This document shows positions 1 to 64,000 of a DNA stretch of 64,000 nt, piece after piece (position 1 is the stretch's first letter; each line of letters begins with the position of its first letter). The stretch is from Halobacillus yeomjeoni. Its GTDB lineage: Bacteria; Bacillota; Bacilli; Bacillales; Halobacillaceae. Location: contig NZ_JAIVAI010000001.1 in assembly GCF_020171525.1 (NCBI RefSeq), positions 496,001 to 560,000 on the forward strand, read 5' to 3'. Position numbers and translations under genes: made by a program. Below the pieces are notes generated by a model. The model saw only the letters and a list, made by a program, of their open reading frames with translations. It searched no databases and was not told where the DNA came from.

Positions 1-21
1 CTTTTTGAATAGAATCATGAA

Positions 22-48
22 GTTCAACCCCTTCAAAAGGGGTTGAAC
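22..48. repeat. Perfect 12-bp inverted repeat (hairpin)
   Basis: GTTCAACCCCTT and AAGGGGTTGAAC are exact reverse complements around a 3-nt loop. No T-run follows on either side, so it may be an operator, a recombined repeat or the 3' hairpin of a gene outside the window. Confidence 0.6.
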
Positions 49-245
49 ACCGCTGTGCTTGATGGAACTTAACATGTGTGGTGTAAATATTTTTTCAACT
101 TGTACTTGTTACCTCTCCATATTGGTATAATAAGTTTAGAAGAGAATGGAGGGGGATTACAGTAGCAGGAACAATACTAGAAACACACTAAGATTATACG
201 ACCAGTCAAATAGTTAATAAAATATACAAAACAGAAAGTGCGCCA

Positions 246-275
246 ACCCTACACATGCTCATGTAGGGTATTTTT
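246..275 (+). terminator. Intrinsic terminator
   Basis: ACCCTACA pairs with TGTAGGGT and is followed by ATTTTTT. It would end transcription from the unseen left side or from the putative promoter near 125. Confidence 0.6.
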
Positions 276-372
276 TAAACTTCTTTTACATGTTTCCTAT
301 CCTCTTTACCATTGAATTTAAATTTAACGTAAGACTGATAACAAAAATTTATAAATAAAGGACGACAAAAAA

Positions 373-579
373 GTGAACACTTTCAAGGTGTCAAAAGAAA
401 TGGTGGAGTATTATTTAATGAGTTCGTGTATCATAGCTCTATTATTCGGAGGAATTTACTTGAGCGGGTGGTTCGTTGGCGTGGATTGGGGGGACTACAA
501 TTTGAAATTCTCATGGAACATGTTTAACTCAGAAGAGCTGAGACAATTGGTGGGAATGAAGCCAATGGGTAATGAATGA
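373..579 (+). CDS. Small membrane protein of unknown function
   Basis: A 68-residue protein with a GTG start preceded by AAAGGACGAC. Residues about 14-35 form one hydrophobic, glycine- and tyrosine-containing segment that is probably membrane-spanning. The tail is polar and ends in an acidic residue. I do not recognise a family. It lies 65 nt upstream of dedA on the same strand with no terminator between them, so it is probably transcribed with dedA and uppP and could be a small partner of those envelope-lipid proteins. That link is inferred from position only. Confidence 0.6.
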   Translation: MNTFKVSKEMVEYYLMSSCIIALLFGGIYLSGWFVGVDWGDYNLKFSWNMFNSEELRQLVGMKPMGNE

Positions 580-644
580 AGGTTATAAAGTATTTTGTAT
601 TTAAACATTAAGAAGGTTGAAGAAAGGAAGCAGTGAAGGTTCTA

Positions 645-1262
645 ATGGTTGATTGGATCATTCAATTTATGGAACAACATGGTTATTTGGGTGTGTTTAT
701 GTTAATGACCTTAGAAAATTTATTCCCCCCGATACCCTCTGAGGTCATTTTGCCATTTGGAGGTTTCTTGACGACTTATACAAGTTTATCAGCTCTCGGA
801 GTGGTCATTTTAGCAACAAGTGGATCTGTTACAGGAGCTATTCTTTTATATGGTGCGGGATATTTTTTAGGAATTGATAAAGTTGCAGATGTTGTTGACA
901 AGTGGGGTGGTCTTTTAAGGTTAAAAAAAGAAGACGTGTTCAAAACTTTGGAGTGGTTCAATAAATATGGCGTATGGACCGTTCTTTTGTGCCGAATGAT
1001 TCCACTGGTACGTAGTCTTATTTCTATTCCTGCAGGGATGTCGGGAATGAACTTCACTTTGTTTGTAAGTTTCACATTGTTTGGAACATTTACATGGAAT
1101 TTACTGCTTGTTACTGCTGGTGTGATTCTTGGTGAGTCATGGTCGGATATTCTTCATTACATGCATATGTATTCGGCTTTGACTTATAGTTTTACAGGTT
1201 TCATTTTTCTACTTCTAATGATTTGGATTTACCTTAAACGAAAAAAACTTCAAAAAAGGTAA
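645..1262 (+). CDS. DedA family membrane protein (UptA-like candidate)
   Basis: A 205-residue polytopic membrane protein of the DedA/VTT family. It shows the signature ENLFPPIPSE near residues 24-33 and the arginine-containing re-entrant motif RMIPLVRSLISIPAG near 117-131. Some DedA proteins (UptA of B. subtilis) return undecaprenyl phosphate to the inner leaflet, and the N-terminus resembles that branch. The ATG at 645 fits family N-termini; an in-frame GTG at 633 sits very close to the AAAGGAAG site and is the alternative. uppP starts 8 nt downstream, supporting a role in C55 carrier recycling. The family is certain; the substrate is inferred. Confidence 0.9.
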   Translation: MVDWIIQFMEQHGYLGVFMLMTLENLFPPIPSEVILPFGGFLTTYTSLSALGVVILATSGSVTGAILLYGAGYFLGIDKVADVVDKWGGLLRLKKEDVFKTLEWFNKYGVWTVLLCRMIPLVRSLISIPAGMSGMNFTLFVSFTLFGTFTWNLLLVTAGVILGESWSDILHYMHMYSALTYSFTGFIFLLLMIWIYLKRKKLQKR

Positions 1263-1270
1263 GGGAGCAC

Positions 1271-2104
1271 ATGGAATTAATATCTTTTATTAAAGTAGTG
1301 ATTCTAGGCATGTTTGAAGGCTTGACTGAGTTCGCGCCTGTCTCTTCCACAGGTCATATGATTATCGTCGATGACATGTGGCTGCATTCTCATGAGTTTT
1401 TGGGTGCTTCTGTTGCAAATACTTTTAAAGTGGTCGTCCAACTTGGATCGATATTAGCAGTCGTCGTTGTATTCAAAGATCGGTTTGTTCAATTACTGGG
1501 ATTGGATACGAACGGAAATGGGGGTAAACTGAAAGCTGGAGGATTAAAATTGTCTCACATCCTGGTCGGATTGATTCCTGCAGCAGCGTTGGGCTTTCTG
1601 GTCGAGGACTACATTGACCAATATCTGTTTACGATTGAAACAGTAATGGTAGGGTTACTTCTTGGATCTTTTTTGATGATCATTGCTGATAAATCTTCCA
1701 ACTCTTTGAATAGGACACAGACGGTAGATCAAATGACTTACAGGCAAGCTTTAGTCATTGGTACCATTCAATGTTTTTCCTTATGGCCTGGTTTTTCAAG
1801 GTCTGGTGCTACTATTTCAGCTGGTGTTTTAGTCGGCATGAGCCACCGAGCTGCAGCTGATTTCACTTTTATTATGGCTGTTCCAATTATGCTGGGTGCA
1901 AGCACATTATCATTTATTAAGAATATTGAATATTTTACACTATCTTCTTTTCCTTTGTTTTTAGCAGGATTCATCAGTGCTTTTTTATTTGCATTCATCT
2001 CCATAAAGTTCTTTTTACGTTTAATCAACAAAATAAAGTTATTCCCATTTGCTATTTACCGTATCGTTTTAGTTGGTGTGCTGTTTATCTTCTATACGAA
2101 TTAG
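1271..2104 (+). CDS. uppP: Undecaprenyl-diphosphatase UppP (BacA)
   Basis: This 277-residue integral membrane enzyme removes a phosphate from undecaprenyl diphosphate at the outer face of the membrane, recycling the cell-wall lipid carrier and giving background bacitracin tolerance. Both family signatures are present: EGLTEFAPVSSTGHM (16-30, with the catalytic glutamate and serine/histidine cluster) and GFSRSGATISAG (174-185, catalytic arginine loop). Length is typical. The start is preceded by AAGGGAG. It is directly behind dedA, so both are probably on one mRNA that ends at the hairpin at 2147. Confidence 0.96.
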   Translation: MELISFIKVVILGMFEGLTEFAPVSSTGHMIIVDDMWLHSHEFLGASVANTFKVVVQLGSILAVVVVFKDRFVQLLGLDTNGNGGKLKAGGLKLSHILVGLIPAAALGFLVEDYIDQYLFTIETVMVGLLLGSFLMIIADKSSNSLNRTQTVDQMTYRQALVIGTIQCFSLWPGFSRSGATISAGVLVGMSHRAAADFTFIMAVPIMLGASTLSFIKNIEYFTLSSFPLFLAGFISAFLFAFISIKFFLRLINKIKLFPFAIYRIVLVGVLFIFYTN

Positions 2105-2146
2105 TGACTGTAAGCATATAATCAAATGACACAGCGTAATATGAAT

Positions 2147-2178
2147 GATCCGAGCCCAAACCAGGTTCGGATCTTGTT
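2147..2178 (+). terminator. Terminator after uppP
   Basis: GATCCGAGCC pairs with GGTTCGGATC (10-bp stem with one G-U), followed by the T-rich TTGTTTATTT. It closes the dedA-uppP unit. Confidence 0.55.
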
Positions 2179-2321
2179 TATTTAAATTTAAGGTTTTACC
2201 AATGCAGCAAATTCCCATGCCCTGAAAACCTATGGATGATTTGTTATAGTGTTTTCACAAGCTCTAGAGATATTGTGTTCCAGGGTAACTCACTGAAGAA
2301 AATCACGGGAGGAAGTGGTGA

Positions 2322-2561
2322 GTGGATTTGTTCAACTTTTTGAAAAAATTATGGCAGCCGACTGAGATGATTATATGTACAGAAAACCTGACTAAATACT
2401 CAGAAGCTAAATGGCTGCTGAGTGAAAATGGAATCAAAACGAAAACAAAGAGTATCCGTGCGGGAGGGAATAACTCACATGGGATGGGTGTGATTGTCTA
2501 TTATGAAATTCATGTCCCTCGAGAGTCGTTTACAAAAGCCCAACGTTTGCTGTATGGATGA
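2322..2561 (+). CDS. DUF2007-like small protein
   Basis: A 79-residue cytoplasmic protein with a GTG start and a strong GGGAGGAAG site. The pattern of a beta strand (MIICTENLTKYSEAKWLL), an SENGI turn, a glycine-rich loop and the EIHVPRESFTKAQRLL helix resembles the ferredoxin-like DUF2007 family (putative signal-transducing protein), which includes many 70-80-residue Bacillus proteins. It stands alone between uppP and the LysE exporter. The fold call is moderate; the role is unknown. Confidence 0.7.
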   Translation: MDLFNFLKKLWQPTEMIICTENLTKYSEAKWLLSENGIKTKTKSIRAGGNNSHGMGVIVYYEIHVPRESFTKAQRLLYG

Positions 2562-2691
2562 TGTTACGAATAGATAAGCAATGAAATAACCTCTATTATG
2601 GTTATTATTATAATTGGAAAAAGTGTACAGCGGGAAATTTCTCTGTTAATTTTTAATAAATTGACTTCTATATAGAAAGGGGGAATCTTTG

Positions 2692-3315
2692 ATGGAACTT
2701 CCGCTTCTCCTGTCTTTTTTAGGAATGGCAGTCGCTCTGACCTTAATGCCCGGTCCGGATATACTTTTTGTCATTTCTCAAAGCATTTCTCAAAACAGCA
2801 GAGCGGGCATTTCGACTGCACTAGGTCTCTGCACGGGACTTTTTGTACATATTACTGCGGCAACTGCAGGTCTTTCTGCAATAATCTATCAATCAGGGAT
2901 AATATTTTCCCTTATAAAGTATGCGGGAGCTGTTTATCTTCTTTATTTGGCCTGGCAGGCATTCAAGAGTAAAACTAATCGGATAGATATGAACGACCAA
3001 GTTCGAAGAAATTATAAATCTTTATATAAAAAAGGGATCATTATGAATGTATTGAATCCGAAAGTATCTTTGTTTTTCCTCGCTTTACTTCCTCAATTCG
3101 TTAATGAAGGGAGTTGGAACGCTTCTGTACAAATGTTTACTCTGGGTGTGATTTTTCTTGTCCAGGCATTTGTGATTTTCTCTACAGTCAGCGTTTTCTC
3201 TGTAAAGGTCCGTTCATGGTTGATCCACCATGATTGGTTTGCTGAAAGAATGAATTTAATCGAAGGTATTGTGTTGACTATGATCGGGATACAAGTGGCA
3301 TTAAGTAGTCGTTGA
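2692..3315 (+). CDS. LysE/RhtB family amino-acid exporter
   Basis: A 207-residue membrane protein with about six hydrophobic segments. The N-terminal motif LMPGPDILFVISQS and the central NPKVSLFFLALLPQF are diagnostic of the LysE/RhtB exporters, which pump amino acids or homoserine-lactone-like compounds out of the cell. The ATG at 2692 is chosen over the immediately preceding TTG because the site AAAGGGGG is then spaced normally. The substrate cannot be read from sequence. It appears monocistronic. Confidence 0.9.
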   Translation: MELPLLLSFLGMAVALTLMPGPDILFVISQSISQNSRAGISTALGLCTGLFVHITAATAGLSAIIYQSGIIFSLIKYAGAVYLLYLAWQAFKSKTNRIDMNDQVRRNYKSLYKKGIIMNVLNPKVSLFFLALLPQFVNEGSWNASVQMFTLGVIFLVQAFVIFSTVSVFSVKVRSWLIHHDWFAERMNLIEGIVLTMIGIQVALSSR

Positions 3316-3522
3316 TATAGACGGTCGTGCGTTATTTTTGGAGATGCATTGTCCTTTGAAAAAGATTTACTTACGGTTTATTACAACACCTTTCCTAAAT
3401 ACAAGGTCCATCTACGTGTGTAAGAAAATTTGATAATTATTCAAATTCTCCTTTTAGTCATATTTGTGAGTGGGTAAATCCAACTACACCACACATAAAT
3501 ACAGATAAAGGAGTAGTGTACG

Positions 3523-5061
3523 ATGGACAGCAGCAAACTAATCGATTACAAAATCTTCATTCCTGCAATACTAGTCATCATAGCAATAAGTATACCTTTT
3601 GCGTTATATGAATCAGAGTCTCTGAAGTTACTAAATATAATATTCAATGAAATTGTAGAAGTATTCAGTTGGGGATATCTTTGGTATGGAATCCTTCTTG
3701 TTGCAGCCGGATTGTACTTTTCATTTTCCAAATATGGTGAAGTAGTCCTGGGTGATCCTGAAGAAAAGCCGCGTTTCACACTTTTTGAATATGCCTCTAT
3801 TTTAATAGCCATGGGGGTCGGGTCCACAATTATGAGGACAGGGATGCTTCAATGGACCTCTGTTGCGAATGACCCTCCTGCCGGCGTGGAAGCTGGATCT
3901 CCAGAAGCTCTTTTGTGGGGGAATGCATACAGCATGTTCCTATGGGGGTTTCAGGTGTTTGCGATTTTCGTCATGATTGCTCCTGCAATGGGATATATTT
4001 TACATGTGAAGAAACGCCCTTTAATGAGAATATCCGAGTCTTGTCGAATATTATTCGGCGATCGATTTACGGATGGATGGGGAGGGAGAGTCCTTGACAT
4101 CCTTTTTCTTATCAGTATATTAGCGGGAGCCTCCGTGACTCTGGGTTTAGGTGCGCCAATCATCACTCATAATGTATCTGCTCTTATGGACATTGAAGTC
4201 ACTTTCGGGTTAACGATAATCGTAACGGTTGTATGGGTTATTCTTTTCTCAGTAAGTGCGTACTTGGGGATAGATAAGGGGATTAAGCGGTTGAGTACAT
4301 TCAATATGTACTTAGCAGGTGTTTTTGCCCTTTTCATATTATTATTCGGTCCCGGCGTATTCATCATGAATTATTTTACAGACAGTGTATCGTTTCTAAT
4401 CACACATTACTTGAACATCTCTTTGAATACCGATTCCGTTCATCAAGGGAAAGCGTCTCATATTCAAAGCAACACGGTTTTTTGGTATGCCTATAGTGCC
4501 ACATGGGCAATGCTTCACAGTGTGTTTGCTGCGAAAATCTCACAAGGGCGGACAATCAAAGAGATGATCCTCACTTATCTGCTTGCACCGACGTTTATTT
4601 CCTGGATAGCTACTGGTGTACTCGGGGGATTAGGTGTTCATCGTTTCTTAAAAGGAGACATGGGTGTATTGGAGCTCGTTAAAGAAGATGAGAGAATGGC
4701 TGCGATTCCCGATATACTTTCCACCCTGCCCTTGGGTGAACTCGCCATCATGATTTTTATCATCGTCGCGTTGATTTTCTTGACTACGACCTTGGATTCT
4801 ACTACTTATACCATAGCAGCTTATACAAGTACCAGGGATATGAGTAAGTTTGAACCTCCTAAAATATTACGGATTATCGTAGCTGCGGTTATTACTGGGC
4901 TTGCGCTTATCTTAATGCAAATCGGTGGTTTGCCACCATTGCAAGTGATTTCAGGATTGATGGGGCTTCCGACCATCATTATTCAATTTATTCTCATTTA
5001 TGCTGCGAAACGAATGATGGATGAAGATGAAGCATGGAAGTTTAATATAAGGCAGGAATGA
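3523..5061 (+). CDS. Divergent BCCT family transporter
   Basis: A 512-residue protein with about 12 membrane segments. BCCT carriers import betaine, choline, carnitine or ectoine with Na+ or H+. The conserved GIDKGIKRLSTFNMYL stretch (249-264) and the TM8-to-loop sequence AAKISQGRTIKEMI (336-349) are clear. Two key stretches are unusual: the glycine-rich TM3 region reads GVGSTIMRTG (98-107), lacking the usual WG.AEP continuation, and the aromatic-box region reads FWYAYSATWAMLHS rather than WW.SW.PF. The start follows AAAGGAG. An osmolyte role suits a halophile, but the substrate may differ from betaine. Confidence 0.85.
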   Translation: MDSSKLIDYKIFIPAILVIIAISIPFALYESESLKLLNIIFNEIVEVFSWGYLWYGILLVAAGLYFSFSKYGEVVLGDPEEKPRFTLFEYASILIAMGVGSTIMRTGMLQWTSVANDPPAGVEAGSPEALLWGNAYSMFLWGFQVFAIFVMIAPAMGYILHVKKRPLMRISESCRILFGDRFTDGWGGRVLDILFLISILAGASVTLGLGAPIITHNVSALMDIEVTFGLTIIVTVVWVILFSVSAYLGIDKGIKRLSTFNMYLAGVFALFILLFGPGVFIMNYFTDSVSFLITHYLNISLNTDSVHQGKASHIQSNTVFWYAYSATWAMLHSVFAAKISQGRTIKEMILTYLLAPTFISWIATGVLGGLGVHRFLKGDMGVLELVKEDERMAAIPDILSTLPLGELAIMIFIIVALIFLTTTLDSTTYTIAAYTSTRDMSKFEPPKILRIIVAAVITGLALILMQIGGLPPLQVISGLMGLPTIIIQFILIYAAKRMMDEDEAWKFNIRQE

Positions 5062-5072
5062 AGTGGAAAATG

Positions 5073-5118
5073 AAAAAATCAGTTCCCAAGTGAAATTTCT
5101 TAGGAACTGATTTTTTTT
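5073..5118. terminator. Bidirectional terminator between BCCT and permease genes
   Basis: AAAAAATCAGTTCC pairs with GGAACTGATTTTTT across a 16-nt loop, with A/T runs on both sides. It serves the plus-strand BCCT gene and the minus-strand permease operon. The last codons and stop of the minus-strand permease lie inside the stem. Confidence 0.85.
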
Positions 5119-6125
5119 ATCATTTGAAATTTGTCTTTGGTAACGGGGGATACGGTTTCTTTCATAGTAGTTGTTTTGGTTTTTGATTGATAATGTTCAA
5201 AAGGGCCTTTCAATCCATAGGCAATACTATTCACAGCTAAAATGGCTAAAGCGAATGCTGTTACAGGTGCAAGGATCATCCATGGAAATGGAATCGCGTA
5301 TTCAAAATTTTGGCTGATTAAACCTGACCATTCATTTGACATGGAAAAATGTCGGTAAATCGGCTCCCCGGTCTCGATGTCGATATCCATCAAACGTGTC
5401 TCTGTACCGCCAATAAAAATATTAAGCAATCCAAGGTGAGCAAAAATGATTAAGGCCTGCCCCACTTGCTGCACGAACATGAGGAGTAACTTCGGTTTTA
5501 GAAAAGGAGAAACGTGTTTTCTATAAAGGTGGAAGTGATTGGCACCCATCAGCTTTGATGTGATGACATAATCCTTTTTATATATGAGGTTCAATTCATT
5601 TCTTACATACATTGATAAAACAGGTGCACTGACCAAAATTAATATGATGACAGGGTAGATGATCTTAGTCGTCAGATCATAACTCCAACTGAATGTAAGG
5701 ACTACAGGAGCAATCAATACATAGGTCAGGATAGTGGTAGGAGTGTAATGAAACGCATCCGAAAGATTATTTATTCTTTTATTAAATTGAGAGGGCATTA
5801 AAAAAAGAAGGTAACCGCCTAAAAAAGACAAGATGACTCTTCCGAAGGCGATGATCAATGATAATCCAATCGTATACTTTGCCCCATCAATAATTTTCAA
5901 GAAAAAACTATTACCATCAATATCACTCCCCAGCGGATATTGAACCGAAGGAGGAAATGGAGCAATGGCAATGAGCTGGTTGTTTTCATCAAATAATAAT
6001 TTTTCAGGAGGAGTTCGATCTTGTTCAATTACAAATCCGAAAATCATACTAGCTGAAAGGAGAGAAATGAGAAACATCAATCCAATCGCAATCAGCAGCC
6101 TATTTGAAAACCAGAATTTTTTCAT
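5100..6125 (-). CDS. ABC transporter permease, OppC/DppC-like
   Basis: A 341-residue inner-membrane permease with a long N-terminal membrane anchor, an extracytoplasmic stretch (PPEKLLFDENN...YPLGSDIDG) and five further membrane segments. The EAA-type cytoplasmic loop is visible as SKLMGANHFHLYRKHVSPFL, the family pattern for contacting an ATPase. The start at 6125 is set by AGGAAGGAG and overlaps the upstream permease stop as ATGA. With its partner it forms an OppBC-type heterodimer, normally for peptides or nickel. No ATPase or binding-protein gene adjoins. The final codons run into the terminator stem. Confidence 0.85.
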   Translation of the reverse strand: MKKFWFSNRLLIAIGLMFLISLLSASMIFGFVIEQDRTPPEKLLFDENNQLIAIAPFPPSVQYPLGSDIDGNSFFLKIIDGAKYTIGLSLIIAFGRVILSFLGGYLLFLMPSQFNKRINNLSDAFHYTPTTILTYVLIAPVVLTFSWSYDLTTKIIYPVIILILVSAPVLSMYVRNELNLIYKKDYVITSKLMGANHFHLYRKHVSPFLKPKLLLMFVQQVGQALIIFAHLGLLNIFIGGTETRLMDIDIETGEPIYRHFSMSNEWSGLISQNFEYAIPFPWMILAPVTAFALAILAVNSIAYGLKGPFEHYQSKTKTTTMKETVSPVTKDKFQMIKKISS

Positions 6126-7072
6126 AAAGTACTCCTTCCTGAAGGAAAGCTGCGGTGAATCGTCCATTGCACAATTGTGAATATGAGGAAAAATGGAATG
6201 AATACCATAAACAGGCTGATCGTCAATATTTCTGGATTTAAAACACTGTGCTTATAGACGAACGTCATGAAACCATTGATATTAAAGATGATTTCTAACA
6301 TTAGAAGATTAGCAAGTAAGAAAGTGAAAATACTTCTAAAGTGGTTAAAAAACGTGAGGATGGAATTTCTTAAGATGTGGATGATCAGGATGTATGATTT
6401 ACTAAAGCCTTTACTAAAAGCAAACTCGACATATTGCCGGCTTTCTTCTTCTTCGAAAGCCAGTAACAATAATTTATTCATATAGATAGCAGGCAGTAAA
6501 GAAAGAATAAATATGGGGACGACGACGGGATCACCATCAGCGGTACTCGTAATATCGAACACTAATAAACCAGTTTTTTTATATGTCCAAATTATAGAAA
6601 TTTGAATAATTAAAATGATGAAAATGTCCGGGAGAGATTCTAAGAAAAAAAGAATGATTTTAGGAAGTGCCCTGTATTTTCTCGAGAAATACATAACGAG
6701 GAAAGTCATAACGAGAGCCAATAGCAAACCAAAGAACAAGCCGAGAATCATATAGGTCATAGACTTTAAAAATAACTCCCATAATTCAGGGAAAATCGGC
6801 CGGTAGACTCCTCTATAATAATATTCAGCGTCGCCACCGGTGAAAAGGAGTTTAATCGTTTGGTAGATATGTAGAGTGTATTCTTGAAAGTTGAATACGA
6901 TGGTGTCATATAAAAATAAAGTGTTATCCAAGGTTTTCATATGTATCATTTTTAAAACCTCTACTTGAGCTTTCATATTAAACAGTAGATAAGGAAGCGA
7001 GCCGATCAGCAAAATACTAATCGAAGTCAGTAAAAAATGTAGAAACGTTTCTCTTTTCGTAAATCCATCCAT
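6122..7072 (-). CDS. ABC transporter permease, OppB/DppB-like
   Basis: A 316-residue membrane protein with an N-terminal membrane helix, a long outside segment and about five more helices. The cytoplasmic loop QYVEFAFSKGFSKSYILIIHIL is a divergent EAA motif. The start at 7072 follows GAGGGGAAAGC; a longer upstream open frame has no ribosome site and reads as untranslated sequence. It precedes and overlaps the OppC-like gene by 4 nt. Divergence from typical OppB and the lack of ATPase suggest a shared or unusual energiser, which is inferred. Confidence 0.82.
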   Translation of the reverse strand: MDGFTKRETFLHFLLTSISILLIGSLPYLLFNMKAQVEVLKMIHMKTLDNTLFLYDTIVFNFQEYTLHIYQTIKLLFTGGDAEYYYRGVYRPIFPELWELFLKSMTYMILGLFFGLLLALVMTFLVMYFSRKYRALPKIILFFLESLPDIFIILIIQISIIWTYKKTGLLVFDITSTADGDPVVVPIFILSLLPAIYMNKLLLLAFEEEESRQYVEFAFSKGFSKSYILIIHILRNSILTFFNHFRSIFTFLLANLLMLEIIFNINGFMTFVYKHSVLNPEILTISLFMVFIPFFLIFTIVQWTIHRSFPSGRSTL

Positions 7073-7355
7073 TTGCTTTCCCCTCTCATCACCCTTCGAG
7101 TTACCATTAAATACCATTGGTGTTGCTTTATTTCTACAAATACTGATCCAATTCCTTCTTATTCCTTTCTTTTGTAATGGAAGTTTTGGAACAAAGTTCA
7201 GCCTTCTTAATAAGAATGAGAGGGAGATTTTACAATAGGAAGGTGGAAAACTTTCGAATAGACTTCCATTTCGCAAGCTTTCCACTGAATAGTATTAAGA
7301 CATCTTTTTTCCTTTAGAATTATTGAGCGAATTCAATTCGAAAGACAACAACCGG

Positions 7356-7934
7356 TTATCTCGATACGAATCGATTTCCGGTAATCCAATAACGCCAAGG
7401 ATAGTCACGCGCTTCGCCAGAATTTTCGATGCCGATTCTCTTTCCGCTAGAAATCGATTCCGGCTTTATCCCTTCTCTTAGATAAAGGGGAGGTTCGGTG
7501 TACGTACGTCCATAATCACTTTTTATGATTCCGAGGGCTTTCGTCAATTTACCAGGTCCGTTCGTAAGGTCTATTTCCTTCTTATCACCTCTACGTTTGT
7601 ACATAAGATCTTTCCCTATCACTGGTTCGACTGCTCGGATGAGTACAGCCTCAGGTTTTTCACTTTCAGCACTGACCACGTTAACAAGACAGTGGGTATG
7701 CATCACATAGGTATAGACAGTTCCAGCAGGTCCGAACATCGCTTCTGTCCGCTTTGTCCGTTTGTTGTTAAAGCTATGAGAAGCACGGTCTTCCGGGCCG
7801 ATGTAAGCTTCTGTCTCTACGATATATCCTGAAGCAGTACCTTCATCCGTTTCTTTGACAAGCTCACACCCTAACAAGTCCCGGGCCAGTTCTAAAGTGG
7901 GCTTTTGGAAAAATTCAATCGGTATAATAGACAT
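7356..7934 (-). CDS. DNA-3-methyladenine glycosylase (AAG/MPG family)
   Basis: This 192-residue base-excision enzyme removes alkylated purines. Family hallmarks are visible: LARDLLGCELV near the N-terminus, the catalytic ETEAYIGPEDRASHSF region (glutamate activating water), GTVYTYVMHTHCLVNVV, and LTNGPGKLTKALGI. Length matches B. subtilis YxlJ/Aag (about 196). An AAAGGTGATC site precedes the ATG. It is monocistronic and divergent from the FAD dehydrogenase. Confidence 0.95.
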   Translation of the reverse strand: MSIIPIEFFQKPTLELARDLLGCELVKETDEGTASGYIVETEAYIGPEDRASHSFNNKRTKRTEAMFGPAGTVYTYVMHTHCLVNVVSAESEKPEAVLIRAVEPVIGKDLMYKRRGDKKEIDLTNGPGKLTKALGIIKSDYGRTYTEPPLYLREGIKPESISSGKRIGIENSGEARDYPWRYWITGNRFVSR

Positions 7935-8024
7935 AGAACGATCACCTTTTCTTTTTTTATTCTTTGTATTATTTTAAAAGAAAATCGATAAAACTTCATC
8001 TTAGCAGAACAGGGAGTGGAATTT

Positions 8025-9374
8025 ATGTATGATGTAATCATTATTGGTGCAGGAGTAAGCAGTGTTTTCCTCACATACGAATTGAGTAAACTAAGAGGTG
8101 ATTTGAATCTTTTGGTTATCGATCGAGGAAGCAAGCTGGAAGAACGGACCTGTGGTACCGATCAAGGAAATTCTTGTACATGTGAAGGACCCTGCAATAA
8201 ATATATGGGGTTTGCAGGACTCGGGAAATCAGAAGGGAAATTCAATTATACAAATGATTTCGGCGGAGAATTGGGGAGAAAAATCGGTGAAGAAAAAGCA
8301 TTGAATTTAATGAAACATGTGGACGATATCCTTTGTAGTTTTGGCGCAGATCAGGTCAAAACTTATTCCACTCTGAATGAATCTCTGCAGCTGCGTGCTG
8401 AGCGGAAGGGATTAAAAGTACTATCCACTGAGGTCAGACACTTAGGTACAAGGCTGGCTGAAGAGGTTTTCCAAAACATCTATGAATCCATAGAGGAAAA
8501 AGTTGATTTCCGTTTCAACACTTTGGTAGAAACTATTATTCCTCAATCTGATGGTTTCAAAGTTATCACCGAGGACAATACATATGAAACGAAAAGAGTC
8601 GTGTTAGCAACAGGAATGAGTGGCAGTGAATGGATGACAGAACAACTGGATCAGCTGGGGATCCACCACGGCGAGACACGCCTCGATTTAGGTTTGAGGG
8701 TGGAAATGCCGGGAAATCAATTAGCCTCAATTTTACAGCATACGTTTGAAACGAAACTACAACTTGTATATGAGACATACTCCGGGACCACTTACTGTAT
8801 GAATCCGCGCGGGAGGATCATCAGGAAGTATCAGCATGGACTGGTTATGCCTGACGGTCAAAATCAACATGAAGAGAATTCTCCGGGAAGCAACTTGAAT
8901 TTTACCTTTTTCGTACCTGAATATTTTCATTCACAGCATGAAGCTATGGATTTTGCCCGTAAAATTATAGGTTCCATTAATCGTGGGAAAGACAGAGTGG
9001 TGGTGCAACGGTTGGAAGATTTGATTGGAGTAAAGCCTACACAATCCCTTGAAGGAAATAAAGTCGTACCTTCTTTAATGGCACAGCCAGGGAACATCCA
9101 TGATGAAGTTCCCGAATGTTACATCCAAGTATTAATGGAATTTTTAAGAAGGTTGGAAGATTTGTTGGAAGAACCTATTGACATGGACAGTTTAATCTAT
9201 GGAATAGATGCTAAATTCTATGAACCGAAGCTGGTGAGTGATGTTTATTTTCAAACAGAAGTTAAAGGGCTGTATGTAGCAGGGGACTGTTCAGGTGAAA
9301 CCCATTCACTTTCGCAGGCAGCTGCAAGTGGAGTTTATTTAGCTCAAGTATTATCTAAAGGAAACGATATCTAA
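8025..9374 (+). CDS. FAD-dependent dehydrogenase (COG2509-like)
   Basis: A 449-residue flavoprotein. The N-terminal dinucleotide-binding loop is YDVIIIGAGVSSVF. A cysteine-rich insertion, CGTDQGNSCTCEGPCNKY (about residues 47-64), is typical of this uncharacterised NAD(P)/FAD dehydrogenase family. A C-terminal FAD motif reads GLYVAGDCSGETHSLSQAAA. The ATG at 8025 is preferred because the GTG at 8016 overlaps the AGGGAG site. It stands alone and the physiological substrate is unknown. The cysteines could bind a metal or be redox-active, which I infer. Confidence 0.88.
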   Translation: MYDVIIIGAGVSSVFLTYELSKLRGDLNLLVIDRGSKLEERTCGTDQGNSCTCEGPCNKYMGFAGLGKSEGKFNYTNDFGGELGRKIGEEKALNLMKHVDDILCSFGADQVKTYSTLNESLQLRAERKGLKVLSTEVRHLGTRLAEEVFQNIYESIEEKVDFRFNTLVETIIPQSDGFKVITEDNTYETKRVVLATGMSGSEWMTEQLDQLGIHHGETRLDLGLRVEMPGNQLASILQHTFETKLQLVYETYSGTTYCMNPRGRIIRKYQHGLVMPDGQNQHEENSPGSNLNFTFFVPEYFHSQHEAMDFARKIIGSINRGKDRVVVQRLEDLIGVKPTQSLEGNKVVPSLMAQPGNIHDEVPECYIQVLMEFLRRLEDLLEEPIDMDSLIYGIDAKFYEPKLVSDVYFQTEVKGLYVAGDCSGETHSLSQAAASGVYLAQVLSKGNDI

Positions 9375-9485
9375 TAAAGATGAATCATTCATTTTAATTA
9401 CCATAATTATGAAACTATTCCGCTGTTTGTTCGTACAGCATATAGATGCCTGCTGATAGACCATTCAGGGAATAGGGGGTGCCAA

Positions 9486-9932
9486 ATGAATGATAAGATA
9501 GAACAAGAAAGCTTCAACCAAAAGAAAGTAAGACTGAAATCTATGAAAAATTCGTGGTATGGTTTTCTCGGGTTTGTTCTCCTCATTGGATCCATGCAGA
9601 CCTATTCTAATCCAGTCCCTGTGATCCTCTACCTTTTCATCCTGATTATCTACATTGACTTTATATATCAATCAAAAATGAGTAGAAAACCAAATGATGA
9701 ATTGTGGGAATTATGGGAATTACGCTGGAGTGACCATAAGCTTCTTTTTCAAATAAGAAACGCATTATCCAATACATTTTGGGGTATTGTTCCGATGGTT
9801 TATGACCCTTTATTATGGTGGGTGACCTTGATCATAGCCTTAGGCGGAGGAGTGAAAGGTTTTTTAGATGGTGGTAAAGATTGGGAAGCAAAAAACTATT
9901 ACTATGAAGAGTACATAGGTAGACAGGCCTGA
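9486..9932 (+). CDS. Membrane protein of unknown function
   Basis: A 148-residue protein with a basic N-terminus and hydrophobic segments near 25-37, 42-60 and 100-122, so probably three membrane spans, then an acidic, tyrosine-rich tail. Start from AGGGGGTGCCAA-ATG. I do not recognise the family. It is followed directly by a strong terminator, so it appears monocistronic. Confidence 0.7.
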   Translation: MNDKIEQESFNQKKVRLKSMKNSWYGFLGFVLLIGSMQTYSNPVPVILYLFILIIYIDFIYQSKMSRKPNDELWELWELRWSDHKLLFQIRNALSNTFWGIVPMVYDPLLWWVTLIIALGGGVKGFLDGGKDWEAKNYYYEEYIGRQA

Positions 9933-9981
9933 TACAATGTTTTCAATGTTCATTGGATGCAAAAATATTTTTCCACAAAAC

Positions 9982-10018
9982 AAAAAGACCTTAGAAGAAT
10001 TCGAAGGTCTTTTTGTGT
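9982..10018 (+). terminator. Terminator
   Basis: AAAAAGACCTT and AAGGTCTTTTT flank an 11-nt loop. It ends the membrane-protein transcript and could also stop minus-strand readthrough. Confidence 0.85.
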
Positions 10019-10025
10019 GTAACAA

Positions 10026-10150
10026 TTAACCGATTTGTATCCCCATTTGGGCTAATAAAAAAAGAGAGTCGTAGTATTTATTCACTTGCTTGAATTCTCC
10101 CTCTTCCAATTGAATAAAATCACATCCAGGTATTGTTACAGTTGCAGAGT
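10026..10150 (-). pseudogene. Remnant of a SnoaL/ester-cyclase-like gene
   Basis: Read on the minus strand this gives TVTIPGCDFIQLEEGEF followed by KQVNKYYDSLFLLAQMG and a stop. That resembles the C-terminal third of NTF2-fold SnoaL-like ester cyclases (IPGCDFIEI.DGKI....Y.D). No start codon or N-terminal two-thirds is present in frame upstream, where the frame hits a stop at about 10200. I read it as a decayed gene fragment; similarity is judged by eye. Confidence 0.4.
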
Positions 10151-10286
10151 CTTTTTTACATTGGTGTAAAAACCAGAAGATAATCGAATGTATTTTGTGT
10201 CACTCGATGGAACAATCACTTCATATAGACAATACGTCAGCGGTAAAGAGCCGAAAAGAAAAGATTTCCCAAAATAAACGGGGTGG

Positions 10287-10315
10287 TTTAAACAAATACT
10301 GTGAATTTGTTTAAA
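10287..10315. repeat. Perfect 11-bp inverted repeat
   Basis: TTTAAACAAAT and ATTTGTTTAAA are exact complements around a 7-nt spacer. The form suits a dimeric repressor operator or the scar of a lost gene; it sits between the gene remnant and the MFS terminator. Confidence 0.5.
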
Positions 10316-10327
10316 AAAAATCATGAA

Positions 10328-10360
10328 AAAAAGGAGCATCTAAAATGGACGCTCCTTTTT
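10328..10360 (-). terminator. Terminator of MFS gene
   Basis: On the minus strand AAAAAGGAGC pairs with GCTCCTTTTT and runs into T residues just beyond the MFS stop. Confidence 0.85.
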
Positions 10361-10366
10361 GAAAGT

Positions 10367-11605
10367 CTATTCATCTTTATGCAGGGTTTCTTTCATTCTT
10401 ATCAATACATTCAATCCAGCGAGAAGCGGAAGGAGACCAACCAGACCGATGGCCCAATCGACACTGATTAAGTCAGCGATAAAACCTGCGATCAAAGCAC
10501 CGAAAGCATATCCGCTATCACGCCAGAAACGATATACACCTAAAGAGGTAGCTCGCCAATTCGGGTGAGCGACATCGCTGACGGAAGCGATGATTGTAGG
10601 ATAAACCATTGCTGTACCGATGCCCAAGAATAACGACCCAGTCATCCATAATCCAAACCCATCCATAAAAACAATCCACCATAATGATAGGGATTGCAGG
10701 GTCATCCCAAAAATGATCAGCCACCTGCGCCCTACTTTATCAGAAAGAGCTCCGGTGAATAATTGAAAGAACCCCCATGCAGCAGGGTAGACAGCCACAA
10801 CGGCTCCGATCTGTCCGACTGAGAGGCCTCCGGCTGCAAAGAAAATTGGGAATAACCCCCAAGCCATGCCGTCTTTCAAGTTGGTGGTCAAACCTGCAAT
10901 GCTGCTGCTGGCCAGGTTCTTGTTTTTCCACGAGGTTTTGAAAAATACTTCACGAAAAGAAATCATCTCATCATTTGATTTCTTTTCTGCAGCGCTTTGA
11001 ACCTTCAAATGCCCTCCTGTATCCTTAGTAAATAAAGAAAGGGCAAACCCAATCAAAACTATGATGATACCAAGATAAAATGGTTCAGGAGTCAATGAAT
11101 AAGTGGAAGCTACATAGCCGGAAATTGCTGCCATGACAGCCACACCGATGTATCCGGCAAATTCATTGAAGCCTACAGCCAGTCCACGCTCGTTGGCCTT
11201 GGCGAGGTCGACTTTCATGTTCACGGTCATCGACCAAGTCAATGCCTGATTGACTCCAAGCAATACGTTGGCGAATACAATCAACCACCAGGTGTGAGCG
11301 AATATGACAATAATCGGAACAAAAATTCCGATGCTCCAGCCGATGAGGAGAACTCGCTTACGCCCTGCACGATCTGCCAAATCTCCCGCAAATAAATTCA
11401 TGATTGCTTTAGAAAATCCGAAACTGACAATGAAGGAAAGCGCAGCACTCGTAGAAGCGATACCGTACTGCTCCTCACCGATCATTGGTAATATGGTTCT
11501 CTCAAGTCCCACCATTGAACCTACAAATAGGTTTATTAGGACAAGTAAAGAAAATTGAAGTAAATTTTCTCGTATCCCTATTTTATGAGTATTGTGATAA
11601 GCCAT
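10367..11605 (-). CDS. MFS transporter
   Basis: A 412-residue protein with 12 predicted membrane helices. The MFS motif A appears twice: GDLADRAGRKRVLL after TM2 and GALSDKVGRRWLI after TM8, as expected of two homologous halves. Start from GCGAGGTGG upstream of the ATG. No linked enzyme suggests a substrate; an efflux role is possible but not shown. It appears monocistronic. Confidence 0.9.
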   Translation of the reverse strand: MAYHNTHKIGIRENLLQFSLLVLINLFVGSMVGLERTILPMIGEEQYGIASTSAALSFIVSFGFSKAIMNLFAGDLADRAGRKRVLLIGWSIGIFVPIIVIFAHTWWLIVFANVLLGVNQALTWSMTVNMKVDLAKANERGLAVGFNEFAGYIGVAVMAAISGYVASTYSLTPEPFYLGIIIVLIGFALSLFTKDTGGHLKVQSAAEKKSNDEMISFREVFFKTSWKNKNLASSSIAGLTTNLKDGMAWGLFPIFFAAGGLSVGQIGAVVAVYPAAWGFFQLFTGALSDKVGRRWLIIFGMTLQSLSLWWIVFMDGFGLWMTGSLFLGIGTAMVYPTIIASVSDVAHPNWRATSLGVYRFWRDSGYAFGALIAGFIADLISVDWAIGLVGLLPLLAGLNVLIRMKETLHKDE

Positions 11606-11809
11606 GAAACCACCTCGCTATTTATACATTCATACGGTACAAGGTATATGATACAACTGTTTTTTACAAGTGAATTGTTTTTTCTATAATTCTAAACTTC
11701 CCTTTAGTATTGATATAAACACTGTATAGATTGAAAAGGTGGCGATGTCTTATTCAGGTGTTATGTTAGGGATATTTTAATGTCGATTTTGAACAGAGAG
11801 GAAGACGGA

Positions 11810-12391
11810 ATGATACTACATTTGAAAAGTTTATTAGTTTTCACCATCATATTTTTAGCTGCATGTTCTCAGTCAAATAAAATAAGCATCCCCGTTGAGA
11901 GAAAAGAACACGGGTTTATAAATTACGAAACGGTTGAAGCAGAAAAAGCTATACAAGAAATGCCCTTCCACTTTCAGCTGCCAGAAAGCATACCCTTTCA
12001 AGCAGGGGTTGAGGAAGGAACAATTTTTGAATCAATAAATGATCCTTTCCATAAAGGAATTACGCTCCGGTATTTCCCAAAAGGATCTAACGTAGATTTG
12101 GAAAGAAAAGGACCCATAATAGGTCCTCAAGAGTTTTTAGAATATCGTGTTACCAATTTTGAATTTAATTTCGGTCATATTAAAAAGAATGAAAAATTTG
12201 ACAAATTAGTAGTGGAAGGTCGGGAGGTTTACTATTCATATAGTAAGGAAATACCAAGTGTTGTCGTCACTTGGACTGAAGAAGGTAAAGAATATTTCTT
12301 GTCTTACGTAAAATCCAAAAGTGAATATTCAACAAAAGAATTAACCATGAAAAATAGAATCATAAACGTATACAAAACTCTTGTAGATTAA
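11810..12391 (+). CDS. Lipoprotein of unknown function
   Basis: A 193-residue secreted lipoprotein. The N-terminus is a short signal peptide ending in the lipobox LAAC (cysteine about 19). The ATG at 11810 follows GAGGAAGACGGA; an ATG 30 nt earlier would add a polar extension before the signal peptide and is rejected. The mature part is rich in beta-type sequence and charged residues, with no family I recognise. It would be anchored on the outer face of the membrane. Not part of an obvious operon. Confidence 0.72.
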   Translation: MILHLKSLLVFTIIFLAACSQSNKISIPVERKEHGFINYETVEAEKAIQEMPFHFQLPESIPFQAGVEEGTIFESINDPFHKGITLRYFPKGSNVDLERKGPIIGPQEFLEYRVTNFEFNFGHIKKNEKFDKLVVEGREVYYSYSKEIPSVVVTWTEEGKEYFLSYVKSKSEYSTKELTMKNRIINVYKTLVD

Positions 12392-12404
12392 GGTTGGCCA
12401 TGAA

Positions 12405-12506
12405 TTGAAAGGTTTACTTACACGAAACAAATATAGAGAAACGAGAAATGGCTGCCCGTGTAAATCAAAGAGCAAAAGGTATCAACCGTGTTCGCGGTGG
12501 GCATAA
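12405..12506 (+). pseudogene. Short frame with SEC-C-like cysteine motif
   Basis: From TTG at 12405 a 33-codon frame encodes TRNGCPCKSKSKRYQPC, which resembles the zinc-binding SEC-C tail (RNDPCPCGSGKKYKKC) with one extra residue in the spacing. It ends in the terminator arm at 12504. It is either a relic of a SEC-C protein or chance; nothing else of such a gene remains. Confidence 0.28.
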
Positions 12507-12540
12507 AAGGAGCACTTCCAATAGGGAGTGCTCCTTTTTT
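12505..12540 (+). terminator. Terminator
   Basis: AAAAGGAGCACT pairs exactly with AGTGCTCCTTTT, followed by TT. It ends the lipoprotein transcript. Confidence 0.85.
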
Positions 12541-12616
12541 GAATATGTATTCCTGACTTCTTTCCATTACATACTCCACATACATATATTACATGCATAA
12601 ATGACGGAGGGATTAC

Positions 12617-12973
12617 ATGGAATGGTACCTGATGGCAGGAGTGTTTGTAGTTTATTATCTTAGTATCTGGTGGGTTGAGAATAAGTGGAAGAAAAATGAC
12701 CGAAGGACTAAGAACATACCGCCTGTTTCTTCTGTTCAGCGGTGGGGGGAAGCAGTGATTGTTTCTTTTTTATTGTTGGGTGTAATGTACTTTTCTTTTT
12801 ATGACCCGAATAAAGAATTGTCCCGTGCTTCTTTTTTAGCAGGTTTGACCACCCTTATCACATTCAGAGCATTGATGGAATGGAAGGCTGGGATGGAATT
12901 CAAACGTATCATCTTTACAGCTCTTTCTGGTTACCTGCTGGTCCTTATTTTTACTTGGGTAAGTGCTCTTTAA
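12617..12973 (+). CDS. DUF4181-like membrane protein
   Basis: A 118-residue protein with four hydrophobic segments: about 4-20, 45-60, 70-84 and 98-115. The conserved-looking feature is the charged loop WWVENKWKKNDRRTKNI after TM1, as in DUF4181 proteins of Bacillaceae. Start from GGAGGGATTAC-ATG. Function unknown. Confidence 0.7.
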   Translation: MEWYLMAGVFVVYYLSIWWVENKWKKNDRRTKNIPPVSSVQRWGEAVIVSFLLLGVMYFSFYDPNKELSRASFLAGLTTLITFRALMEWKAGMEFKRIIFTALSGYLLVLIFTWVSAL

Positions 12974-13090
12974 CAAAAACTTCGTTTGGTTATATCATCC
13001 CTTATAGAGCTAAGATCAGGTATAGTTGCTTATTTGTTAGAATTTTGAAATAATTATACTTAACTTTGACATAAGGGAGGCAATGGATTG

Positions 13091-13534
13091 ATGGTCTTTG
13101 AGGCTGCAAGAGATTCGCACTTTCGCACACTCATGACAAAAGCGGTTACCAATATGACACTTATGTTGGTCTTTCCTTTTTTCTTCAATCAGGCGACACA
13201 TAACATTTGGTTTATCCTTGTTTGGTCTTCTATTTATTTGTTTTTACTTGTATCGTTCATCGTTTCCGTAACTAAAATAAGGTATGAGCTTAACGAAAAC
13301 TATTTACTAGTCAAAGGCGGACCCATCAGAAGTAAAATTCCATACGACAAAATCATCAGTTATAATACCACAGCGGATATTTATTGCGGATATAGAGTTT
13401 TGACCGCTTCAGATGCGATTGAAATATTCTATGAGGGAGGTGTAAGGAGGAGTGTCAAAATCGCTCCTAAAGATCAAGAAACTTTCCTGGAAATTTTGAG
13501 AGCTCAATGTCCAAAAGCTCAAATGACATTATAA
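13091..13534 (+). CDS. PH-domain (bPH) membrane protein
   Basis: A 147-residue protein with two membrane segments (about 20-38 and 42-60) followed by a basic, beta-rich domain (KIRYELNENYLLVKGGPIRSKIPYDKI) typical of bacterial PH-like domains related to YyaB/DUF1200. Start at ATG 13091 after GGGAGGCAATGGA; the adjoining TTG is an alternative. Role unknown; such domains often face the cytoplasm beneath the membrane. Confidence 0.72.
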   Translation: MVFEAARDSHFRTLMTKAVTNMTLMLVFPFFFNQATHNIWFILVWSSIYLFLLVSFIVSVTKIRYELNENYLLVKGGPIRSKIPYDKIISYNTTADIYCGYRVLTASDAIEIFYEGGVRRSVKIAPKDQETFLEILRAQCPKAQMTL

Positions 13535-13541
13535 ATATATT

Positions 13542-13577
13542 AAAGCCGCTCATAAACCAATGTTGAGCGGCTTTTTT
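13542..13577. terminator. Bidirectional terminator
   Basis: AAAGCCGCTCA and TGAGCGGCTTT form an 11-bp stem with T-run on the plus strand. The next minus-strand gene ends at 13578, so it serves both converging genes. Confidence 0.85.
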
Positions 13578-14042
13578 TCATACATTTAATATAATTGCGG
13601 AAGCAGTTTGGCTTAAAACTTCGATAGAAGAGTGATTCGTCTTGATTTCTGAAAGTTGAAAAGAATAATGAATCTGAGTTTGAGGAGTAATATCAGTATG
13701 ATCACAGTAGTTGAGGACCAAGGGCTCAACAGTGTTCAAATCAGATACATTTGCTGGAAATACTAATGAAACACCAAAATTCCAAGTTTCTAATAGCACT
13801 GGATCTCCTTTATAGGGAGTTTTCACAAGTTGATAGGTGAGCTGTATTTCAGGGTTTTCTCCTAATACTTGATAAGACAAGTTCTGGGAATAATTTAATA
13901 ACACATGAGGTTGAGGATGTCTGCTGTGAACTTTCAATTCAGCAAGAACAATCGGTCCTTCATTTACTGACCGGTGGACAGGGAGAGTATTCTCAGAAAC
14001 CTTCCCACATGTGATATACGGCATATAAGGATCATGTTTCAT
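13578..14042 (-). CDS. Single-module DUF4489-like protein
   Basis: A 154-residue protein with one copy of the module found twice in its upstream neighbour: ITCGK near the N-terminus, then PIVLAELKVHS, HVLLNYSQ, a W-[NE]-F strand, EPLVLNYCDH and a final S.TA..I.NV strand. The start at 14042 follows AAAGGGGAGGGAG and overlaps the neighbour by 11 nt, so the two are translationally coupled. No signal peptide is seen. DUF4489 proteins are small, cysteine-bearing beta-rich proteins of spore formers; a spore-surface role is a guess. Confidence 0.72.
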   Translation of the reverse strand: MKHDPYMPYITCGKVSENTLPVHRSVNEGPIVLAELKVHSRHPQPHVLLNYSQNLSYQVLGENPEIQLTYQLVKTPYKGDPVLLETWNFGVSLVFPANVSDLNTVEPLVLNYCDHTDITPQTQIHYSFQLSEIKTNHSSIEVLSQTASAIILNV

Positions 14043-15099
14043 GGGAAACTCCCTCCCCTTTGAATAATTCATATCCCCCGTGACGATAGTTGAATACTTG
14101 AGCAGTCAGACTCTTGTTAGATATATCAAATGAAGATTGTACAGACAACCTGGCTTCGACTAATTCCATACGGTATTTGCAGATGGTTTTCGTATATCGA
14201 TCACAGAAATTGTAGACGAGAGGCTCATTAATATCGGTATCACTTGGAAACTCCCGTAAAAATGGCCATTCCATCAAGACATCACGTTTACCGCTGGGTA
14301 AGCATATTCTCACCAAACGAAATTTCAAGTGATTAAAATGATCTTGTCTCAGTATGGATTTTATGAAACTCGAAAATGTGAGAAGAGTCCCCGATTGACT
14401 TGTCTTTTGAGTATTCACAGTCACTTCAGCCAATAATACTGGAGCCATCCCTCTATTTAAGCTTTGGGGTAGGACTGGATTGAATGTTTTACCACATCCG
14501 ATAAAAGGGGGGTTGTTAGGATTTCCATTTTGAAGATGCTGCATTCGGCTGATTTCATAAATGGACGGATGTAATTTAGAAGGGTATCGTCTGACCCTGT
14601 TTCCGTTATAAGGGCGGGAAGGTTCACCCTGGCCGCTTATAACAGTAGCGGTAAATGACGTATTCGTTATATCCAATCGCTTAACGTTTTTTCTCTGTAT
14701 CTCAATGATTTCGATCCGATATGTGGTGCTGTTTTTCCCCTCTTTATCCAGCCTGTCACAATAATTGAGAACAGTAGGTTGGTTTGTGTCTAAATTCCCG
14801 AAGTCTTCTTCGGCTGCTGCGAATTGAAATTCCCACTCATTCAAAATTTCTTTCCGATCTTCATTCTTAACCTCTTTGGATAAACGATATGTGATTTTTA
14901 GTTTTGGGCTTAGACCGACAAGTGTAAATTGAAAGAATTCCGAAAATTTCAATAACACATGAGGCCGTTCGATAAATTTTGGATTGATGGCCACGCTGCC
15001 CAATAAGATTGGCGGCTCGCCTCGTGACCACTGTTCAGGCAGAGTGGGTTGAAAAGTATCACCGCATTGTGCAAATGGCAGGGAGCTTATTTTATTCAT
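14032..15099 (-). CDS. Two-module DUF4489-like protein
   Basis: A 355-residue protein with two tandem copies of one module, about residues 8-155 and 185-345. Each begins with CG(D/K)TF.P.LP, then (V/I)LL.(S/E)V..N, a buried F..F strand, a W.F strand, (T/L)V.N.CDR and ends with a S(F/L)TA.V strand. A basic linker (RPYNGNRVRRYPSK) lies between them. GAGGTGATTAC precedes the ATG. There is no signal peptide or membrane segment. Together with the next gene it makes a three-module array that probably arose by duplication. Confidence 0.75.
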   Translation of the reverse strand: MNKISSLPFAQCGDTFQPTLPEQWSRGEPPILLGSVAINPKFIERPHVLLKFSEFFQFTLVGLSPKLKITYRLSKEVKNEDRKEILNEWEFQFAAAEEDFGNLDTNQPTVLNYCDRLDKEGKNSTTYRIEIIEIQRKNVKRLDITNTSFTATVISGQGEPSRPYNGNRVRRYPSKLHPSIYEISRMQHLQNGNPNNPPFIGCGKTFNPVLPQSLNRGMAPVLLAEVTVNTQKTSQSGTLLTFSSFIKSILRQDHFNHLKFRLVRICLPSGKRDVLMEWPFLREFPSDTDINEPLVYNFCDRYTKTICKYRMELVEARLSVQSSFDISNKSLTAQVFNYRHGGYELFKGEGVSHET

Positions 15100-15278
15100 G
15101 TAATCACCTCGCTATCTCAACTTATGGGAAAATCCTCTACCCATTGTATGCAGAAGAAGCCAGTACTACGAATAGAAATGCTGATCGGATCATGCTGGTT
15201 AAACAGAAGCTAAATGTCTCAAAGAAGTTTTTGGTGAATCGTAAAGTCCCATCATTATACAGCAAAACTCAAACAAAA

Positions 15279-15308
15279 AAAGCCTGTCTAAATACATAGA
15301 CAGGCTTT
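15279..15308 (-). terminator. Terminator of sppA-RDD operon
   Basis: AAAGCCTGTCTA pairs exactly with TAGACAGGCTTT around a 6-nt loop; T residues follow on the minus strand. Confidence 0.85.
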
Positions 15309-15311
15309 CAT

Positions 15312-15848
15312 TCATGACTCGTTTGCTTCTGCTTGGTGTTCTAACGCGCTGTACAAAGATTGGAATCTGTTTTTGATTACTGAAGTATCTGCAAACAGAT
15401 CATGGACTCCTTGGTGACGCTTTGTGAACGCAACTACCAGATAGGGAAGACCGAAAACAGCCATACTTATATAACGCCCAATGAATTCCCGGAAGATGAT
15501 CTGGCCGTTGGAAAGTGGTTTACCATTAAGTGATTCCACTGATAAACCACAAATCATTTTTCCTAAAGTCGCCCTGAAATATTTCGTCATCAGAATAAAG
15601 TAAAGGAAAAAAATGATGGACGTTAAAATATTTTCAGCACTCAACATCTCGATCCAAAGCTTTGCAGATTCAATATTCAAAAGCCTGAGCAAGGGTCTTA
15701 TGATAATCGAATTGACACTCCATACAATTAATAAATCAATGATATAAGCGAAGAACCGGATACCAAATCCTGCATAGATCAGCTTTGTAATATCTGCTTT
15801 ATGTTTATCTATGATAGAAAATTGTGGTTGGTTGTCGATCGTCTCCAT
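15312..15848 (-). CDS. RDD family membrane protein
   Basis: A 178-residue protein with the RDD domain: AGFGIRFFAYIIDLLIVW (first helix with the R..AY.ID core), a second helix, and LGKMICGLSVES...FREFIGRY before the last helix. The start at 15848 is fixed by AGGAGGGACCTGAA; an upstream ATG lies inside sppA and lacks a site. It follows sppA by 13 nt, the same pairing as B. subtilis sppA-yteJ. There it is implicated in lantibiotic resistance and control of SppA, which is likely but inferred here. Confidence 0.9.
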   Translation of the reverse strand: METIDNQPQFSIIDKHKADITKLIYAGFGIRFFAYIIDLLIVWSVNSIIIRPLLRLLNIESAKLWIEMLSAENILTSIIFFLYFILMTKYFRATLGKMICGLSVESLNGKPLSNGQIIFREFIGRYISMAVFGLPYLVVAFTKRHQGVHDLFADTSVIKNRFQSLYSALEHQAEANES

Positions 15849-15861
15849 TTCAGGTCCCTCC

Positions 15862-16860
15862 TTATTCACTGTACATATACATCAAAGTCGGCCCTTGACG
15901 TTGACTGATTAATTTCTCAATATAGCGAATTTCACTGTTTGGCATGAAGTTTTGTGCGAGTGGGAGGTCAAAGAATGATCCAATGTTGTTTCTGAATTCG
16001 ATGACTTTGGGGTCTCCACCCACCTTATCCTTCAAAGCTTTCAATGCATCTTCTCTGAAACCGATTTGGTCGATCAAGCCGTTCTCAACTGCTTGAGAAC
16101 CGGAGTAGATTCTCCCATCAGCCAAGTCATATACTTTCTCTTCAGGAAGTTCTCGACCTTCAACAATAACATCAACAAATTGTTCGTATGATTCGTCTAC
16201 AAGTTCTTGAATAATTTCACGTTCCGTTTCAGTCATTTCTCTGACCGGGCTCATAATGTCCTTGAATTTACCGCTTTTGAAAGTATTGAATTTCACCCCA
16301 TACTCATTGGCGAGTTCTTGATAATTGATGCTTTCCATGATGACGCCTAATGAACCTGTGAAAGTTTCCTGGGATGCAAAAATCTGGTCAGCCGGTGTGG
16401 AGATATAATAGCCGCCTGATGCAGCAATACTTCCCATGGAAACAAAGATAGGCTTACCAGCTTTTTTAATTTCCTTTAACTTATCGTGAATTTCTGCACT
16501 TTCATAAACGCCCCCACCTGGAGAATTCACATAAAGAAGGAGGGCTTTGATCGTGTTGTCTTCTTTTACTTGCTGTAGCTGTTTCATAATATGGTCATGC
16601 TGATATCCCCCTCCACCAAATGGGTTGGATGATGAACCCGGAGTATTAATAATGGCTCCCTCAATATTAATTCTTGCTATCCGGCTCATCTCAGATCCTT
16701 CCTCGATGACTTTTTCACCTAACTGTTGTTTTCCGGAAAACATTTTTGCTGGATTGTTTTCAGAGAAATCCTGATTGATAAAGAAATTAATGCTTTGAAA
16801 TGTAAGAGCAACCAATAAAAGGGCGGCTGCAATGATAATGGCAACGATCCTTTTCGTCAT
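15862..16860 (-). CDS. sppA: Signal peptide peptidase SppA
   Basis: A 332-residue membrane-anchored serine protease of family S49 that degrades cleaved signal peptides. An N-terminal helix (4-22) anchors it with the catalytic domain outside. Ser148 in GSIAASGGYYIS and Lys200 in FKSGKFKDI form the Ser/Lys dyad, at the same spacing as in B. subtilis (147/199). Length matches the short Bacillus form. Start from AAGGAGGATAAAC-ATG. It forms an operon with the RDD protein. Confidence 0.95.
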   Translation of the reverse strand: MTKRIVAIIIAAALLLVALTFQSINFFINQDFSENNPAKMFSGKQQLGEKVIEEGSEMSRIARINIEGAIINTPGSSSNPFGGGGYQHDHIMKQLQQVKEDNTIKALLLYVNSPGGGVYESAEIHDKLKEIKKAGKPIFVSMGSIAASGGYYISTPADQIFASQETFTGSLGVIMESINYQELANEYGVKFNTFKSGKFKDIMSPVREMTETEREIIQELVDESYEQFVDVIVEGRELPEEKVYDLADGRIYSGSQAVENGLIDQIGFREDALKALKDKVGGDPKVIEFRNNIGSFFDLPLAQNFMPNSEIRYIEKLISQRQGPTLMYMYSE

Positions 16861-17274
16861 TGTTTATCCTCCTTAGTTTAGAAATCAGTTTTTGTAATGA
16901 ATGCTTCATATGTATACGTAACATTCTCATATAACGTTTCATTACTTAACGTCTAGTACTATTCATCATACAGGTAAAGCGAGGAAAAAACTATAAGTCA
17001 TGACAGGTAAAAAGAACAAGATGATTAATCCAATTTTTGAAGAATACAAATTATTCCTATACCTCTGATTAATGTTCAAAGAAGGTGTTTTTTGATGGGG
17101 GATGCTCTCCAATAATTAAGTACCAAAAATAAAAGCCTCCTGAACGAGGCAATAATTTTTGAAAAACGATTTTATTATCATTTTTTTCGACATTCCTGTA
17201 CAATAGAATACAAATTTCACTTTATTTTACGAGGTGAAAGGTTAAACGTCGTATGGCAAGGAGTTGGGTTGCTT
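16861..17274. other. Intergenic region between sppA and the diguanylate cyclase
   Basis: Divergent control region with no gene seen. On the minus strand GCCTC-GTTCAG-GAGGC followed by TTTTATTTTT (17128-17150) looks like a weak terminator with no gene in front of it, perhaps left by a lost gene. Confidence 0.4.
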
Positions 17275-18351
17275 ATGTATGAGCAGTTATTCGTCAATTT
17301 GACGATTATAACTACATGCTTATTTTTATATCATCAATTATTCAAAAAAATTCTATACTCATATAAACACAGTTTGAGAGCGAAAATCACTTTAGGTACT
17401 CTCACAGGCGTCCTGGCTATTTTGTTGATGCACTTCAGCATTCAAATCAATGGGGAAACTTTAATTGACCTCAGACATATTCCTCTGATGCTGGCGACTT
17501 TGTTTGGAGGTTGGGTTCCAACCCTTATTACAGGAATAATGATCATTATAGGGCGCTTCTTTATTGGAGTAAATGCTTCGGCCATGGCGAATTTAATTTT
17601 CATAGCTTGTCTTATTCCATCGTTCATATTAATTGTAAAAACGATCAACGGTTTATGGAAAGCTAGTATAACCATGATGGCTGTATCAGTTTTCTTTTTT
17701 AGTATCATCGTCTATCAACTGATCGGAAATGCAGCATTTTTGAATGAGCTGGTCTTCATTTATTTAGGGTTCACCTTTGCTGCTGGTATCGTTTCTGTGT
17801 ACACGAACAAGTATTTAAGACGAACAAACCAATTGATGAAAGAATATGAACGAAATGCTTTTCAAGATCCACTGACGGGATTGAATAATGTGCGGAGTTT
17901 CGACCAGACTTTCAACCGGTTAGCAACTAAGGCAATACAGAAAAAAGAAATGCTTTCTTTGACGGTCATTGATATTGATTATTTCAAGCACATAAATGAT
18001 ACATACGGGCACCCTGAAGGTGATGAAATCCTTAAACAAGTTGGGAAGATTTTATTAGAGAAATCAAGAGAGAGTGATTTCGTTTCCAGGAACGGGGGAG
18101 AGGAATTCACAGTTTTAATGCCAAAATGTTCTGAGGAAGAAGCGAAGAAGGTGTCAGAGAGAATAAGAAAATCCATACAACAACATTCATTTGACATTCA
18201 TAACGGTCATACCAAAATAAACCTTACCGTTTCGATTGGAATATCGACATATCCAGGTACTGTAGGAGATACAAGGGATTTATACAGAAAAGCGGATCAG
18301 GCATTATATATAGCAAAAAATGAGGGAAGAAACAGGGTGGCATCCGCCTGA
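17275..18351 (+). CDS. Membrane diguanylate cyclase (5TMR-LYT plus GGDEF, DgcK-like)
   Basis: A 358-residue enzyme predicted to make cyclic di-GMP from two GTP. The N-terminal 180 residues contain five or six membrane helices of the LytS-YhcK type. The C-terminal GGDEF domain has an intact active site, GGEEF at 274-278, and an inhibitory I-site RESD at 265-268, five residues upstream. Architecture and length match B. subtilis DgcK/YhcK. AAGGAG lies upstream; TTG at 17269 is an alternative start. The short regulators Sda and SinI-like lie just beyond it in the opposite orientation. Confidence 0.92.
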   Translation: MYEQLFVNLTIITTCLFLYHQLFKKILYSYKHSLRAKITLGTLTGVLAILLMHFSIQINGETLIDLRHIPLMLATLFGGWVPTLITGIMIIIGRFFIGVNASAMANLIFIACLIPSFILIVKTINGLWKASITMMAVSVFFFSIIVYQLIGNAAFLNELVFIYLGFTFAAGIVSVYTNKYLRRTNQLMKEYERNAFQDPLTGLNNVRSFDQTFNRLATKAIQKKEMLSLTVIDIDYFKHINDTYGHPEGDEILKQVGKILLEKSRESDFVSRNGGEEFTVLMPKCSEEEAKKVSERIRKSIQQHSFDIHNGHTKINLTVSIGISTYPGTVGDTRDLYRKADQALYIAKNEGRNRVASA

Positions 18352-18360
18352 GTTCATATA

Positions 18361-18398
18361 AAAAAAGCAGGTAGTCAAAGCACTATCTGCTTTTTTTT
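18361..18398 (+). terminator. Terminator of diguanylate cyclase gene
   Basis: AGCAGGTAGT pairs with ACTATCTGCT, with A-run and T-run on the two sides. The same DNA encodes the last codons and stop of the convergent sda-like gene. Confidence 0.8.
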
Positions 18399-18559
18399 GT
18401 GTACTTAATATTACTACCTTTATCTGGGTGTCTGGTTGTGTTAGAGAGTTTGCGTTCCTCCATTTCAGATGTTACCAATCCGATAAAATCAGGCGAGAGG
18501 TTCATTTGTTTAGCCTTTACATATGTTTTGACAAGTAAGCTGTTAGTTAACGCTTTCAT
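18383..18559 (-). CDS. sda: Sda-like sporulation histidine-kinase inhibitor
   Basis: A 58-residue protein: MKALTNSLLVKTYVKAKQMN, then LSPDFIGLVTSEMEERKL and a basic tail. It matches the Sda pattern (..LSDELLIESYFKATEMNL..DFIELIENEI.RR.L), a helical hairpin that binds sporulation kinases such as KinA and blocks phosphate transfer when DNA replication is disturbed. AAAGGGGGAAA precedes two consecutive ATGs; the second gives normal spacing. The C-terminal tail is longer than in B. subtilis, and its final codons and stop lie in the opposing terminator. I see no clear DnaA box upstream, unlike B. subtilis sda. Confidence 0.78.
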   Translation of the reverse strand: MKALTNSLLVKTYVKAKQMNLSPDFIGLVTSEMEERKLSNTTRHPDKGSNIKYTKKSR

Positions 18560-18760
18560 CATTTTCCCCCTTTGGTAGCTTTGGAAAAATGAGATGATTT
18601 CTTATATCATTTATATGGATCCTGCGGAAAAAACCTTCATTGACCAAAGGCAAGAAAATCATCTCTATTGAATTAGCGGTATTATTCTTTACCCTGTATT
18701 TAATAGTCGCAATCCGACCATTCGGTAGGGAATGGTAAAAAAATTATTACTGGAAAGAAA

Positions 18761-18973
18761 TTATATGTAGTATTTATCTGTTGGGAATAAAACTACGTTA
18801 TTTTTATACTGCTTTTGCTTTTTTGTTTTGTTCTTCCACTCAGTAGATCCCATGCTCTTTTCTTTATTTTTAAGAAATTGTTGGAATTCAGTTTTCGTAC
18901 GACCTGAACCCATAGCATATTCTACAAGATCCAACCACTCTTCGTTCAGTTCATTCTCTTTTTGTTTCATCAT
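18761..18973 (-). CDS. SinI-like anti-repressor
   Basis: A 70-residue protein. Residues about 7-38, ELNEEWLDLVEYAMGSGRTK then TEFQQFLKNKEKS, fit the SinI dimerisation domain (LD.EW..L...A...G.s..E...FL..KK), which captures the biofilm repressor SinR. The rest is a basic, disordered tail. A strong AAGGAGGAGTAT site precedes two ATGs. No DNA-binding SinR gene is adjacent, so it would act in trans. It is next to the sda-like gene on the same strand but 200 nt apart, each with its own leader. Confidence 0.72.
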   Translation of the reverse strand: MMKQKENELNEEWLDLVEYAMGSGRTKTEFQQFLKNKEKSMGSTEWKNKTKKQKQYKNNVVLFPTDKYYI

Positions 18974-19479
18974 ATACTCCTCCTTAAAGTATAAGGCTGT
19001 TCGCTATTCGACTTTTCTAATCTCATTATATTACATAATTGTTACAATATTAAGCCTTATGATTTAATTATCGTCAGCTACACATGAATATAAATGAGCT
19101 TAAAGTCCTTGTTCTTGAAAAAAAACAGGATTTTAGTCAGTCGAACGTTCAATGATTCTTTGTTGCCAACCAGATTACCTCTTTATTAAGAGGAGTATAA
19201 CAAAATGTGGACTTTTGAATTATGCGTTTCATATTAGTGAACTTCGATCTTGACCAGTAGTTAAGAAATCACATGTCATATGGCATGCTGTAAATGGTGT
19301 GTATTAACAGTTAGAGGTTTCTTAAGACCTGTATCGTTAATTATTATAGTTCAATGAATCTATTCTATTAGACTCCTTTAAGAAATCCGTTCATTTGCAA
19401 GTAAGCCTTTACAACGATATAATTCGGGACATGTGTTTAAAAATACATAAATTTTCAACAATTTCAGGAGGGTATGTGT
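18974..19479. other. Intergenic region upstream of the peptide-binding lipoprotein
   Basis: Beyond the minus-strand promoter near 19025-19053 I see no real gene. AGAGGAGTATAACAAA followed by ATG at 19205 opens only a 10-codon frame (MWTFELCVSY), which could be a leader peptide but is weak. Confidence 0.4.
19025..19053 (-). promoter_or_regulatory. Candidate sigma-A promoter of the SinI-like gene
   Basis: On the minus strand TTAATA (-35) and TATAAT (-10) are separated by 17 nt, about 50 nt upstream of the start. The near-palindrome ATTGTTACAAT (19038-19048) lies in the spacer and could bind a repressor. Confidence 0.45.
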
Positions 19480-21144
19480 GTGAGAAATTCTAAATGGTAC
19501 ATACTGATGTCTACTCTAGCGATGACTATGTTCTTAGCAGCATGTTATGGCGGCGGTGAGAATGGAAGTGAACCAGCGGATGATAGTAAAAAACAAGAAG
19601 GAGAGGAAACTGAACAAGTCTTAAACCTTGTTGATGGAGCAGAAATTCCTACGATGAATTCTTCCCTGACAATTGATGCCATTGCCTCCCAATGGCTTGG
19701 CTCTACAAAAGATGGACTTTACCGCCTGGGGGAAAACGGTCAAACTGAACCAGGTATAGCGACGGATCACAAAGTGAGTGAAGATGGTTTGAAATGGACC
19801 TTCAACCTTCGTGATGATGCGAAATGGACAAATGGTGATCCAGTTACTGCTCATGATTTTGTTTTTGCCTGGCAGCGTGCTGTTGATCCTGAAGTCGGAT
19901 CTGAATATGGCCCATACATGATGAACGGAGTCGTTCAGAATGCCGAAGCTGTATCCAAAGGTGAAATGGAACTTGACAAATTAGGTGTCAAAGCTGTTGA
20001 TGATTATACGTTCGAAGTGACGCTTGAGAAGCCTACACCTTATTTTGAATCCATGACGACATTCGGTACGTTCCTGCCGATGAACGAGGAGTTCGTGGAA
20101 GAACAAGGTGATCAATATGCCATGGAAGCTGAGAATCTATTAGCTAATGGTCCTTTCAAAATGACAGAATGGAATCATGGAGAAGGATGGACAGTTGAGA
20201 AAAACGAAGATTACTGGGATGCAGATAAAGTAAAACTTGATAAAATCAACGTAAAAGTTGTAAAAGACACAGCTTCTGCCGTCAACCTTTATCAGACAGA
20301 CGCTATTGATCGTGTCAACTTATCCTCAGAATTCGTAGATGAGTACCGTTCTAGTTCTGACTTCCGAGTAGAAGAAGAGCCTGTAATTTTCTTCTTGAAA
20401 ATGAACCAGCAAAACGAAATTCTTGCCAATGAAAATGCTCGTAAAGCAATACAAATGGTAATCGATCGTAAGAGTATGGTAGATGTAATTCTTAACAACG
20501 GCTCTGTACCTGGAGAAGGAAATATGCCTGCGAATTTTGTCAGTCACCCTGAATCCGGAGAAGATTTCCGTGAAATTAATGGGAAGCTTGTAGAAACAGA
20601 TGTTGAAAAAGCTCAAGAACATTGGAAGAAAGCCAAAGAAGAGCTCAATATTGAAACAGCAAATCTTCGTTTCCTTGGTGGAGATACGGAGAATGCGAAA
20701 AATTTAGATGCTTATCTTAAAGATCAACTGGAGCAACTGGAAGGTCTTTCTATCAAACTTGAGAGTGTACCGTTCAAAGTCCGCCTCGAGCGCGATTCAA
20801 ACATGGATTATGATATTGAGAACTATGGTTGGGGACCAGATTATATTGACCCGAATACATTCCTGAATCTGTGGGTAACCGATGGCGGAAATAATAAAAC
20901 AGGTTACTCTAGTGAAAAATATGATTCTTTGATTAAAGAAGCCGGAGATGAATTAGCACAGAAGCCGGTGGAGCGTTTTGAAAACTTCTTAGAAGCAGAA
21001 AAACTCCTGATTAAAGAAGACGCCGTCCTTGCACCACTGTACCAGCGTGCCAGAGCTCAGTTGTGGAAGCCTTACGTGAAAAATGTGACGGTCAACCCAA
21101 TGGGGCCGGACTACACTTACAAGTATGCCTACATTGAAAAATAA
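19480..21144 (+). CDS. Oligopeptide ABC transporter substrate-binding lipoprotein (SBP family 5)
   Basis: A 554-residue lipoprotein with lipobox LAAC near residue 23 and an acidic linker. The OppA-type ligand domain contains LKWTFNLRDDAKWTNGDPVT followed by AHDFVFAWQRAVDP, the family signature. The acidic surface suits a salt-tolerant organism. The GTG at 19480 is chosen since the ATG at 19474 is only 2 nt from AGGAGG. It has no linked permease or ATPase and ends at its own terminator, so it is an orphan receptor that presumably docks to a transporter elsewhere. Peptide is the likely ligand by family. Confidence 0.93.
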   Translation: MRNSKWYILMSTLAMTMFLAACYGGGENGSEPADDSKKQEGEETEQVLNLVDGAEIPTMNSSLTIDAIASQWLGSTKDGLYRLGENGQTEPGIATDHKVSEDGLKWTFNLRDDAKWTNGDPVTAHDFVFAWQRAVDPEVGSEYGPYMMNGVVQNAEAVSKGEMELDKLGVKAVDDYTFEVTLEKPTPYFESMTTFGTFLPMNEEFVEEQGDQYAMEAENLLANGPFKMTEWNHGEGWTVEKNEDYWDADKVKLDKINVKVVKDTASAVNLYQTDAIDRVNLSSEFVDEYRSSSDFRVEEEPVIFFLKMNQQNEILANENARKAIQMVIDRKSMVDVILNNGSVPGEGNMPANFVSHPESGEDFREINGKLVETDVEKAQEHWKKAKEELNIETANLRFLGGDTENAKNLDAYLKDQLEQLEGLSIKLESVPFKVRLERDSNMDYDIENYGWGPDYIDPNTFLNLWVTDGGNNKTGYSSEKYDSLIKEAGDELAQKPVERFENFLEAEKLLIKEDAVLAPLYQRARAQLWKPYVKNVTVNPMGPDYTYKYAYIEK

Positions 21145-21447
21145 GATAGGAAGAAGAACAGCCTCTGCATCAGAGGCTGTTTTTTTGTAGTTTTTCATAA
21201 AATAACATCTTGATTGAATTATGGTCACTTATAACCCTGGGTATTATCATTCAGGAAATTCTATGACTAAAATGGTTGTTTCCAAAAAAAGTGAAATGTG
21301 AAACAATAAGGAAGTATAGAGGTCACATCAGACAAGCTTACTTCATCCATCGCTACTTAAGACTGCATATTTTTTAATTTCTTTTACATGATATACTCCA
21401 GGAAATTTTTTATATCATAATACTTAACCGAATACAGGGGGGATTAT
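21145..21447. other. Intergenic region
   Basis: Apart from the terminator at its left end and the ribosome site GGGGGGATT at its right end, I see nothing definite here. Confidence 0.4.
21157..21187 (+). terminator. Terminator
   Basis: AACAGCCTCTG and CAGAGGCTGTT around a 3-nt loop, followed by TTTTTT, directly after the binding-protein stop. Confidence 0.9.
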
Positions 21448-21678
21448 TTGTCTCATAATTTATAAATATTTCTAGGTTTGATAGCTTTAATCGCTGGTCC
21501 ATTATTTTTTGCTATGTTGAAGGATCACTTCGGCTTCAACCGCAACCGTTTTTATGGTGATGAAGCAAACAAGAATAAACAATCAAAACGTGAAGAAGCA
21601 TTTGATCGAATGCCTCATTCTTACGGACGAACTGATGGTACCTACGATGTTGGTGGAAACGATGAGGGTAACGATTAA
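21448..21678 (+). pseudogene. Small membrane protein gene with an early in-frame stop
   Basis: A good site (CAGGGGGGATTAT) leads into TTG at 21448, encoding MSHNL, but TAA follows at 21463. The same frame then continues IFLGLIALIAGPLFFAMLK, a membrane helix, and a polar tail rich in N, D and G, to a stop at 21678. Without the TAA this would be a normal 76-residue membrane protein. Either the gene is broken, translation restarts at TTG 21478 (no good site), or there is a base error. The family is not recognised. Confidence 0.55.
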
Positions 21679-21686
21679 CTATGAAA

Positions 21687-21720
21687 TAGAAGAGCTCCCA
21701 GGGATTGGGGGCTTTTTTAA
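21687..21720 (+). terminator. Terminator
   Basis: AGCTCCCA pairs imperfectly with TGGGGGCT, followed by TTTTTT, after the small membrane-protein frame. Confidence 0.65.
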
Positions 21721-21790
21721 TTCCGAAATTTTGTCATAACCTTCTCACCCCTTCAATACTCTTACGTAGAGAAGTTGAAGGAGGTTGACT

Positions 21791-23113
21791 ATGTATCATT
21801 TAAAGAGTCGAACACCAATGGGGCAATTAAATAGTTTTCGAAAAGACCCTTTAACATTTTTAGAAAGAGGTTTGGATACTGGAGAAGACGTAGTTAGATT
21901 TCGTTTGGCAAACAAGAGAGTGACTTTAATCATGGACCCGGACCTGATTAAGCAAGTATTAGTAGTTAAAGAGGACGCATTTCAAAGGTTTAAGCCGTAT
22001 AAAGAGCTTGCTCCTTTATTAGGCCAAGGTCTGCTTCTAAGTGAAAAACCTCTTCATAAACAACACAGAAAAATTGTACAACCATCCTTTACCCCTGGTC
22101 ACATCCTGACTTATGGGGAAGAAATGCGAAGGAAAACTATAGACTCATTAAGAGAATGGGGTAAGAAAGAAAAGCGTTTGTTATCAGATGACTTCATGAG
22201 CCTTACTCTTGAAATTATAGCTTCCACGATGTTCGGGGCTGATATGCTGGATGGAAAGGAACAAGTAGGTAGATCTTTGGAAGAAGCGATGGAAATCATC
22301 ACGAAAAGAGTCCGTTCGTTTTTTAAAGCTCCAAAATTCATTAAGACAAAAGAAAATCAACAATTTCAAAAAGCTATTGATACTTTGGATGAAGTAATCA
22401 TGAAAATCATACTGAATCGCAAGAAAACCGGAAATCGATCCAATGATTTGCTGGACGCACTCTTATATTCACAAGACAGTGAAGGTCATAGAATGAGTGA
22501 CAGGCAATTACGTGATGAAGTAATGACCATTTTTCTGGCAGGCCATGAAACAACAGCTACTGCCTTGACATGGACGATGTACTTATTGTTGACCCATCCG
22601 GAGGCTTACTTGAAATTACAAGCGGAGGTGGACGAACTTTGTCGTGAAGATGTCCCTACGATGGAAGAAATAAAAGAAATGACTTTTATGAGAGATGTGT
22701 TTTTAGAGAGTATGCGGTTATACCCTCCTGCGTGGTTGATCAATCGAATGCCCGTCGAGAATATCCAGGTAGGGGACGTCGGTTTAAGGACAGGGGAAAC
22801 AATAATGATAAGTCCTTATCTTATGCATCGTCATCCCGCTTACTTTGACAACCCTGAAAAATTTATACCAGCCCGGTTCAAGCAAGGGAAGTTACTTAAT
22901 GTCCCTGATTTTGTGTACTTTCCATTTGGAGGAGGGTCGAGAATCTGTGTTGGTAAGCATTTCGCTATGACAGAATCGATGATCTTGCTAGGAGCTTTAA
23001 TCAAGAACTTTCATTTCACGTTATCAGACCCGAAATACATTCCAGAAAAACTTCCTTTGGTCACCTTAAGGATGAAAGATGGATTACTTGTCCATTCAGA
23101 GCGTAGATTTTGA
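21791..23113 (+). CDS. Cytochrome P450
   Basis: A 440-residue soluble haem monooxygenase. The I-helix oxygen-binding motif AGHETTA (about 250-256), the K-helix ESMRLYP (ExxR, 306-309) and the haem loop FGGGSRICVG with Cys386 are all intact. AAGGAGG lies 7 nt before ATG 21791. No ferredoxin or reductase gene is linked, so redox partners must come from elsewhere. It resembles the fatty-acid or terpene-type P450s of Bacillaceae, but the substrate cannot be read. It is monocistronic and 75 nt before a flavin oxidase. Confidence 0.95.
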   Translation: MYHLKSRTPMGQLNSFRKDPLTFLERGLDTGEDVVRFRLANKRVTLIMDPDLIKQVLVVKEDAFQRFKPYKELAPLLGQGLLLSEKPLHKQHRKIVQPSFTPGHILTYGEEMRRKTIDSLREWGKKEKRLLSDDFMSLTLEIIASTMFGADMLDGKEQVGRSLEEAMEIITKRVRSFFKAPKFIKTKENQQFQKAIDTLDEVIMKIILNRKKTGNRSNDLLDALLYSQDSEGHRMSDRQLRDEVMTIFLAGHETTATALTWTMYLLLTHPEAYLKLQAEVDELCREDVPTMEEIKEMTFMRDVFLESMRLYPPAWLINRMPVENIQVGDVGLRTGETIMISPYLMHRHPAYFDNPEKFIPARFKQGKLLNVPDFVYFPFGGGSRICVGKHFAMTESMILLGALIKNFHFTLSDPKYIPEKLPLVTLRMKDGLLVHSERRF

Positions 23114-23188
23114 CGCTACTAATTTGTTCTGACACGTTTTTTTCTGTACAATGACATCATTAAAGTCAGAATGTAAAGGAGTCCTGGA

Positions 23189-24298
23189 TTGAAACACATC
23201 ATCATTGGAGCAGGCATACTCGGATCTTCGACCGCCTATCACCTCGCTCAAAAAGGAGAAGAAGTTATCATCATCGACCGTGGGGAACCAGGGCAGGCAA
23301 CGAATGCCGGGGCAGGTATCATTTGTCCATGGTTGACGAATCGAAGTAATCAAGCTTGGTATAAGCTCGTGATGGAAGGGGCGCGTTACTATCCTGACTT
23401 GATTCAAGACCTTGAATTACAAGGCGAAACGGATACAGGCTATGCTCAAGTCGGTGCTATCAATATTTTTGATACAAAGGAAAAATTAGAAAAGAAAATG
23501 AATATCGCTGAACAGAGGGTTAATCAAACACCTGAAATGGGAAGATTGACTCCGTTAAACCCTTCACAAACACAGGAGATGTTTCCTGTGCTCGCTGAAA
23601 ATTATCGCGCTCTACATATCAGTGGAGGAGCTCAAGTCAATGGTTCTTCAGTAAACCGTGCGCTGCTTCGAGCTGCTGAACGTCATGGGGCACAAATGAT
23701 TCAAGGTGACGCTCGGTTACTTATACGGAATGGTGATGTGAATGGTGTTTCGTATGAGGGGGGAGAGATTTTCTCGGATCAGGTTATCATCACTAATGGA
23801 GCTTGGAGCCGTGAGCTTCTCGCCCCTTTAGGGTTGAAAGCCAGAGTCAGTTTTGAAAAGGCTCAAATTGTCCATTTGCAGCTGCCAAATACGGATACAT
23901 CTCATTGGCCGGTAGTGCTGCCGCCTTTCAACCATTATATGTTGACATTCAAAGGTGGAAGAGTGGTCATTGGGGCAACCAAAGAAAAAGGAAAAATGGA
24001 TGTACGTGTCACTCCAGGCGGGGTCCATCAACTCTTGGATAAAGCTCTCAGGGTAGCACCCGGTTTAGAAAAGGCGGGTTATATTGAGACGAGAGTAGGT
24101 TACCGTCCTTTTACGCCGGGTTCTTTACCTGTCCTCGGCAGGCTGCCGGAATTCAGTAATGTACTTTTTGCTAATGGACTGGGGGCATCAGGGCTGACCA
24201 GCGGCCCTTTCGTCGGTTCTGAACTGGCAAAACTGGCAGTGGAAGAAAAAATGACGTTGAATCTGGATGATTATCCTGTAGATAAAGCATTTAAATAG
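23189..24298 (+). CDS. DAO-family FAD-dependent oxidoreductase
   Basis: A 369-residue flavoprotein of the D-amino-acid oxidase/dehydrogenase family. N-terminal FAD loop MKHIIIGAGILGSSTAYHLA, then a GQATNAGAGIICPW stretch that contacts flavin. C-terminal RPFTPGSLPVLGRLPEFSNV and ANGLGASGLTSGP complete the fold. TTG start after AAAGGAG. Likely oxidises an amino acid or sarcosine-like amine; no partner subunit is linked. Confidence 0.9.
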   Translation: MKHIIIGAGILGSSTAYHLAQKGEEVIIIDRGEPGQATNAGAGIICPWLTNRSNQAWYKLVMEGARYYPDLIQDLELQGETDTGYAQVGAINIFDTKEKLEKKMNIAEQRVNQTPEMGRLTPLNPSQTQEMFPVLAENYRALHISGGAQVNGSSVNRALLRAAERHGAQMIQGDARLLIRNGDVNGVSYEGGEIFSDQVIITNGAWSRELLAPLGLKARVSFEKAQIVHLQLPNTDTSHWPVVLPPFNHYMLTFKGGRVVIGATKEKGKMDVRVTPGGVHQLLDKALRVAPGLEKAGYIETRVGYRPFTPGSLPVLGRLPEFSNVLFANGLGASGLTSGPFVGSELAKLAVEEKMTLNLDDYPVDKAFK

Positions 24299-24301
24299 AT
24301 G

Positions 24302-24333
24302 AAAGCCACCGTTTTTAGACGGTGGCTTTGTTA
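24302..24333. terminator. Bidirectional terminator
   Basis: AAAGCCACCGT pairs with ACGGTGGCTTT around a 6-nt loop, between the converging DAO and MFS genes. Confidence 0.85.
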
Positions 24334-24335
24334 TT

Positions 24336-25784
24336 TTAAGCATTTCCTGCTTTTTTTGTCCGTTCCATTTCTTTAGCCTCTTCTATTTGTTTCTGCTTCT
24401 TAGGCGCGGTGTTTTTCACAAATACAGCTAATAAGATTCCCGCTAACGAAAGAGCTGTTACAACAATGAAAGCGACGTTCACTCCATGGATGCCAGGGTA
24501 TTCTATAGCAGGTGCATTTTGAGCGTTCTGTGTTGTCGACGTCATGACTGTGACCAGAATGGCCGTCCCTACAGAAGCAGCTACCATCCGCATCGTATTG
24601 TTCATCGCTGTACCGTGTGGTATCAATTTTTTCGGGAGCTGGTTAAGACCTGCAGTCGTTACAGGCATCATCACCATTGAAAGGCCGAACATTCTTATTG
24701 CGTAAAGTATGGTAATGGCAATGAATGTCGTTTCGATACTCAAAAAGGAAAAGGCAAGTGAAGCTCCTGTTATGATGCAGAGTCCTACAATGGAAAGCAT
24801 CCTTGCCCCGATCTTATCAAAAATCTTCCCTGTGATAGGAGACATGATCCCTGTAATCACAGCCCCGGGCAGCAGGGCAAGACCGGATTCAAAAGCCGTG
24901 AAATCGCGCATATTCTGCATATACAACGGGATAAGAGTTTCTGCTCCGATCAATCCCATGAAAGCAATCATTGCGATGATCGTAGTGATCGTAAAAATTG
25001 GATACTTGAAAACACGGAATTCAAGCATCGGACGTTCCATCCGAAATTGACGAAAGATAAATAAGGTAAGAGCCGCTGCTGATACGAGTAACGATGTAAC
25101 GGTGAAGGTGTGCGTCCATCCTTCATTACCCGCTACCGTGAAGCCATATAATAAACCTCCAAATCCGATAGACGAAAGTATGATAGATAGTGGATCAACC
25201 TTCGGATAGGTAAGTTCAGTCACATTTCTCAAAATGAAGGAAGCTAGAATGATTATTATAAGAGCAAGAGGAAGGATCAGCCAAAACAATAGTCTCCAAG
25301 AATAAGCAGCTGTCACCCATCCGGACAAAGCAGGGCCGATAGCAGGAGCGAAGGAAATGACAAGTCCTATATAGCCCATCGCTGCTCCTCGTTTTTCAAG
25401 GGGGAATATCATTAAAAAGACGGTCTGCATAAGAGGAAGCATCACACCGGCCCCCATCGACTGCACAACTCGCCCACCTAAAAGTACAGGGAAATTAGGA
25501 GCTAATCCACCAATCACTGTACCAATCGTAAATATACCCATAGCAGCCATGAATAACTGTCGAGTAGTGAATCTTTCAATTAAGAATGCACTGACAGGAA
25601 TCATGACGCCGTTGACCAGCATGAATACAGTAGTCAGCCATTGAGCAGAGTTGGCTGTAATCGACATTTCTTTCATGATTGGTGGAATAGCAGTGATCAT
25701 CAAGGTCTGATTCAGTATGGTTATGAATGTGCCGGCTAATAATAACGCAGCCATCAAAATTTTATTCGGTTCCTGGTTAGGCAT
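24336..25784 (-). CDS. DHA2-type MFS multidrug transporter
   Basis: A 482-residue protein with about 14 membrane helices. The DHA2 motif C-like region GYIGLVISFAPAIGPALSGW (proton-antiport exporters) and the N-terminal LNQTLMITAIPPIMKEM place it with EmrB/QacA/LmrB drug exporters. The site AAAGGAGGCG is upstream of the ATG. An inverted repeat ATTGTT-5-AACAAT at 25885-25901 in the promoter region could be a regulator operator, although no regulator gene is linked. Confidence 0.92.
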   Translation of the reverse strand: MPNQEPNKILMAALLLAGTFITILNQTLMITAIPPIMKEMSITANSAQWLTTVFMLVNGVMIPVSAFLIERFTTRQLFMAAMGIFTIGTVIGGLAPNFPVLLGGRVVQSMGAGVMLPLMQTVFLMIFPLEKRGAAMGYIGLVISFAPAIGPALSGWVTAAYSWRLLFWLILPLALIIIILASFILRNVTELTYPKVDPLSIILSSIGFGGLLYGFTVAGNEGWTHTFTVTSLLVSAAALTLFIFRQFRMERPMLEFRVFKYPIFTITTIIAMIAFMGLIGAETLIPLYMQNMRDFTAFESGLALLPGAVITGIMSPITGKIFDKIGARMLSIVGLCIITGASLAFSFLSIETTFIAITILYAIRMFGLSMVMMPVTTAGLNQLPKKLIPHGTAMNNTMRMVAASVGTAILVTVMTSTTQNAQNAPAIEYPGIHGVNVAFIVVTALSLAGILLAVFVKNTAPKKQKQIEEAKEMERTKKAGNA

Positions 25785-25951
25785 AAATCATAACGCCTCC
25801 TTTACAAATAGAGAGTAGGCTTGTTTATTATATAGGTCACTGGATAAAAAATAAATCAATGTGATTTTATTAGTATTCGATAATATTGTTATGTAAACAA
25901 TGGTTCTCAATAAAAATCTCAGACATACCCAGCTGGTTCATTTTTAACAAC

Positions 25952-25975
25952 AAAAAAAGACAGCTAAGGCTGTCC
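25952..25975 (-). terminator. Minus-strand terminator
   Basis: GGACAGC-CTTA-GCTGTCTTTTTTT on the minus strand. It lies 240 nt downstream of the short frame at 26217-26315, suggesting a short transcript. Confidence 0.6.
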
Positions 25976-26216
25976 GGAAGGTGGGAAGTAATATTATTCT
26001 ACAATTACTTTAGAGGAACCCTTTTTGGAAGTGAATAAGTAAAAAGCTCAGCAAATTATGCCACAGAAAAGGGATGTAGGGTTTTTTTATCGAATGGATG
26101 TAAGTAGGATCGTAATACCAATTGTAAACGGTTGTTCAAATATAGCTTATATACAATAGTTGTATAAGGATATGAATAGGGGTGTGAAAGTTCGTATGTT
26201 GAGTCAAATGGCATAG

Positions 26217-26315
26217 TTAAGCACTTTTCAAAAGAGACTGTTGACTGATCGCCTTTAACAAAATCATTTTGTCTTTGTGTGTCAGCTTACACCAGATCCC
26301 CGCTTTAATGTTCAA
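26217..26315 (-). CDS. Possible 32-residue peptide
   Basis: TTG start 7 nt after TAGGAGGAGAG, an unusually good site. The product MNIKAGIWCKLTHKDKMILL plus 12 residues is basic with an amphipathic middle. I do not recognise it. The downstream minus-strand terminator supports a real small transcript, which could equally be a truncated gene. Confidence 0.35.
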   Translation of the reverse strand: MNIKAGIWCKLTHKDKMILLKAISQQSLLKSA

Positions 26316-26641
26316 TGCTCTCTCCTCCTAAGATTGATTTGAAGTACCAGCCATGACCAAACGAACGATATATTCTTGTTATTACTTAGCATATACCGTC
26401 ATTTGAGCGAACGTAAACCTCCAAACGTTCAACAATCTTCGCTATGAAGGGGTTTTTATACTTTTTTTCAGTAGAGTTTTGTCGAATTGATGAAAGAAAG
26501 CTAATCTAACCCCCCTTAAAAATAATAAATACAGGAAAAACATGTCGAAAACTTTTTTTAAATATTATTAAATTTATATGATATTTCTATCACAGACATG
26601 CCAGTAAATAGTTAAATATACAAAAACTAAGGAGGATACCC

Positions 26642-27172
26642 ATGATTACATATGAATGCAAACCGGCAGCAGGGTATACGGATAAAATCGGTGAACTTGT
26701 TTTTATGTTAGAGCATGTCCGTGCAGTCACAATAAGTGAAATCGAAGCGCTGAGGGTAGAAGATTTGGATCGTATACCTGGACAAGGGGGAAACACAATT
26801 GGAGCTTTACTGATGCATATGGCTGCAATCGAAAAAGTCCATCAACTTATTTCATTTGAAAATAGAGATATCAATGAGGCTGAGTTCGAACAGTGGGGGG
26901 CAGCCCTGGAATTAGGTGAATTAGGAAGAAAGAACATTCAAGGGAATCCTATTGAATTTTATACCGATTTAATGAAGGAAACGCGTAATCAATCTCTGTG
27001 CATGTTGAAAAGAAAGTCAGATGAATGGCTTTATGAACGTAACGAATGGCCGAACGGATTAGGATATAATAATTACTACTTATGGTTTCATGTTTTGGAA
27101 GATGAAATCAATCATCGTGGTCAAATCAGAATGATTCAACGTACATTAAGAGGAGTAGACTATGAAATTTAA
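26642..27172 (+). CDS. DinB family protein
   Basis: A 176-residue four-helix-bundle protein. The three-histidine metal site typical of DinB/YfiT enzymes is suggested by HMAAIEKVH near 58-66 and LEDEINHRGQIRMI near 155-168. The family includes bacillithiol and mycothiol S-transferases as well as DNA-damage proteins; B. subtilis BstA is a bacillithiol transferase. AAGGAGGATACCC precedes the ATG. Substrate undetermined. Confidence 0.85.
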   Translation: MITYECKPAAGYTDKIGELVFMLEHVRAVTISEIEALRVEDLDRIPGQGGNTIGALLMHMAAIEKVHQLISFENRDINEAEFEQWGAALELGELGRKNIQGNPIEFYTDLMKETRNQSLCMLKRKSDEWLYERNEWPNGLGYNNYYLWFHVLEDEINHRGQIRMIQRTLRGVDYEI

Positions 27173-27402
27173 ATCAAAAACCGTACACCATAGGAAAAGA
27201 CCTATCAAGAGCTCAACCACCACAGTGTCAGTTTAAAGGTCTTTATTCAACTAAATAGTGAAATAAAAGTTTAAAAAATTCAGCTTTATGCAAGGGATGT
27301 CTAAGGGAATCGATGTCGAAAGGTAAAAACGTATATCACGAGGTTGTTAAAAAGGGAACTCTGTCATAAGAGTAGCTGGATTATGGATAGGGGGGATAAC
27401 AG

Positions 27403-27462
27403 ATGAAAGCTTTCACTACTCCAAAAACAATAAAAGAAGTGAATATCCTACAATACCCATAG
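27403..27462 (+). other. Short frame with strong ribosome site running into the ZIP-like gene
   Basis: GGATAGGGGGGATAACAG leads into ATG and 19 codons (MKAFTTPKTIKEVNILQYP) ending inside the 3' end of the opposite-strand gene. It looks like the start of a lost gene or a small peptide. Low support. Confidence 0.25.
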
Positions 27463-28132
27463 CGAATGCCCCTAAACTGCTCTCTTTTTCTTCAGGGAGT
27501 TCTTCCTTGATGACATTCAATATAATGCCACCTGCCAAAAAGGCCACCAATAGAGATACCATATATTCACTAATATCTGTAACTAAACCGATAAACCAGC
27601 CGATAACGATTGCTACGCTCAATATCCACCGGCCGTAACGATCATATACTTCTTTATGTTCAGAACGTAAGTTGTGGTCGACTGTAATGAAGTGAACAAG
27701 CATGGCAAAAAAATAAAAGCTCATTCCAAATACACTATGAAACTCCTCCTTGATCAGTAAATAGCCGATCAAAGCATTGTAAAAAAAGAAGGAGGCCACA
27801 TGTATCCAAAAAGCACTCGATTCTTTTTTTCCTTGTCTGGCTGTTGTTTTTGTCGTTTTTACCCTTTGATCCAAGGCGTAAAATAAAAACAGACCCAATA
27901 AAGCTAATAAATAAGCGTGATTTGATAAAGAACTGAAGATGCCAGCTTCGTGTATGACTTCCTGTGATTCACTCACTTCTGGAAGAAGATGCAAGAATAC
28001 ATAAGATACCGCTATTCCTCCAGCCGCCGAGAGGTAACGGCTCCTGGGGATCTCGCTCAAAAAGCTCATATACTTTGCCATATAATGAGCAAGTGCGAAT
28101 GAAAAGACAAAGATAAGACTCAGCCAGAACAT
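27416..28132 (-). CDS. ZIP-superfamily-like membrane protein
   Basis: A 238-residue protein with seven or eight membrane helices. YVFLHLLPEVSES near 50-62 and FLAGGIILNVIKEELPEEKE near 198-217 resemble the metal-binding helices of ZIP divalent-cation transporters (H..PE and AG..L....EL.PE). The central loop is short and basic rather than histidine-rich. AAGGAGG precedes the ATG. A zinc or manganese transport role is possible but not established for this branch. Confidence 0.7.
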   Translation of the reverse strand: MFWLSLIFVFSFALAHYMAKYMSFLSEIPRSRYLSAAGGIAVSYVFLHLLPEVSESQEVIHEAGIFSSLSNHAYLLALLGLFLFYALDQRVKTTKTTARQGKKESSAFWIHVASFFFYNALIGYLLIKEEFHSVFGMSFYFFAMLVHFITVDHNLRSEHKEVYDRYGRWILSVAIVIGWFIGLVTDISEYMVSLLVAFLAGGIILNVIKEELPEEKESSLGAFAMGIVGYSLLLLFLE

Positions 28133-28228
28133 GCGGGCAGCCTCCTTTTTTCAGGTCTAAAGAGATTTATTCCATGCGGATATGGAAGTAAACTTATTAT
28201 TAGAATAAACAAGTTTCCTTAGCCATAG

Positions 28229-28253
28229 AAAAAAGCAACCGGGTATGGTTGCT
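28229..28253 (-). terminator. Terminator of ykuD
   Basis: On the minus strand AGCAACC-6-GGTTGCT followed by TTTTTTCT, between ykuD and the ZIP-like gene. Confidence 0.75.
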
Positions 28254-28264
28254 ACTCATGAACA

Positions 28265-28759
28265 TCAATAATGAATAAAGACCGGCGTTCCGATAGGGAT
28301 TGTATAGGCCAGCTCCTCAACATCCTTGTTATACATTCTTACACAACCAAGAGAAACTGCTTTTCCAATCGAACCTGGATCATTCGTACCATGAATGCCG
28401 TAATGTTCTTTTGACAAACTCATCCACATCGTACCGAATGGACCGCCCGGGTCAGGGGCTTTATTGATGATAATAAAGTCACCTACGGGGGTCTCATGAA
28501 GAATCCTTCCGACAGCGATAGGATATTCTTTGACTAATTTTCCATCCCTCATCAATCTTAACCTTCTTTTCATCAATGAGATATCAATTTGGTAAGGAAG
28601 GGTGCTTGTATCTGGGTAACCAGGGATGATGATCGGCTGTCCGGGATAAATCAAGTTCGGATTGATTGTCGGGTTAGCCTGAATGATTGACTGTAATGGA
28701 GTTCGGTAATCACGTGAAATTTGATAAAGGGTTTCCCCACGCAGTACTGTATGGATCAT
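28265..28759 (-). CDS. ykuD: L,D-transpeptidase with LysM domain (YkuD)
   Basis: A 164-residue wall enzyme, the same length as B. subtilis YkuD. An N-terminal LysM repeat (1-47, [16 protein letters not shown] to [10 protein letters not shown]) binds peptidoglycan. The YkuD domain follows with the catalytic HGTNDP (His123) and SLGCVRM (Cys139). It forms 3-3 peptide cross-links. There is no signal peptide, as for the B. subtilis spore protein. The start at 28759 is set by GGAGGTGTTCCT; an upstream frame of 29 codons is not used. Sporulation-specific expression is inferred. Confidence 0.94.
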
Positions 28760-28881
28760 AGGAACACCTCCATAAAGTCCATCCAAAAGATGGAACTTTT
28801 TATATTTATATTGGCTGTATTCTCGTATAATGAAGGGAATGTTCAAAATGAGAAGAAATTCTTTATTAGGAGGTAGAAGGC

Positions 28882-29925
28882 GTGGATTACAAAATTATAG
28901 ATGGTCATAATGATACCGTTTTAAAGATAGCAGAAGAAGGGGTTGAGGCTTTTTTTAATACGAACGGGAAAGGTCACCTTGATCTTTTGCGAGCTCTCAA
29001 AGGAGGGATGGGCGGAGGGTTCTTTGCAATTTACACTCCTGACCAAGTCAAAATGCCGAACATGGAGGACCATCAAACAGCCCAAGGGTACGCTCTTCCA
29101 TTATCACCCCCGGTGGATGAATCGTATAGTTTGGCGTTCACTGAAAATATGATCAAATTATTGAAAGAAGCAGAAAGTCTGTCTGAAGGGTCGTTCGAAT
29201 TGGTCACAAGCGTACAAAAACTTGTGAATTGTCTTGAAGAAGACCGATTAGCGGGGATATTACATATTGAAGGGGCAGAAGCGATCGATCCTGAGTTCAA
29301 GAGACTCCACCATTTTTATGAACAGGGGCTTCGTTCTTTGGGACTTGTCTGGAGCCGTCCTAACATTTTTGGTGAAGGGGTGCCTTATCAATTTCCGAGT
29401 TCACCTGATACAGGCCCCGGCCTGACACAAAGTGGCAGACAATTGGTGAAGGAATGTAATAAACTTGGAATTATGCTGGATGTTTCTCATTTGAATGAAA
29501 AAGGTTTCTGGGATCTCGCCGCAATAAGTGACGCTCCCATTGTGGCTACCCATTCAAATGCCCATGCTTTATGTCCAATTTCAAGAAACTTAACAGACCA
29601 GCAATTAGATGCTATCCAAGCATCCGGAGGTGTAGTCGGTGTGACATATAGCTTAAATATGTTAAAAGAAAATGGTGATATTGATCTTGATGTCCATTTG
29701 AGCGAGGTCACCAAGCATATTTATTATATAGCCGACCGCATCGGTATCGATCATGTAGCCCTCGGTTCGGATTTTGATGGTGCTACTATACCGAACACCA
29801 TCAAAGATGCCGCGGGGGTTCCAAAACTATTCGATCAATTAAAAAAAGAAGGGTTTAAAGAACAAGATTTTTATAAAATTTCTCATCAGAACTGGCTCCG
29901 CGTGTTATATCAAACTTGGAAATAA
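28882..29925 (+). CDS. Membrane-type dipeptidase (peptidase family M19)
   Basis: A 347-residue zinc dipeptidase. Metal ligands are visible: DGHNDT at 7-12 (HxD), LHIEGAEAI (bridging glutamate), ATHSNAHAL (histidine) and LGSDFDG near the C-terminus (aspartate). The family hydrolyses dipeptides, often with a D-residue or dehydro residue. GTG start from AGGAGGTAGAAGGC. No signal peptide, so it is cytoplasmic despite the family name. Close to the ykuD wall gene but on the other strand. Confidence 0.93.
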
Positions 29926-29927
29926 TA

Positions 29928-29958
29928 AAAGTCCCGAGCCTGAACAGGCCGGGACTTT
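29928..29958. terminator. Bidirectional terminator
   Basis: AAAGTCCCG-A-GCCTG pairs with CAGGC-CGGGACTTT with a single bulge, between converging genes. Confidence 0.85.
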
Positions 29959-29963
29959 ATAAT

Positions 29964-30884
29964 TCAACGATGTTTTTGATAGGTGATCGCAGTGGTCATA
30001 TCCTTTATTTCACTGTATAACAACTGTGTCATCGGTTCTGACTCTAAAAAGCTCAACGTATCCTCTAATTGCTCCAGTGTGCGTGCCCCGAATACTGCAG
30101 TCGCAACTGTTGGTTCATGGAGCACATATTGCAGCGCTAGTGCTGTCGGGGTTCGATGTTGGCTGCCTAATTCCTTCCATTTGCGTGTAATTGACAGCAC
30201 TTCTTCCTCTGTATAATCGAGAAATCCTCCATCCGCTTTTTCCTGGGCTTTCTCATATCCTTTTGTAGATAGCAATCCCTTGGCCAAAGGACCTCTGGCT
30301 AGTACACTGACTTCATTTTTCTCCAGTAACCCTAGGATCTCTTCTTCCGGCCGGCGGTCTAATGCATTATATTGCATCATGACACTTGCAATTTGGGACC
30401 TTTTTACATATTCCCGAATGACGTTTGGTCTTATGGATGAAATGCCGTACTCGCGAACCAAGCCTTCCTTCTTCAGTTCATCTAACGCTTCGATCGTTTC
30501 ATCGATAGGGTCGTCAATTGTTCCACCGTGTAATTGGTAAAGGTCGATGTAATCGGTTCCTAATCTTTTCAGGCTGTCTTTACAAGCTTGTTTGATATGT
30601 TTTTTGGACGGGTCCCAAGACCAATCTTCTTTTTCAGCATCGAAATTGTTGCCGCCTTTGCTCCCGATTATCAAATCATCGCGGCGCCCTTTGATAGCCT
30701 CACCGACAATTTTTTCATTTTCACCGAATCCATAAAGGTCGGCGGTGTCCAAATAATTGATTCCTGCATCAAGAGCTCGATCGATAATTGATTTCGCTTG
30801 TTCTACATCATTCCCAAGAGACATGCATCCCAGGCTGATTTCCGAAACATATAATTCAGATGTACCTAATTTTCGTTTATTCAT
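29964..30884 (-). CDS. yqkF: Aldo/keto reductase (YqkF-like)
   Basis: A 306-residue NADPH-dependent reductase, the same length as B. subtilis YqkF. Catalytic Asp-Tyr in LDTADLYGFG (about 47-56), lysine in IIGSKGGN and histidine in LYQLHGG make the tetrad. The start at 30884 follows AAAGGATGATAGA; a longer frame upstream has no site. It is divergent from nudF as in B. subtilis, marking the left end of the syntenic core. Substrate unknown. Confidence 0.92.
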   Translation of the reverse strand: MNKRKLGTSELYVSEISLGCMSLGNDVEQAKSIIDRALDAGINYLDTADLYGFGENEKIVGEAIKGRRDDLIIGSKGGNNFDAEKEDWSWDPSKKHIKQACKDSLKRLGTDYIDLYQLHGGTIDDPIDETIEALDELKKEGLVREYGISSIRPNVIREYVKRSQIASVMMQYNALDRRPEEEILGLLEKNEVSVLARGPLAKGLLSTKGYEKAQEKADGGFLDYTEEEVLSITRKWKELGSQHRTPTALALQYVLHEPTVATAVFGARTLEQLEDTLSFLESEPMTQLLYSEIKDMTTAITYQKHR

Positions 30885-30989
30885 TCTATCATCCTTTCTA
30901 TTACTATCTAATAGCATATCGAATTTTTCCACGTATCTTCCACTCCTGTGATAAAATGACGGTAGATTTATAGAGAGGATGTTGGAAGG

Positions 30990-31535
30990 ATGAAAAAATT
31001 TGAAGAAAAAACGTATCACACTGAAACAATTTACTCTGGTAAAATTGTTGAACTGAATATTGACAGTGTTACTTTACCCGATGGCAATACTTCTAAACGA
31101 GAGCTCATCAAGCATCCCGGCGCTGTAGCTGTAATCGCTCTTACTCCCGATGGGAAACTCGTGTGTGTCGAGCAATACCGTAAGCCGCTGGAGAAAAGTC
31201 TGGTGGAAATTCCAGCTGGTAAGTTAGAAGAAGGAGAAGACCCGTATACATGTGCTTTAAGAGAACTCGAAGAAGAGACCGGGTACACTACAAAGCATTT
31301 GCAGAAGCTGACTTCTTTTTATACCTCTCCTGGATTTGCTGATGAAATTGTCCACCTATACTTCACAGATGAAGTCACTCCACTCCAAGAGAAAGTTGAT
31401 GGTGACGAAGATGAGTTCGTCGAATTGATGGAGTTGACTTTGGAAGAAGCAGAGCAAATGGAGAAAGAACAAAGGATCCATGATGCGAAGACCGCTTATG
31501 CCCTTTTATTTTTAAAACTACTAAGAGATAAGTAA
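30990..31535 (+). CDS. nudF: ADP-ribose pyrophosphatase NudF
   Basis: A 181-residue Nudix hydrolase that splits ADP-ribose to AMP and ribose 5-phosphate. The Nudix box GKLEEGEDPYTCALRELEEE (77-96, then TGY) is complete. The N-terminal half carries the substrate strand VEQYRKPLEKSLVEIPAG typical of ADP-ribose-specific members. Position next to yqkF and before spoIIM matches B. subtilis. It is followed by a repeat element rather than the next core gene. Confidence 0.95.
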   Translation: MKKFEEKTYHTETIYSGKIVELNIDSVTLPDGNTSKRELIKHPGAVAVIALTPDGKLVCVEQYRKPLEKSLVEIPAGKLEEGEDPYTCALRELEEETGYTTKHLQKLTSFYTSPGFADEIVHLYFTDEVTPLQEKVDGDEDEFVELMELTLEEAEQMEKEQRIHDAKTAYALLFLKLLRDK

Positions 31536-32293
31536 TTCTTCAAATTACATATTTGTTATCTAGTAGTGTTGGTGTTTGGTAATTGAGCAATTTCACTCCA
31601 ATGATCCTTTTTCATGAAGGCTCTGTTAAAGTCTGTTGTTGATATTTTAAACGATTACTAAATAGTCCCCGTCTGAGATTAGGTGTTAGGTCATTTTTTT
31701 ACTCAGAGCATGGGATGGCAGTGAAAACAGTCCGTAGTTGGTGTAACGGACTTCGGTTATGGCCTTTCTGACCCTTCTACTTTGAAGAGGCGTCATTTTA
31801 GAATGGCGAGGCTCCTGTGGAGTAAAGGTACATCGTGAGATCACGGAAGGCATCAGCTTGAGTAGGCTCACGGTACCCCACGGAAAGGGAGTCATTCTAA
31901 AAGGACGCCTCATACAAATTCCAGGACAGAAAGAACTGATATGAGCTCACGTGCAAAATAACAACAACAAGCAATAACAGAGCCTTCATGAAAAAAACGT
32001 TGCAGTAAATTTTCTATGGTTGAGGAGATAGTAGTTTATATATATAGGGAATCTCCTTAATAACGTTCATCCAATCTCTTTTCTCGGGATGTCATAGGAT
32101 AATTATGATATATGCTAGAGTCAATCACGGGCTGTTTAACCAATTGTAGATGCAATTTGAGTTATCTTTTTCTATTTAAAAAGCGTTTAAAGCAGCGGGG
32201 ACCCTTTTATTTAAATGTGGAGTTCGTGGTCTACTTTATTCTTTTTCTTCATAGATTGGTCATAGACCGGAGAAGAGAAAGGATGAAGTAGAT
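31536..32293. other. Intergenic region with repeat element
   Basis: The region holds a MITE-like element (31608-31995). The remaining 300 nt before spoIIM are AT-rich and contain no gene. A mother-cell sigma-E promoter for spoIIM is expected here but I could not place it with confidence. Confidence 0.5.
31608..31995. mobile_element. MITE-like palindromic repeat element (388 bp)
   Basis: The ends TTTTTCATGAAGGCTCTGTT and its exact complement form a 21-bp terminal inverted repeat, and similarity extends inward to about 40 bp (TGTTGTTG-AT/TTATTTT). Inside, GAGGCGTCATTTTAGAATG (31787) and CATTCTAAAAGGACGCCTC (about 31895) form a second long stem. There is no coding capacity and no clear target-site duplication. 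The centre resembles the structured intergenic repeats scattered through Bacillaceae genomes. A related single end is seen at 49558. Confidence 0.7.
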
Positions 32294-32932
32294 ATGCAGC
32301 AAGGGATGAGGATGGTCCGTAACGATTTACGTAACCACATGAACATATTCGTGTTTATTTTTGTGCTATTCATAATGGGCATGGTGTTCGGAGCAGTGAT
32401 TGTAAATAGTATGAACTTCGTCCAGAAGCAGGATTTGTTCTTTTACTTGAAACAATTTTTTGAACAAAACATGGACACAGCCGGTATGACGAAGATGACA
32501 CTTTGGAAGGATAGTATGTTCTATCATCTCAAGTATATGCTGCTGCTTTTTTTACTAGGGATATCAGTCATAGGGATGCCGGTCATAACAGTGCTGTTAT
32601 TTGTCAAAGGATTGGTCGTAGGGTTTTCTGTAGGGTTTTTGGTCAATCAGATGGGGTGGTATGGAATGCTTCTTTCAGCCGTTTCCATCGCTCCACACAA
32701 TTTGATCATCATTCCAATCTATTTAGTAGCTGGTTCATTGGCGTTGATTTTTTCACTTACCCTCTGCCGGCAGCTGTTCATCCGAAAAGTTCATCAACCC
32801 ATTATTAAAGGATTCGTCCGATACAGTCTATTTTTCGGCGTCCTGATCCTTTTCTTAATGTTATCATCCGTCATTGAAGTGTTTTTTTCTAACACACTTC
32901 TGGAATATGTACTCAAATGGATCTATAAATAA
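32294..32932 (+). CDS. spoIIM: Stage II sporulation protein M
   Basis: A 212-residue membrane protein with about five helices. It is part of the mother-cell DMP complex (SpoIID, SpoIIM, SpoIIP) that drives engulfment of the forespore by peptidoglycan remodelling. Recognisable stretches are LLFLLGISVIGMPVITVLLF and SIAPHNLIIIPIYLVAGSLA, the latter a conserved SpoIIM/DUF95 segment. AAAGGATG lies before the ATG. Position just before fur matches B. subtilis. Confidence 0.93.
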   Translation: MQQGMRMVRNDLRNHMNIFVFIFVLFIMGMVFGAVIVNSMNFVQKQDLFFYLKQFFEQNMDTAGMTKMTLWKDSMFYHLKYMLLLFLLGISVIGMPVITVLLFVKGLVVGFSVGFLVNQMGWYGMLLSAVSIAPHNLIIIPIYLVAGSLALIFSLTLCRQLFIRKVHQPIIKGFVRYSLFFGVLILFLMLSSVIEVFFSNTLLEYVLKWIYK

Positions 32933-32940
32933 GGGGTTAT

Positions 32941-33008
32941 TTATAATTGTTATAATTAATAGATTGTAATAATTATAATTTGACACTCGTTTTGTCTCTG
33001 CTTATAAT
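32941..33008 (+). promoter_or_regulatory. Promoter of fur with two Per/Fur-type boxes
   Basis: TTGACA (32980-32985) and TATAAT (33003-33008) are separated by 17 nt, an ideal sigma-A promoter. Immediately upstream, TTATAATTGTTATAA (32941-32955) and TTGTAATAATTATAA (32964-32978) each match the Per box TTATAATNATTATAA at all but one position. In B. subtilis, fur is under PerR control, so peroxide or metal regulation of fur is expected here. Confidence 0.75.
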
Positions 33009-33040
33009 GAAGTTGGTAATACGAGGGAGGGGACGTATGT

Positions 33041-33517
33041 ATGGAACACCGCATTGAGAAAATAAAAAAACAGTTGCACTCGCAGAGTTATAAGCTTACT
33101 CCTCAAAGGGAAGCGACCGTCCGTGTGCTATTAGAAAACGAAGAAGATCATTTGAGTGCTGAAGATGTTTACCTCCTCGTAAAAGAAAAAGCACCAGAAA
33201 TTGGACTTGCAACTGTATATCGTACATTAGAGCTTTTATCTGAGCTGAAAGTCGTTGATAAAATCAATTTTGGAGATGGAGTTTCCCGATTTGATTTAAG
33301 AAAAGAAGGAGCGACTCACTTTCATCATCATCTCGTCTGTATCGAGTGTGGGTCAGTGGCTGAAATTGAAGAAGACTTGCTTGGTGAGGTTGAAAGTCAG
33401 GTTGAAAATCAATGGGGCTTTGAAGTGAAAGATCATCGATTGACTTTCCATGGTATCTGTAAATCTTGTCAAAAACAGACGGTTGCAGCTACGACAACCA
33501 CCCATATGGAACAATGA
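33041..33517 (+). CDS. fur: Ferric uptake regulator Fur
   Basis: A 158-residue metalloregulator. An N-terminal winged-helix domain (KLTPQREATVRVLLEN; GLATVYRTLELLSELKVV is the recognition helix) is followed by a dimerisation domain with the metal-binding THFHHHLVCIECG. A structural zinc site is formed by CIEC and GICKSCQ. It represses iron-uptake genes when Fe2+ is bound. Identity as Fur rather than PerR or Zur rests on the conserved position before yqzK-xerD. GGGAGGGG precedes the ATG. Confidence 0.93.
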   Translation: MEHRIEKIKKQLHSQSYKLTPQREATVRVLLENEEDHLSAEDVYLLVKEKAPEIGLATVYRTLELLSELKVVDKINFGDGVSRFDLRKEGATHFHHHLVCIECGSVAEIEEDLLGEVESQVENQWGFEVKDHRLTFHGICKSCQKQTVAATTTTHMEQ

Positions 33518-33523
33518 TTGTGT

Positions 33524-33555
33524 TGCCGCTATGAATGTAAAGTAGTGGCATTTTT
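33524..33555 (+). terminator. Terminator of fur
   Basis: TGCCGCTA pairs with TAGTGGCA (one G-U), followed by TTTTT, starting 6 nt after the fur stop. Confidence 0.7.
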
Positions 33556-33763
33556 CATGTCTGTAGGATAGGTTATTATCCTTACATAAATTGGTGTATG
33601 AAAGCACGTAAGAATTGTATATCAAATCTATTTACAAACTTTTTTTTATCGTGTACGTTTAACCTAGACTGGACTCTGTTCTTCCTGTGCTGTAAAGGAA
33701 GTATATATTCATGGATTTTAGGCATATCCTTTTACAAATAGGTAGTAAAAGGGGAGATGGCTC

Positions 33764-33982
33764 ATGACCAGGGTTCGGAACACATTGCAGGATTTGATAA
33801 AAGTTCTTTTCGTATTTACTCTTTGCACCTGTCTCTTTTACTTTGCGTTGAGAATGGTACATGAAGAATATGAAAGACAACATCGATATGATCCACCAAG
33901 CGGAACGGCAGTGAAAGTCTATCAACCGGTGGAACGTCCGTGGACGGATCGACTATCGATATTTTTCCGACTAGGGGAGTAG
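33764..33982 (+). CDS. yqzK: YqzK family (DUF4227) protein
   Basis: A 72-residue protein with one membrane helix (about 12-30, [19 protein letters not shown]) and a basic soluble tail ending in [14 protein letters not shown], conserved among YqzK proteins. AAAGGGGAGATGGCTC-ATG. It sits between fur and xerD as in B. subtilis. Function unknown. Confidence 0.88.
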
Positions 33983-33989
33983 ATGGCCG

Positions 33990-34877
33990 ATGCAATATGC
34001 GCTAGAGGATTTTTTTCATTATCTAACTGTAGAGCGTGGATTATCCCAAAACACCATTCAGTCGTATCAACGGGATTTGAAACAATATCGAGCATTCCTG
34101 CAGGAAGAGGCAGTTCTGAATGACTGGGATCAAGTGACGAGAACGCATATTATGAAATATTTGTATGCTCTAAATGATAAAGGTCGTTCCCCTGCAACCA
34201 TTGCAAGGCTGCTTTCATCCATCCGTCTCTATCATCAGTTCTTAATCAGAGAAAAAATTACGAATCAGGATCCAAGCTTACATATAGAGACTCCGAAAAA
34301 GGAAAGGAAGCTGCCCAAGGTTTTATCTTCTGATGATGTGGACAAGCTCTTGAACATACATGCCAAAGATGCTCTATCCGCGAGAAACAAGGCAATGTTT
34401 GAAATGCTCTATGCCACAGGTCTTCGTGTATCAGAGTTAGTCAATCTGAAGGTTAGCGATCTGCATTTGACGATGGGATTTGTCCGTTGTCTCGGTAAAG
34501 GATCAAAAGAAAGAATCATCCCATTAGGAGATATGGCGAAAGAAGCTGTCGAACTGTATTTGGACATGGGGCGCGGAGAACTGGTCAAACAGAAGAAGAC
34601 TGAGGAATTATTCGTCAATCACCGGGGAGGTCCCTTGACACGACAGGGATTCTGGAAGATACTGAAAGCGGTTGCCCTTGAAATGGGAGTTCAAAAAGAT
34701 TTGACGCCGCATACTTTGCGTCATTCATTTGCGACACACCTCCTTGAGAATGGGGCGGATTTAAGAGCTGTTCAAGAAATGCTTGGCCATGCTGATATAT
34801 CTACAACCCAAATATATACTCACGTGTCCAAGACACGTTTAAAAGATGTTTACCGCTCTTATCATCCTAGAGCGTAA
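33990..34877 (+). CDS. xerD: Tyrosine recombinase XerD
   Basis: This 295-residue site-specific recombinase acts with XerC at dif to resolve chromosome dimers. The N-terminal SAM-like core-binding domain covers about 1-90. The catalytic domain shows Arg146 (ATGLRVSEL), Lys170, His241 and Arg244 ([10 protein letters not shown]), His267 (LGHADI) and nucleophile Tyr276 (QIYTH), all intact. It starts 7 nt after yqzK. Position identifies it as XerD (RipX) rather than XerC. Confidence 0.96.
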
Positions 34878-34895
34878 ACACTTTTTTGATTTTTT

Positions 34896-34910
34896 AGATG
34901 TCTGACATCT
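34896..34910. repeat. Inverted repeat upstream of deoB
   Basis: AGATGT-CTG-ACATCT is a perfect 6-bp dyad, 66 nt before deoB and preceded by T-runs. It may be an operator for the nucleoside operon or the remains of an xerD terminator. Confidence 0.35.
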
Positions 34911-34976
34911 TACATCTTTAAGGAAAAGCGTAAAAAATTAATATTATGGGAAAGTAATCTTTAGGAGGGATCGATC

Positions 34977-36155
34977 ATGGATTCATTTAAACGCGTATTT
35001 TTAGTAGTCATGGACTCTGTAGGGATTGGAGAAGCCCCTGACGCAGAAAAGTTTGACGATAAAGGAGCCGACACGCTTGGCCACATAGCTGAGCATATGG
35101 GTGGCCTGAAGATGCCGCATATGGGCTCTCTAGGATTGAGCAATATTCGTGAAATCAAAGGCATCGATGCTGCCGACAAACCGAAAGCTCACTATACAAC
35201 TATGGTAGAAGCTTCAAACGGAAAGGACACGATGACAGGTCACTGGGAAATCATGGGTCTATACATCGATCAGCCGTTCCGCACATTCCCGGACGGATTC
35301 CCGGATGAGTTGCTGGATGAAATCAAGGAAAAGACAGGTCGGGGAATCGTAGGGAATAAACCAGCTTCAGGGACTGAAATAATTAAAGAACTAGGCGAGC
35401 ATCACATGGAAACTGGAGACTTGATCATATATACTTCGGCTGACTCTGTACTTCAAATTGCAGCTCACGAAGATGTCATTCCTCCGGAAGAGCTTTATGA
35501 GATTTGTGAGCTATGCCGGGAATTGACCCTGGATGAAAAGTATATGGTTGGACGAGTGATTGCACGACCATTCGTTGGTGAACCAGGTGCATTCGAACGT
35601 ACATCCAATCGCCATGACTATGCGTTGAAGCCTTTCGGACGTACAGTGATGAACGAAATGGCTGATGCCGGATACGATGTCATTGCCTTAGGTAAAATCT
35701 CTGACATATACGATGGCGAAGGCGTCACAGAAGCAATCCGGACAAAAGACAATATGGATGGCATGGACCAGCTTGTGAAGTCGATGGATAAAGATTTCAA
35801 TGGCATGAGCTTCCTGAACCTTGTCGATTTCGATGCCAAGTATGGTCACCGCCGAGATCCTCAAGGATACGGGGAAGCCCTTGAAGCTTATGATGAAAGA
35901 CTTCCGGAAGTATTAGAAAAAATGGAGGATGATGATCTGTTAATCATCACAGCCGACCACGGCAATGACCCTGTCCATCATGGAACAGACCATACTAGAG
36001 AGCTTGTACCTTTGATCGTTTATCACAATGGCATCAAAGAGGGGAAAGCGTTGGAGCAGCGTCAGACGTTTGCTGATATCGGAGCTACAGTTTCAGACAA
36101 TTTTTCTATCAAAATGCCTGAACATGGGAAAAGCTTTTTAAAAGACATTCAATAG
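34977..36155 (+). CDS. deoB: Phosphopentomutase DeoB (Drm)
   Basis: A 392-residue enzyme that interconverts ribose 1- and 5-phosphates, and the deoxy forms, in nucleoside salvage. Alkaline-phosphatase superfamily features are visible: metal ligand and nucleophile regions [15 protein letters not shown] (start) and [15 protein letters not shown] (Thr about 85), and C-terminal [20 protein letters not shown] with paired Asp/His ligands. TAGGAGGG before the ATG. First gene of the deoB-punA-pdp operon. Confidence 0.97.
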
Positions 36156-36168
36156 AGGTGAGAGAGAA

Positions 36169-36990
36169 ATGTATAAAATGGAAGTGAAAGAAGCAGCAGA
36201 AGCCATCCAAAATAAAATTGAGACCCAGCCAACCGTTGGTTTGATTCTTGGGTCTGGTTTAGGTGTACTAGCCGACGAAATTGAAAATCCTATTACGATT
36301 CAATATACAGAAATTCCGCATTTCCCTGAATCAACTGTATCCGGGCATAAAGGACAGTTGGTCATCGGAGAACTTGAAGGACGTCAGGTCATCGCTATGC
36401 AGGGACGATTCCACTATTACGAAGGCTATGATATGAAGCAAGTCACTTTCCCTGTGAGAGTCATGAAAGAGCTGGGAATTGACACGTTGTTCGTAACGAA
36501 TGCGGCTGGAGGCATCAACGAAGCCTTTGACCCGGGGAACCTGATGATCATCACGGACCACATCAATAATATGGGTGACAGTCCGCTGATCGGGCCGAAT
36601 GACGATGAGATGGGTCCTCGTTTCCCTGATATGTCAGAGGCTTATGATCGCGCCTTGATCGATCATGCTAGACAAAGTGCGGATCGTTTGAGCCTTAAAG
36701 TCCAAGAGGGAGTGTATGTCGGGAATACGGGTCCTGCATACGAAACAGCAGCAGAAGTACGTATGTTACGCACACTGGGCGGAGATGCTGTCGGAATGTC
36801 TACGGTACCTGAAGTCATGGTTGCGAATCACGCAGGTATCCGCGTTCTTGGAATCTCCTGCATTTCCAACATGGCAGCAGGCATCCTGGATCAGCCGTTG
36901 ACCCATGACGAAGTTATTGAGACGACAGCGCAAGTACGTGAAGATTTCCTAGGTTTTGTCAAAGAATTATTGAAGACGTTACCTGCATGA
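36169..36990 (+). CDS. punA: Purine-nucleoside phosphorylase
   Basis: This 273-residue trimeric-type phosphorylase splits purine nucleosides to base and ribose 1-phosphate. Motifs: GLILGSGLGVLADEI (phosphate loop), HYYEGYDM, VTNAAGGINEAF and GPAYETAAEVRMLRTLG then DAVGMSTVPEV. It starts 13 nt after deoB, as B. subtilis drm-pupG. Product ribose 1-phosphate feeds DeoB. Confidence 0.96.
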   Translation: MYKMEVKEAAEAIQNKIETQPTVGLILGSGLGVLADEIENPITIQYTEIPHFPESTVSGHKGQLVIGELEGRQVIAMQGRFHYYEGYDMKQVTFPVRVMKELGIDTLFVTNAAGGINEAFDPGNLMIITDHINNMGDSPLIGPNDDEMGPRFPDMSEAYDRALIDHARQSADRLSLKVQEGVYVGNTGPAYETAAEVRMLRTLGGDAVGMSTVPEVMVANHAGIRVLGISCISNMAAGILDQPLTHDEVIETTAQVREDFLGFVKELLKTLPA

Positions 36991-37016
36991 ATAGATAAGA
37001 GTAAAGGGTGATCGAG

Positions 37017-38318
37017 ATGAGAATGGTAGATGTAATAACAAAAAAGAGAGATGGCGGGGAATTGACGAAAGAAGAAATTTATTTCTTCGTAGAAGGCTAT
37101 ACGAATGGAGAAATTCCTGACTATCAGGCTTCCGCTTTAACAATGGCCATCTATTTCCAGGGCATGACCCAGGAAGAAACGGCTACTCTGACACAAGCTA
37201 TGGTCGACTCTGGCGAAACAATTGATCTTTCAGGGATCCAAGGCCATAAAGTCGATAAACATTCCACAGGTGGCGTAGGAGACAAAGTGACCTTTATCGT
37301 TGGACCACTCGTCGCTTCTGTCGGTGTTCCCGTTGCCAAAATGTCCGGTCGTGGATTAGGGCACACAGGAGGAACATTAGATAAGCTGGAGTCCATAGAG
37401 GGCCTTGAAATTGAAATGACGAAAGAAAAATTCATCGACAACGTCAATAAGCATAAACTTGCGGTAGCAGGTCAGACAGGAAATTTAGCTCCTGCAGACA
37501 AAAAGCTGTATGCACTTCGTGATGTTACAGGTACGGTGAATTCACTTCCTCTTATTGCAGGCTCCATTATGAGTAAGAAGCTTGCATCCGGTGCAGACAG
37601 TATCGTTCTTGATGTGAAAACAGGCTCTGGAGCGTTCATGAAAACATTGGAAGATTCTGAAAACCTGGCACGCGAAATGGTCAATATCGGAAATAACTTA
37701 GGGCGTAATACAGTAGCGGTCATCAGTGATATGAACCAGCCATTAGGTTATGAAGTCGGAAACGCTAATGAGATTAAAGAAGCAGCAAAGATCTTACAAG
37801 GGGAAAACGTTGAAGATCTGCGTACTCTCTCTTTGGAGATTGCTTCTCACATGACGGTATTGGCAGAAGTGTTCGAAACTTATGAAGAAGCGTATGAAGC
37901 TTTGGCGGCCAATCTGGAGAATGGGAAGGCGTTCAATTGTCTGCGCACATTGATTGAAGCTCAAGGCGGCGATGTGTCGATGATTGATGACATGGATAAA
38001 CTTCCGAAGGCAAAGTATGACATTGAGGTCAAAGCTGAAACTGACGGCTACGTCTCCGCAATCGATGCCGAATCGATTGGTATTGCTGCTATGTATCTAG
38101 GTGCTGGACGTGCGACCAAAGATGATCAAATCAATCACGGGGTGGGTATTACCCTGAATAAGAAGATTGGCGACCCTGTCCAGTCTGGTGAAGCTTTAGT
38201 TGTGCTTCACAGCGACGAGGAAGATGCAGCTGCTTCAATTGAGAAAGTTAAATCTGCCTATGAAATTACGAAAGAAAAAGTTGAAAAGCCGACACTGATT
38301 CACAACATTATCAAATAA
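37017..38318 (+). CDS. pdp: Pyrimidine-nucleoside phosphorylase
   Basis: A 433-residue enzyme that phosphorolyses thymidine and uridine. Signatures: [20 protein letters not shown] (phosphate binding), [18 protein letters not shown] and [20 protein letters not shown]. The ATG at 37017 matches the B. subtilis N-terminus (MRMVDII.KK..G.ELT) and follows AAAGGGTG; the GTG at 37008 is inside the ribosome site. In B. subtilis pdp is in the dra-nupC-pdp operon, so its place after punA is a local difference. Confidence 0.96.
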
Positions 38319-38323
38319 TGATG

Positions 38324-38353
38324 AAAAGCCCCGTATTTTCGGGGCTTTTTTAT
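38324..38353 (+). terminator. Terminator of the nucleoside operon
   Basis: AAAAGCCCCG and CGGGGCTTTT with a 6-nt loop and further T residues, 6 nt after pdp. Confidence 0.92.
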
Positions 38354-38400
38354 TTTGTTTCTTATATCGTGTGATAGACTACAGGAGAAGGAGGGGTGAA

Positions 38401-38787
38401 ATGGAAAATTGTGTGTTTTGTCAAACGGATATGGACGGCGAACAAGGAGTGGTGTTCGAAAATGACACGTGTATGTTTCTGCAAAAGGAGCAAAGAATAC
38501 TGACTGGTTCGGGCTTGATTGTACCGAAAGCTCATAAGGAAACCGTTTTTGACCTATCAGAAGAAGAATGGGCAGATACTCAATCCTTGATGCTGGAAGT
38601 GAAACAATGGATGGATGTTACTTATAATCCCGATGGATATAATATAGGGTGGAATTCAGGTGCAGCAGGAGGCCAGCATATCTTTCATGCTCATATGCAT
38701 ATAATTCCCCGTTTTGCAGAGGAGCCTTATGCAGGGAAAGGAATCAGGCACTGGCTGAAACAAGAGTCAAACCGACGGATTACATAA
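38401..38787 (+). CDS. HIT family hydrolase
   Basis: A 128-residue histidine-triad protein. The catalytic stretch GGQHIFHAHMHIIPR near 94-108 contains the H.H.H triad. An N-terminal CVFC pair may bind zinc. The family hydrolyses nucleotidyl conjugates such as AMP-lysine or dinucleoside polyphosphates. The start at 38401 follows AAGGAGGGGTGAA. Not part of the usual B. subtilis gene order at this site. Confidence 0.9.
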   Translation: MENCVFCQTDMDGEQGVVFENDTCMFLQKEQRILTGSGLIVPKAHKETVFDLSEEEWADTQSLMLEVKQWMDVTYNPDGYNIGWNSGAAGGQHIFHAHMHIIPRFAEEPYAGKGIRHWLKQESNRRIT

Positions 38788-38885
38788 AATGATTAAACTG
38801 GCTTACAATATCAGATTTGAATGGTATCTAACAAATGTAGAAAACATATCAATAACCATGATCCGAAAGTGAAATATGAGGATCG

Positions 38886-38946
38886 TGTAACAGGTGGAAA
38901 ATCCTGTTACATCCCTTTCAAGAGACTCTGCTAAAGCAGAGTCTCT
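38886..38946 (+). terminator. Two successive perfect hairpins
   Basis: TGTAACAGG-8-CCTGTTACA (38886-38911) and AGAGACTCTGCT-AA-AGCAGAGTCTCT (38921-38946). The second is followed by a weak ATTAATT tract. Together they probably end the HIT transcript and insulate the sporulation operon. Confidence 0.6.
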
Positions 38947-38964
38947 ATTAATTCCTCCAAAATT

Positions 38965-38994
38965 TGTATAGAAGCACAGCATAAGGGAAAAATA
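38965..38994 (+). promoter_or_regulatory. Candidate sigma-F/sigma-G promoter of dacF
   Basis: TGTATA, 14 nt, then GGGAAAAATA. The -10 element fits the forespore consensus GGNRANAMTW at every position and the -35 fits NGYATA. It is 33 nt before the dacF start. B. subtilis dacF is known to be forespore-expressed. Confidence 0.55.
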
Positions 38995-39026
38995 GGAACA
39001 CTTTGAGCAAACAGGAGGTCATGATG

Positions 39027-40205
39027 ATGAAGAAAACCCTCAGTATCACTTTAATGATGAGCATGTTGTTCACCCTTTTGGTGCCTTTCCAAACGATGGC
39101 GGAAAAGAATACATCAGGTCAATTGGTTGAATCGGCAAAAACGGCAATTTTAATGGAGAAGAATAGCGGGATGACATTGTATGAGCAGGACGCTCATAAA
39201 AAGTTACCTCCTGCATCTATGACAAAAGTGATGACCCTATTATTGATTATGGAGGCCCTCGATAATAAAAACATTTCACTCGATGAAACTGTCCGGGTCA
39301 GTGAACATGCGGCCTCTATGGGAGGTTCGCAAATTTTCCTTGAAGCAGGAGAAGAGATGACAGTCAAAGACTTGCTGAAAGGTGTTGCAGTGGCCTCTGG
39401 AAATGATGCCAGCGTAGCTTTAGCTGAGCGGATTGCCGGGTCGGAAGATGCGTTTGTCAAAAAAATGAACGAAAAAGCACAAGAGCTCGGTTTAAAAAAC
39501 ACCCATTTCAAAAATCCCACAGGTCTTCCTGCTGATGGCCACTATAGTACAGCGCATGATATGGCTGTGATGGCCAGGGAACTACTTTTACATGAAGAGA
39601 TCACGGATTATACAAAGATTTATGACGATTATTTGAGGAAAGGTAAAAAAGATGAGTTCTGGCTGGTGAATACAAATAAACTGATTAAGTCTTATGAAGG
39701 AATGGACGGTTTGAAAACAGGGTTTACCAAAGAGGCTAAATACTGTTTGACAGCAACGGCAAAGCGAGGCGATATGCATATGATCGCAGTTATTATGGGA
39801 GCTGAGACACCGAAGAAACGAAATGCAGATGTGACTAGTCTGCTTAACTACGGATTTGGTCAATACGAAGGTGTGAAACTGTATTCCAAAGACGATGATT
39901 TGAAAACCATGGAACTGACCAGGGGTGAACCTGGAACGCTTCTCTTGCAGCCTGAAAAAGACGTAGTTGTATTAAAGAAGAAAGGGCAGAAGACAGATGA
40001 GTATAAAACTCGTCTTAAAGTGGTAAAACAAACCGATTTGCCTATAAGAGAAGGGGCCCACATGGGGTGGTTGATCGTTGAAGACCCGAAAGGGAACCCG
40101 CTTACCAAAGTGAAACTGGAGGCATCCGGGTCGGTTGAAGAAGCTGATGTACTCACCTTGTGGGAGCGTTCATGGAGGAATTTGACGAGCTATTGGAAGT
40201 TTTAG
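39027..40205 (+). CDS. dacF: D-alanyl-D-alanine carboxypeptidase DacF
   Basis: A 392-residue low-molecular-mass penicillin-binding protein that trims D-Ala from peptidoglycan stem peptides in the forespore wall, with dacB tuning cortex cross-linking. Signal peptide 1-24. Active-site SMTK (Ser64, Lys67), SGNDAS and KTGFTKEA are intact. A C-terminal beta domain ends in an amphipathic anchor. Three ATGs lie in a row; the third (39027) gives best spacing from CAGGAGG. Directly upstream of spoIIA as in B. subtilis. Confidence 0.94.
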   Translation: MKKTLSITLMMSMLFTLLVPFQTMAEKNTSGQLVESAKTAILMEKNSGMTLYEQDAHKKLPPASMTKVMTLLLIMEALDNKNISLDETVRVSEHAASMGGSQIFLEAGEEMTVKDLLKGVAVASGNDASVALAERIAGSEDAFVKKMNEKAQELGLKNTHFKNPTGLPADGHYSTAHDMAVMARELLLHEEITDYTKIYDDYLRKGKKDEFWLVNTNKLIKSYEGMDGLKTGFTKEAKYCLTATAKRGDMHMIAVIMGAETPKKRNADVTSLLNYGFGQYEGVKLYSKDDDLKTMELTRGEPGTLLLQPEKDVVVLKKKGQKTDEYKTRLKVVKQTDLPIREGAHMGWLIVEDPKGNPLTKVKLEASGSVEEADVLTLWERSWRNLTSYWKF

Positions 40206-40231
40206 CGCATTGCCACTAGTCTTGTTTTTCG

Positions 40232-40261
40232 GCAGGAAAAAGCGGTGAAAAATACGAAAGA
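40232..40261 (+). promoter_or_regulatory. Candidate sigma-H promoter of spoIIA operon
   Basis: GCAGGAAAAA then, 15 nt later, GAAAGA approximates the sigma-H consensus AGGAWWW ... GAATWW. The -35 fits well, the -10 only partly. B. subtilis spoIIA has a sigma-H promoter at this place. Confidence 0.35.
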
Positions 40262-40296
40262 CTACATGACTCTTATTAAACAGAGGAGGTAACTCA

Positions 40297-40662
40297 TTGA
40301 GTCTTCACGTGAATTTCACCATCAGAGATACGGTTTTGATTGTTCGTTTAAAAGGCGAGTTGGATCATCATGAGGCTGCCCAGCTCAGGGAAGAATGGCA
40401 GGCCCACTTGAGAAATGGTCGTGTGAGAGATGTCATTGTCAATTTAAAGGATTTGACCTTCATGGATAGTTCTGGATTAGGCGTCATGCTTGGTCGCTAT
40501 AAAGAAGTACAGGCGATAGGGAACGAAATGATCATCTGTTCCATCTCCCCGGAAGTGCAAAGGTTGTTTGATCTATCAGGCATGTTCAAGATAGTAAGGC
40601 TGGTCGACGATGAAATGACTGCATTAGCAATGTTGGGGGTGGAACAATGCGAAATCAAATGA
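40297..40662 (+). CDS. spoIIAA: Anti-sigma-F factor antagonist SpoIIAA
   Basis: A 121-residue STAS-domain protein. Unphosphorylated, it displaces sigma-F from SpoIIAB; SpoIIAB phosphorylates it at Ser58 in [14 protein letters not shown], and SpoIIE removes the phosphate. The TTG start follows a very strong AGAGGAGGTAAC site. It overlaps spoIIAB by 16 nt, so their ratio is set by coupled translation. Length is close to that of B. subtilis (117). Confidence 0.97.
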
Positions 40663-41087
40663 CATTGGAGTTCCTGAGTGTGAGTGCGAATGAATCACTT
40701 GCACGTGTATCCGTGGCAGCTTTTATCAGCCAGATCAACCCTACGATGGAAGAATTGACAGATATTAAAACGGTCGTTTCAGAAGCTGTTACGAATGCGA
40801 TCATTCATGGGTATGAGGAACGTCCAGATGAAAAAGTAAAGTTGTTTTGCTCAATTGAAGATGAAGAAATCGAAATTGTCATCCAGGACCATGGTCTTGG
40901 AATCGAAAATGTAGAGGTAGCAAGAGAACCTCTCTATACATCCAAACCTGAATGGGAAAGGTCCGGGATGGGCTTTACCATTATGGAAAATTTCATGGAC
41001 AAGGTGGATATACAATCTGAGCCCGGGGTAGGTACTACGATTCGAATGACGAAGCAGCTGACTTCAACCCGGGCTTTGTGCAATTGA
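40647..41087 (+). CDS. spoIIAB: Anti-sigma-F factor and kinase SpoIIAB
   Basis: A 146-residue GHKL-type serine kinase that holds sigma-F inactive. N box: [16 protein letters not shown]1 box: [13 protein letters not shown]2 region: [15 protein letters not shown]. Same length as in B. subtilis. ATG start after GGGGGTGGAAC within the end of spoIIAA; sigF begins 10 nt later. Confidence 0.97.
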
Positions 41088-41097
41088 GGGCGCCGTC

Positions 41098-41844
41098 ATG
41101 AGCGACGTGACTAAGGAGCGGTTGTCCGATAAGGATGTCAAAGAATTGATCAAAAAGAGTCAAGCCGGTGATCAACAGGCAAGAGATACACTGGTGGAGA
41201 AAAACACACGACTCGTCTGGTCAGTCGTACAAAGGTATCTTCGGAGAGGATACGATCAAGATGACCTGTATCAAATCGGTTGTATCGGCTTGATCAAATC
41301 CATCGATAAATTCGACTTGAGTTATGATGTCCGATTTTCAACGTATGCTGTTCCTATGATTATTGGAGAAATTCAAAGGTTTATACGAGATGATGGAAGT
41401 GTTAAGGTGAGTCGCAGCCTTAAAGAATTGAATCACAAAGTGCGTGTCAAAAAAGAAGAGCTGCTGAAGCAGCACGGGCGCTCGCCTACTGTAAATGAAT
41501 TGGCGGAAGCTCTTGACCTTTCGCGTGAAGAAATCGTCCAAGCGGAGGAAGTTGGACGAACGCCGCAATCGATTTATGAAACAGTGTATGAAAATGAAGG
41601 AGATCCGATTACACTCGTCGATCAAATCGCCGAAGAAGAAAACAATTGGTTCGACCAAATTACCCTCAGTGATATGATGAACAAATTGGAGAAAAGGGAA
41701 CGCCTGATCATTTACTTACGGTATTATAAAGATCAAACACAAACAGAAGTGGCTGAGCGGCTTGGTATATCACAAGTGCAGGTGTCGAGACTGGAAAAGA
41801 AAATTCTTGCTGACATGAAACAGACAATGAATGATACAGGTTAA
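41098..41844 (+). CDS. sigF: RNA polymerase sigma-F factor
   Basis: This 248-residue forespore-specific sigma factor is the first compartment-specific regulator after polar division. Region 2 reads DDLYQIGCIGLIKSIDKFD with VRFSTYAVPMIIGEIQRFIR. The region 4 helix-turn-helix is QTEVAERLGISQVQVSRLEK. The stop lies at the edge of a strong terminator, which separates this operon from spoVA. Confidence 0.97.
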   Translation: MSDVTKERLSDKDVKELIKKSQAGDQQARDTLVEKNTRLVWSVVQRYLRRGYDQDDLYQIGCIGLIKSIDKFDLSYDVRFSTYAVPMIIGEIQRFIRDDGSVKVSRSLKELNHKVRVKKEELLKQHGRSPTVNELAEALDLSREEIVQAEEVGRTPQSIYETVYENEGDPITLVDQIAEEENNWFDQITLSDMMNKLEKRERLIIYLRYYKDQTQTEVAERLGISQVQVSRLEKKILADMKQTMNDTG

Positions 41845-41875
41845 ACTGTGCGAATCACGCACAGTTTTTATTTTT
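41843..41875 (+). terminator. Terminator of spoIIA operon
   Basis: AAACTGTGCG-5-CGCACAGTTT then TTATTTTT, beginning at the sigF stop codon. Confidence 0.9.
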
Positions 41876-41937
41876 GACCAAAACTAGTGCTGTAATTTCT
41901 CCCACTTATCTCTCCATCACAAGAAAACCTCTCCATT

Positions 41938-41967
41938 TGTATTGAATTTCCCAGAACACACATAATA
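41938..41967 (+). promoter_or_regulatory. Candidate sigma-G promoter of spoVA operon
   Basis: TGTATT, 17 nt, CATAATA, 35 nt upstream of spoVAA. It resembles the sigma-G consensus (TGAATA ... CATACTA), and B. subtilis spoVA is sigma-G-dependent. Confidence 0.55.
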
Positions 41968-42001
41968 AGGTCAAGAATCTCGGATAAGGGAGGCGAAGCC
42001 A

Positions 42002-42619
42002 ATGGCAACTCCTGTGTATATTCGAATGAAAAAGTCTATATACGTTCAACCAGAAGCTATGTTACGTCTGAAGGACGTTGCAAGGGTAACAGGTCAAAGC
42101 CGGTCCGTGCCTGCTCTGGAATCGATGGTCCTTCATGAAGTGACTGATAAAGACCACAATATCGTTGTTATTGACAGTTTCATGGTCGTAGAGCAAGTAA
42201 TCGCTAAATATCCGCAGGTGGAAGTAGAACTGCTTGGACCCAACCAATGCGTCGTCCATGTTGAAAAAGTCAAAAAGGATCCCTCCATATTCCTAATAGG
42301 TGCAATCTGGTTACTGCTGTTCATAGGTGCAGCAATGGCGATTATGAACTTCCACTTTGATGTAAGCATGCAAGCCGTTCAGCAAAAGCTTCATTTTATG
42401 CTGACGGGAGATATGGTCGAACATCCCCTGTGGATTCAAGTTCCTTACTCGATCGGTCTCGGAGTCGGGATGATCCTGTTTTTCAATCATTGGTTCCAAA
42501 AGCGATTCAACGAGGAGCCTAGTCCGATGGAAGTGGAAATCTTCAACTACCAGGAAGACCTCGACCATTATGTTGCCATTAAGGAGAATAAGGTGGAAAA
42601 ACAGGATGTGGATGATTGA
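42002..42619 (+). CDS. spoVAA: Stage V sporulation protein AA
   Basis: A 205-residue membrane protein. The N-terminal 90 residues are soluble (YIRMKKSIYVQPEAMLRLKD...), followed by two membrane helices (about 97-115 and 145-162). Part of the SpoVA channel that moves Ca-dipicolinic acid into and out of the spore core. First gene of the operon; GGGAGGCGAAGCC-ATG. It overlaps spoVAB by 14 nt. Confidence 0.94.
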   Translation: MATPVYIRMKKSIYVQPEAMLRLKDVARVTGQSRSVPALESMVLHEVTDKDHNIVVIDSFMVVEQVIAKYPQVEVELLGPNQCVVHVEKVKKDPSIFLIGAIWLLLFIGAAMAIMNFHFDVSMQAVQQKLHFMLTGDMVEHPLWIQVPYSIGLGVGMILFFNHWFQKRFNEEPSPMEVEIFNYQEDLDHYVAIKENKVEKQDVDD

Positions 42620-43016
42620 AGCTCTCATCGGACTTGCATCGGGAATAGCAGTCGGGACAGGTTTTGTCGCTTTTTTGACGGTATTAGGAATCGTTCCAAG
42701 GTTGATGCAGCTCAGTCATTCGGAAGAAAAATTACGTCATTATGAAATGGCCGTAATTCTTGGGGTGTTTTTCGGAATCTATTTATCATTTGGAGACTTC
42801 CCGATTGAAGTGACGATCGTCGGCTTGATCATATGGGGGCTGCTCCATGGGATTTTCATCGGCATGCTGGCAGCTGCCCTGACTGAAGTTTTGAATGTAT
42901 TTCCGCTTTTATTCAAACGTATCGGTGTGGATGGATTCCTATTTACTCTATTGATGGCCCTCGTGTTGGGGAAAATAGCGGGATCATTGTTTCAATGGAT
43001 CATTTTCGTCCGTTAA
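42606..43016 (+). CDS. spoVAB: Stage V sporulation protein AB
   Basis: A 136-residue membrane protein with four helices and GTGFVAFLTVLGIVPRLMQL, a recognisable SpoVAB stretch. The start is set at ATG 42606 after AAGGTGG; the ATG two codons later is nearly as good. It works in the SpoVA dipicolinate channel. Confidence 0.92.
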   Translation: MWMIEALIGLASGIAVGTGFVAFLTVLGIVPRLMQLSHSEEKLRHYEMAVILGVFFGIYLSFGDFPIEVTIVGLIIWGLLHGIFIGMLAAALTEVLNVFPLLFKRIGVDGFLFTLLMALVLGKIAGSLFQWIIFVR

Positions 43017-43033
43017 ATAAAGGAGGAAAAAAG

Positions 43034-43492
43034 ATGGCTAAACAAAAATTGAATGAACAGAATTTTGAGAAGGCTACAAAAGAATACCAGCCAAAACCTC
43101 CATACCTTATGAATATGTTAAAAGCTTTCATTGTGGGTGGCATCATATGTGTTCTGGGTGAGTTGTTATCAGAAATGTATATACATTGGTTTGATTTTAA
43201 GGAAGAGAATGCAGGAAATCCTACTGTCGCTACTTTAATTTTCTTTTCGGCTTTAGCGACCGGCCTTGGTGTATATGACCGCCTCGGGCAGTTTGCGGGA
43301 GCGGGTTCAGCAGTACCTGTAACAGGGTTCGCCAATTCAGTAACTTCCGCCGCACTTGAGCATAAGAGTGAAGGGTTCGTACTCGGTGTAGCTACAAACT
43401 TATTCAAGCTTGCGGGGTCAGTCATCGTCTTTGGCGTGGTTTCTGCATATTTGTTAGGCATCTTACGCTACGTTTGTACGCAGCTTTTTTAG
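43034..43492 (+). CDS. spoVAC: Stage V sporulation protein AC
   Basis: A 152-residue membrane protein with five or six helices. It shares LRK-type core sequence with SpoVAE (AFIVGGIICVLGEL; GLGVYDRLGQFAGAGSAVPV TGF). SpoVAC is a mechanosensitive channel component for dipicolinate release. AAGGAGG then ATG 43034; an earlier frame extension overlaps spoVAB without a site. Confidence 0.94.
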   Translation: MAKQKLNEQNFEKATKEYQPKPPYLMNMLKAFIVGGIICVLGELLSEMYIHWFDFKEENAGNPTVATLIFFSALATGLGVYDRLGQFAGAGSAVPVTGFANSVTSAALEHKSEGFVLGVATNLFKLAGSVIVFGVVSAYLLGILRYVCTQLF

Positions 43493-43503
43493 GAGGAATC
43501 ATT

Positions 43504-44520
43504 ATGGGAAAGACAGGAAAGCAATCATGGACTTACAATAATCCGGTCTACATCCAGTCTTCTGGAACAGCTGTAGGCCCTTTAGAGTCACAAGGGCCAT
43601 TGAAAGATACATTTGACCGCATGTATGACAAGCTCCACTGTGATGAGGATAACTGGGAGTTGGCAGAACGGCGGTTGATGTTTGATGCTGTTCATACATG
43701 TTTACAGAAAGCAGGGGTTGATGAGAGAAATATAGACCTTTTTCTGGCTGGTGACTTGTTAAATCAAAACGTGACAGGAAATTATGTAGCCCGGCAGCTT
43801 GGAATACCTCTGCTTGGGATGTTCGGTGCATGTTCAACCAGTATGGAGACCTTGGCTACAGGCGCAGCGCTTGTAGAAGCTGGTTATGCTGCTCATGCAC
43901 TTGTAGCTGTGAGTTCACATAATGCGACAGCAGAACGACAGTTCAGGTATCCCACTGAATATGGAGGCCAAAAGCCGAAGACGGCTACGTTCACAGTGAC
44001 AGGGAGCGGCGCAGCGCTAATCTCGAAGGAACCTTCCCCTGTAAGAATTGAAGGGGCCACGATCGGCAGGGTCATGGATTACCATATTAAAGATCCATTC
44101 GATATGGGTTCCGCGATGGCACCTGCAGCCTGGGATACCATCAAAACTCACCTGCAGGACTTCGCTCGCGTACCTTCCGATTATGATGTGATTGCCACAG
44201 GGGATCTATCAGCTGTCGGTACTCCGATTCTCAGGGATTTGATGAAACAGGATAACATTGATATCAGCATGGTCCATAAAGACTGCGGTTTGATGATCTA
44301 TCATAGTGATCAGCCTGTATTCAGCGGAGGGAGCGGCTGTGCATGCTCAGCAGTGGTGACATATGGGAAGCTTCTCAATGATTTGAAAGATGGCGTTTAT
44401 AAAAGGATTCTTGTCGTTGCCACAGGGGCTTTGATGAGTCCTATGATGATACAGCAGAAAGAATCAATTCCAGGTATTGCACATGCGGTCGTTTTGACAA
44501 GCGAGGAGGATGCACAATGA
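43504..44520 (+). CDS. spoVAD: Stage V sporulation protein AD
   Basis: A 338-residue protein, the same length as in B. subtilis, with a thiolase-like fold that binds dipicolinic acid. The loop [17 protein letters not shown] near 105-121 corresponds to the thiolase active-site cysteine region, and [13 protein letters not shown] lies near 278. The ATG at 43504 follows TTAGGAGGAATC. It overlaps spoVAE by 4 nt (ATGA). Confidence 0.96.
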
Positions 44521-44867
44521 ACTTTGTATGGGCATTTGTAGTAGGCGGAGGGATTTGTGTCATCGGTCAAATTCTGCTGGATTATTTTAAGCTGACACCT
44601 GCACATGTCATGTCTTCCTTCGTTGTTGCAGGTGCAGTATTGGATACCTTTGACCTTTACGATAATTTAATTGATTTTGCAGGAGCCGGAGCGACTGTGC
44701 CCATTACGAGTTTCGGTCATTCCTTAATGCATGGAGCGATGAAAGAAGCTGAAGAACACGGAGTCATCGGGGTCGCGGTCGGAATGTTCGGTTTGACTTC
44801 TGCGGGTATAGCATCCGCTATATTATTCGGATTTTTGATCGCTGTTTTCTTCAAGCCGAAAGGGTAA
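44517..44867 (+). CDS. spoVAE: Stage V sporulation protein AE (AEb type)
   Basis: A 116-residue membrane protein paralogous to Spo[23 protein letters not shown] then [20 protein letters not shown]. Length equals the B. subtilis SpoVAEb. No spoVAEa gene follows; spoVAF is next. Confidence 0.94.
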
Positions 44868-44891
44868 TGAGTTTTCAAGGAGTTGAATGAT

Positions 44892-46358
44892 ATGCCCACA
44901 AAAAAAGCACTGCCGATTGAGGACAGCTTAAAAAAGAATCGCTTGATCCTCGACGAACGTGTCGGAGTTGAGCAATCTTTTGATATTGGCTTCCGAACCC
45001 TTCATATCCTGGGGCGGGAAGTCCATATTTATTATGTGACCGGTTTGTGTGAAACACCGATCATCGTCCAGTTGATGCGTCAGCTGTTTGAAATGAATGA
45101 TTTAGAAGAACCAGGTGAAGATATTTTTCAGCAAATAAAGGGCGACATTCCCCATCAACAAGTCGAAGTGGTAGAATCACTAGATCAATGTATCACTCAG
45201 TTGTTATCTGGACTTGCGGTGATCTTTGTCGAAGGTGCGAAGAGTGCCTTGATCGTCGATGTCCGTTCATATCCAGGGAGGACACCTGAAGAACCGGACA
45301 CGGAAAAAGTCATTCGTGGTTCGCGGGATGGTTTCACGGAAAATATCATTGAAAACACAGCCTTGACCCGCAGAAGAATCAGGGATGAACGACTTCGGCA
45401 TGAGATATTACAAGTGGGGGAAAGATCAAAAACCGATATTTGTATTTCTTATATTCAGGATGTCGCTGACCCTGGGCTTGTCGATTTGATCAAGAAAGAA
45501 ATCAAAGATATAGATATAGACGGTTTAAGTATGGCAGATAAAACCCTGGAGGAATACCTTGTCAATCAAGGACGTAACCCATTTCCCCTTGTGAGATATA
45601 CCGAGCGTCCTGATGTCGCCGCAGCACATTTGTTTGAAGGTCATGTCATGATCATGGTGGATACATCCCCAAGTATGATCATCACTCCGACCACCTACTT
45701 CCACCATGTGCAGCACGCTGAAGAGTTCCGACAATCTCCTGCGGTAGGAACTTTCGTCCGCTGGGTGAGATTCTTTGGTATATTCGCTTCTGTCTTTTTG
45801 CTCCCTCTTTGGATTTTATTCGTATTGCAGCCGGATTTACTTCCTGAAGCTCTGTCTTTCATCGGACCGAACGAAGAAAGTTCGATACCTGTCATCATAC
45901 AAATATTAATTGCTGATTTGGGGCTGGAAATGCTTCGTATTGCAGCTATTCACACCCCTACGCCTCTTTCGACTGCGATGGGGTTGATTGCAGCCGTGCT
46001 GATTGGACAGATTGCCATAGATGTAGGTTTGTTCATTCCAGAGGTCATTTTATATGTAGCTGTCAGTGCGATCGGTTCATACGCCACCCCAAGTTATGAA
46101 CTGTCTGTAGCCAATAAGATGTCACGTGTATTGATGGTCATATTCGTTGCCTTATTCGGGGTTAAAGGGTTCATGATTGGCATGACAGCGTATATATTGC
46201 TTCTCGCACATACAAAGTCATTCAACACACCTTATTTGTGGCCGTTTCTGCCTTTCAATGGAAAAGGGGCTCTCCAGATCCTTCTTCGTATGTCCATGCC
46301 TTCTTTGAAGCAGCGGCCAAGTATCGTCCATCCCCAGAATAATCAAAGACAGAAATAA
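44892..46358 (+). CDS. spoVAF: Stage V sporulation protein AF (GerA family)
   Basis: A 488-residue protein of the GerA/SpoVAF family. The N-terminal soluble half contains DTEKVIRGSRDGFTENIIEN and RRIRDERLRHEI, the family hallmark. The C-terminal half has five or six membrane helices and the PSP-type loop. It supports germinant receptor function in the spore inner membrane. The ATG at 44892 is preferred over TTG 44883 because AAGGAG is then 9 nt away. Last gene of the operon. Confidence 0.95.
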   Translation: MPTKKALPIEDSLKKNRLILDERVGVEQSFDIGFRTLHILGREVHIYYVTGLCETPIIVQLMRQLFEMNDLEEPGEDIFQQIKGDIPHQQVEVVESLDQCITQLLSGLAVIFVEGAKSALIVDVRSYPGRTPEEPDTEKVIRGSRDGFTENIIENTALTRRRIRDERLRHEILQVGERSKTDICISYIQDVADPGLVDLIKKEIKDIDIDGLSMADKTLEEYLVNQGRNPFPLVRYTERPDVAAAHLFEGHVMIMVDTSPSMIITPTTYFHHVQHAEEFRQSPAVGTFVRWVRFFGIFASVFLLPLWILFVLQPDLLPEALSFIGPNEESSIPVIIQILIADLGLEMLRIAAIHTPTPLSTAMGLIAAVLIGQIAIDVGLFIPEVILYVAVSAIGSYATPSYELSVANKMSRVLMVIFVALFGVKGFMIGMTAYILLLAHTKSFNTPYLWPFLPFNGKGALQILLRMSMPSLKQRPSIVHPQNNQRQK

Positions 46359-46405
46359 TCATATTGCCCGTTTTCGTACGATGTGATAAATTAATGAAAA
46401 TGATA

Positions 46406-46437
46406 AATGTCCTTTATTCAAGGGCATTTTCTTTTTA
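46406..46437 (+). terminator. Terminator of spoVA operon
   Basis: AAATGTCCTT pairs with AAGGGCATTT (one mismatch), followed by TCTTTTT, 47 nt after spoVAF. Confidence 0.75.
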
Positions 46438-46619
46438 TTCAATTATCATTCTTATTTAGTTTGTAAACTTATAACCAGACTTCGTTACTCATGATAAGAT
46501 ACAGAAATGAAGGGGGGCGTTGATGCTCCCTGTTTAACTACAGAACACACCTTTTTTCTATTTCGGTTGGAAAAGGTTTAGATCCTACTCACTTTCTAAG
46601 AATAAAGGCGGGAGACAAG

Positions 46620-47957
46620 ATGAATTATGAGGTGAATGAACAGGGGCAGTTAATGATCGGAGGTTTTACAGCTGAAGAATTAGCCGATCACTACGGTACA
46701 CCCCTCTATGTGTATGATGTAGAGAAAATACGTGAGAATGCCAAAGCTTTCGTTCAGACGTTTAAGAAACATGGAATTCCGGCTCAGGTGGCTTATGCAA
46801 GTAAAGCTTTCTCTTCCATCGCCATGCTTCAAGTAGCAAGCAATGAAGGATTGAGTCTTGATGTGGTTTCACAAGGGGAATTACATACTGCACTCGAAGC
46901 AGGCTTCCCTGTTAAGAGAATTCATATGCATGGGAATAATAAAAGTATCAATGAACTTGAAATGGCAGTTGAAGCGGACATCGGTTGTATCGTACTGGAT
47001 AACTTTTATGAAATTGAACTTCTTGGAGCAATTTTGAGAGAGAAAAATAAATATATGGACGTATTGTTACGTGTAACACCAGGGATTTCAGCACATACCC
47101 ATGATTATATACTTACTGGTCAAGAAGATTCCAAGTTCGGTTTTGACCTCTCAAGCGGACAAGCGGAGAAGGCTTTTCTGGAAGTATCCAAACATGAACA
47201 TATAGTCATGAAAGGTCTCCATTGTCATATAGGTTCTCAAATATTCGAGACCAGTGGCTTTGAAATGGCTGCAGAAAAGCTTTTTGAAGCTTTAGTGGGC
47301 TGGAAAAAGCGTTTCGGATATACAGCTGATGTCTTGAATTTAGGTGGAGGTTTCGGCATTCGATATACGAAGGACGATGATCCGTTGGAGTTGAATGAAT
47401 ATGTGAAGGCGTTGATTAAAGCATTGGACGGTCTCACAAAAAAAGCCTCATACCCAATGCCTGAGATTTGGATTGAGCCGGGTCGTTCAATTGTTGGAGA
47501 AGCGGGTGTGACGATTTATACTGTAGGTTCAATTAAAGAAATTCCTGGTGTTCGTACCTATGTATCTGTGGATGGCGGGATGACAGATAATCTCAGACCT
47601 GCTTTATATAACGCGAAATACGAGGCTGTACTAGCAAATAAAATGAATGAGAAGAAACATCAGAAATATTCTGTCGCAGGGAAATGCTGCGAGTCTGGCG
47701 ATATGCTAATATGGGATGTGGAACTTCCAAAAGTCGAACATGAAGATTTACTTGCAGTTTTCAGTACAGGAGCGTATGGTTATTCTATGGCAAACAATTA
47801 CAATCGCTTCCAAAAAGCTGCAGTCGTGTTTGTAGAAAACGGGGAACACCACCTCGTCGTACGTCGTGAGTCCTACAAGGAAATGACAAGGCACGATTTG
47901 ACTTATGAACCATTGAAAGGGGTAATACAAAATGAAACAAGCAACAATCGAGTTTGA
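46620..47957 (+). CDS. lysA: Diaminopimelate decarboxylase
   Basis: A 445-residue PLP enzyme for the last step of lysine synthesis. The PLP lysine is Lys62 in [10 protein letters not shown]. Further motifs: [34 protein letters not shown] and CCESGDML near the C-terminus. It lies after spoVA as in B. subtilis. GCGGGAG precedes the ATG. The 3' end overlaps ppiB by 26 nt, indicating coupled translation. Confidence 0.97.
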
Positions 47958-48366
47958 AAATGGAGAAAAAATGATTATTGAACTATATCCTGAGGCTGCG
48001 CCTGGTACAGTAGAAAACTTTGAAAAGCTTGCAAACAGTGAGTTTTACGATGGTTTGACATTCCACCGCGTTATTCCTGACTTTGTCATTCAGGGAGGAT
48101 GTCCTGATGGTACCGGTGCTGGTGGTCCGGGCTATACAATCAAATGTGAAACAGAAGGCAATCCACATAAGCACGAACGTGGAACTCTATCTATGGCGCA
48201 CGCAGGTAAAGATACAGGCGGCAGCCAATTTTTTGTCTGCCATTCCCCGCAGCCACACCTTGACGGCCGTCACACCGTATTCGGAAAAGTGATTGAAGGC
48301 GTTGATTCAGTAGATCGTGTGCGCGTAGGTGACGTGATGCAGAAAGTAAGAGTTGAAGACAAGTAA
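47932..48366 (+). CDS. ppiB: Peptidyl-prolyl cis-trans isomerase PpiB
   Basis: A 144-residue cytoplasmic cyclophilin. Active-site residues lie in [13 protein letters not shown] (Arg) and [20 protein letters not shown] (Phe, His, Trp-equivalent). Length equals the Bacillus form. The start lies within lysA after GAAAGGGG. Confidence 0.96.
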
Positions 48367-48393
48367 AACCAACTTTCTTAAAGGATGTCTGCC

Positions 48394-48855
48394 ATGGTTG
48401 TGACGTTTTTTATATTGATCTTCTTAGTCGCTCCTTTGAGTCTTTTGATTCATGAGATGGGGCATGCACTTACAGCTTTGCTTCATCAGGCAGAACATTC
48501 TTCAATAACGATAGGAAGGGGATCAAAACTTTTTTCAGTGAAATTAGGAAGAGTGAAGGTTCACATTCGATGGGTATTTTTTCAAGGAGCACAAACACTC
48601 AATGAGCGAAAGAACCCTTTTTCGTTGCGGGAAAAAGCGTGGATCAGTATAGGAGGTCCCTTGTTCAATGCAATAGTGGCTTGGTTTTTTATAGCCATGC
48701 CACTTTTGTCCACTTCAAGGACGTGGATGCTTTTCGGTTTGTTCAACGGGTATTTAGCACTCGTCAATAGTATTCCTTTTTGTTTTCGCGGAAAAAAAAG
48801 TGACGGATATCGCTTTTTGGAAGGGTTCCGGTGGGGTTCGATTCTGAGGGGTTGA
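48394..48855 (+). CDS. M50-like site-2 protease family membrane protein
   Basis: A 153-residue membrane protein with three or four helices. LLIHEMGHAL near 18-27 matches the zinc site HExxH, and NSIPFCFRGKKSDGYRFLEG places a DG motif near the C-terminus as in S2P proteases (N.xPxxxxDG). It is shorter than typical M50 peptidases. The ATG at 48394 is chosen because the ATG at 48385 abuts AAAGG. Located between ppiB and ribT. Substrate unknown. Confidence 0.8.
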   Translation: MVVTFFILIFLVAPLSLLIHEMGHALTALLHQAEHSSITIGRGSKLFSVKLGRVKVHIRWVFFQGAQTLNERKNPFSLREKAWISIGGPLFNAIVAWFFIAMPLLSTSRTWMLFGLFNGYLALVNSIPFCFRGKKSDGYRFLEGFRWGSILRG

Positions 48856-48879
48856 CATCCTTATAGATTTCGTTATGCT
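48852..48879 (+). promoter_or_regulatory. Candidate promoter for the 28-residue peptide
   Basis: TTGACA, 16 nt, TATGCT; it begins in the last codons of the M50 gene and lies 41 nt before the peptide start. Confidence 0.45.
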
Positions 48880-48919
48880 ATTAGCTAGGCGAAAATGAAC
48901 CACCCACGGGGGAACAATT

Positions 48920-49006
48920 ATGAAGAAAAATTGGATGCTCTTTGCTTTCCTAGTATTATTCAGTCTATTTTGGGGCTTTTATTACTGGTTTGGCATTGTC
49001 ATGTAA
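48920..49006 (+). CDS. 28-residue single-pass membrane peptide
   Basis: ATG after a strong CACGGGGGAAC site encodes MKKNWMLFAFLVLFSLFWGF and YYWFGIVM, a basic N-terminus then one long hydrophobic, aromatic helix. A sigma-A-like promoter is 41 nt upstream. It is likely a real small membrane protein; function unknown. Confidence 0.6.
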   Translation: MKKNWMLFAFLVLFSLFWGFYYWFGIVM

Positions 49007-49024
49007 AAAACAGCCTGTAAGGTT

Positions 49025-49126
49025 GAGGCGAATGAAAGTAACAAACATGAAAAGCGATTAGTCTGGTTGATGATCATTGCAGCGGTCCTATTTTTATCGT
49101 CAATGATAGGAAAGCTCTTTTCATAA
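49025..49126 (+). other. Coding-like membrane segment without a start codon
   Basis: The frame EANESNKHEKRLVWLMIIAA then VLFLSSMIGKLFS ends in TAA and looks like a small membrane protein, but no ATG, GTG or TTG with a ribosome site opens it. An ATG at 49032 is out of frame by one base. It may be a frameshifted small gene. Confidence 0.35.
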
Positions 49127-49139
49127 ACGAGGGATAACT

Positions 49140-49505
49140 ATGTTAATACGGTATAAAAAATCTTTTGAAAAAATAGCTATGGGTCTTTTATCTTTCATGC
49201 CTGAAGTGTCTGACATTAAAACACTTCAGACGATTATCAAGGAGTATGATTCCAATCCGAATTGGAGTCTGTTTTTGTGGAAAGATGAAGATATCCTTGG
49301 AGCGATTGGTGTTCGAGTGGAAGGAACTTCAGCTGTCATCCAGCATGTTTCAGTGAACCCGTCCCACCGTGGGATGGGCATCGGGAGACAGATGATTCAG
49401 AAAATCCGTGAACACTTTGAAAACCAATATATTGTTTCTGCCGATGTTTCGACAGAATCATTCTTCGAAAAATGCGAGTCGGAAAGTCCTTCATCGCAGG
49501 TTTAA
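49140..49505 (+). CDS. ribT: GNAT acetyltransferase RibT
   Basis: A 121-residue protein whose start, MLIRYKKSFEKIAMGLLSFM, is essentially that of B. subtilis RibT. The acetyl-CoA loop is VNPSHRGMGIGRQMI (about 75-89). RibT is the last gene of the B. subtilis rib operon, but here ribD, ribE, ribA and ribH are absent from the neighbourhood. The biochemical role is unresolved in the literature I know. GAGGG precedes the ATG; a strong terminator follows. Confidence 0.92.
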   Translation: MLIRYKKSFEKIAMGLLSFMPEVSDIKTLQTIIKEYDSNPNWSLFLWKDEDILGAIGVRVEGTSAVIQHVSVNPSHRGMGIGRQMIQKIREHFENQYIVSADVSTESFFEKCESESPSSQV

Positions 49506-49506
49506 G

Positions 49507-49541
49507 AAAAAAAGAGGTGTCTGACTGACACCTCTTTTTTT
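49507..49541 (+). terminator. Terminator of ribT
   Basis: AAAAAGAGGTGTC and GACACCTCTTTTT around TGACT, with T-run. Confidence 0.92.
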
Positions 49542-49557
49542 CTTGTTGATAAATAAT

Positions 49558-49588
49558 GAAAATCAATAACAGGCTGTAACAGAGCCTG
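49558..49588 (-). repeat. Single end related to the 31.6-kb MITE-like element
   Basis: On the minus strand AGGCTCTGTTACAGCCTGTT then ATTGATTTTC matches the terminal repeat at 31618 (AGGCTCTGTTAAAGTCTGTT, GTTGATATTT) at about 25 of 30 positions. No partner end is found nearby, so it is a relic or solo end. Confidence 0.55.
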
Positions 49589-49603
49589 GAAAGGGATGTA
49601 GTT

Positions 49604-50080
49604 CTAATCGGTTCCTTTATGACGTAACCGATGCTTATGGAGCAGCCATTCATTGTCAAGACTGCTTGGTTTCCCGTAGGTCACGTTCCACTTTTTACAT
49701 AACTGTATCACTTCCGCTTCTAATTCCCGGTCTGTGATCGGAAGATTTACACTTTCGTAAGGAAGGTTATCATTGATCCTATTTTGGATCAGTTTAATTT
49801 TTTGATTTAGAAGGTTGGGACTCAGGCCGAGAGTCGATAACTTTTTAGTATTGAATGACAATTTTTTTTGACATCTTTCAATAAGAATTCCCGCTCCTTT
49901 GACATTTCCGCGTCGGTAATGGTACAGGCAGACGGCAAGTTGAATCAATAAAACCCAAACGGAATTTCTGTTTTTGGGATCTATGTCTTTCCAGAGCTCT
50001 TCCAACACCTCATGACATTCGAAATAATCACGAGTTCCATGGAAGTGAGCTAAATATTGGATGTATAAGGTTGGGTACAT
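49604..50080 (-). CDS. ypuF: DUF309 protein YpuF
   Basis: A 158-residue protein with the DUF309 core FHGTRDYFECHEVLEELWK near 13-31 and a second helix pair VLLIQLAVCLYHYRRGNVKGA. The start at 50080 follows GGAGGCTGCCT. It is divergent from scpA as in B. subtilis (ypuF-scpA). Function unknown. Confidence 0.88.
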   Translation of the reverse strand: MYPTLYIQYLAHFHGTRDYFECHEVLEELWKDIDPKNRNSVWVLLIQLAVCLYHYRRGNVKGAGILIERCQKKLSFNTKKLSTLGLSPNLLNQKIKLIQNRINDNLPYESVNLPITDRELEAEVIQLCKKWNVTYGKPSSLDNEWLLHKHRLRHKGTD

Positions 50081-50207
50081 AGGCAGCCTCCACAATAATT
50101 ATAGTTCCATTGTATAAAACTGCCCGATCGTTCAACAAGTCTTATTAACGGAGTAGATTTTTTTTGGTACGATAGTAGATGGGAGAAGAAGATAAAGGAA
50201 GATTGCT

Positions 50208-50960
50208 ATGAGAAGAAGCTACCAAGTTAAAGTAGAGGGATTCGAAGGTCCACTCGACCTTCTTTTACATTTAATCAATCGTTACGAGATTGATATCCAC
50301 GACATACCAGTCTCACAAATAACCAATCAATACATGCATTACATTCAGACGATGAAGGAATTAGAGCTCGACCTGGCCAGTGAATACCTTGTCATGGCAG
50401 CTACGCTTTTAGCAATTAAGAGCCAGATGCTGCTTCCTAATCCGACAGTGGATGATGCAGATGACGAAGAATTGGTTGAAGATCCGAGAGAAGATTTGAT
50501 GAGACGCTTGATTGAATATCGCAAGTATAAACAAGCTGCCGAAGATCTGAAACAAAAAGAGTTGGATGCAAATCGTATTTATACACGTCCTCCGATGAGT
50601 AAAGATGAATTTGAAGGAGAAGCACCTGAGATCAGACCGGGTGAAGCATCGATTTACGATATGATTCAAGCGATGGGGCAGCTGCTTCATCGCAGTAAAA
50701 CACAAACGAAAGAAGAAACGAAAATCAAACGGGACGAAATTCCGATACAAATGCGGATGGACGAAATTCTCTCTCAAGTCGACTTGCAAAAAGACGGCAC
50801 GCCATTCTCGCATCTATTTGAAAAGAAGACGCGCCCACACATCGTTGTTACGTTCATGGCTTTGCTGGAATTGATGAAAAGCAACGATGTCATTTGTATT
50901 CAACAACAACACTTTGAGGAATTGATTGTGTATAAGATGGAGGATGCACCATGGAGTTAG
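50208..50960 (+). CDS. scpA: Segregation and condensation protein A
   Basis: The 250-residue kleisin subunit of the SMC condensin. The N-terminal SMC-neck motif YQVKVEGFEGPLDLLLHLIN is clear, a central acidic linker (VDDADDEELVEDPRED) follows, and the C-terminal winged helix (FMALLELMKSNDVICIQQ) binds the SMC cap. AAAGGAAG before the ATG. It overlaps scpB by 10 nt. Confidence 0.97.
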   Translation: MRRSYQVKVEGFEGPLDLLLHLINRYEIDIHDIPVSQITNQYMHYIQTMKELELDLASEYLVMAATLLAIKSQMLLPNPTVDDADDEELVEDPREDLMRRLIEYRKYKQAAEDLKQKELDANRIYTRPPMSKDEFEGEAPEIRPGEASIYDMIQAMGQLLHRSKTQTKEETKIKRDEIPIQMRMDEILSQVDLQKDGTPFSHLFEKKTRPHIVVTFMALLELMKSNDVICIQQQHFEELIVYKMEDAPWS

Positions 50961-51541
50961 AAGAAAAAAAAGCGATCATTGAAGGGTTGTTATTCGCCTC
51001 TGGTGATGAGGGAATTACGAAAAGGAAACTGGGCACCCTTCTTGAGATGGAACAAAAAGAATTAAAACCGATACTCGAAGAAATGATGATAGAGTATAAA
51101 GATAAGGATAGAGGAATTACCATCATGGATTCCCACGGTACGTTACATTTAACTACAAAACCTGAACACGCGTCCTATTATAAACAGCTCCTTGACGCAC
51201 CCGGTTCAACGCGGTTATCTCAGGCTGCAATGGAGACGCTTGCCATTGTCGCTTATCAGCAGCCGATCACGAGGATAGAAATCGATGATTTACGTGGTGT
51301 GAAAAGTGATCGTGCTGTCCAAACGTTGTCAAACCGTGGTCTGATTGAGGAAAAGGGGCGCAAGGATGCGATTGGACGTCCGATCTTATTCGGTACGACA
51401 AAAGAATTTTTAATTTATTTCGGATTGACATCCATCGATGAACTCCCGCCTCTTTCTGAATTGAAGGAGCCTGAAGATATCGAAGATGAAGCAGATTTGT
51501 TTTTCAAGAAGTTCACAGAAGCTGATGATACGGCAGAGTGA
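50951..51541 (+). CDS. scpB: Segregation and condensation protein B
   Basis: The 196-residue partner of ScpA with two winged-helix domains: EGLLFASGDEGITKRKLGTL near the start and SQAAMETLAIVAYQQPITRI in the second, the family signature. Dimeric ScpB binds the ScpA linker. The C-terminal tail is acidic. Length equals B. subtilis ScpB (197). Confidence 0.97.
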   Translation: MELEEKKAIIEGLLFASGDEGITKRKLGTLLEMEQKELKPILEEMMIEYKDKDRGITIMDSHGTLHLTTKPEHASYYKQLLDAPGSTRLSQAAMETLAIVAYQQPITRIEIDDLRGVKSDRAVQTLSNRGLIEEKGRKDAIGRPILFGTTKEFLIYFGLTSIDELPPLSELKEPEDIEDEADLFFKKFTEADDTAE

Positions 51542-51562
51542 AAAACATGCATTCATGTTTGT

Positions 51563-51594
51563 AAAAGCCCTGGACGAAAGTCCAGGGCTTTTTG
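51563..51594 (+). terminator. Terminator of scpAB
   Basis: AAAAGCCCTGGAC-GAAA-GTCCAGGGCTTTT, a 13-bp stem with a GAAA tetraloop. Confidence 0.93.
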
Positions 51595-51678
51595 GTGTAA
51601 TTTAACACCTCAGTGGAGTGTCAAGATTGTTAAAAAAAATAGAATGTTGTTCTCACTTTAATCTTCTATACCTCAAAA

Positions 51679-51707
51679 TCATAAGCTTGTACTTCATTGC
51701 ATAGAGT
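51679..51707 (+). promoter_or_regulatory. Candidate sigma-E promoter of dacB
   Basis: TCATAAG and, 14 nt later, CATAGAGT approximate the sigma-E consensus (-35 ATA-rich, -10 CATACAAT). B. subtilis dacB-spmAB is sigma-E-dependent. The match is partial. Confidence 0.33.
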
Positions 51708-51739
51708 TAAGCAAACGATGTGATAGGGAGGAAGCCCTT

Positions 51740-52825
51740 TTGAGAAAGAGTTTTTGTATATTCTTGGTCATTATTTTACTCCTGCCTATAGGCTGGACCC
51801 AGCAAGTAGGGGCGAACCCGGGGATTTCTGTTTCGGCTGCACATGCAGTATTGATGGATGCTGCTTCTGGACGAGTTCTCTATGAAAAAGAAGCCTATCA
51901 TTCTACTTTAATAGCAAGCACAACGAAAATCATGACAGCGATCATCGCAATCGAGTCCGGTAAACTGGATGAAAAAGTGAAAGTGAGCCGAAGGGCTGTT
52001 TATACCGAAGGCTCCTCCATCTATTTGACAGAAAAAGAAAAAATTCCATTAAAAGACCTTGTCTATGGATTAATGCTTCGTTCAGGCAACGATTCTGCCG
52101 TTGCAATCGCAGAACACGTCGGTGGTAGTGTAGAGGGATTCACTCAACTGATGAATGAAAAAGCGGCGTGGCTGGGAATGAATGACAGTCATTTTGAGAA
52201 TCCTCATGGACTTGATGGTGAAACACACTATTCCAGCGCTTATGATCTTGCGCTATTAATGGCTTACAGCATGAAAAACAAGACTTTCAGGGAAGTTACG
52301 GGTGCAGAAAAATATCGATCCGAGAACAGGGATTATGCATGGGGAAACAAAAACAAACTTCTTACCCGGTATTATGAGCCGACCAATGGAGGGAAAACAG
52401 GCTTTACCAAGAAAGCAGGTCGGACACTGGTCAGCAGTGCAGAGAAAGATGGGATGGAATTGATTGCTGTCACTCTGAATGCGCCTGATGACTGGAACGA
52501 CCATATGCAGATGTATGAGTGGGGGTTCAAAAACTTTGAAAGTGTAAAACTGCAGAGTGAAGGTACTTTGAAAGTGAACGGAGAAAAATTTTATCTTCCT
52601 CGTGACATCTATTATCCTTTGACATTGAATGAACGGGAATCACTGAAAGCGAGCTTTTATAGATCGTCAGAGGATAGTGATATTGCAGGAATTACACAAT
52701 ACATGATCGGACAACAACCTGTTCTTGAGACCCCGGTGTGGAGCGAACGTCCGAAGTTTTCAATTTTTACAGATATAAAACGATTTATGGGCCGGTTGAT
52801 GGGGGTGGCGCCATGGTCAACCTGA
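51740..52825 (+). CDS. dacB: Spore cortex D-alanyl-D-alanine carboxypeptidase DacB (PBP5*)
   Basis: A 361-residue secreted penicillin-binding protein made in the mother cell that limits cross-linking of cortex peptidoglycan. Signal peptide 1-24 (MRKSFCIFLVIILLLPIGWT). Ser60 in STTK, SGNDSA near 114 and GGKTGFTKK near 218 are intact. TTG start from AGGGAGGAAGCCC. It overlaps spmA by 13 nt as part of the dacB-spmA-spmB operon. Confidence 0.95.
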   Translation: MRKSFCIFLVIILLLPIGWTQQVGANPGISVSAAHAVLMDAASGRVLYEKEAYHSTLIASTTKIMTAIIAIESGKLDEKVKVSRRAVYTEGSSIYLTEKEKIPLKDLVYGLMLRSGNDSAVAIAEHVGGSVEGFTQLMNEKAAWLGMNDSHFENPHGLDGETHYSSAYDLALLMAYSMKNKTFREVTGAEKYRSENRDYAWGNKNKLLTRYYEPTNGGKTGFTKKAGRTLVSSAEKDGMELIAVTLNAPDDWNDHMQMYEWGFKNFESVKLQSEGTLKVNGEKFYLPRDIYYPLTLNERESLKASFYRSSEDSDIAGITQYMIGQQPVLETPVWSERPKFSIFTDIKRFMGRLMGVAPWST

Positions 52826-53403
52826 TCTGGGCATTATTAGCGGTGACAGGGATTGTTTTCGCTGCATTCAACGGCACGATGGAGGAAGTCAATAAAGCGA
52901 TTTTTTCCACTCTGGATGAAGCGATTATGATTACTTTAAGTCTGGCTGGCGTGCTCATTTTCTGGCTTGGTTTGATGAAAATAGCAGAAGAGGCGGGGCT
53001 TCTTGCCGCCCTGGCGAAGGTGTTCCGTCCATTTGTAAAAAAAATCTTTCCAGATATACCTGAAAATGATCCAGCCCTCGGATACATCCTATCCAATATG
53101 ACGGCGAATGTTTTCGGTTTGGGGAATGCCGCTACACCTATGGGCTTGAAAGCGATGAAGGAGTTGAAGCGGCTTTCCGGGTCAGAAGAAGCCAGCCGAT
53201 CCATGATCACATTGCTGGCTATCAATACCTCTTCATTGACTTTAATTCCAACGACGGTGATCGCGATCCGCATGAAATATGGATCAGAGGATCCAACGAG
53301 CATTATTGGAGCGACCATTTTGGCGACTTTAATTTCCACTTTTGCAGCACTGCTCATTGATCGATTTTTTTATTACCGTAGAAAACGGTTGTCTGGCTTA
53401 TGA
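52813..53403 (+). CDS. spmA: Spore maturation protein A
   Basis: A 196-residue nucleoside-recognition (Gate) domain membrane protein, the same length as in B. subtilis. LSNMTANVFGLGNAATPMGL near 92-111 is the Gate-domain core. Needed for spore core dehydration. Start ATG 52813 after GGGGGTGG, inside the end of dacB; a longer in-frame extension lies within dacB and is not used. Overlaps spmB by 4 nt. Confidence 0.95.
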   Translation: MVNLIWALLAVTGIVFAAFNGTMEEVNKAIFSTLDEAIMITLSLAGVLIFWLGLMKIAEEAGLLAALAKVFRPFVKKIFPDIPENDPALGYILSNMTANVFGLGNAATPMGLKAMKELKRLSGSEEASRSMITLLAINTSSLTLIPTTVIAIRMKYGSEDPTSIIGATILATLISTFAALLIDRFFYYRRKRLSGL

Positions 53404-53915
53404 TCAGCATTTGGATGATTCCGGCTATTATCCTGATCGTTTTGGTCACGGCGACCTTAAAGAAAGTACCTACGTATGAAACGTTTGTAGAAGGCAGTAA
53501 AGAAGGGCTCCATATAGCGATATCACTGCTCCCGTTCCTTTTAGGAATGATGGTTTCCATTGCAATCTTTCAGGCTTCAGGAGCTATGGAAGCGATACTA
53601 AGCATTTTCAAGCCGCTTTTATCATTGGTAGGAATTCCTGCGGATATTTTACCTCTCGCATTCATCAGGCCTATTTCAGGTGCAGCAGCCTTAAGTATGA
53701 CGACGGAGTTGATCCGGACTTTCGGACCGGATTCTTTTATCGGCCAGTTGGCATCAGTCATGCAGGGGAGTACGGATACCACACTGTATATCATCACAGT
53801 ATATTTTGGAGCTGTCGGAATTAAAAAAATGGGAGATGCGTTAAAGGTTGGACTCCTGGCCGATTTAGTTGGTATAATAGCATCGATCATCATTGTGATC
53901 ATCCTATTCGGATAA
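53400..53915 (+). CDS. spmB: Spore maturation protein B
   Basis: A 171-residue membrane protein, the partner of SpmA, also with a Gate domain: IRPISGAAALSMTTELIRTF near 97-116. Both are required for full dehydration and heat resistance of the spore. ATGA overlap with spmA. Confidence 0.95.
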   Translation: MISIWMIPAIILIVLVTATLKKVPTYETFVEGSKEGLHIAISLLPFLLGMMVSIAIFQASGAMEAILSIFKPLLSLVGIPADILPLAFIRPISGAAALSMTTELIRTFGPDSFIGQLASVMQGSTDTTLYIITVYFGAVGIKKMGDALKVGLLADLVGIIASIIIVIILFG

Positions 53916-54062
53916 TAGGGTGATTTTTTTGTTCAAATAGAATCGAAGTGTGTATAATGTAGATGAGTTCGCGGCCGCGCTGAATAGGATCAGCGTGGCT
54001 TGCTGTTGTATATGGGCATACTTATAACAATGATCGAATTAATAAAAGGTTGGTGAGGTTTC

Positions 54063-54800
54063 ATGGCGAAAATGGAACGACTACAAAAGGTGATTGCACA
54101 CGCAGGTGTAGCATCAAGGAGGAAAGCGGAACAAATGATCCTGGATGGAAAGGTGACGGTGAACGGAAAAGTCGTCACTGAACTGGGAACGAAAGTGAGT
54201 AAAAATGACGATGTGGAAGTGGAAGGAGTTCCGATTGATAAGGAAGAGCCCGTGTATTATTTGTTATACAAACCACGAGGTGTCATCTCTAGTGTGAGTG
54301 ATGATAAAGGAAGAAAAGTCGTCACTGATTATCTTCCGGAAGTAAAAGAGCGAATCTTCCCTATCGGCAGACTCGACTACGATACGTCAGGTTTGATTAT
54401 TTTGACCAATGATGGTGAGTTTGCAAATATGCTCATGCATCCGAAGCATGAAGTGGACAAGGTGTATGTAGCTAAAACAAAAGGAATTCCATCGAAAGAG
54501 CAATTACAGCAGTTAAAGAAAGGAATGACTGTAGACGGGGAGTATTTGAAAGCGGTGCATGCCAAAATCATGTCCACAGACGGAAAAAAGAATACAGCCA
54601 TCGTCCAAGTCATTCTTCATGAAGGAAAGAACAGACAGGTACGTCGTATGTTCGATGCCCTGGGTTATCCAGTTGATAAATTGAAACGTGAAAGATATGG
54701 ATCCCTCGACTTAAAAGGGATGAATGCAGGCGAATACCGTCCTTTGAAGCCGCATGAAGTGAAAGTCCTTCGAGAAATGGCTGAAGAAAATGTTAAATAA
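54063..54800 (+). CDS. rluB: 23S rRNA pseudouridine synthase RluB
   Basis: A 245-residue enzyme that makes pseudouridine in 23S rRNA (position 2605 in E. coli numbering). N-terminal S4 RNA-binding domain (LQKVIAHAGVASRRKAEQMI). The catalytic aspartate lies in PIGRLDYDTSGLIILTNDGE, and HEGKNRQVRRMFDALGYPV completes the RsuA-type fold. GGTGAGG before the ATG. Between spmB and resA as in B. subtilis. Confidence 0.95.
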   Translation: MAKMERLQKVIAHAGVASRRKAEQMILDGKVTVNGKVVTELGTKVSKNDDVEVEGVPIDKEEPVYYLLYKPRGVISSVSDDKGRKVVTDYLPEVKERIFPIGRLDYDTSGLIILTNDGEFANMLMHPKHEVDKVYVAKTKGIPSKEQLQQLKKGMTVDGEYLKAVHAKIMSTDGKKNTAIVQVILHEGKNRQVRRMFDALGYPVDKLKRERYGSLDLKGMNAGEYRPLKPHEVKVLREMAEENVK

Positions 54801-54854
54801 CGTTCAAATTTTCCGTTTCCAAACAATGTTATAATGATTTGGGAGTGAAATGAA

Positions 54855-55409
54855 ATGAATGAAAAAACCTTGAAAAAGAAGAAAAAACGATTGATCTTCC
54901 GGACGGCTATGCTTGCAGTAATGGTAGGCCTTGTCGTTTTCGCATTGATATCCAACAGCAAAGATGACAAGTCCGTCGTTGCAAAAGGAGAACAAGCCCC
55001 GAACTTCCAATTGGAAAGGTTCGGTTCGGAAGGTGAAACGATCACGCTCAGTGATCTGGAAGGGAAAGGCGTTATGCTGAACTTCTGGGCCACGTACTGT
55101 GAACCATGCAAGGACGAAATGCCTTATATGGAAGAGTTGTATCCGAAATATAAAGAAAAAGGCGTGGAAATTCTCGCGGTGAACTTGGATTCGACGGATT
55201 TAGTCGTCAAAAGATTCATGGATACTTATGATATCAGTTTCCCTGTTTTACGAGATAAGAACGGCCAAGTGATGGACCTTTATAACATCGGACCGATTCC
55301 ATCCACACTTTTCATCAGTCCAGAAGGTGAAATCGTCGAACAGGTGACTGGCGCTCTTACTTTAAGTAAGCTTGAAGGCCACCTGAAAGAAATTGCACCT
55401 GAGGAGTAG
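54855..55409 (+). CDS. resA: Thiol-disulfide oxidoreductase ResA
   Basis: A 184-residue membrane-anchored thioredoxin-like protein that reduces the haem-binding cysteines of apocytochrome c outside the membrane. N-terminal anchor about 12-33. Active site NFWATYCEPCKDEMP (Cys82, Cys85) with the CEPC motif specific to ResA. Length near B. subtilis (179). First gene of resABCDE. Confidence 0.96.
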   Translation: MNEKTLKKKKKRLIFRTAMLAVMVGLVVFALISNSKDDKSVVAKGEQAPNFQLERFGSEGETITLSDLEGKGVMLNFWATYCEPCKDEMPYMEELYPKYKEKGVEILAVNLDSTDLVVKRFMDTYDISFPVLRDKNGQVMDLYNIGPIPSTLFISPEGEIVEQVTGALTLSKLEGHLKEIAPEE

Positions 55410-55438
55410 AGTCTACTTGAAATTGTGAGGTTTTTAGT

Positions 55439-57064
55439 ATGAACGAAATAACCTGTGAATGCGGGCATATCAACCCTGAAGGGACGGTACTCTGCGAATC
55501 TTGCGGAAAACCGATAGAAAAAAATCAGCACATTGATGGTAATGACCAAAAAGAATTGCTGAATATGCGATACGACGGAAGTGCTCGTCGCTCGCAGACG
55601 TATAACCGTACAATTATTGATAAGATTTGGAACTTCTTCTCCTCTGTCAAAGTAGGAGTATGGTTGATCGTACTGACGTTAATCGCATCTGCTGTTGGAA
55701 CTATACTTCCACAGGAAATGTATATTCCGCCAAACGTCGATGCAGCTACACATTACCGGGATCAATATGGGCTTCTCGGTCAAATCTATTATCAACTCGG
55801 TTTTCATAACTTATTCAGCTCGTGGTGGTACATGCTTCTTTTAGCCATGATCGGTATATCTATAGTGATAGCAAGTATCGATCGCTTTTTCCCATTATAT
55901 AAAACACTGAAAAAACAAAAGCCCAAACGTCATGAGCTGTTTATGAAAAAACAACGTGTTTTTGGGACAACCGAATCGGATCAGGTCGATGTAGAACGTT
56001 TCAAGAAGAACTTGAAGAAAAACCGATTCAAGGTATACGAAGAGAATGGACACATTCTTGCTGAAAAGAACCGCTTCGCACGCTGGGGTCCATATGTGAA
56101 CCACATCGGCCTGATCATCTTTTTGATCGGTTCTCTGCTTCGATTCGTTCCTTTTTTCTATGTGGACGAATTTGTGTGGATCCGTGAAGGGGAGACGGCA
56201 ATGATCCCTGGGACTGATGGTCAATATTATATGAAAAATGAGGAGTTCATCCTGGAGACATACGATGAAAGTGATGAGCGGTTCAAAGAAGCGATTCAAA
56301 AACAAGGAGGCCCCATCCCGAAAACGTATCAAACGGATGCCGTCATTTATGAACGTACAGACGAATTCATTCCTGGAAAAGAACCAGAGCTGAAAGAAGT
56401 AAAGACAGCTTCTGCAAAGATGAACCATCCCATTAAGTTTGATGATTACGCTTTGTATCAGGCGAGTTACCAGCTGAATGAATTCAAGGAAATGACTTTT
56501 AAAATTCATGATAAGGAGAATGAGGACTCCAACTATGGAGAATTCACAGTCGATTTGACAAACCCTAAATCAGAATATGAGTTGGAAAGCGGTCATCGTG
56601 TCGTCATTGATTCCTATTTCCCTGAGTATGAAATGAAAGATGGGGAGCCGGTATCCGTTTCCAAGTATCCAAAGAACCCGGCTTTTGTCTTCCATGTTTA
56701 CCCTCCAGGGGAAACCAGCCCTGAAACTAGCTTTCTAGGTATAGGTATGAACATTGATGCTACAGGAGAGAACGATTATAAACTGGGTCTTGTAAACTTT
56801 GATGTCCGGGATGTGACCGGTCTTACGGTGAAAAAAGACTTCACGTTACCGATCATCGGGCTTGGAGGTGCGATCTTTATGATCGGCGTTATCCAAGGCA
56901 TGTATTGGAACCACCGCAGGATCTGGCTGCAGCCGAAAGAAAATGGGGTTTGGATTGCCGGTCATACAAACAAAAACTGGTTTGCTCTTCGACGTGAAAT
57001 TGATAAAGTGATTGATGGCACGCATATTCAAAAACCCGTCGATCAATATGAAATGAAAGACTAG
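55439..57064 (+). CDS. resB: Cytochrome c biogenesis protein ResB
   Basis: A 541-residue haem-handling membrane protein that works with ResC. The N-terminus is a zinc ribbon (ITCECGHINPEGTVLCESCG), then membrane helices near 70-88, 128-147 and 215-233, a large outside beta domain, and a final helix near 470-490. The first transmembrane segment begins VKVGVWLIVLTLIASAVGTI, the conserved ResB start. Length matches B. subtilis (542). Confidence 0.95.
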   Translation: MNEITCECGHINPEGTVLCESCGKPIEKNQHIDGNDQKELLNMRYDGSARRSQTYNRTIIDKIWNFFSSVKVGVWLIVLTLIASAVGTILPQEMYIPPNVDAATHYRDQYGLLGQIYYQLGFHNLFSSWWYMLLLAMIGISIVIASIDRFFPLYKTLKKQKPKRHELFMKKQRVFGTTESDQVDVERFKKNLKKNRFKVYEENGHILAEKNRFARWGPYVNHIGLIIFLIGSLLRFVPFFYVDEFVWIREGETAMIPGTDGQYYMKNEEFILETYDESDERFKEAIQKQGGPIPKTYQTDAVIYERTDEFIPGKEPELKEVKTASAKMNHPIKFDDYALYQASYQLNEFKEMTFKIHDKENEDSNYGEFTVDLTNPKSEYELESGHRVVIDSYFPEYEMKDGEPVSVSKYPKNPAFVFHVYPPGETSPETSFLGIGMNIDATGENDYKLGLVNFDVRDVTGLTVKKDFTLPIIGLGGAIFMIGVIQGMYWNHRRIWLQPKENGVWIAGHTNKNWFALRREIDKVIDGTHIQKPVDQYEMKD

Positions 57065-57097
57065 CATCGCTCATGTCGATGTGTGAGGAGGATGGAA

Positions 57098-58285
57098 ATG
57101 GGAGATTTGAGTACTTTAAGTAGTAATCTTCTTTATGCTGCTTTTTTCATCTATCTAATTGCTACGTTCTTCTTCGGAGGAACGATTCGCGATAAGGGAA
57201 AAGGAAAAAGCAGAGTTGCTGGTAATATTGGAATCACAATTACAATCATTGGCTTCCTTACCCAGCTTGGATATTTCATAACGAGATGGATTGCAAGTCA
57301 ACACGCACCTGTAAGTAACTTGTTCGAATATACGACGTTCTTCGGAATGATGTTGATTTTTGCATTTATCATTCTTTACTTTATTTACCGTGTTGATTTG
57401 CTCGGGTTGTTCGCATTGCCGATTGCACTTTTGATCATCGCATTTGCGAGCATGTTCCCTACGGAGATTTCTCCTTTAGTCCCATCATTGCAATCGCATT
57501 GGTTGTACATCCATGTAACAACGGCGTCGTTAGGACAGGGGATCTTATCGGTCAGTTTCGTAGCAGGTTTAGTGTTCTTGATCCGTCAAGTCGATCAAAC
57601 TAAAAGGTCTAAGCATACATCCTGGCTTGAATTCGTCATTTATGTTCTGTTTGCAACCATTGCTTTCATTATGGTAACCTCCATCTTCGGTGCTATGGAG
57701 TATGAAGCCAAGTTTCAGGCTCCAGTAAACGGACAGCAAGCGGAAATCACCTATGGTGTCCCGGCGATTGCAGGTCCGGCTGATGGGGAAGTGATTTCTG
57801 AAGGTGCTATGGGACCATTATTTGAAGCACCTGCTTGGATGAGAGGGCAGGACGCTGCAAAGAAATTGAACACATTCCTTTGGTCCTTGTTCGGTGGTCT
57901 CGTAATTTATGGATTGGTCCGTCTCATTTTGAGAAAACGTGTAGCGGCTGCTATTCAGCCATTACTTAAAAAACTTAATCCTGAATTGGTGGATGAAGTT
58001 TCCTATCGGGCCGTAGCTATCGGGTTCCCGGTATTTACCTTGGGAGCAATCATTTTTGCTTCTATCTGGGCACAACAAGCATGGGACCGCTTTTGGGGTT
58101 GGGACCCTAAAGAAGTATGGGCATTGATCACATTTTTCTTCTATGCCGCATATCTTCACCTGCGACTTTCCAGAGGCTGGCATGGGCTCCGTTCTGCCTG
58201 GCTTGCTGTCGGAGGTTTTGGTATTATCATGTTCAACTTAATTGCCGTCAATCTAGTCATTTCTGGACTGCATTCGTACGCGTAA
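57098..58285 (+). CDS. resC: Cytochrome c biogenesis protein ResC (CcsA)
   Basis: A 395-residue membrane protein with about eight or nine helices. The tryptophan-rich haem motif reads [20 protein letters not shown] near 336-355, the CcsA/CcmF signature, flanked by conserved histidines. With ResB it exports haem and attaches it to apocytochrome c. The ATG at 57098 follows TGAGGAGGATGGAA; the GTG at 57083 lies in the site. Confidence 0.95.
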
Positions 58286-58370
58286 TTTCTATTAAAGGCA
58301 GGGAGGGGATTTACCCGACCTGCCCTTTGTGTATAGATCTCAACACTTAACATCATGGAGGTTGGATAGG

Positions 58371-59087
58371 ATGGATCAAGAGGCAAAGATACTTGTTGTA
58401 GACGATGAAGAACGTATTCGTCGATTGATCAAAATGTACTTAGAACGCGAAGATTATCTCATAGAAGAAGCAGAGGATGGAGAGGAAGCACTTACGAAAG
58501 CGATGAACGAGGATTATGATGTTATTCTCCTTGATTTGATGCTTCCTGGTAAAGACGGCATCGATGTTTGTAGAGAGTTGCGTGAAAAGAAAGCGACTCC
58601 TGTCATCATGTTGACTGCCAAAGGCGAAGAGTCTAACAGAGTACAAGGTTTTGAAGTTGGAGCGGATGATTATATCGTCAAGCCGTTCAGTCCTCGTGAG
58701 GTCGTGCTGCGCGTGAAAGCTTTGTTAAGGCGTGCTTCGACAACAAGGTTCCTGGAAACAGAAACCTCTGCTCGAAATGTGCTTGTTTTTCCTCATATGA
58801 CTATCGATAATGATGCTCACCGGGTGACGGCTGACGGTAAAGAAGTCGCTCTTACTCCGAAGGAATACGAATTGTTGAATTATATGGCTCAATCGCCGGA
58901 TAAAGTATTTGATCGAGAGCAGTTGTTGAAAGAAGTATGGCAATACGAATTTTTCGGTGACTTGCGTACGGTGGATACTCATGTGAAACGATTACGTGAA
59001 AAATTAAGCAAGGTGTCTGCGAAAGCTGCCGGAATGATTGTGACCGTCTGGGGTATCGGATATAAATTCGAGGTAAGTGGAGACTGA
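58371..59087 (+). CDS. resD: Response regulator ResD
   Basis: A 238-residue OmpR-type regulator of aerobic and anaerobic respiration. Receiver domain with phospho-acceptor Asp55 in VILLDLMLPGKDG and Lys in YIVKPFSPREV. C-terminal winged helix (EYELLNYMAQSPDKVFDREQ; DLRTVDTHVKRLREKL). ATG 58371 follows GGAGGTTGGATAGG. It overlaps resE by 1 nt. Confidence 0.96.
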   Translation: MDQEAKILVVDDEERIRRLIKMYLEREDYLIEEAEDGEEALTKAMNEDYDVILLDLMLPGKDGIDVCRELREKKATPVIMLTAKGEESNRVQGFEVGADDYIVKPFSPREVVLRVKALLRRASTTRFLETETSARNVLVFPHMTIDNDAHRVTADGKEVALTPKEYELLNYMAQSPDKVFDREQLLKEVWQYEFFGDLRTVDTHVKRLREKLSKVSAKAAGMIVTVWGIGYKFEVSGD

Positions 59088-60877
59088 TGTTCTGGCGAAG
59101 TGTCGTAGGGAAATTGTGGTTTACGATCATTCTCCTCGTTTCCCTCGTTCTAACCATTTTGACGGTACTTCTGCTTGAGTTTTTCCAAAATTACCATTTA
59201 ATCGAAGCAGAGAAGGATCTTATGCAGGCTGCGGATCGAATTACTGAATTCACAGATAGATACGAAGAGAGTGATCTTTTATTGACGACAACCAGGTGGA
59301 TCAAGGACCCTGCGAGTCAAGTCGTCATTGTAAGGGATAATGAACAAATGGTGACGGTCGGCAGTGATACCGAGCATCTTCCGCCACTGACAGAAGAATG
59401 GTTTAAAACGGACGAAGATTTCTCGCAAGTCTTGAAAAAGGGTCATGATGTAAAAAAAGTAAAAGAGCTTGATCCCCAGAGTGTAAGTGTCATAGTTGTC
59501 GGAACCCCTTTGAACGATGGTTCAGGAGGTGTGTTCGTATACCAGTCACTGGATACGATTGAAGAGACGACGGATCAAACGACAAAAATCATATTTCTGT
59601 CCGCTGGAATCGCAATCGTTTTGACCACGATATTTGCCTTCTTCCTGTCCACAAGGATCACGTCTCCCCTTATTAAAATGAGGGAAGGAGCCCTTGAACT
59701 GGCTAAAGGTGAATTCAATCAAAAAGTACCGATCCTCACCCATGATGAAATTGGAGAATTAGCTATGGCCTTCAATCGTATGGGACGTCAGTTGAAGTTT
59801 CACATCAATGCATTGAACCAAGAAAAGGAACAGCTCTCTCGAATTTTGCGCTCTATGGCTGACGGTGTCATAACGCTGAATAGAGATGGTGAAATTCTTA
59901 TCTCCAATCCCCCTGCTCAACAATACTTGGAAGCAGAAAGTTTTGAAAATGGCGATGGGATCGAAGGAAAGAAAATGAAGGAAGCTCTTCCAGAACCGTT
60001 GAAACAACTGTTTGAAGAAGTTATCACTCACGAGAAGGAATCCATGGTCGAAGTTCCTCTCCAGGGACGGTCCTGGGTCATTATCATGACTCCACTTTAT
60101 GATAATGACAACATTAGAGGCGCAGTCGCAGTCTTGAGGGACATGACAGAAGAACGCCGATTGAATAAATTACGGAAAGATTTCATAGCTAACGTTTCCC
60201 ATGAACTTCGAACACCGATATCGATGTTGCAAGGATACAGTGAGGCTATTGTCGATGATATTGCAGAATCAAAGGAAGATAAAAATGAATTGGCTCAGAT
60301 CATTCATGATGAATCCCTTAGAATCGGGAGGCTTGTGAATGAGCTGTTGGATTTGGCAAGAATGGAGGCGGGACATATTCAACTTTACATTGAATCAGTG
60401 GCTATTCAGCCGTATATGAATAAAATTATTCGTAAGTTTTATGGTATTGCAGATGAACGAGAGGTTGAAGTAAATCTATCTATTGATGAAGAACTGGATC
60501 GTATGTCGTTTGATGCGGATCGTATAGAGCAGGTGTTTACCAATTTAATTGATAACGCCATCCGTCATACAGGCTCAGGTGGAAGAGTCGACATTGCTAT
60601 TGAAAGCGATGGTGACGATTGGGTGGCCTCTGTACAAGATTCCGGCGATGGAATTGCAGAAGAAGATTTACCCTTCATTTTTGAGCGTTTTTATAAAGCG
60701 GATAAATCAAGGAAAAGAACTGATTCTCAAGAGAAGAAGGGAACTGGACTCGGACTTGCGATTGCTAAAAATATCGTAGAAGCACACAATGGTCAAATAT
60801 CCGCTCACAGCCGACTAGGTGAAGGGACGACATTCATGTTCAGAATTCCAAGGACGGTCAATATAAAAGAGAATTAG
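59087..60877 (+). CDS. resE: Sensor histidine kinase ResE
   Basis: A 596-residue membrane kinase. TM1 about 10-32, outside sensor region 33-165, TM2 about 167-188, HAMP 189-241, PAS about 250-355 (oxygen/redox sensing in B. subtilis), phospho-acceptor His372 in ANVSHELRTP, and ATPase boxes NLIDNAIRHTGSGG, VQDSGDGIAEE and GTGLGLAIAKN. Partner of ResD. Last gene of the res block; sigX, which follows in B. subtilis, is not here. Confidence 0.96.
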   Translation: MFWRSVVGKLWFTIILLVSLVLTILTVLLLEFFQNYHLIEAEKDLMQAADRITEFTDRYEESDLLLTTTRWIKDPASQVVIVRDNEQMVTVGSDTEHLPPLTEEWFKTDEDFSQVLKKGHDVKKVKELDPQSVSVIVVGTPLNDGSGGVFVYQSLDTIEETTDQTTKIIFLSAGIAIVLTTIFAFFLSTRITSPLIKMREGALELAKGEFNQKVPILTHDEIGELAMAFNRMGRQLKFHINALNQEKEQLSRILRSMADGVITLNRDGEILISNPPAQQYLEAESFENGDGIEGKKMKEALPEPLKQLFEEVITHEKESMVEVPLQGRSWVIIMTPLYDNDNIRGAVAVLRDMTEERRLNKLRKDFIANVSHELRTPISMLQGYSEAIVDDIAESKEDKNELAQIIHDESLRIGRLVNELLDLARMEAGHIQLYIESVAIQPYMNKIIRKFYGIADEREVEVNLSIDEELDRMSFDADRIEQVFTNLIDNAIRHTGSGGRVDIAIESDGDDWVASVQDSGDGIAEEDLPFIFERFYKADKSRKRTDSQEKKGTGLGLAIAKNIVEAHNGQISAHSRLGEGTTFMFRIPRTVNIKEN

Positions 60878-60929
60878 TTTGCCAATTTTCTTAATTTAAT
60901 GTATCTTTAAGGTGGAAGTTCATAAAAGG

Positions 60930-61100
60930 ATTCAGGTGCCATTTCGGCTTGATAGGGAATCTGGTGAAATGCCAGAACTGTCCTCGCAACTGTATGTGCA
61001 GACGAAAAGATAGTTCCACTGTGCAACGAAGCACGGGAAGGAATCTTAGTAGAGTGACGCACAAGTCAGTAGACCTGCCTGGTCCGATGTTTCAATGCTT
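60930..61100 (+). promoter_or_regulatory. Cobalamin (AdoCbl) riboswitch
   Basis: Class features in order: GGTGCC start, AGGGAATCTGGTGAAATGCC, AGAACTGTCCTCGCAACTGT, CCACTGTGCAACGAAGCAC, GGGAAGG, then GTCAGTAGACCTGCCTGG. This is the conserved B12-box core. A terminator 65 nt downstream makes transcriptional attenuation by cobalamin the likely mode. It controls the lipoprotein and ECF genes that follow. Confidence 0.93.
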
Positions 61101-61165
61101 CGGGGATTGAGCGTTTGAGACAACCGATCGGTTTACGTTGAACATATGCCCATCTGGTTTGTCTT

Positions 61166-61198
61166 AAGCTCGCCCTATTTCATGGGTGGGCTTTTTTT
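61166..61198 (+). terminator. Riboswitch expression-platform terminator
   Basis: AAGCTCGCCC pairs with GGGTGGGCTT (G-U allowed), followed by TTTTT. Upstream AGACAA-CC and GGTTTGTCT can pair with each other and may be part of the switching structure. Confidence 0.8.
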
Positions 61199-61278
61199 GA
61201 TGGTCACATAGCATAACCGTAGTTGTCCTTACGTCCTTTCTAGTAAGCAGAATCTTGTAAGAAAGGATGGGAATCGTC

Positions 61279-61686
61279 ATGAAGAAGATTTATGTTTTAC
61301 TGTTGTCCGTATTATTAGCAGGAGGGGTATTGTCCGGGTGCGGAACAGTGCAGCAAGATGGCAGCCAGGCAAGTGCCAGCCAACAAGAGGAAAAAGAAGA
61401 GATTTCTGTTGTAGTGAAAATCACTAAACAAAATGGAGAAGAGAAACTTGTGGACCAGGAAATTTCTGTTGAAGAAGGATCGACATTAATGGAACTGATG
61501 AAAGAGAACTTCGATGTTGAAGAATCAGAAGGATTCATCAATGAAATTGAAGGTATATCTATGAACCAAGAGAAGAAGATGGCTTGGATGTACACCATCA
61601 ATGGAGAAGAAGCAATGGTCGGAGCAAATGAATATCAACTCGAGCAGGGTGATGTGATCGTTTTTGATTACCACTCTTGGGAGTGA
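61279..61686 (+). CDS. DUF4430 lipoprotein, candidate cobalamin-capturing protein
   Basis: A 135-residue lipoprotein. Signal peptide with lipobox LSGC (cysteine about 21), an acidic linker, then one DUF4430 domain (about 45-134): SVEEGSTLMELMKENFDVEE, FINEIEGISMNQEKKMAWMY, TINGEEAMVGANEYQLEQGD and a final WE. DUF4430 is related to the C-terminal domain of transcobalamin/intrinsic factor. Riboswitch control and the adjacent ECF S component suggest that it holds cobalamin at the cell surface. That role is inferred. ATG 61279 follows GAAAGGATGGG. Confidence 0.8.
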   Translation: MKKIYVLLLSVLLAGGVLSGCGTVQQDGSQASASQQEEKEEISVVVKITKQNGEEKLVDQEISVEEGSTLMELMKENFDVEESEGFINEIEGISMNQEKKMAWMYTINGEEAMVGANEYQLEQGDVIVFDYHSWE

Positions 61687-61692
61687 TGGTTG

Positions 61693-62220
61693 ATGAATAC
61701 GTATAAAATTACATTGATAGCTATGCTGGCAGCCCTTGCGATTGCGGGCCGAATCGCTTTATCCCAAATTCCAAACGTCCAGCCAGTGACTGCCATTATT
61801 ATTTTGACCGGTTTTTGGCTGGGCCCGGTTGCAGGTATTCTCATGGCTGTCCTTACAACATTCGTATCGAACATGTTGTTGGGGATGGGAATATGGACAA
61901 TTTGGCAGATCATTGCGTGGGCCCTTATTGGCTTGGGAGCAGGTATTTTAGGGAAGTATTGGTCGAGACTGCCTGTATGGGGGCTCAGTGTGTATGGCTT
62001 TGTAAGTGGATTATTTTTTGGACTGGTCATATCATTGACGATGCGGTCTTTTGGACAGCCTTTTTTGGCGTATTATCTGGCAGGGCTGCCATTCGATATC
62101 AATCATGCACTTTCAAACTCAGCCTTCATCTTTGTACTGGCTACAGTCCTCGGACCTTTATTCCAGCAATATAAAAAAAGAAATGGTCTCAAGCCGGCAA
62201 TCAGAAGTGCAGATGCATAA
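61693..62220 (+). CDS. ECF transporter S component (probable cobalamin)
   Basis: A 175-residue membrane protein with five or six helices. The SQIPNVQPVTAIIILTGFWL and MGIWTIWQIIAWALIGLGAG stretches are typical of ECF S subunits of the cobalamin/precursor type. It needs the shared EcfA-EcfA'-EcfT module encoded elsewhere. ATG 61693, 6 nt after the lipoprotein stop. Riboswitch control makes cobalamin the best substrate guess. Confidence 0.82.
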   Translation: MNTYKITLIAMLAALAIAGRIALSQIPNVQPVTAIIILTGFWLGPVAGILMAVLTTFVSNMLLGMGIWTIWQIIAWALIGLGAGILGKYWSRLPVWGLSVYGFVSGLFFGLVISLTMRSFGQPFLAYYLAGLPFDINHALSNSAFIFVLATVLGPLFQQYKKRNGLKPAIRSADA

Positions 62221-62231
62221 AAGAATTCAAC

Positions 62232-62266
62232 AAAAGGTCTCTTCAATTTTGAAGAGACCTTTTTTG
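62232..62266 (+). terminator. Terminator of the cobalamin unit
   Basis: AAAAGGTCTCTTCAA pairs with TTGAAGAGACCTTTT, followed by T residues. Confidence 0.93.
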
Positions 62267-62432
62267 TTTCGAATAATAATTATAATTCCCTACTTTTACC
62301 ACGTTAATATTGTTGCGCTTTAACGCCTGTACTTGAGTGAAATTTCTGATAAATCTACAATTGAAGTGTTGTTAATAATTACCTTATATGGTTGTTCAGA
62401 AATTTAAGTGCTGGTGAAAGGGATGGTGACAG

Positions 62433-63506
62433 ATGAAAATGATCGATCAGTTTCCAATTGTTCAATACATCAATGAAAATGGAGTATTTACACAAAGCGA
62501 ATTCGAAGAAGAAATGACACCTGCATTGTTACAGCAATTGTATGAGAAGATGCTGCGGGCTCGTCTTTTGGATCGTAAATGTATCAAATTACAACGCCAA
62601 GGAAGATTGGGTACATACGCACCCTTTGAAGGTCAGGAAGCTGCACAAGTAGGGAGTGCTTTAGCTCTTGAAGAAGAAGATTGGATTTTTCCTACCTACA
62701 GGGACCATGCAGCTACATTGACATTCGGCCATTCTATGCAGAACTTATTAGCGTATTGGGTAGGACGGATAGAAGGGTCCATCCCGCCTGAAGACAAAAA
62801 CATCTTTCCACCCGCTGTCCCTATTGCTTCCCAAATCCTGCACGCCACAGGGGTGGCATGGGCTGAGAAGAAGAAGGGGACAAATCACGTTTCCCTCGTT
62901 TATTTCGGTGATGGGGCAACTTCTGAAGGAGATTTCCATGAGGGACTCAATTTTGCAAGCGTTTTCAATGTGCCGGTAGTCTTCTTCAACCAAAACAATG
63001 GATATGCCATCAGTGTACCGATAGAGAAACAGATGAAATCTAAAACCATTGCACAAAAAGGACTTGCCTATGATATACCGAGTATCCGTATAGATGGAAA
63101 TGATATCGCAGCTGTTTATATAGAGACGAAAAAAGCTGTTGAGAGAGCGAGAAGCGGAGAGGGGCCTACATTGATAGAGGCTGTTACTTGGCGCTACGGA
63201 GCCCATACGACAGCGGATGATCCCACAAGGTATCGCGATCAAACGGAAAGTGACAGCAGAAGGAGAACGACGGATCCTTTATTAAGAATTGAAACTTATT
63301 TGAAGAACACCAACGTTTGGGATGAAGATTGGTTATCGAAAATTGAAGATCAGATTTCTGAAGAAATTTCAGGTGCAGTTGATAATATGGAGGGCATGCC
63401 GAAAGCTGATATTGACGATCTATTCTCTCATATTTTTAAAGATCCAACGTGGCAGCTTGAACAACAAAGGAAACATCATTTGGCTGTAAAGGGGGGACGC
63501 GACTGA
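62433..63506 (+). CDS. 2-oxo acid dehydrogenase E1 alpha subunit
   Basis: A 357-residue thiamine-diphosphate enzyme subunit of a pyruvate, acetoin or branched-chain dehydrogenase complex. TPP motif VYFGDGATSEGDFHEGLNFA then VVFFNQNNGYAIS. The phosphorylation-loop-like YGAHTTADDPTRYR and the N-terminal MLRARLLDRKCIKLQRQGR fit the PdhA/BkdA1 group. It overlaps the E1 beta gene by 1 nt. A second pyruvate-type complex is possible; the exact substrate cannot be told from E1 alpha alone. Confidence 0.92.
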   Translation: MKMIDQFPIVQYINENGVFTQSEFEEEMTPALLQQLYEKMLRARLLDRKCIKLQRQGRLGTYAPFEGQEAAQVGSALALEEEDWIFPTYRDHAATLTFGHSMQNLLAYWVGRIEGSIPPEDKNIFPPAVPIASQILHATGVAWAEKKKGTNHVSLVYFGDGATSEGDFHEGLNFASVFNVPVVFFNQNNGYAISVPIEKQMKSKTIAQKGLAYDIPSIRIDGNDIAAVYIETKKAVERARSGEGPTLIEAVTWRYGAHTTADDPTRYRDQTESDSRRRTTDPLLRIETYLKNTNVWDEDWLSKIEDQISEEISGAVDNMEGMPKADIDDLFSHIFKDPTWQLEQQRKHHLAVKGGRD

Positions 63507-64000
63507 TGTCTACGTCAGTGCAAATAAAACAACTTACGATGGTTCAGGCGATTACAGATGGAATGAAAGCGATGCTCGAAGAAGATGAGTCCGTACTCGT
63601 TTTAGGAGAAGATGTTGGTACAAATGGAGGAGTCTTTAGAGCGACTGAAGGGTTAATTGAATTATTCGGTGAAGAACGAGTCATTGATACTCCTCTTGCG
63701 GAATCCGGTATTATGGGGACTTCCATCGGATTATCAGTGAATGGTTTCAAGCCGATCGTTGAAATGCAGTTTTTAGGGTTCATCTATCCAGCATTCAATC
63801 AAATTATGACTCACGCATCCCGGATGCGTCAGAGATCGAAAGGGCGTTTTACGTGTCCAATCGTGATTCGCGCCCCTTATGGTGCTGGTGTAAAAGCTCC
63901 GGAAATTCATTCAGATAGTTCTGAAGCGATGTTTACGCATATCCCCGGTCTGAAAGTCGTCGTCCCTTCAAATGCTTACGATGCAAAGGGATTGTTGATT
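63506..64000 (+). CDS. 2-oxo acid dehydrogenase E1 beta subunit (partial)
   Basis: The first 165 residues of a transketolase-like beta subunit, cut by the window end. VLVLGEDVGTNGGVFRATEG, DTPLAESGIMGTSIGLSVNG, EMQFLGFIYPAFNQI and VIRAPYGAGVKAPEIHSDS are characteristic. The ATG overlaps the alpha-subunit stop (TGATG) and follows GGGGGGACGC. An E2 gene would be expected beyond the edge. Confidence 0.93.
   Translation, partial: MSTSVQIKQLTMVQAITDGMKAMLEEDESVLVLGEDVGTNGGVFRATEGLIELFGEERVIDTPLAESGIMGTSIGLSVNGFKPIVEMQFLGFIYPAFNQIMTHASRMRQRSKGRFTCPIVIRAPYGAGVKAPEIHSDSSEAMFTHIPGLKVVVPSNAYDAKGLLI

What the first reader, a model, noticed from the sequence alone, without database searches (positions are those of the whole stretch)
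60930..62266. Riboswitch-controlled DUF4430 lipoprotein plus ECF S component: candidate two-part B12 capture system
A complete cobalamin riboswitch with terminator precedes just two genes: a surface lipoprotein made of one DUF4430 domain (related to the C-terminal domain of vertebrate transcobalamin and intrinsic factor) and an ECF S component. ECF importers normally need no external binding protein, so a lipoprotein lid would be an unusual design. The riboswitch, lipobox and gene order are seen directly; the transcobalamin relation is family knowledge; joint B12 capture is inference.
Basis: partly seen in the sequence, partly recalled or inferred. Interest (0 to 1): 0.78.

Follow-up and report, generated by a model that had tools for sequence, protein, structure and literature searches.

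The report
Riboswitch-controlled two-gene vitamin B12 importer
A Halobacillus-like bacterium carries a vitamin B12-sensing RNA switch in front of two genes, a small surface protein related to the end part of the human B12 carrier transcobalamin and a known type of B12 membrane importer, and this pairing turns out to be widespread, which suggests that the importer normally works with an outside helper.

Summary
A full cobalamin riboswitch (60917-61096) with a terminator-like hairpin precedes two close genes: a 135-aa DUF4430 lipoprotein (61279-61686) and a 175-aa ECF S component (61693-62220). The S component is a homologue of CbrT, the B12 S component shown by experiment (6FNP, E 7e-25). A profile of 68 such lipoproteins finds transcobalamin-1 (3e-4) and intrinsic factor (0.008) in the PDB. 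The genome has a B12 enzyme (IcmF), no CbiC, a shared ECF module and one RF00174 riboswitch, this one.

The pairing is no oddity. DUF4430 lies beside CbrT in 78 of 79 named loci (64 of 79 with a B12 riboswitch); of 398 Bacillota genomes 118 have both, 8 DUF4430 only, 3 CbrT only. CbrT loci come in two kinds: surface proteins with a transcobalamin-like toroid plus DUF4430, and DUF4430 alone ('lid only', as here); the CbrT tree splits along this line. That such proteins scavenge B12 with ECF-type genes was predicted in 2007; I found the CbrT pairing and the lid-only form in no paper listed by my searches. Most likely the lipoprotein caps or captures B12 for CbrT. Binding is untested and no structure could be computed.

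The parts
60917..61096 (+). cobalamin riboswitch aptamer (RF00174)
   Evidence: cmscan 104.8 bits, model 1-189; only RF00174 match in the genome
61097..61200 (+). expression platform, with terminator-like hairpin 61166-61193 and T tract
61279..61686 (+). DUF4430 (transcobalamin C-terminal-like, SLBB) lipoprotein, 135 aa, lipobox LSGC, single domain at residues 67-132
   Evidence: Pfam PF14478 E 2.3e-22; profile hits to transcobalamin-1 and intrinsic factor
61693..62220 (+). CbrT-type ECF S component, 175 aa
   Evidence: phmmer to 6fnp_A E 6.9e-25; profile A2 to 6fnp_A E 1.9e-27 and to no other PDB sequence at E<=1
62232..62263 (+). terminator-like hairpin after the second gene

Best explanation
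A B12-repressed uptake cassette. When cobalamin is plentiful the riboswitch folds and the terminator stops transcription (inferred from the family). When it is scarce both genes are made. CbrT sits in the membrane, binds cobalamin or cobinamide from outside and is driven by the genome's shared ECF module (EcfA1-EcfA2-EcfT). The DUF4430 lipoprotein, tethered on the outer face of the membrane, is a working partner of CbrT: like the C-terminal half of transcobalamin it contacts the corrin, and because no toroid half is encoded beside it, it either caps B12 over the CbrT pocket or captures B12 and hands it to CbrT. Shown here by sequence: riboswitch, gene pair, CbrT homology, transcobalamin relation, conserved linkage, a B12 enzyme without the CbiC step of synthesis. 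Inferred: direction of regulation, B12 contact by the lipoprotein, and the cap or hand-over step.
For: CbrT homology to the protein shown to bind CN-Cbl at 9 nM and to transport it (PMC5997447 passages). Riboswitch, and the order riboswitch-lipoprotein-CbrT in 20 of 20 genus loci that have DUF4430 (riboswitch 19 of 19 plus the window). 78 of 79 named CbrT loci have DUF4430 within 110 bases on the same strand; 64 of 79 have a cobalamin-class riboswitch upstream. 118 of 398 Bacillota genomes have both, 8 only DUF4430, 3 only CbrT. 105 of 120 CbrT neighbourhoods (up to 20 kb) hold DUF4430 genes, 189 of 189 on the CbrT strand. nrdJ-DUF4430-S-adenosyltransferase in Lactobacillus intestinalis and nrdJ-adenosyltransferase-DUF4430-S in L. 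plantarum pLp900-2. IcmF present, CbiC absent in 22 of 22 genus genomes, ECF module present. In the two genus genomes without DUF4430 a riboswitch precedes a BtuF-like binding-protein gene instead. The CbrT tree splits by extracellular architecture.
Against: ECF-CbrT of L. delbrueckii supports growth on 1 nM B12 in E. coli and transports it in liposomes as purified ECF-CbrT, with no partner described (PMC5997447 passages), so the lipoprotein cannot be strictly needed. No binding data or structure for any DUF4430 lipoprotein was obtained. 15 of 120 CbrT neighbourhoods lack DUF4430 (seven of them are contigs of 3-10 kb; three genomes lack it altogether). 15 of 79 named loci show no riboswitch. 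Some DUF4430 genes stand away from CbrT (Priestia plasmid). The linkage statistics are not corrected for shared ancestry.
Confidence: 0.68

Rival explanations
1. CbrT alone captures and imports B12; the lipoprotein is an independent B12 store or buffer on the cell surface (or keeps CbrT folded) and makes no ternary complex. (The rivals are not all exclusive of each other.)
For: CbrT alone has 9 nM affinity and ECF-CbrT works without a partner in vitro (PMC5997447 passages). In the large clostridial proteins the DUF4430 parts sit on chains with S-layer homology domains, 42 of 50 scanned, so they are anchored in the wall rather than on the membrane (inferred).
Against: The near one-to-one co-occurrence, the close spacing and the split of the CbrT tree by extracellular architecture speak for a tight partnership.
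Confidence: 0.3
2. The lipoprotein selects among corrinoids or handles a B12 form (cobinamide, analogues, axial-ligand exchange) before uptake, rather than raising capture.
For: CbrT accepts cobinamide and several upper-ligand forms (PMC5997447 passages).
Against: No direct evidence; the protein is one DUF4430 domain with no known catalytic domain.
Confidence: 0.12
3. The lipoprotein binds something other than B12 (for example a metal; the solved relative 3u7z is titled putative metal binding protein) and its place next to CbrT is incidental.
For: 3u7z is the best PDB match (E 4.6e-6) and is so named by its depositors. The Priestia plasmid copy and a few others lie away from B12 genes.
Against: The CbrT linkage and the B12 riboswitches in front of the lipoprotein gene.
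Confidence: 0.06

Closest known systems
ECF-CbrT, the group II ECF B12 transporter of Lactobacillus delbrueckii (Santos et al. 2018, PMC5997447; passages read)
   Same: S component homologous over nearly its full length (residues 4-167, E 7e-25); shared ECF module in the genome. The published cluster nrdJ-cbrS-cbrT-pduO has the same order as nrdJ-DUF4430-S-adenosyltransferase of L. intestinalis, so cbrS is probably a DUF4430 gene (inference; I did not see the L. delbrueckii sequence).
   Different: The published work used CbrT and the ECF module; here the lipoprotein gene comes first, under a B12 riboswitch.
[quoted passage not shown] 2007, PMC1796856; Pfam DUF4430)
   Same: Same domain family; that paper predicts that secreted bacterial members scavenge B12 with CbiO/CbiQ-like genes, mentions stand-alone forms, and names a protein of 'Oceanobacterium' iheyensis.
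   Different: The S component CbrT and riboswitches do not appear in what I read (abstract, twelve passages, first part of section 7, reviewer report 1). The toroid-free lipoprotein paired with CbrT and a distant, shared ECF module is the variant here.
Transcobalamin / intrinsic factor / haptocorrin of animals
   Same: C-terminal half is homologous (profile E 3e-4 to transcobalamin-1, 0.008 to intrinsic factor, 0.5 to transcobalamin-2).
   Different: No toroid half found here; membrane-tethered; works with a membrane importer.
BtuG-type surface lipoproteins of Bacteroides and BtuF-BtuCD
   Same: Surface or periplasmic B12 capture ahead of an importer (recalled; PMC6143338 seen in a search listing only).
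   Different: Another binding-protein and importer class; in two genus genomes without DUF4430 a riboswitch precedes a binding protein of the BtuF class.

Membership tests
Cobalamin riboswitch (RF00174) | full aptamer above the curated score, upstream of a B12-related gene | tested here: met
   104.8 bits vs 31.5, model 1-189
Cobalamin riboswitch (RF00174) | ligand-dependent control | not testable with these tools
   needs in-line probing or a reporter
CbrT S components | sequence closer to 6FNP CbrT than to other solved S components | tested here: met
   6fnp_A is the only PDB match of the profile at E<=1; of 5 PF12822 matches in the genome only this one matches profile A2 at E<=1e-6
CbrT S components | ECF module in the genome | tested here: met
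   EcfA1 and EcfA2 above curated cut-offs in L368; T component PF02361 187 bits, above cut-off, at the same place, though TIGR02454 is below its cut-off
CbrT S components | binds and transports cobalamin | not testable with these tools
   shown for the L. delbrueckii homologue (PMC5997447 passages)
DUF4430 / transcobalamin-like SLBB clade | PF14478 above gathering score | tested here: met
   79.7 vs 23.8 bits; all 68 members of A3 match at E<=0.001
[quoted passage not shown]
   profile match to transcobalamin-1, intrinsic factor and 3u7z; structure prediction failed
Transcobalamin proper (two halves) | alpha/alpha toroid half fused or encoded beside it | tested here: not met
   no toroid match in the window, in the 3-kb genus loci or in the 79 named loci; the rest of the genome was not searched for it
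Lipoprotein | signal peptide with lipobox and Cys | tested here: met
   LSGC with Cys21 (by eye); Cys21 column conserved in at least 90% of 68 rows; no signal-peptide program was run

The most novel reading that the evidence does not exclude
Transcobalamin split between two proteins: in the lid-only systems the DUF4430 lipoprotein closes over cobalamin seated in the outward-facing pocket of CbrT, so the S component takes the place of the toroid. ECF-CbrT would then be an ECF importer with a dedicated extracellular partner, and the CbrT studied so far lacked a natural subunit (CbrS).
Probability: 0.35. Interest if true: 0.8.

Novelty: new variant of a known kind. Interest (0 to 1): 0.57.

Why it matters
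The survey says that the B12 member of this class nearly always travels with one, of the same family as the animal B12 carriers, in one of two forms. It suggests a function for a large part of a domain of unknown function, offers an identity for the unnamed neighbour (cbrS) in the CbrT literature, and gives a small two-protein system in which the origin of transcobalamin and intrinsic factor can be tested at the bench.

Tried and rejected
No fold search was therefore possible, and the fold rests on sequence profiles.

The single-sequence search of the lipoprotein against the PDB gave only a chance match at E 2.3; the genus-only profile gave transcobalamin-1 at E 0.29, not significant; the wider profile A3 is. 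A search with one large clostridial protein, and with the profile of 50, found S-layer and squalene-cyclase-like toroid structures; transcobalamin was not in either list (one search shows its best 60).

A first riboswitch pattern found 1 of 19 known cases and was dropped; the second found 19 of 19 and none in the reversed sequences of 3.36 Mb, but it missed 23 riboswitches that cmscan found in the 38 pattern-negative named loci, so pattern counts are lower bounds. One of the 23 (L150, 31.6 bits) only just reaches the gathering score of 31.5.

B12 enzymes as a predictor of the cassette: all 22 genus genomes have B12-binding domains, including the two without DUF4430, so this does not separate them. 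The MetH domain PF02965 is absent from the own genome.

Other vitamins: rejected because the S component matches CbrT and no other solved S component, and because E. faecium's adjacent 'membrane protein' is also CbrT-family (hhalign E 4.5e-19). Divergent S-like neighbours of DUF4430 in G143, G193, G217, G329, G398 match CbrT weakly or not at all; their substrate is open.

Pooled DUF4430 counts: 306 PF14478 matches in 126 genomes (column summed), against 189 ORFs with 215 domain hits in 120 neighbourhoods, come from different detectors and are not given as an exact fraction.

Full report
What is there. The window carries, between ResB/cytochrome c assembly/two-component genes and a dehydrogenase E1 gene, a cobalamin riboswitch at 60917-61096 (RF00174, 104.8 bits), a terminator-like hairpin at 61166-61193, a lipoprotein gene at 61279-61686, an S-component gene at 61693-62220 and a second terminator-like hairpin at 62232-62263. 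The lipoprotein has 135 aa, a lipobox ending at Cys21, an acidic linker (by eye) and one DUF4430 domain (PF14478). The nearest named relatives of its S component are from Halobacillus.

Which S component. A single-sequence search against the PDB gives 6fnp_A at E 6.9e-25 over residues 4-167; a profile of 20 genus sequences (A2) gives 6fnp_A at 1.9e-27 and nothing else at E<=1. 6FNP is ECF-CbrT of Lactobacillus delbrueckii, shown to bind CN-Cbl (9 nM) and cobinamide (36 nM) and to transport them (PMC5997447, passages read). Of five PF12822 matches in the own genome at E<=0.01 only the window's is found by A2 at E<=1e-6. The genome has EcfA1, EcfA2 and a T component together on another contig, and a second T-like gene on contig 1; none is beside CbrT, so CbrT most likely uses a shared module.

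Is DUF4430 transcobalamin-like. With the single sequence: nothing significant. With 20 genus sequences (A1): transcobalamin-1 first, E 0.29. With 68 lipoproteins, the window's and 67 from the named CbrT loci (A3; 10 of the 77 named lipoproteins other than L161's missing one were left out as near-copies or poor starts): 3u7z (4.6e-6; by its locus tag from Ruminococcus gnavus, recalled), transcobalamin-1 (3.2e-4), intrinsic factor (0.0077), transcobalamin-2 (0.5). [quoted passage not shown] abstract, twelve passages, first of two parts of section 7, and reviewer report 1 read). That paper already predicted that these secreted proteins scavenge B12 together with CbiO- and CbiQ-like genes.

Does the organism need B12. 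It has IcmF, the B12-dependent isobutyryl-CoA mutase (2004 bits, above the curated cut-off), and CarH-like B12-binding proteins (below cut-off). CbiC of the biosynthetic pathway is absent from 22 of 22 genus genomes, while the control rang in 7 of 14 genomes; other steps of the pathway were not searched. The window's riboswitch is the only RF00174 match in its genome.

Genus. DUF4430 is present in 20 of 22 genomes; in all 20 loci CbrT follows at once and a cobalamin riboswitch precedes (19 of 19 others, plus the window). The two genomes without DUF4430 (G008, G011; CbrT was not searched there) have three riboswitches each; one in each lies beside a periplasmic binding protein gene of the BtuF class (PF01497), followed by a FecCD permease in G011 (scanned) and a like frame in G008 (by eye). 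Another genus member with the cassette, G010, has such a cluster too (L357, by eye only).

Named relatives. 79 loci encoding CbrT relatives were fetched (the scan uses three peptide patterns and keeps the best 80 of 97, so it leans to close relatives). DUF4430 lies within 110 bases on the same strand in 78 of 79; the exception is L161. In three streptococcal loci it follows CbrT instead of preceding it (L153, L155, L156). A riboswitch stands upstream in 64 of 79: 41 by pattern, and among the 38 pattern-negative loci by cmscan 10 of 12, 9 of 12 (one only just over the cut-off), 4 of 12 and 0 of 2. The 15 without are five Enterococcus, three Streptococcus, two Lactobacillaceae, one each of Virgibacillus, Oceanobacillus, Amphibacillus and a record named Roseburia, and an archaeal bin.

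Phylum. In 398 genomes drawn evenly from the phylum with completeness 90 or more asked for, 126 have DUF4430 and 121 have CbrT at E<=1e-6; both 118, only DUF4430 8, only CbrT 3 (G100, G177, G271); Fisher P 6e-87, not corrected for ancestry. Neighbourhoods of up to 20 kb around the best CbrT of the 120 genomes other than the window's were taken. DUF4430 genes lie in 105 of 120, 189 of 189 of them on the CbrT strand. Of the 15 without, seven are contigs of 3-10 kb. Only 26 of 120 show the strict riboswitch pattern upstream on the CbrT strand, but cmscan found a riboswitch in 5 of 6 pattern-negative loci tested (L182, L194, L199, L200, L236 yes; L281 no).

Two architectures. In many loci of the sample the order is large surface protein, smaller DUF4430 protein, T component, fused ATPases, CbrT (seen in L182; 77 of 120 loci hold both a DUF4430 protein of 450 aa or more and a smaller one). 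Of 84 large DUF4430 proteins (450 aa or more) I scanned 50 (chose them at random within the size limit): DUF4430 in 48, SLH in 42, squalene-cyclase C-terminal in 16 and prenyltransferase toroid models in 11. A more sensitive toroid profile made from these finds a toroid protein in 90 of 120 phylum loci, fused to DUF4430 in 69, but in 0 of 79 named loci, in none of the genus loci (3 kb each) and not in the window. The profile was built from part of the same phylum loci, so the count of 90 leans on itself; the zeros do not. So one form has both halves of transcobalamin, and the form in the window has the lid half only.

CbrT follows the architecture. In a tree of 189 different CbrT domains (quick method; rows under 120 aa and exact copies dropped) one branch with SH-aLRT 100 holds all 80 toroid rows with 11 rows without DUF4430 and 3 lid-only ones; 93 of 96 lid-only rows lie outside it. 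Oscillospiraceae lid-only loci (L148, L151, L159, L164) fall outside, and two loci of family f7 of the window's own class with toroids (L198, L239) fall inside, so the split is not simply taxonomy. The tree is quick, drawn from the midpoint and warned of meeting long branches. I read it as support for functional coupling of CbrT with what stands outside.

Exceptions, told as fully. Eight genomes have DUF4430 without CbrT at the cut-off. In G193, G329 and G398 a membrane protein beside it matches CbrT weakly (E 2e-5, 2e-4, 3e-6 in a small set), in G143 and G217 a similar protein does not (hhalign for G193 5e-4 and G143 3e-3); G409 and G198 are cut by contig ends, G198 with a riboswitch pattern upstream; G289 has DUF4430 among other surface proteins. 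None of the other seven shows the riboswitch pattern near DUF4430. A Priestia plasmid has a lone DUF4430 gene away from annotated B12 genes (one of five such records read). About a third of DUF4430 matches in the sample lie outside the neighbourhoods taken and were not examined.

Link to the literature. Lactobacillus intestinalis has nrdJ, DUF4430, S component, adenosyltransferase in that order, the order given for L. delbrueckii as nrdJ-cbrS-cbrT-pduO (PMC5997447). cbrS occurs once in that text. CbrS is thus probably a DUF4430 protein (inference). Searches: DUF4430 gave 6 papers, with cobalamin 2; ECF transporter, cobalamin, S-component, lipoprotein 4; transcobalamin, ECF transporter, riboswitch 1; CbrT, cobalamin, ECF 15; a six-term search 2; cbrS with cbrT 1; transcobalamin-like with bacteria 3; transcobalamin with ECF transporter 4; another six-term search 2. 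No title or abstract start in these listings names a CbrT-DUF4430 pairing, but I looked into six of the papers only (PMC4350170, PMC2667541, PMC5997447, PMC6593275, PMC1796856, PMC6722938; passages, and for PMC1796856 the parts named above), and the library lacks most subscription journals, among them the 2009 ECF paper. In L. plantarum pMF1298-5 the authors name the ECF genes CbrV, CbrU, CbrT (PMC6722938 passage); a DUF4430 gene lies two genes after CbrT there.

How it most likely works. The lipoprotein is a dedicated outside partner of CbrT. Because a toroid is missing nearby, the lid must meet B12 either alone or on CbrT. I favour capping or hand-over at CbrT (novel case, 0.35 for the strict split-transcobalamin form). 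Against a strict need stands the activity of ECF-CbrT without a partner. No binding or structural evidence could be produced here.

Verdict. Real, correctly described, of general rather than exceptional kind; partly foreseen in 2007; the CbrT pairing at this scale and the lid-only form are what seems new.

Noticed in passing
L197, L208, L219, L231, L249, L252, L258, L261, L262, L264, L267, L270, L272, L273: CbrT domain in open frames of 800-1059 aa; one (L197) was scanned and is two ABC ATPases fused to CbrT in one chain.
   Followed up: partly
L363, L364 (plasmids of L. plantarum Lp900 and L. intestinalis); L165, L168: B12-dependent ribonucleotide reductase, DUF4430 and CbrT-like genes, mostly with an adenosyltransferase, travel together on plasmids of lactic acid bacteria and enterococci.
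   Followed up: partly
L138 (record titled Roseburia sp. 1XD42-34): Its CbrT groups with Virgibacillus chiguensis (SH-aLRT 100), so the record may be a misnamed Bacillaceae assembly.
   Followed up: no
L162 (MAG: Euryarchaeota archaeon NP84): A CbrT relative with a DUF4430 frame 27 bases away in an archaeal bin.
   Followed up: no
L344, L345, L346, L349, L350: DUF4430 proteins next to S-like membrane proteins only weakly or not similar to CbrT; L349 has a metF-like frame (by eye) just after. Possible second substrate class.
   Followed up: partly
L367:705-1499 and 1450-2106; L361:6261-7184: CarH-like B12-binding proteins in the own genome, one next to a YtvA-like light-receptor gene, all below curated cut-offs.
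   Followed up: no
L175:4605-5363 and 5350-6759: A DUF4430 gene followed by a separate toroid gene: the two transcobalamin halves as two genes.
   Followed up: partly
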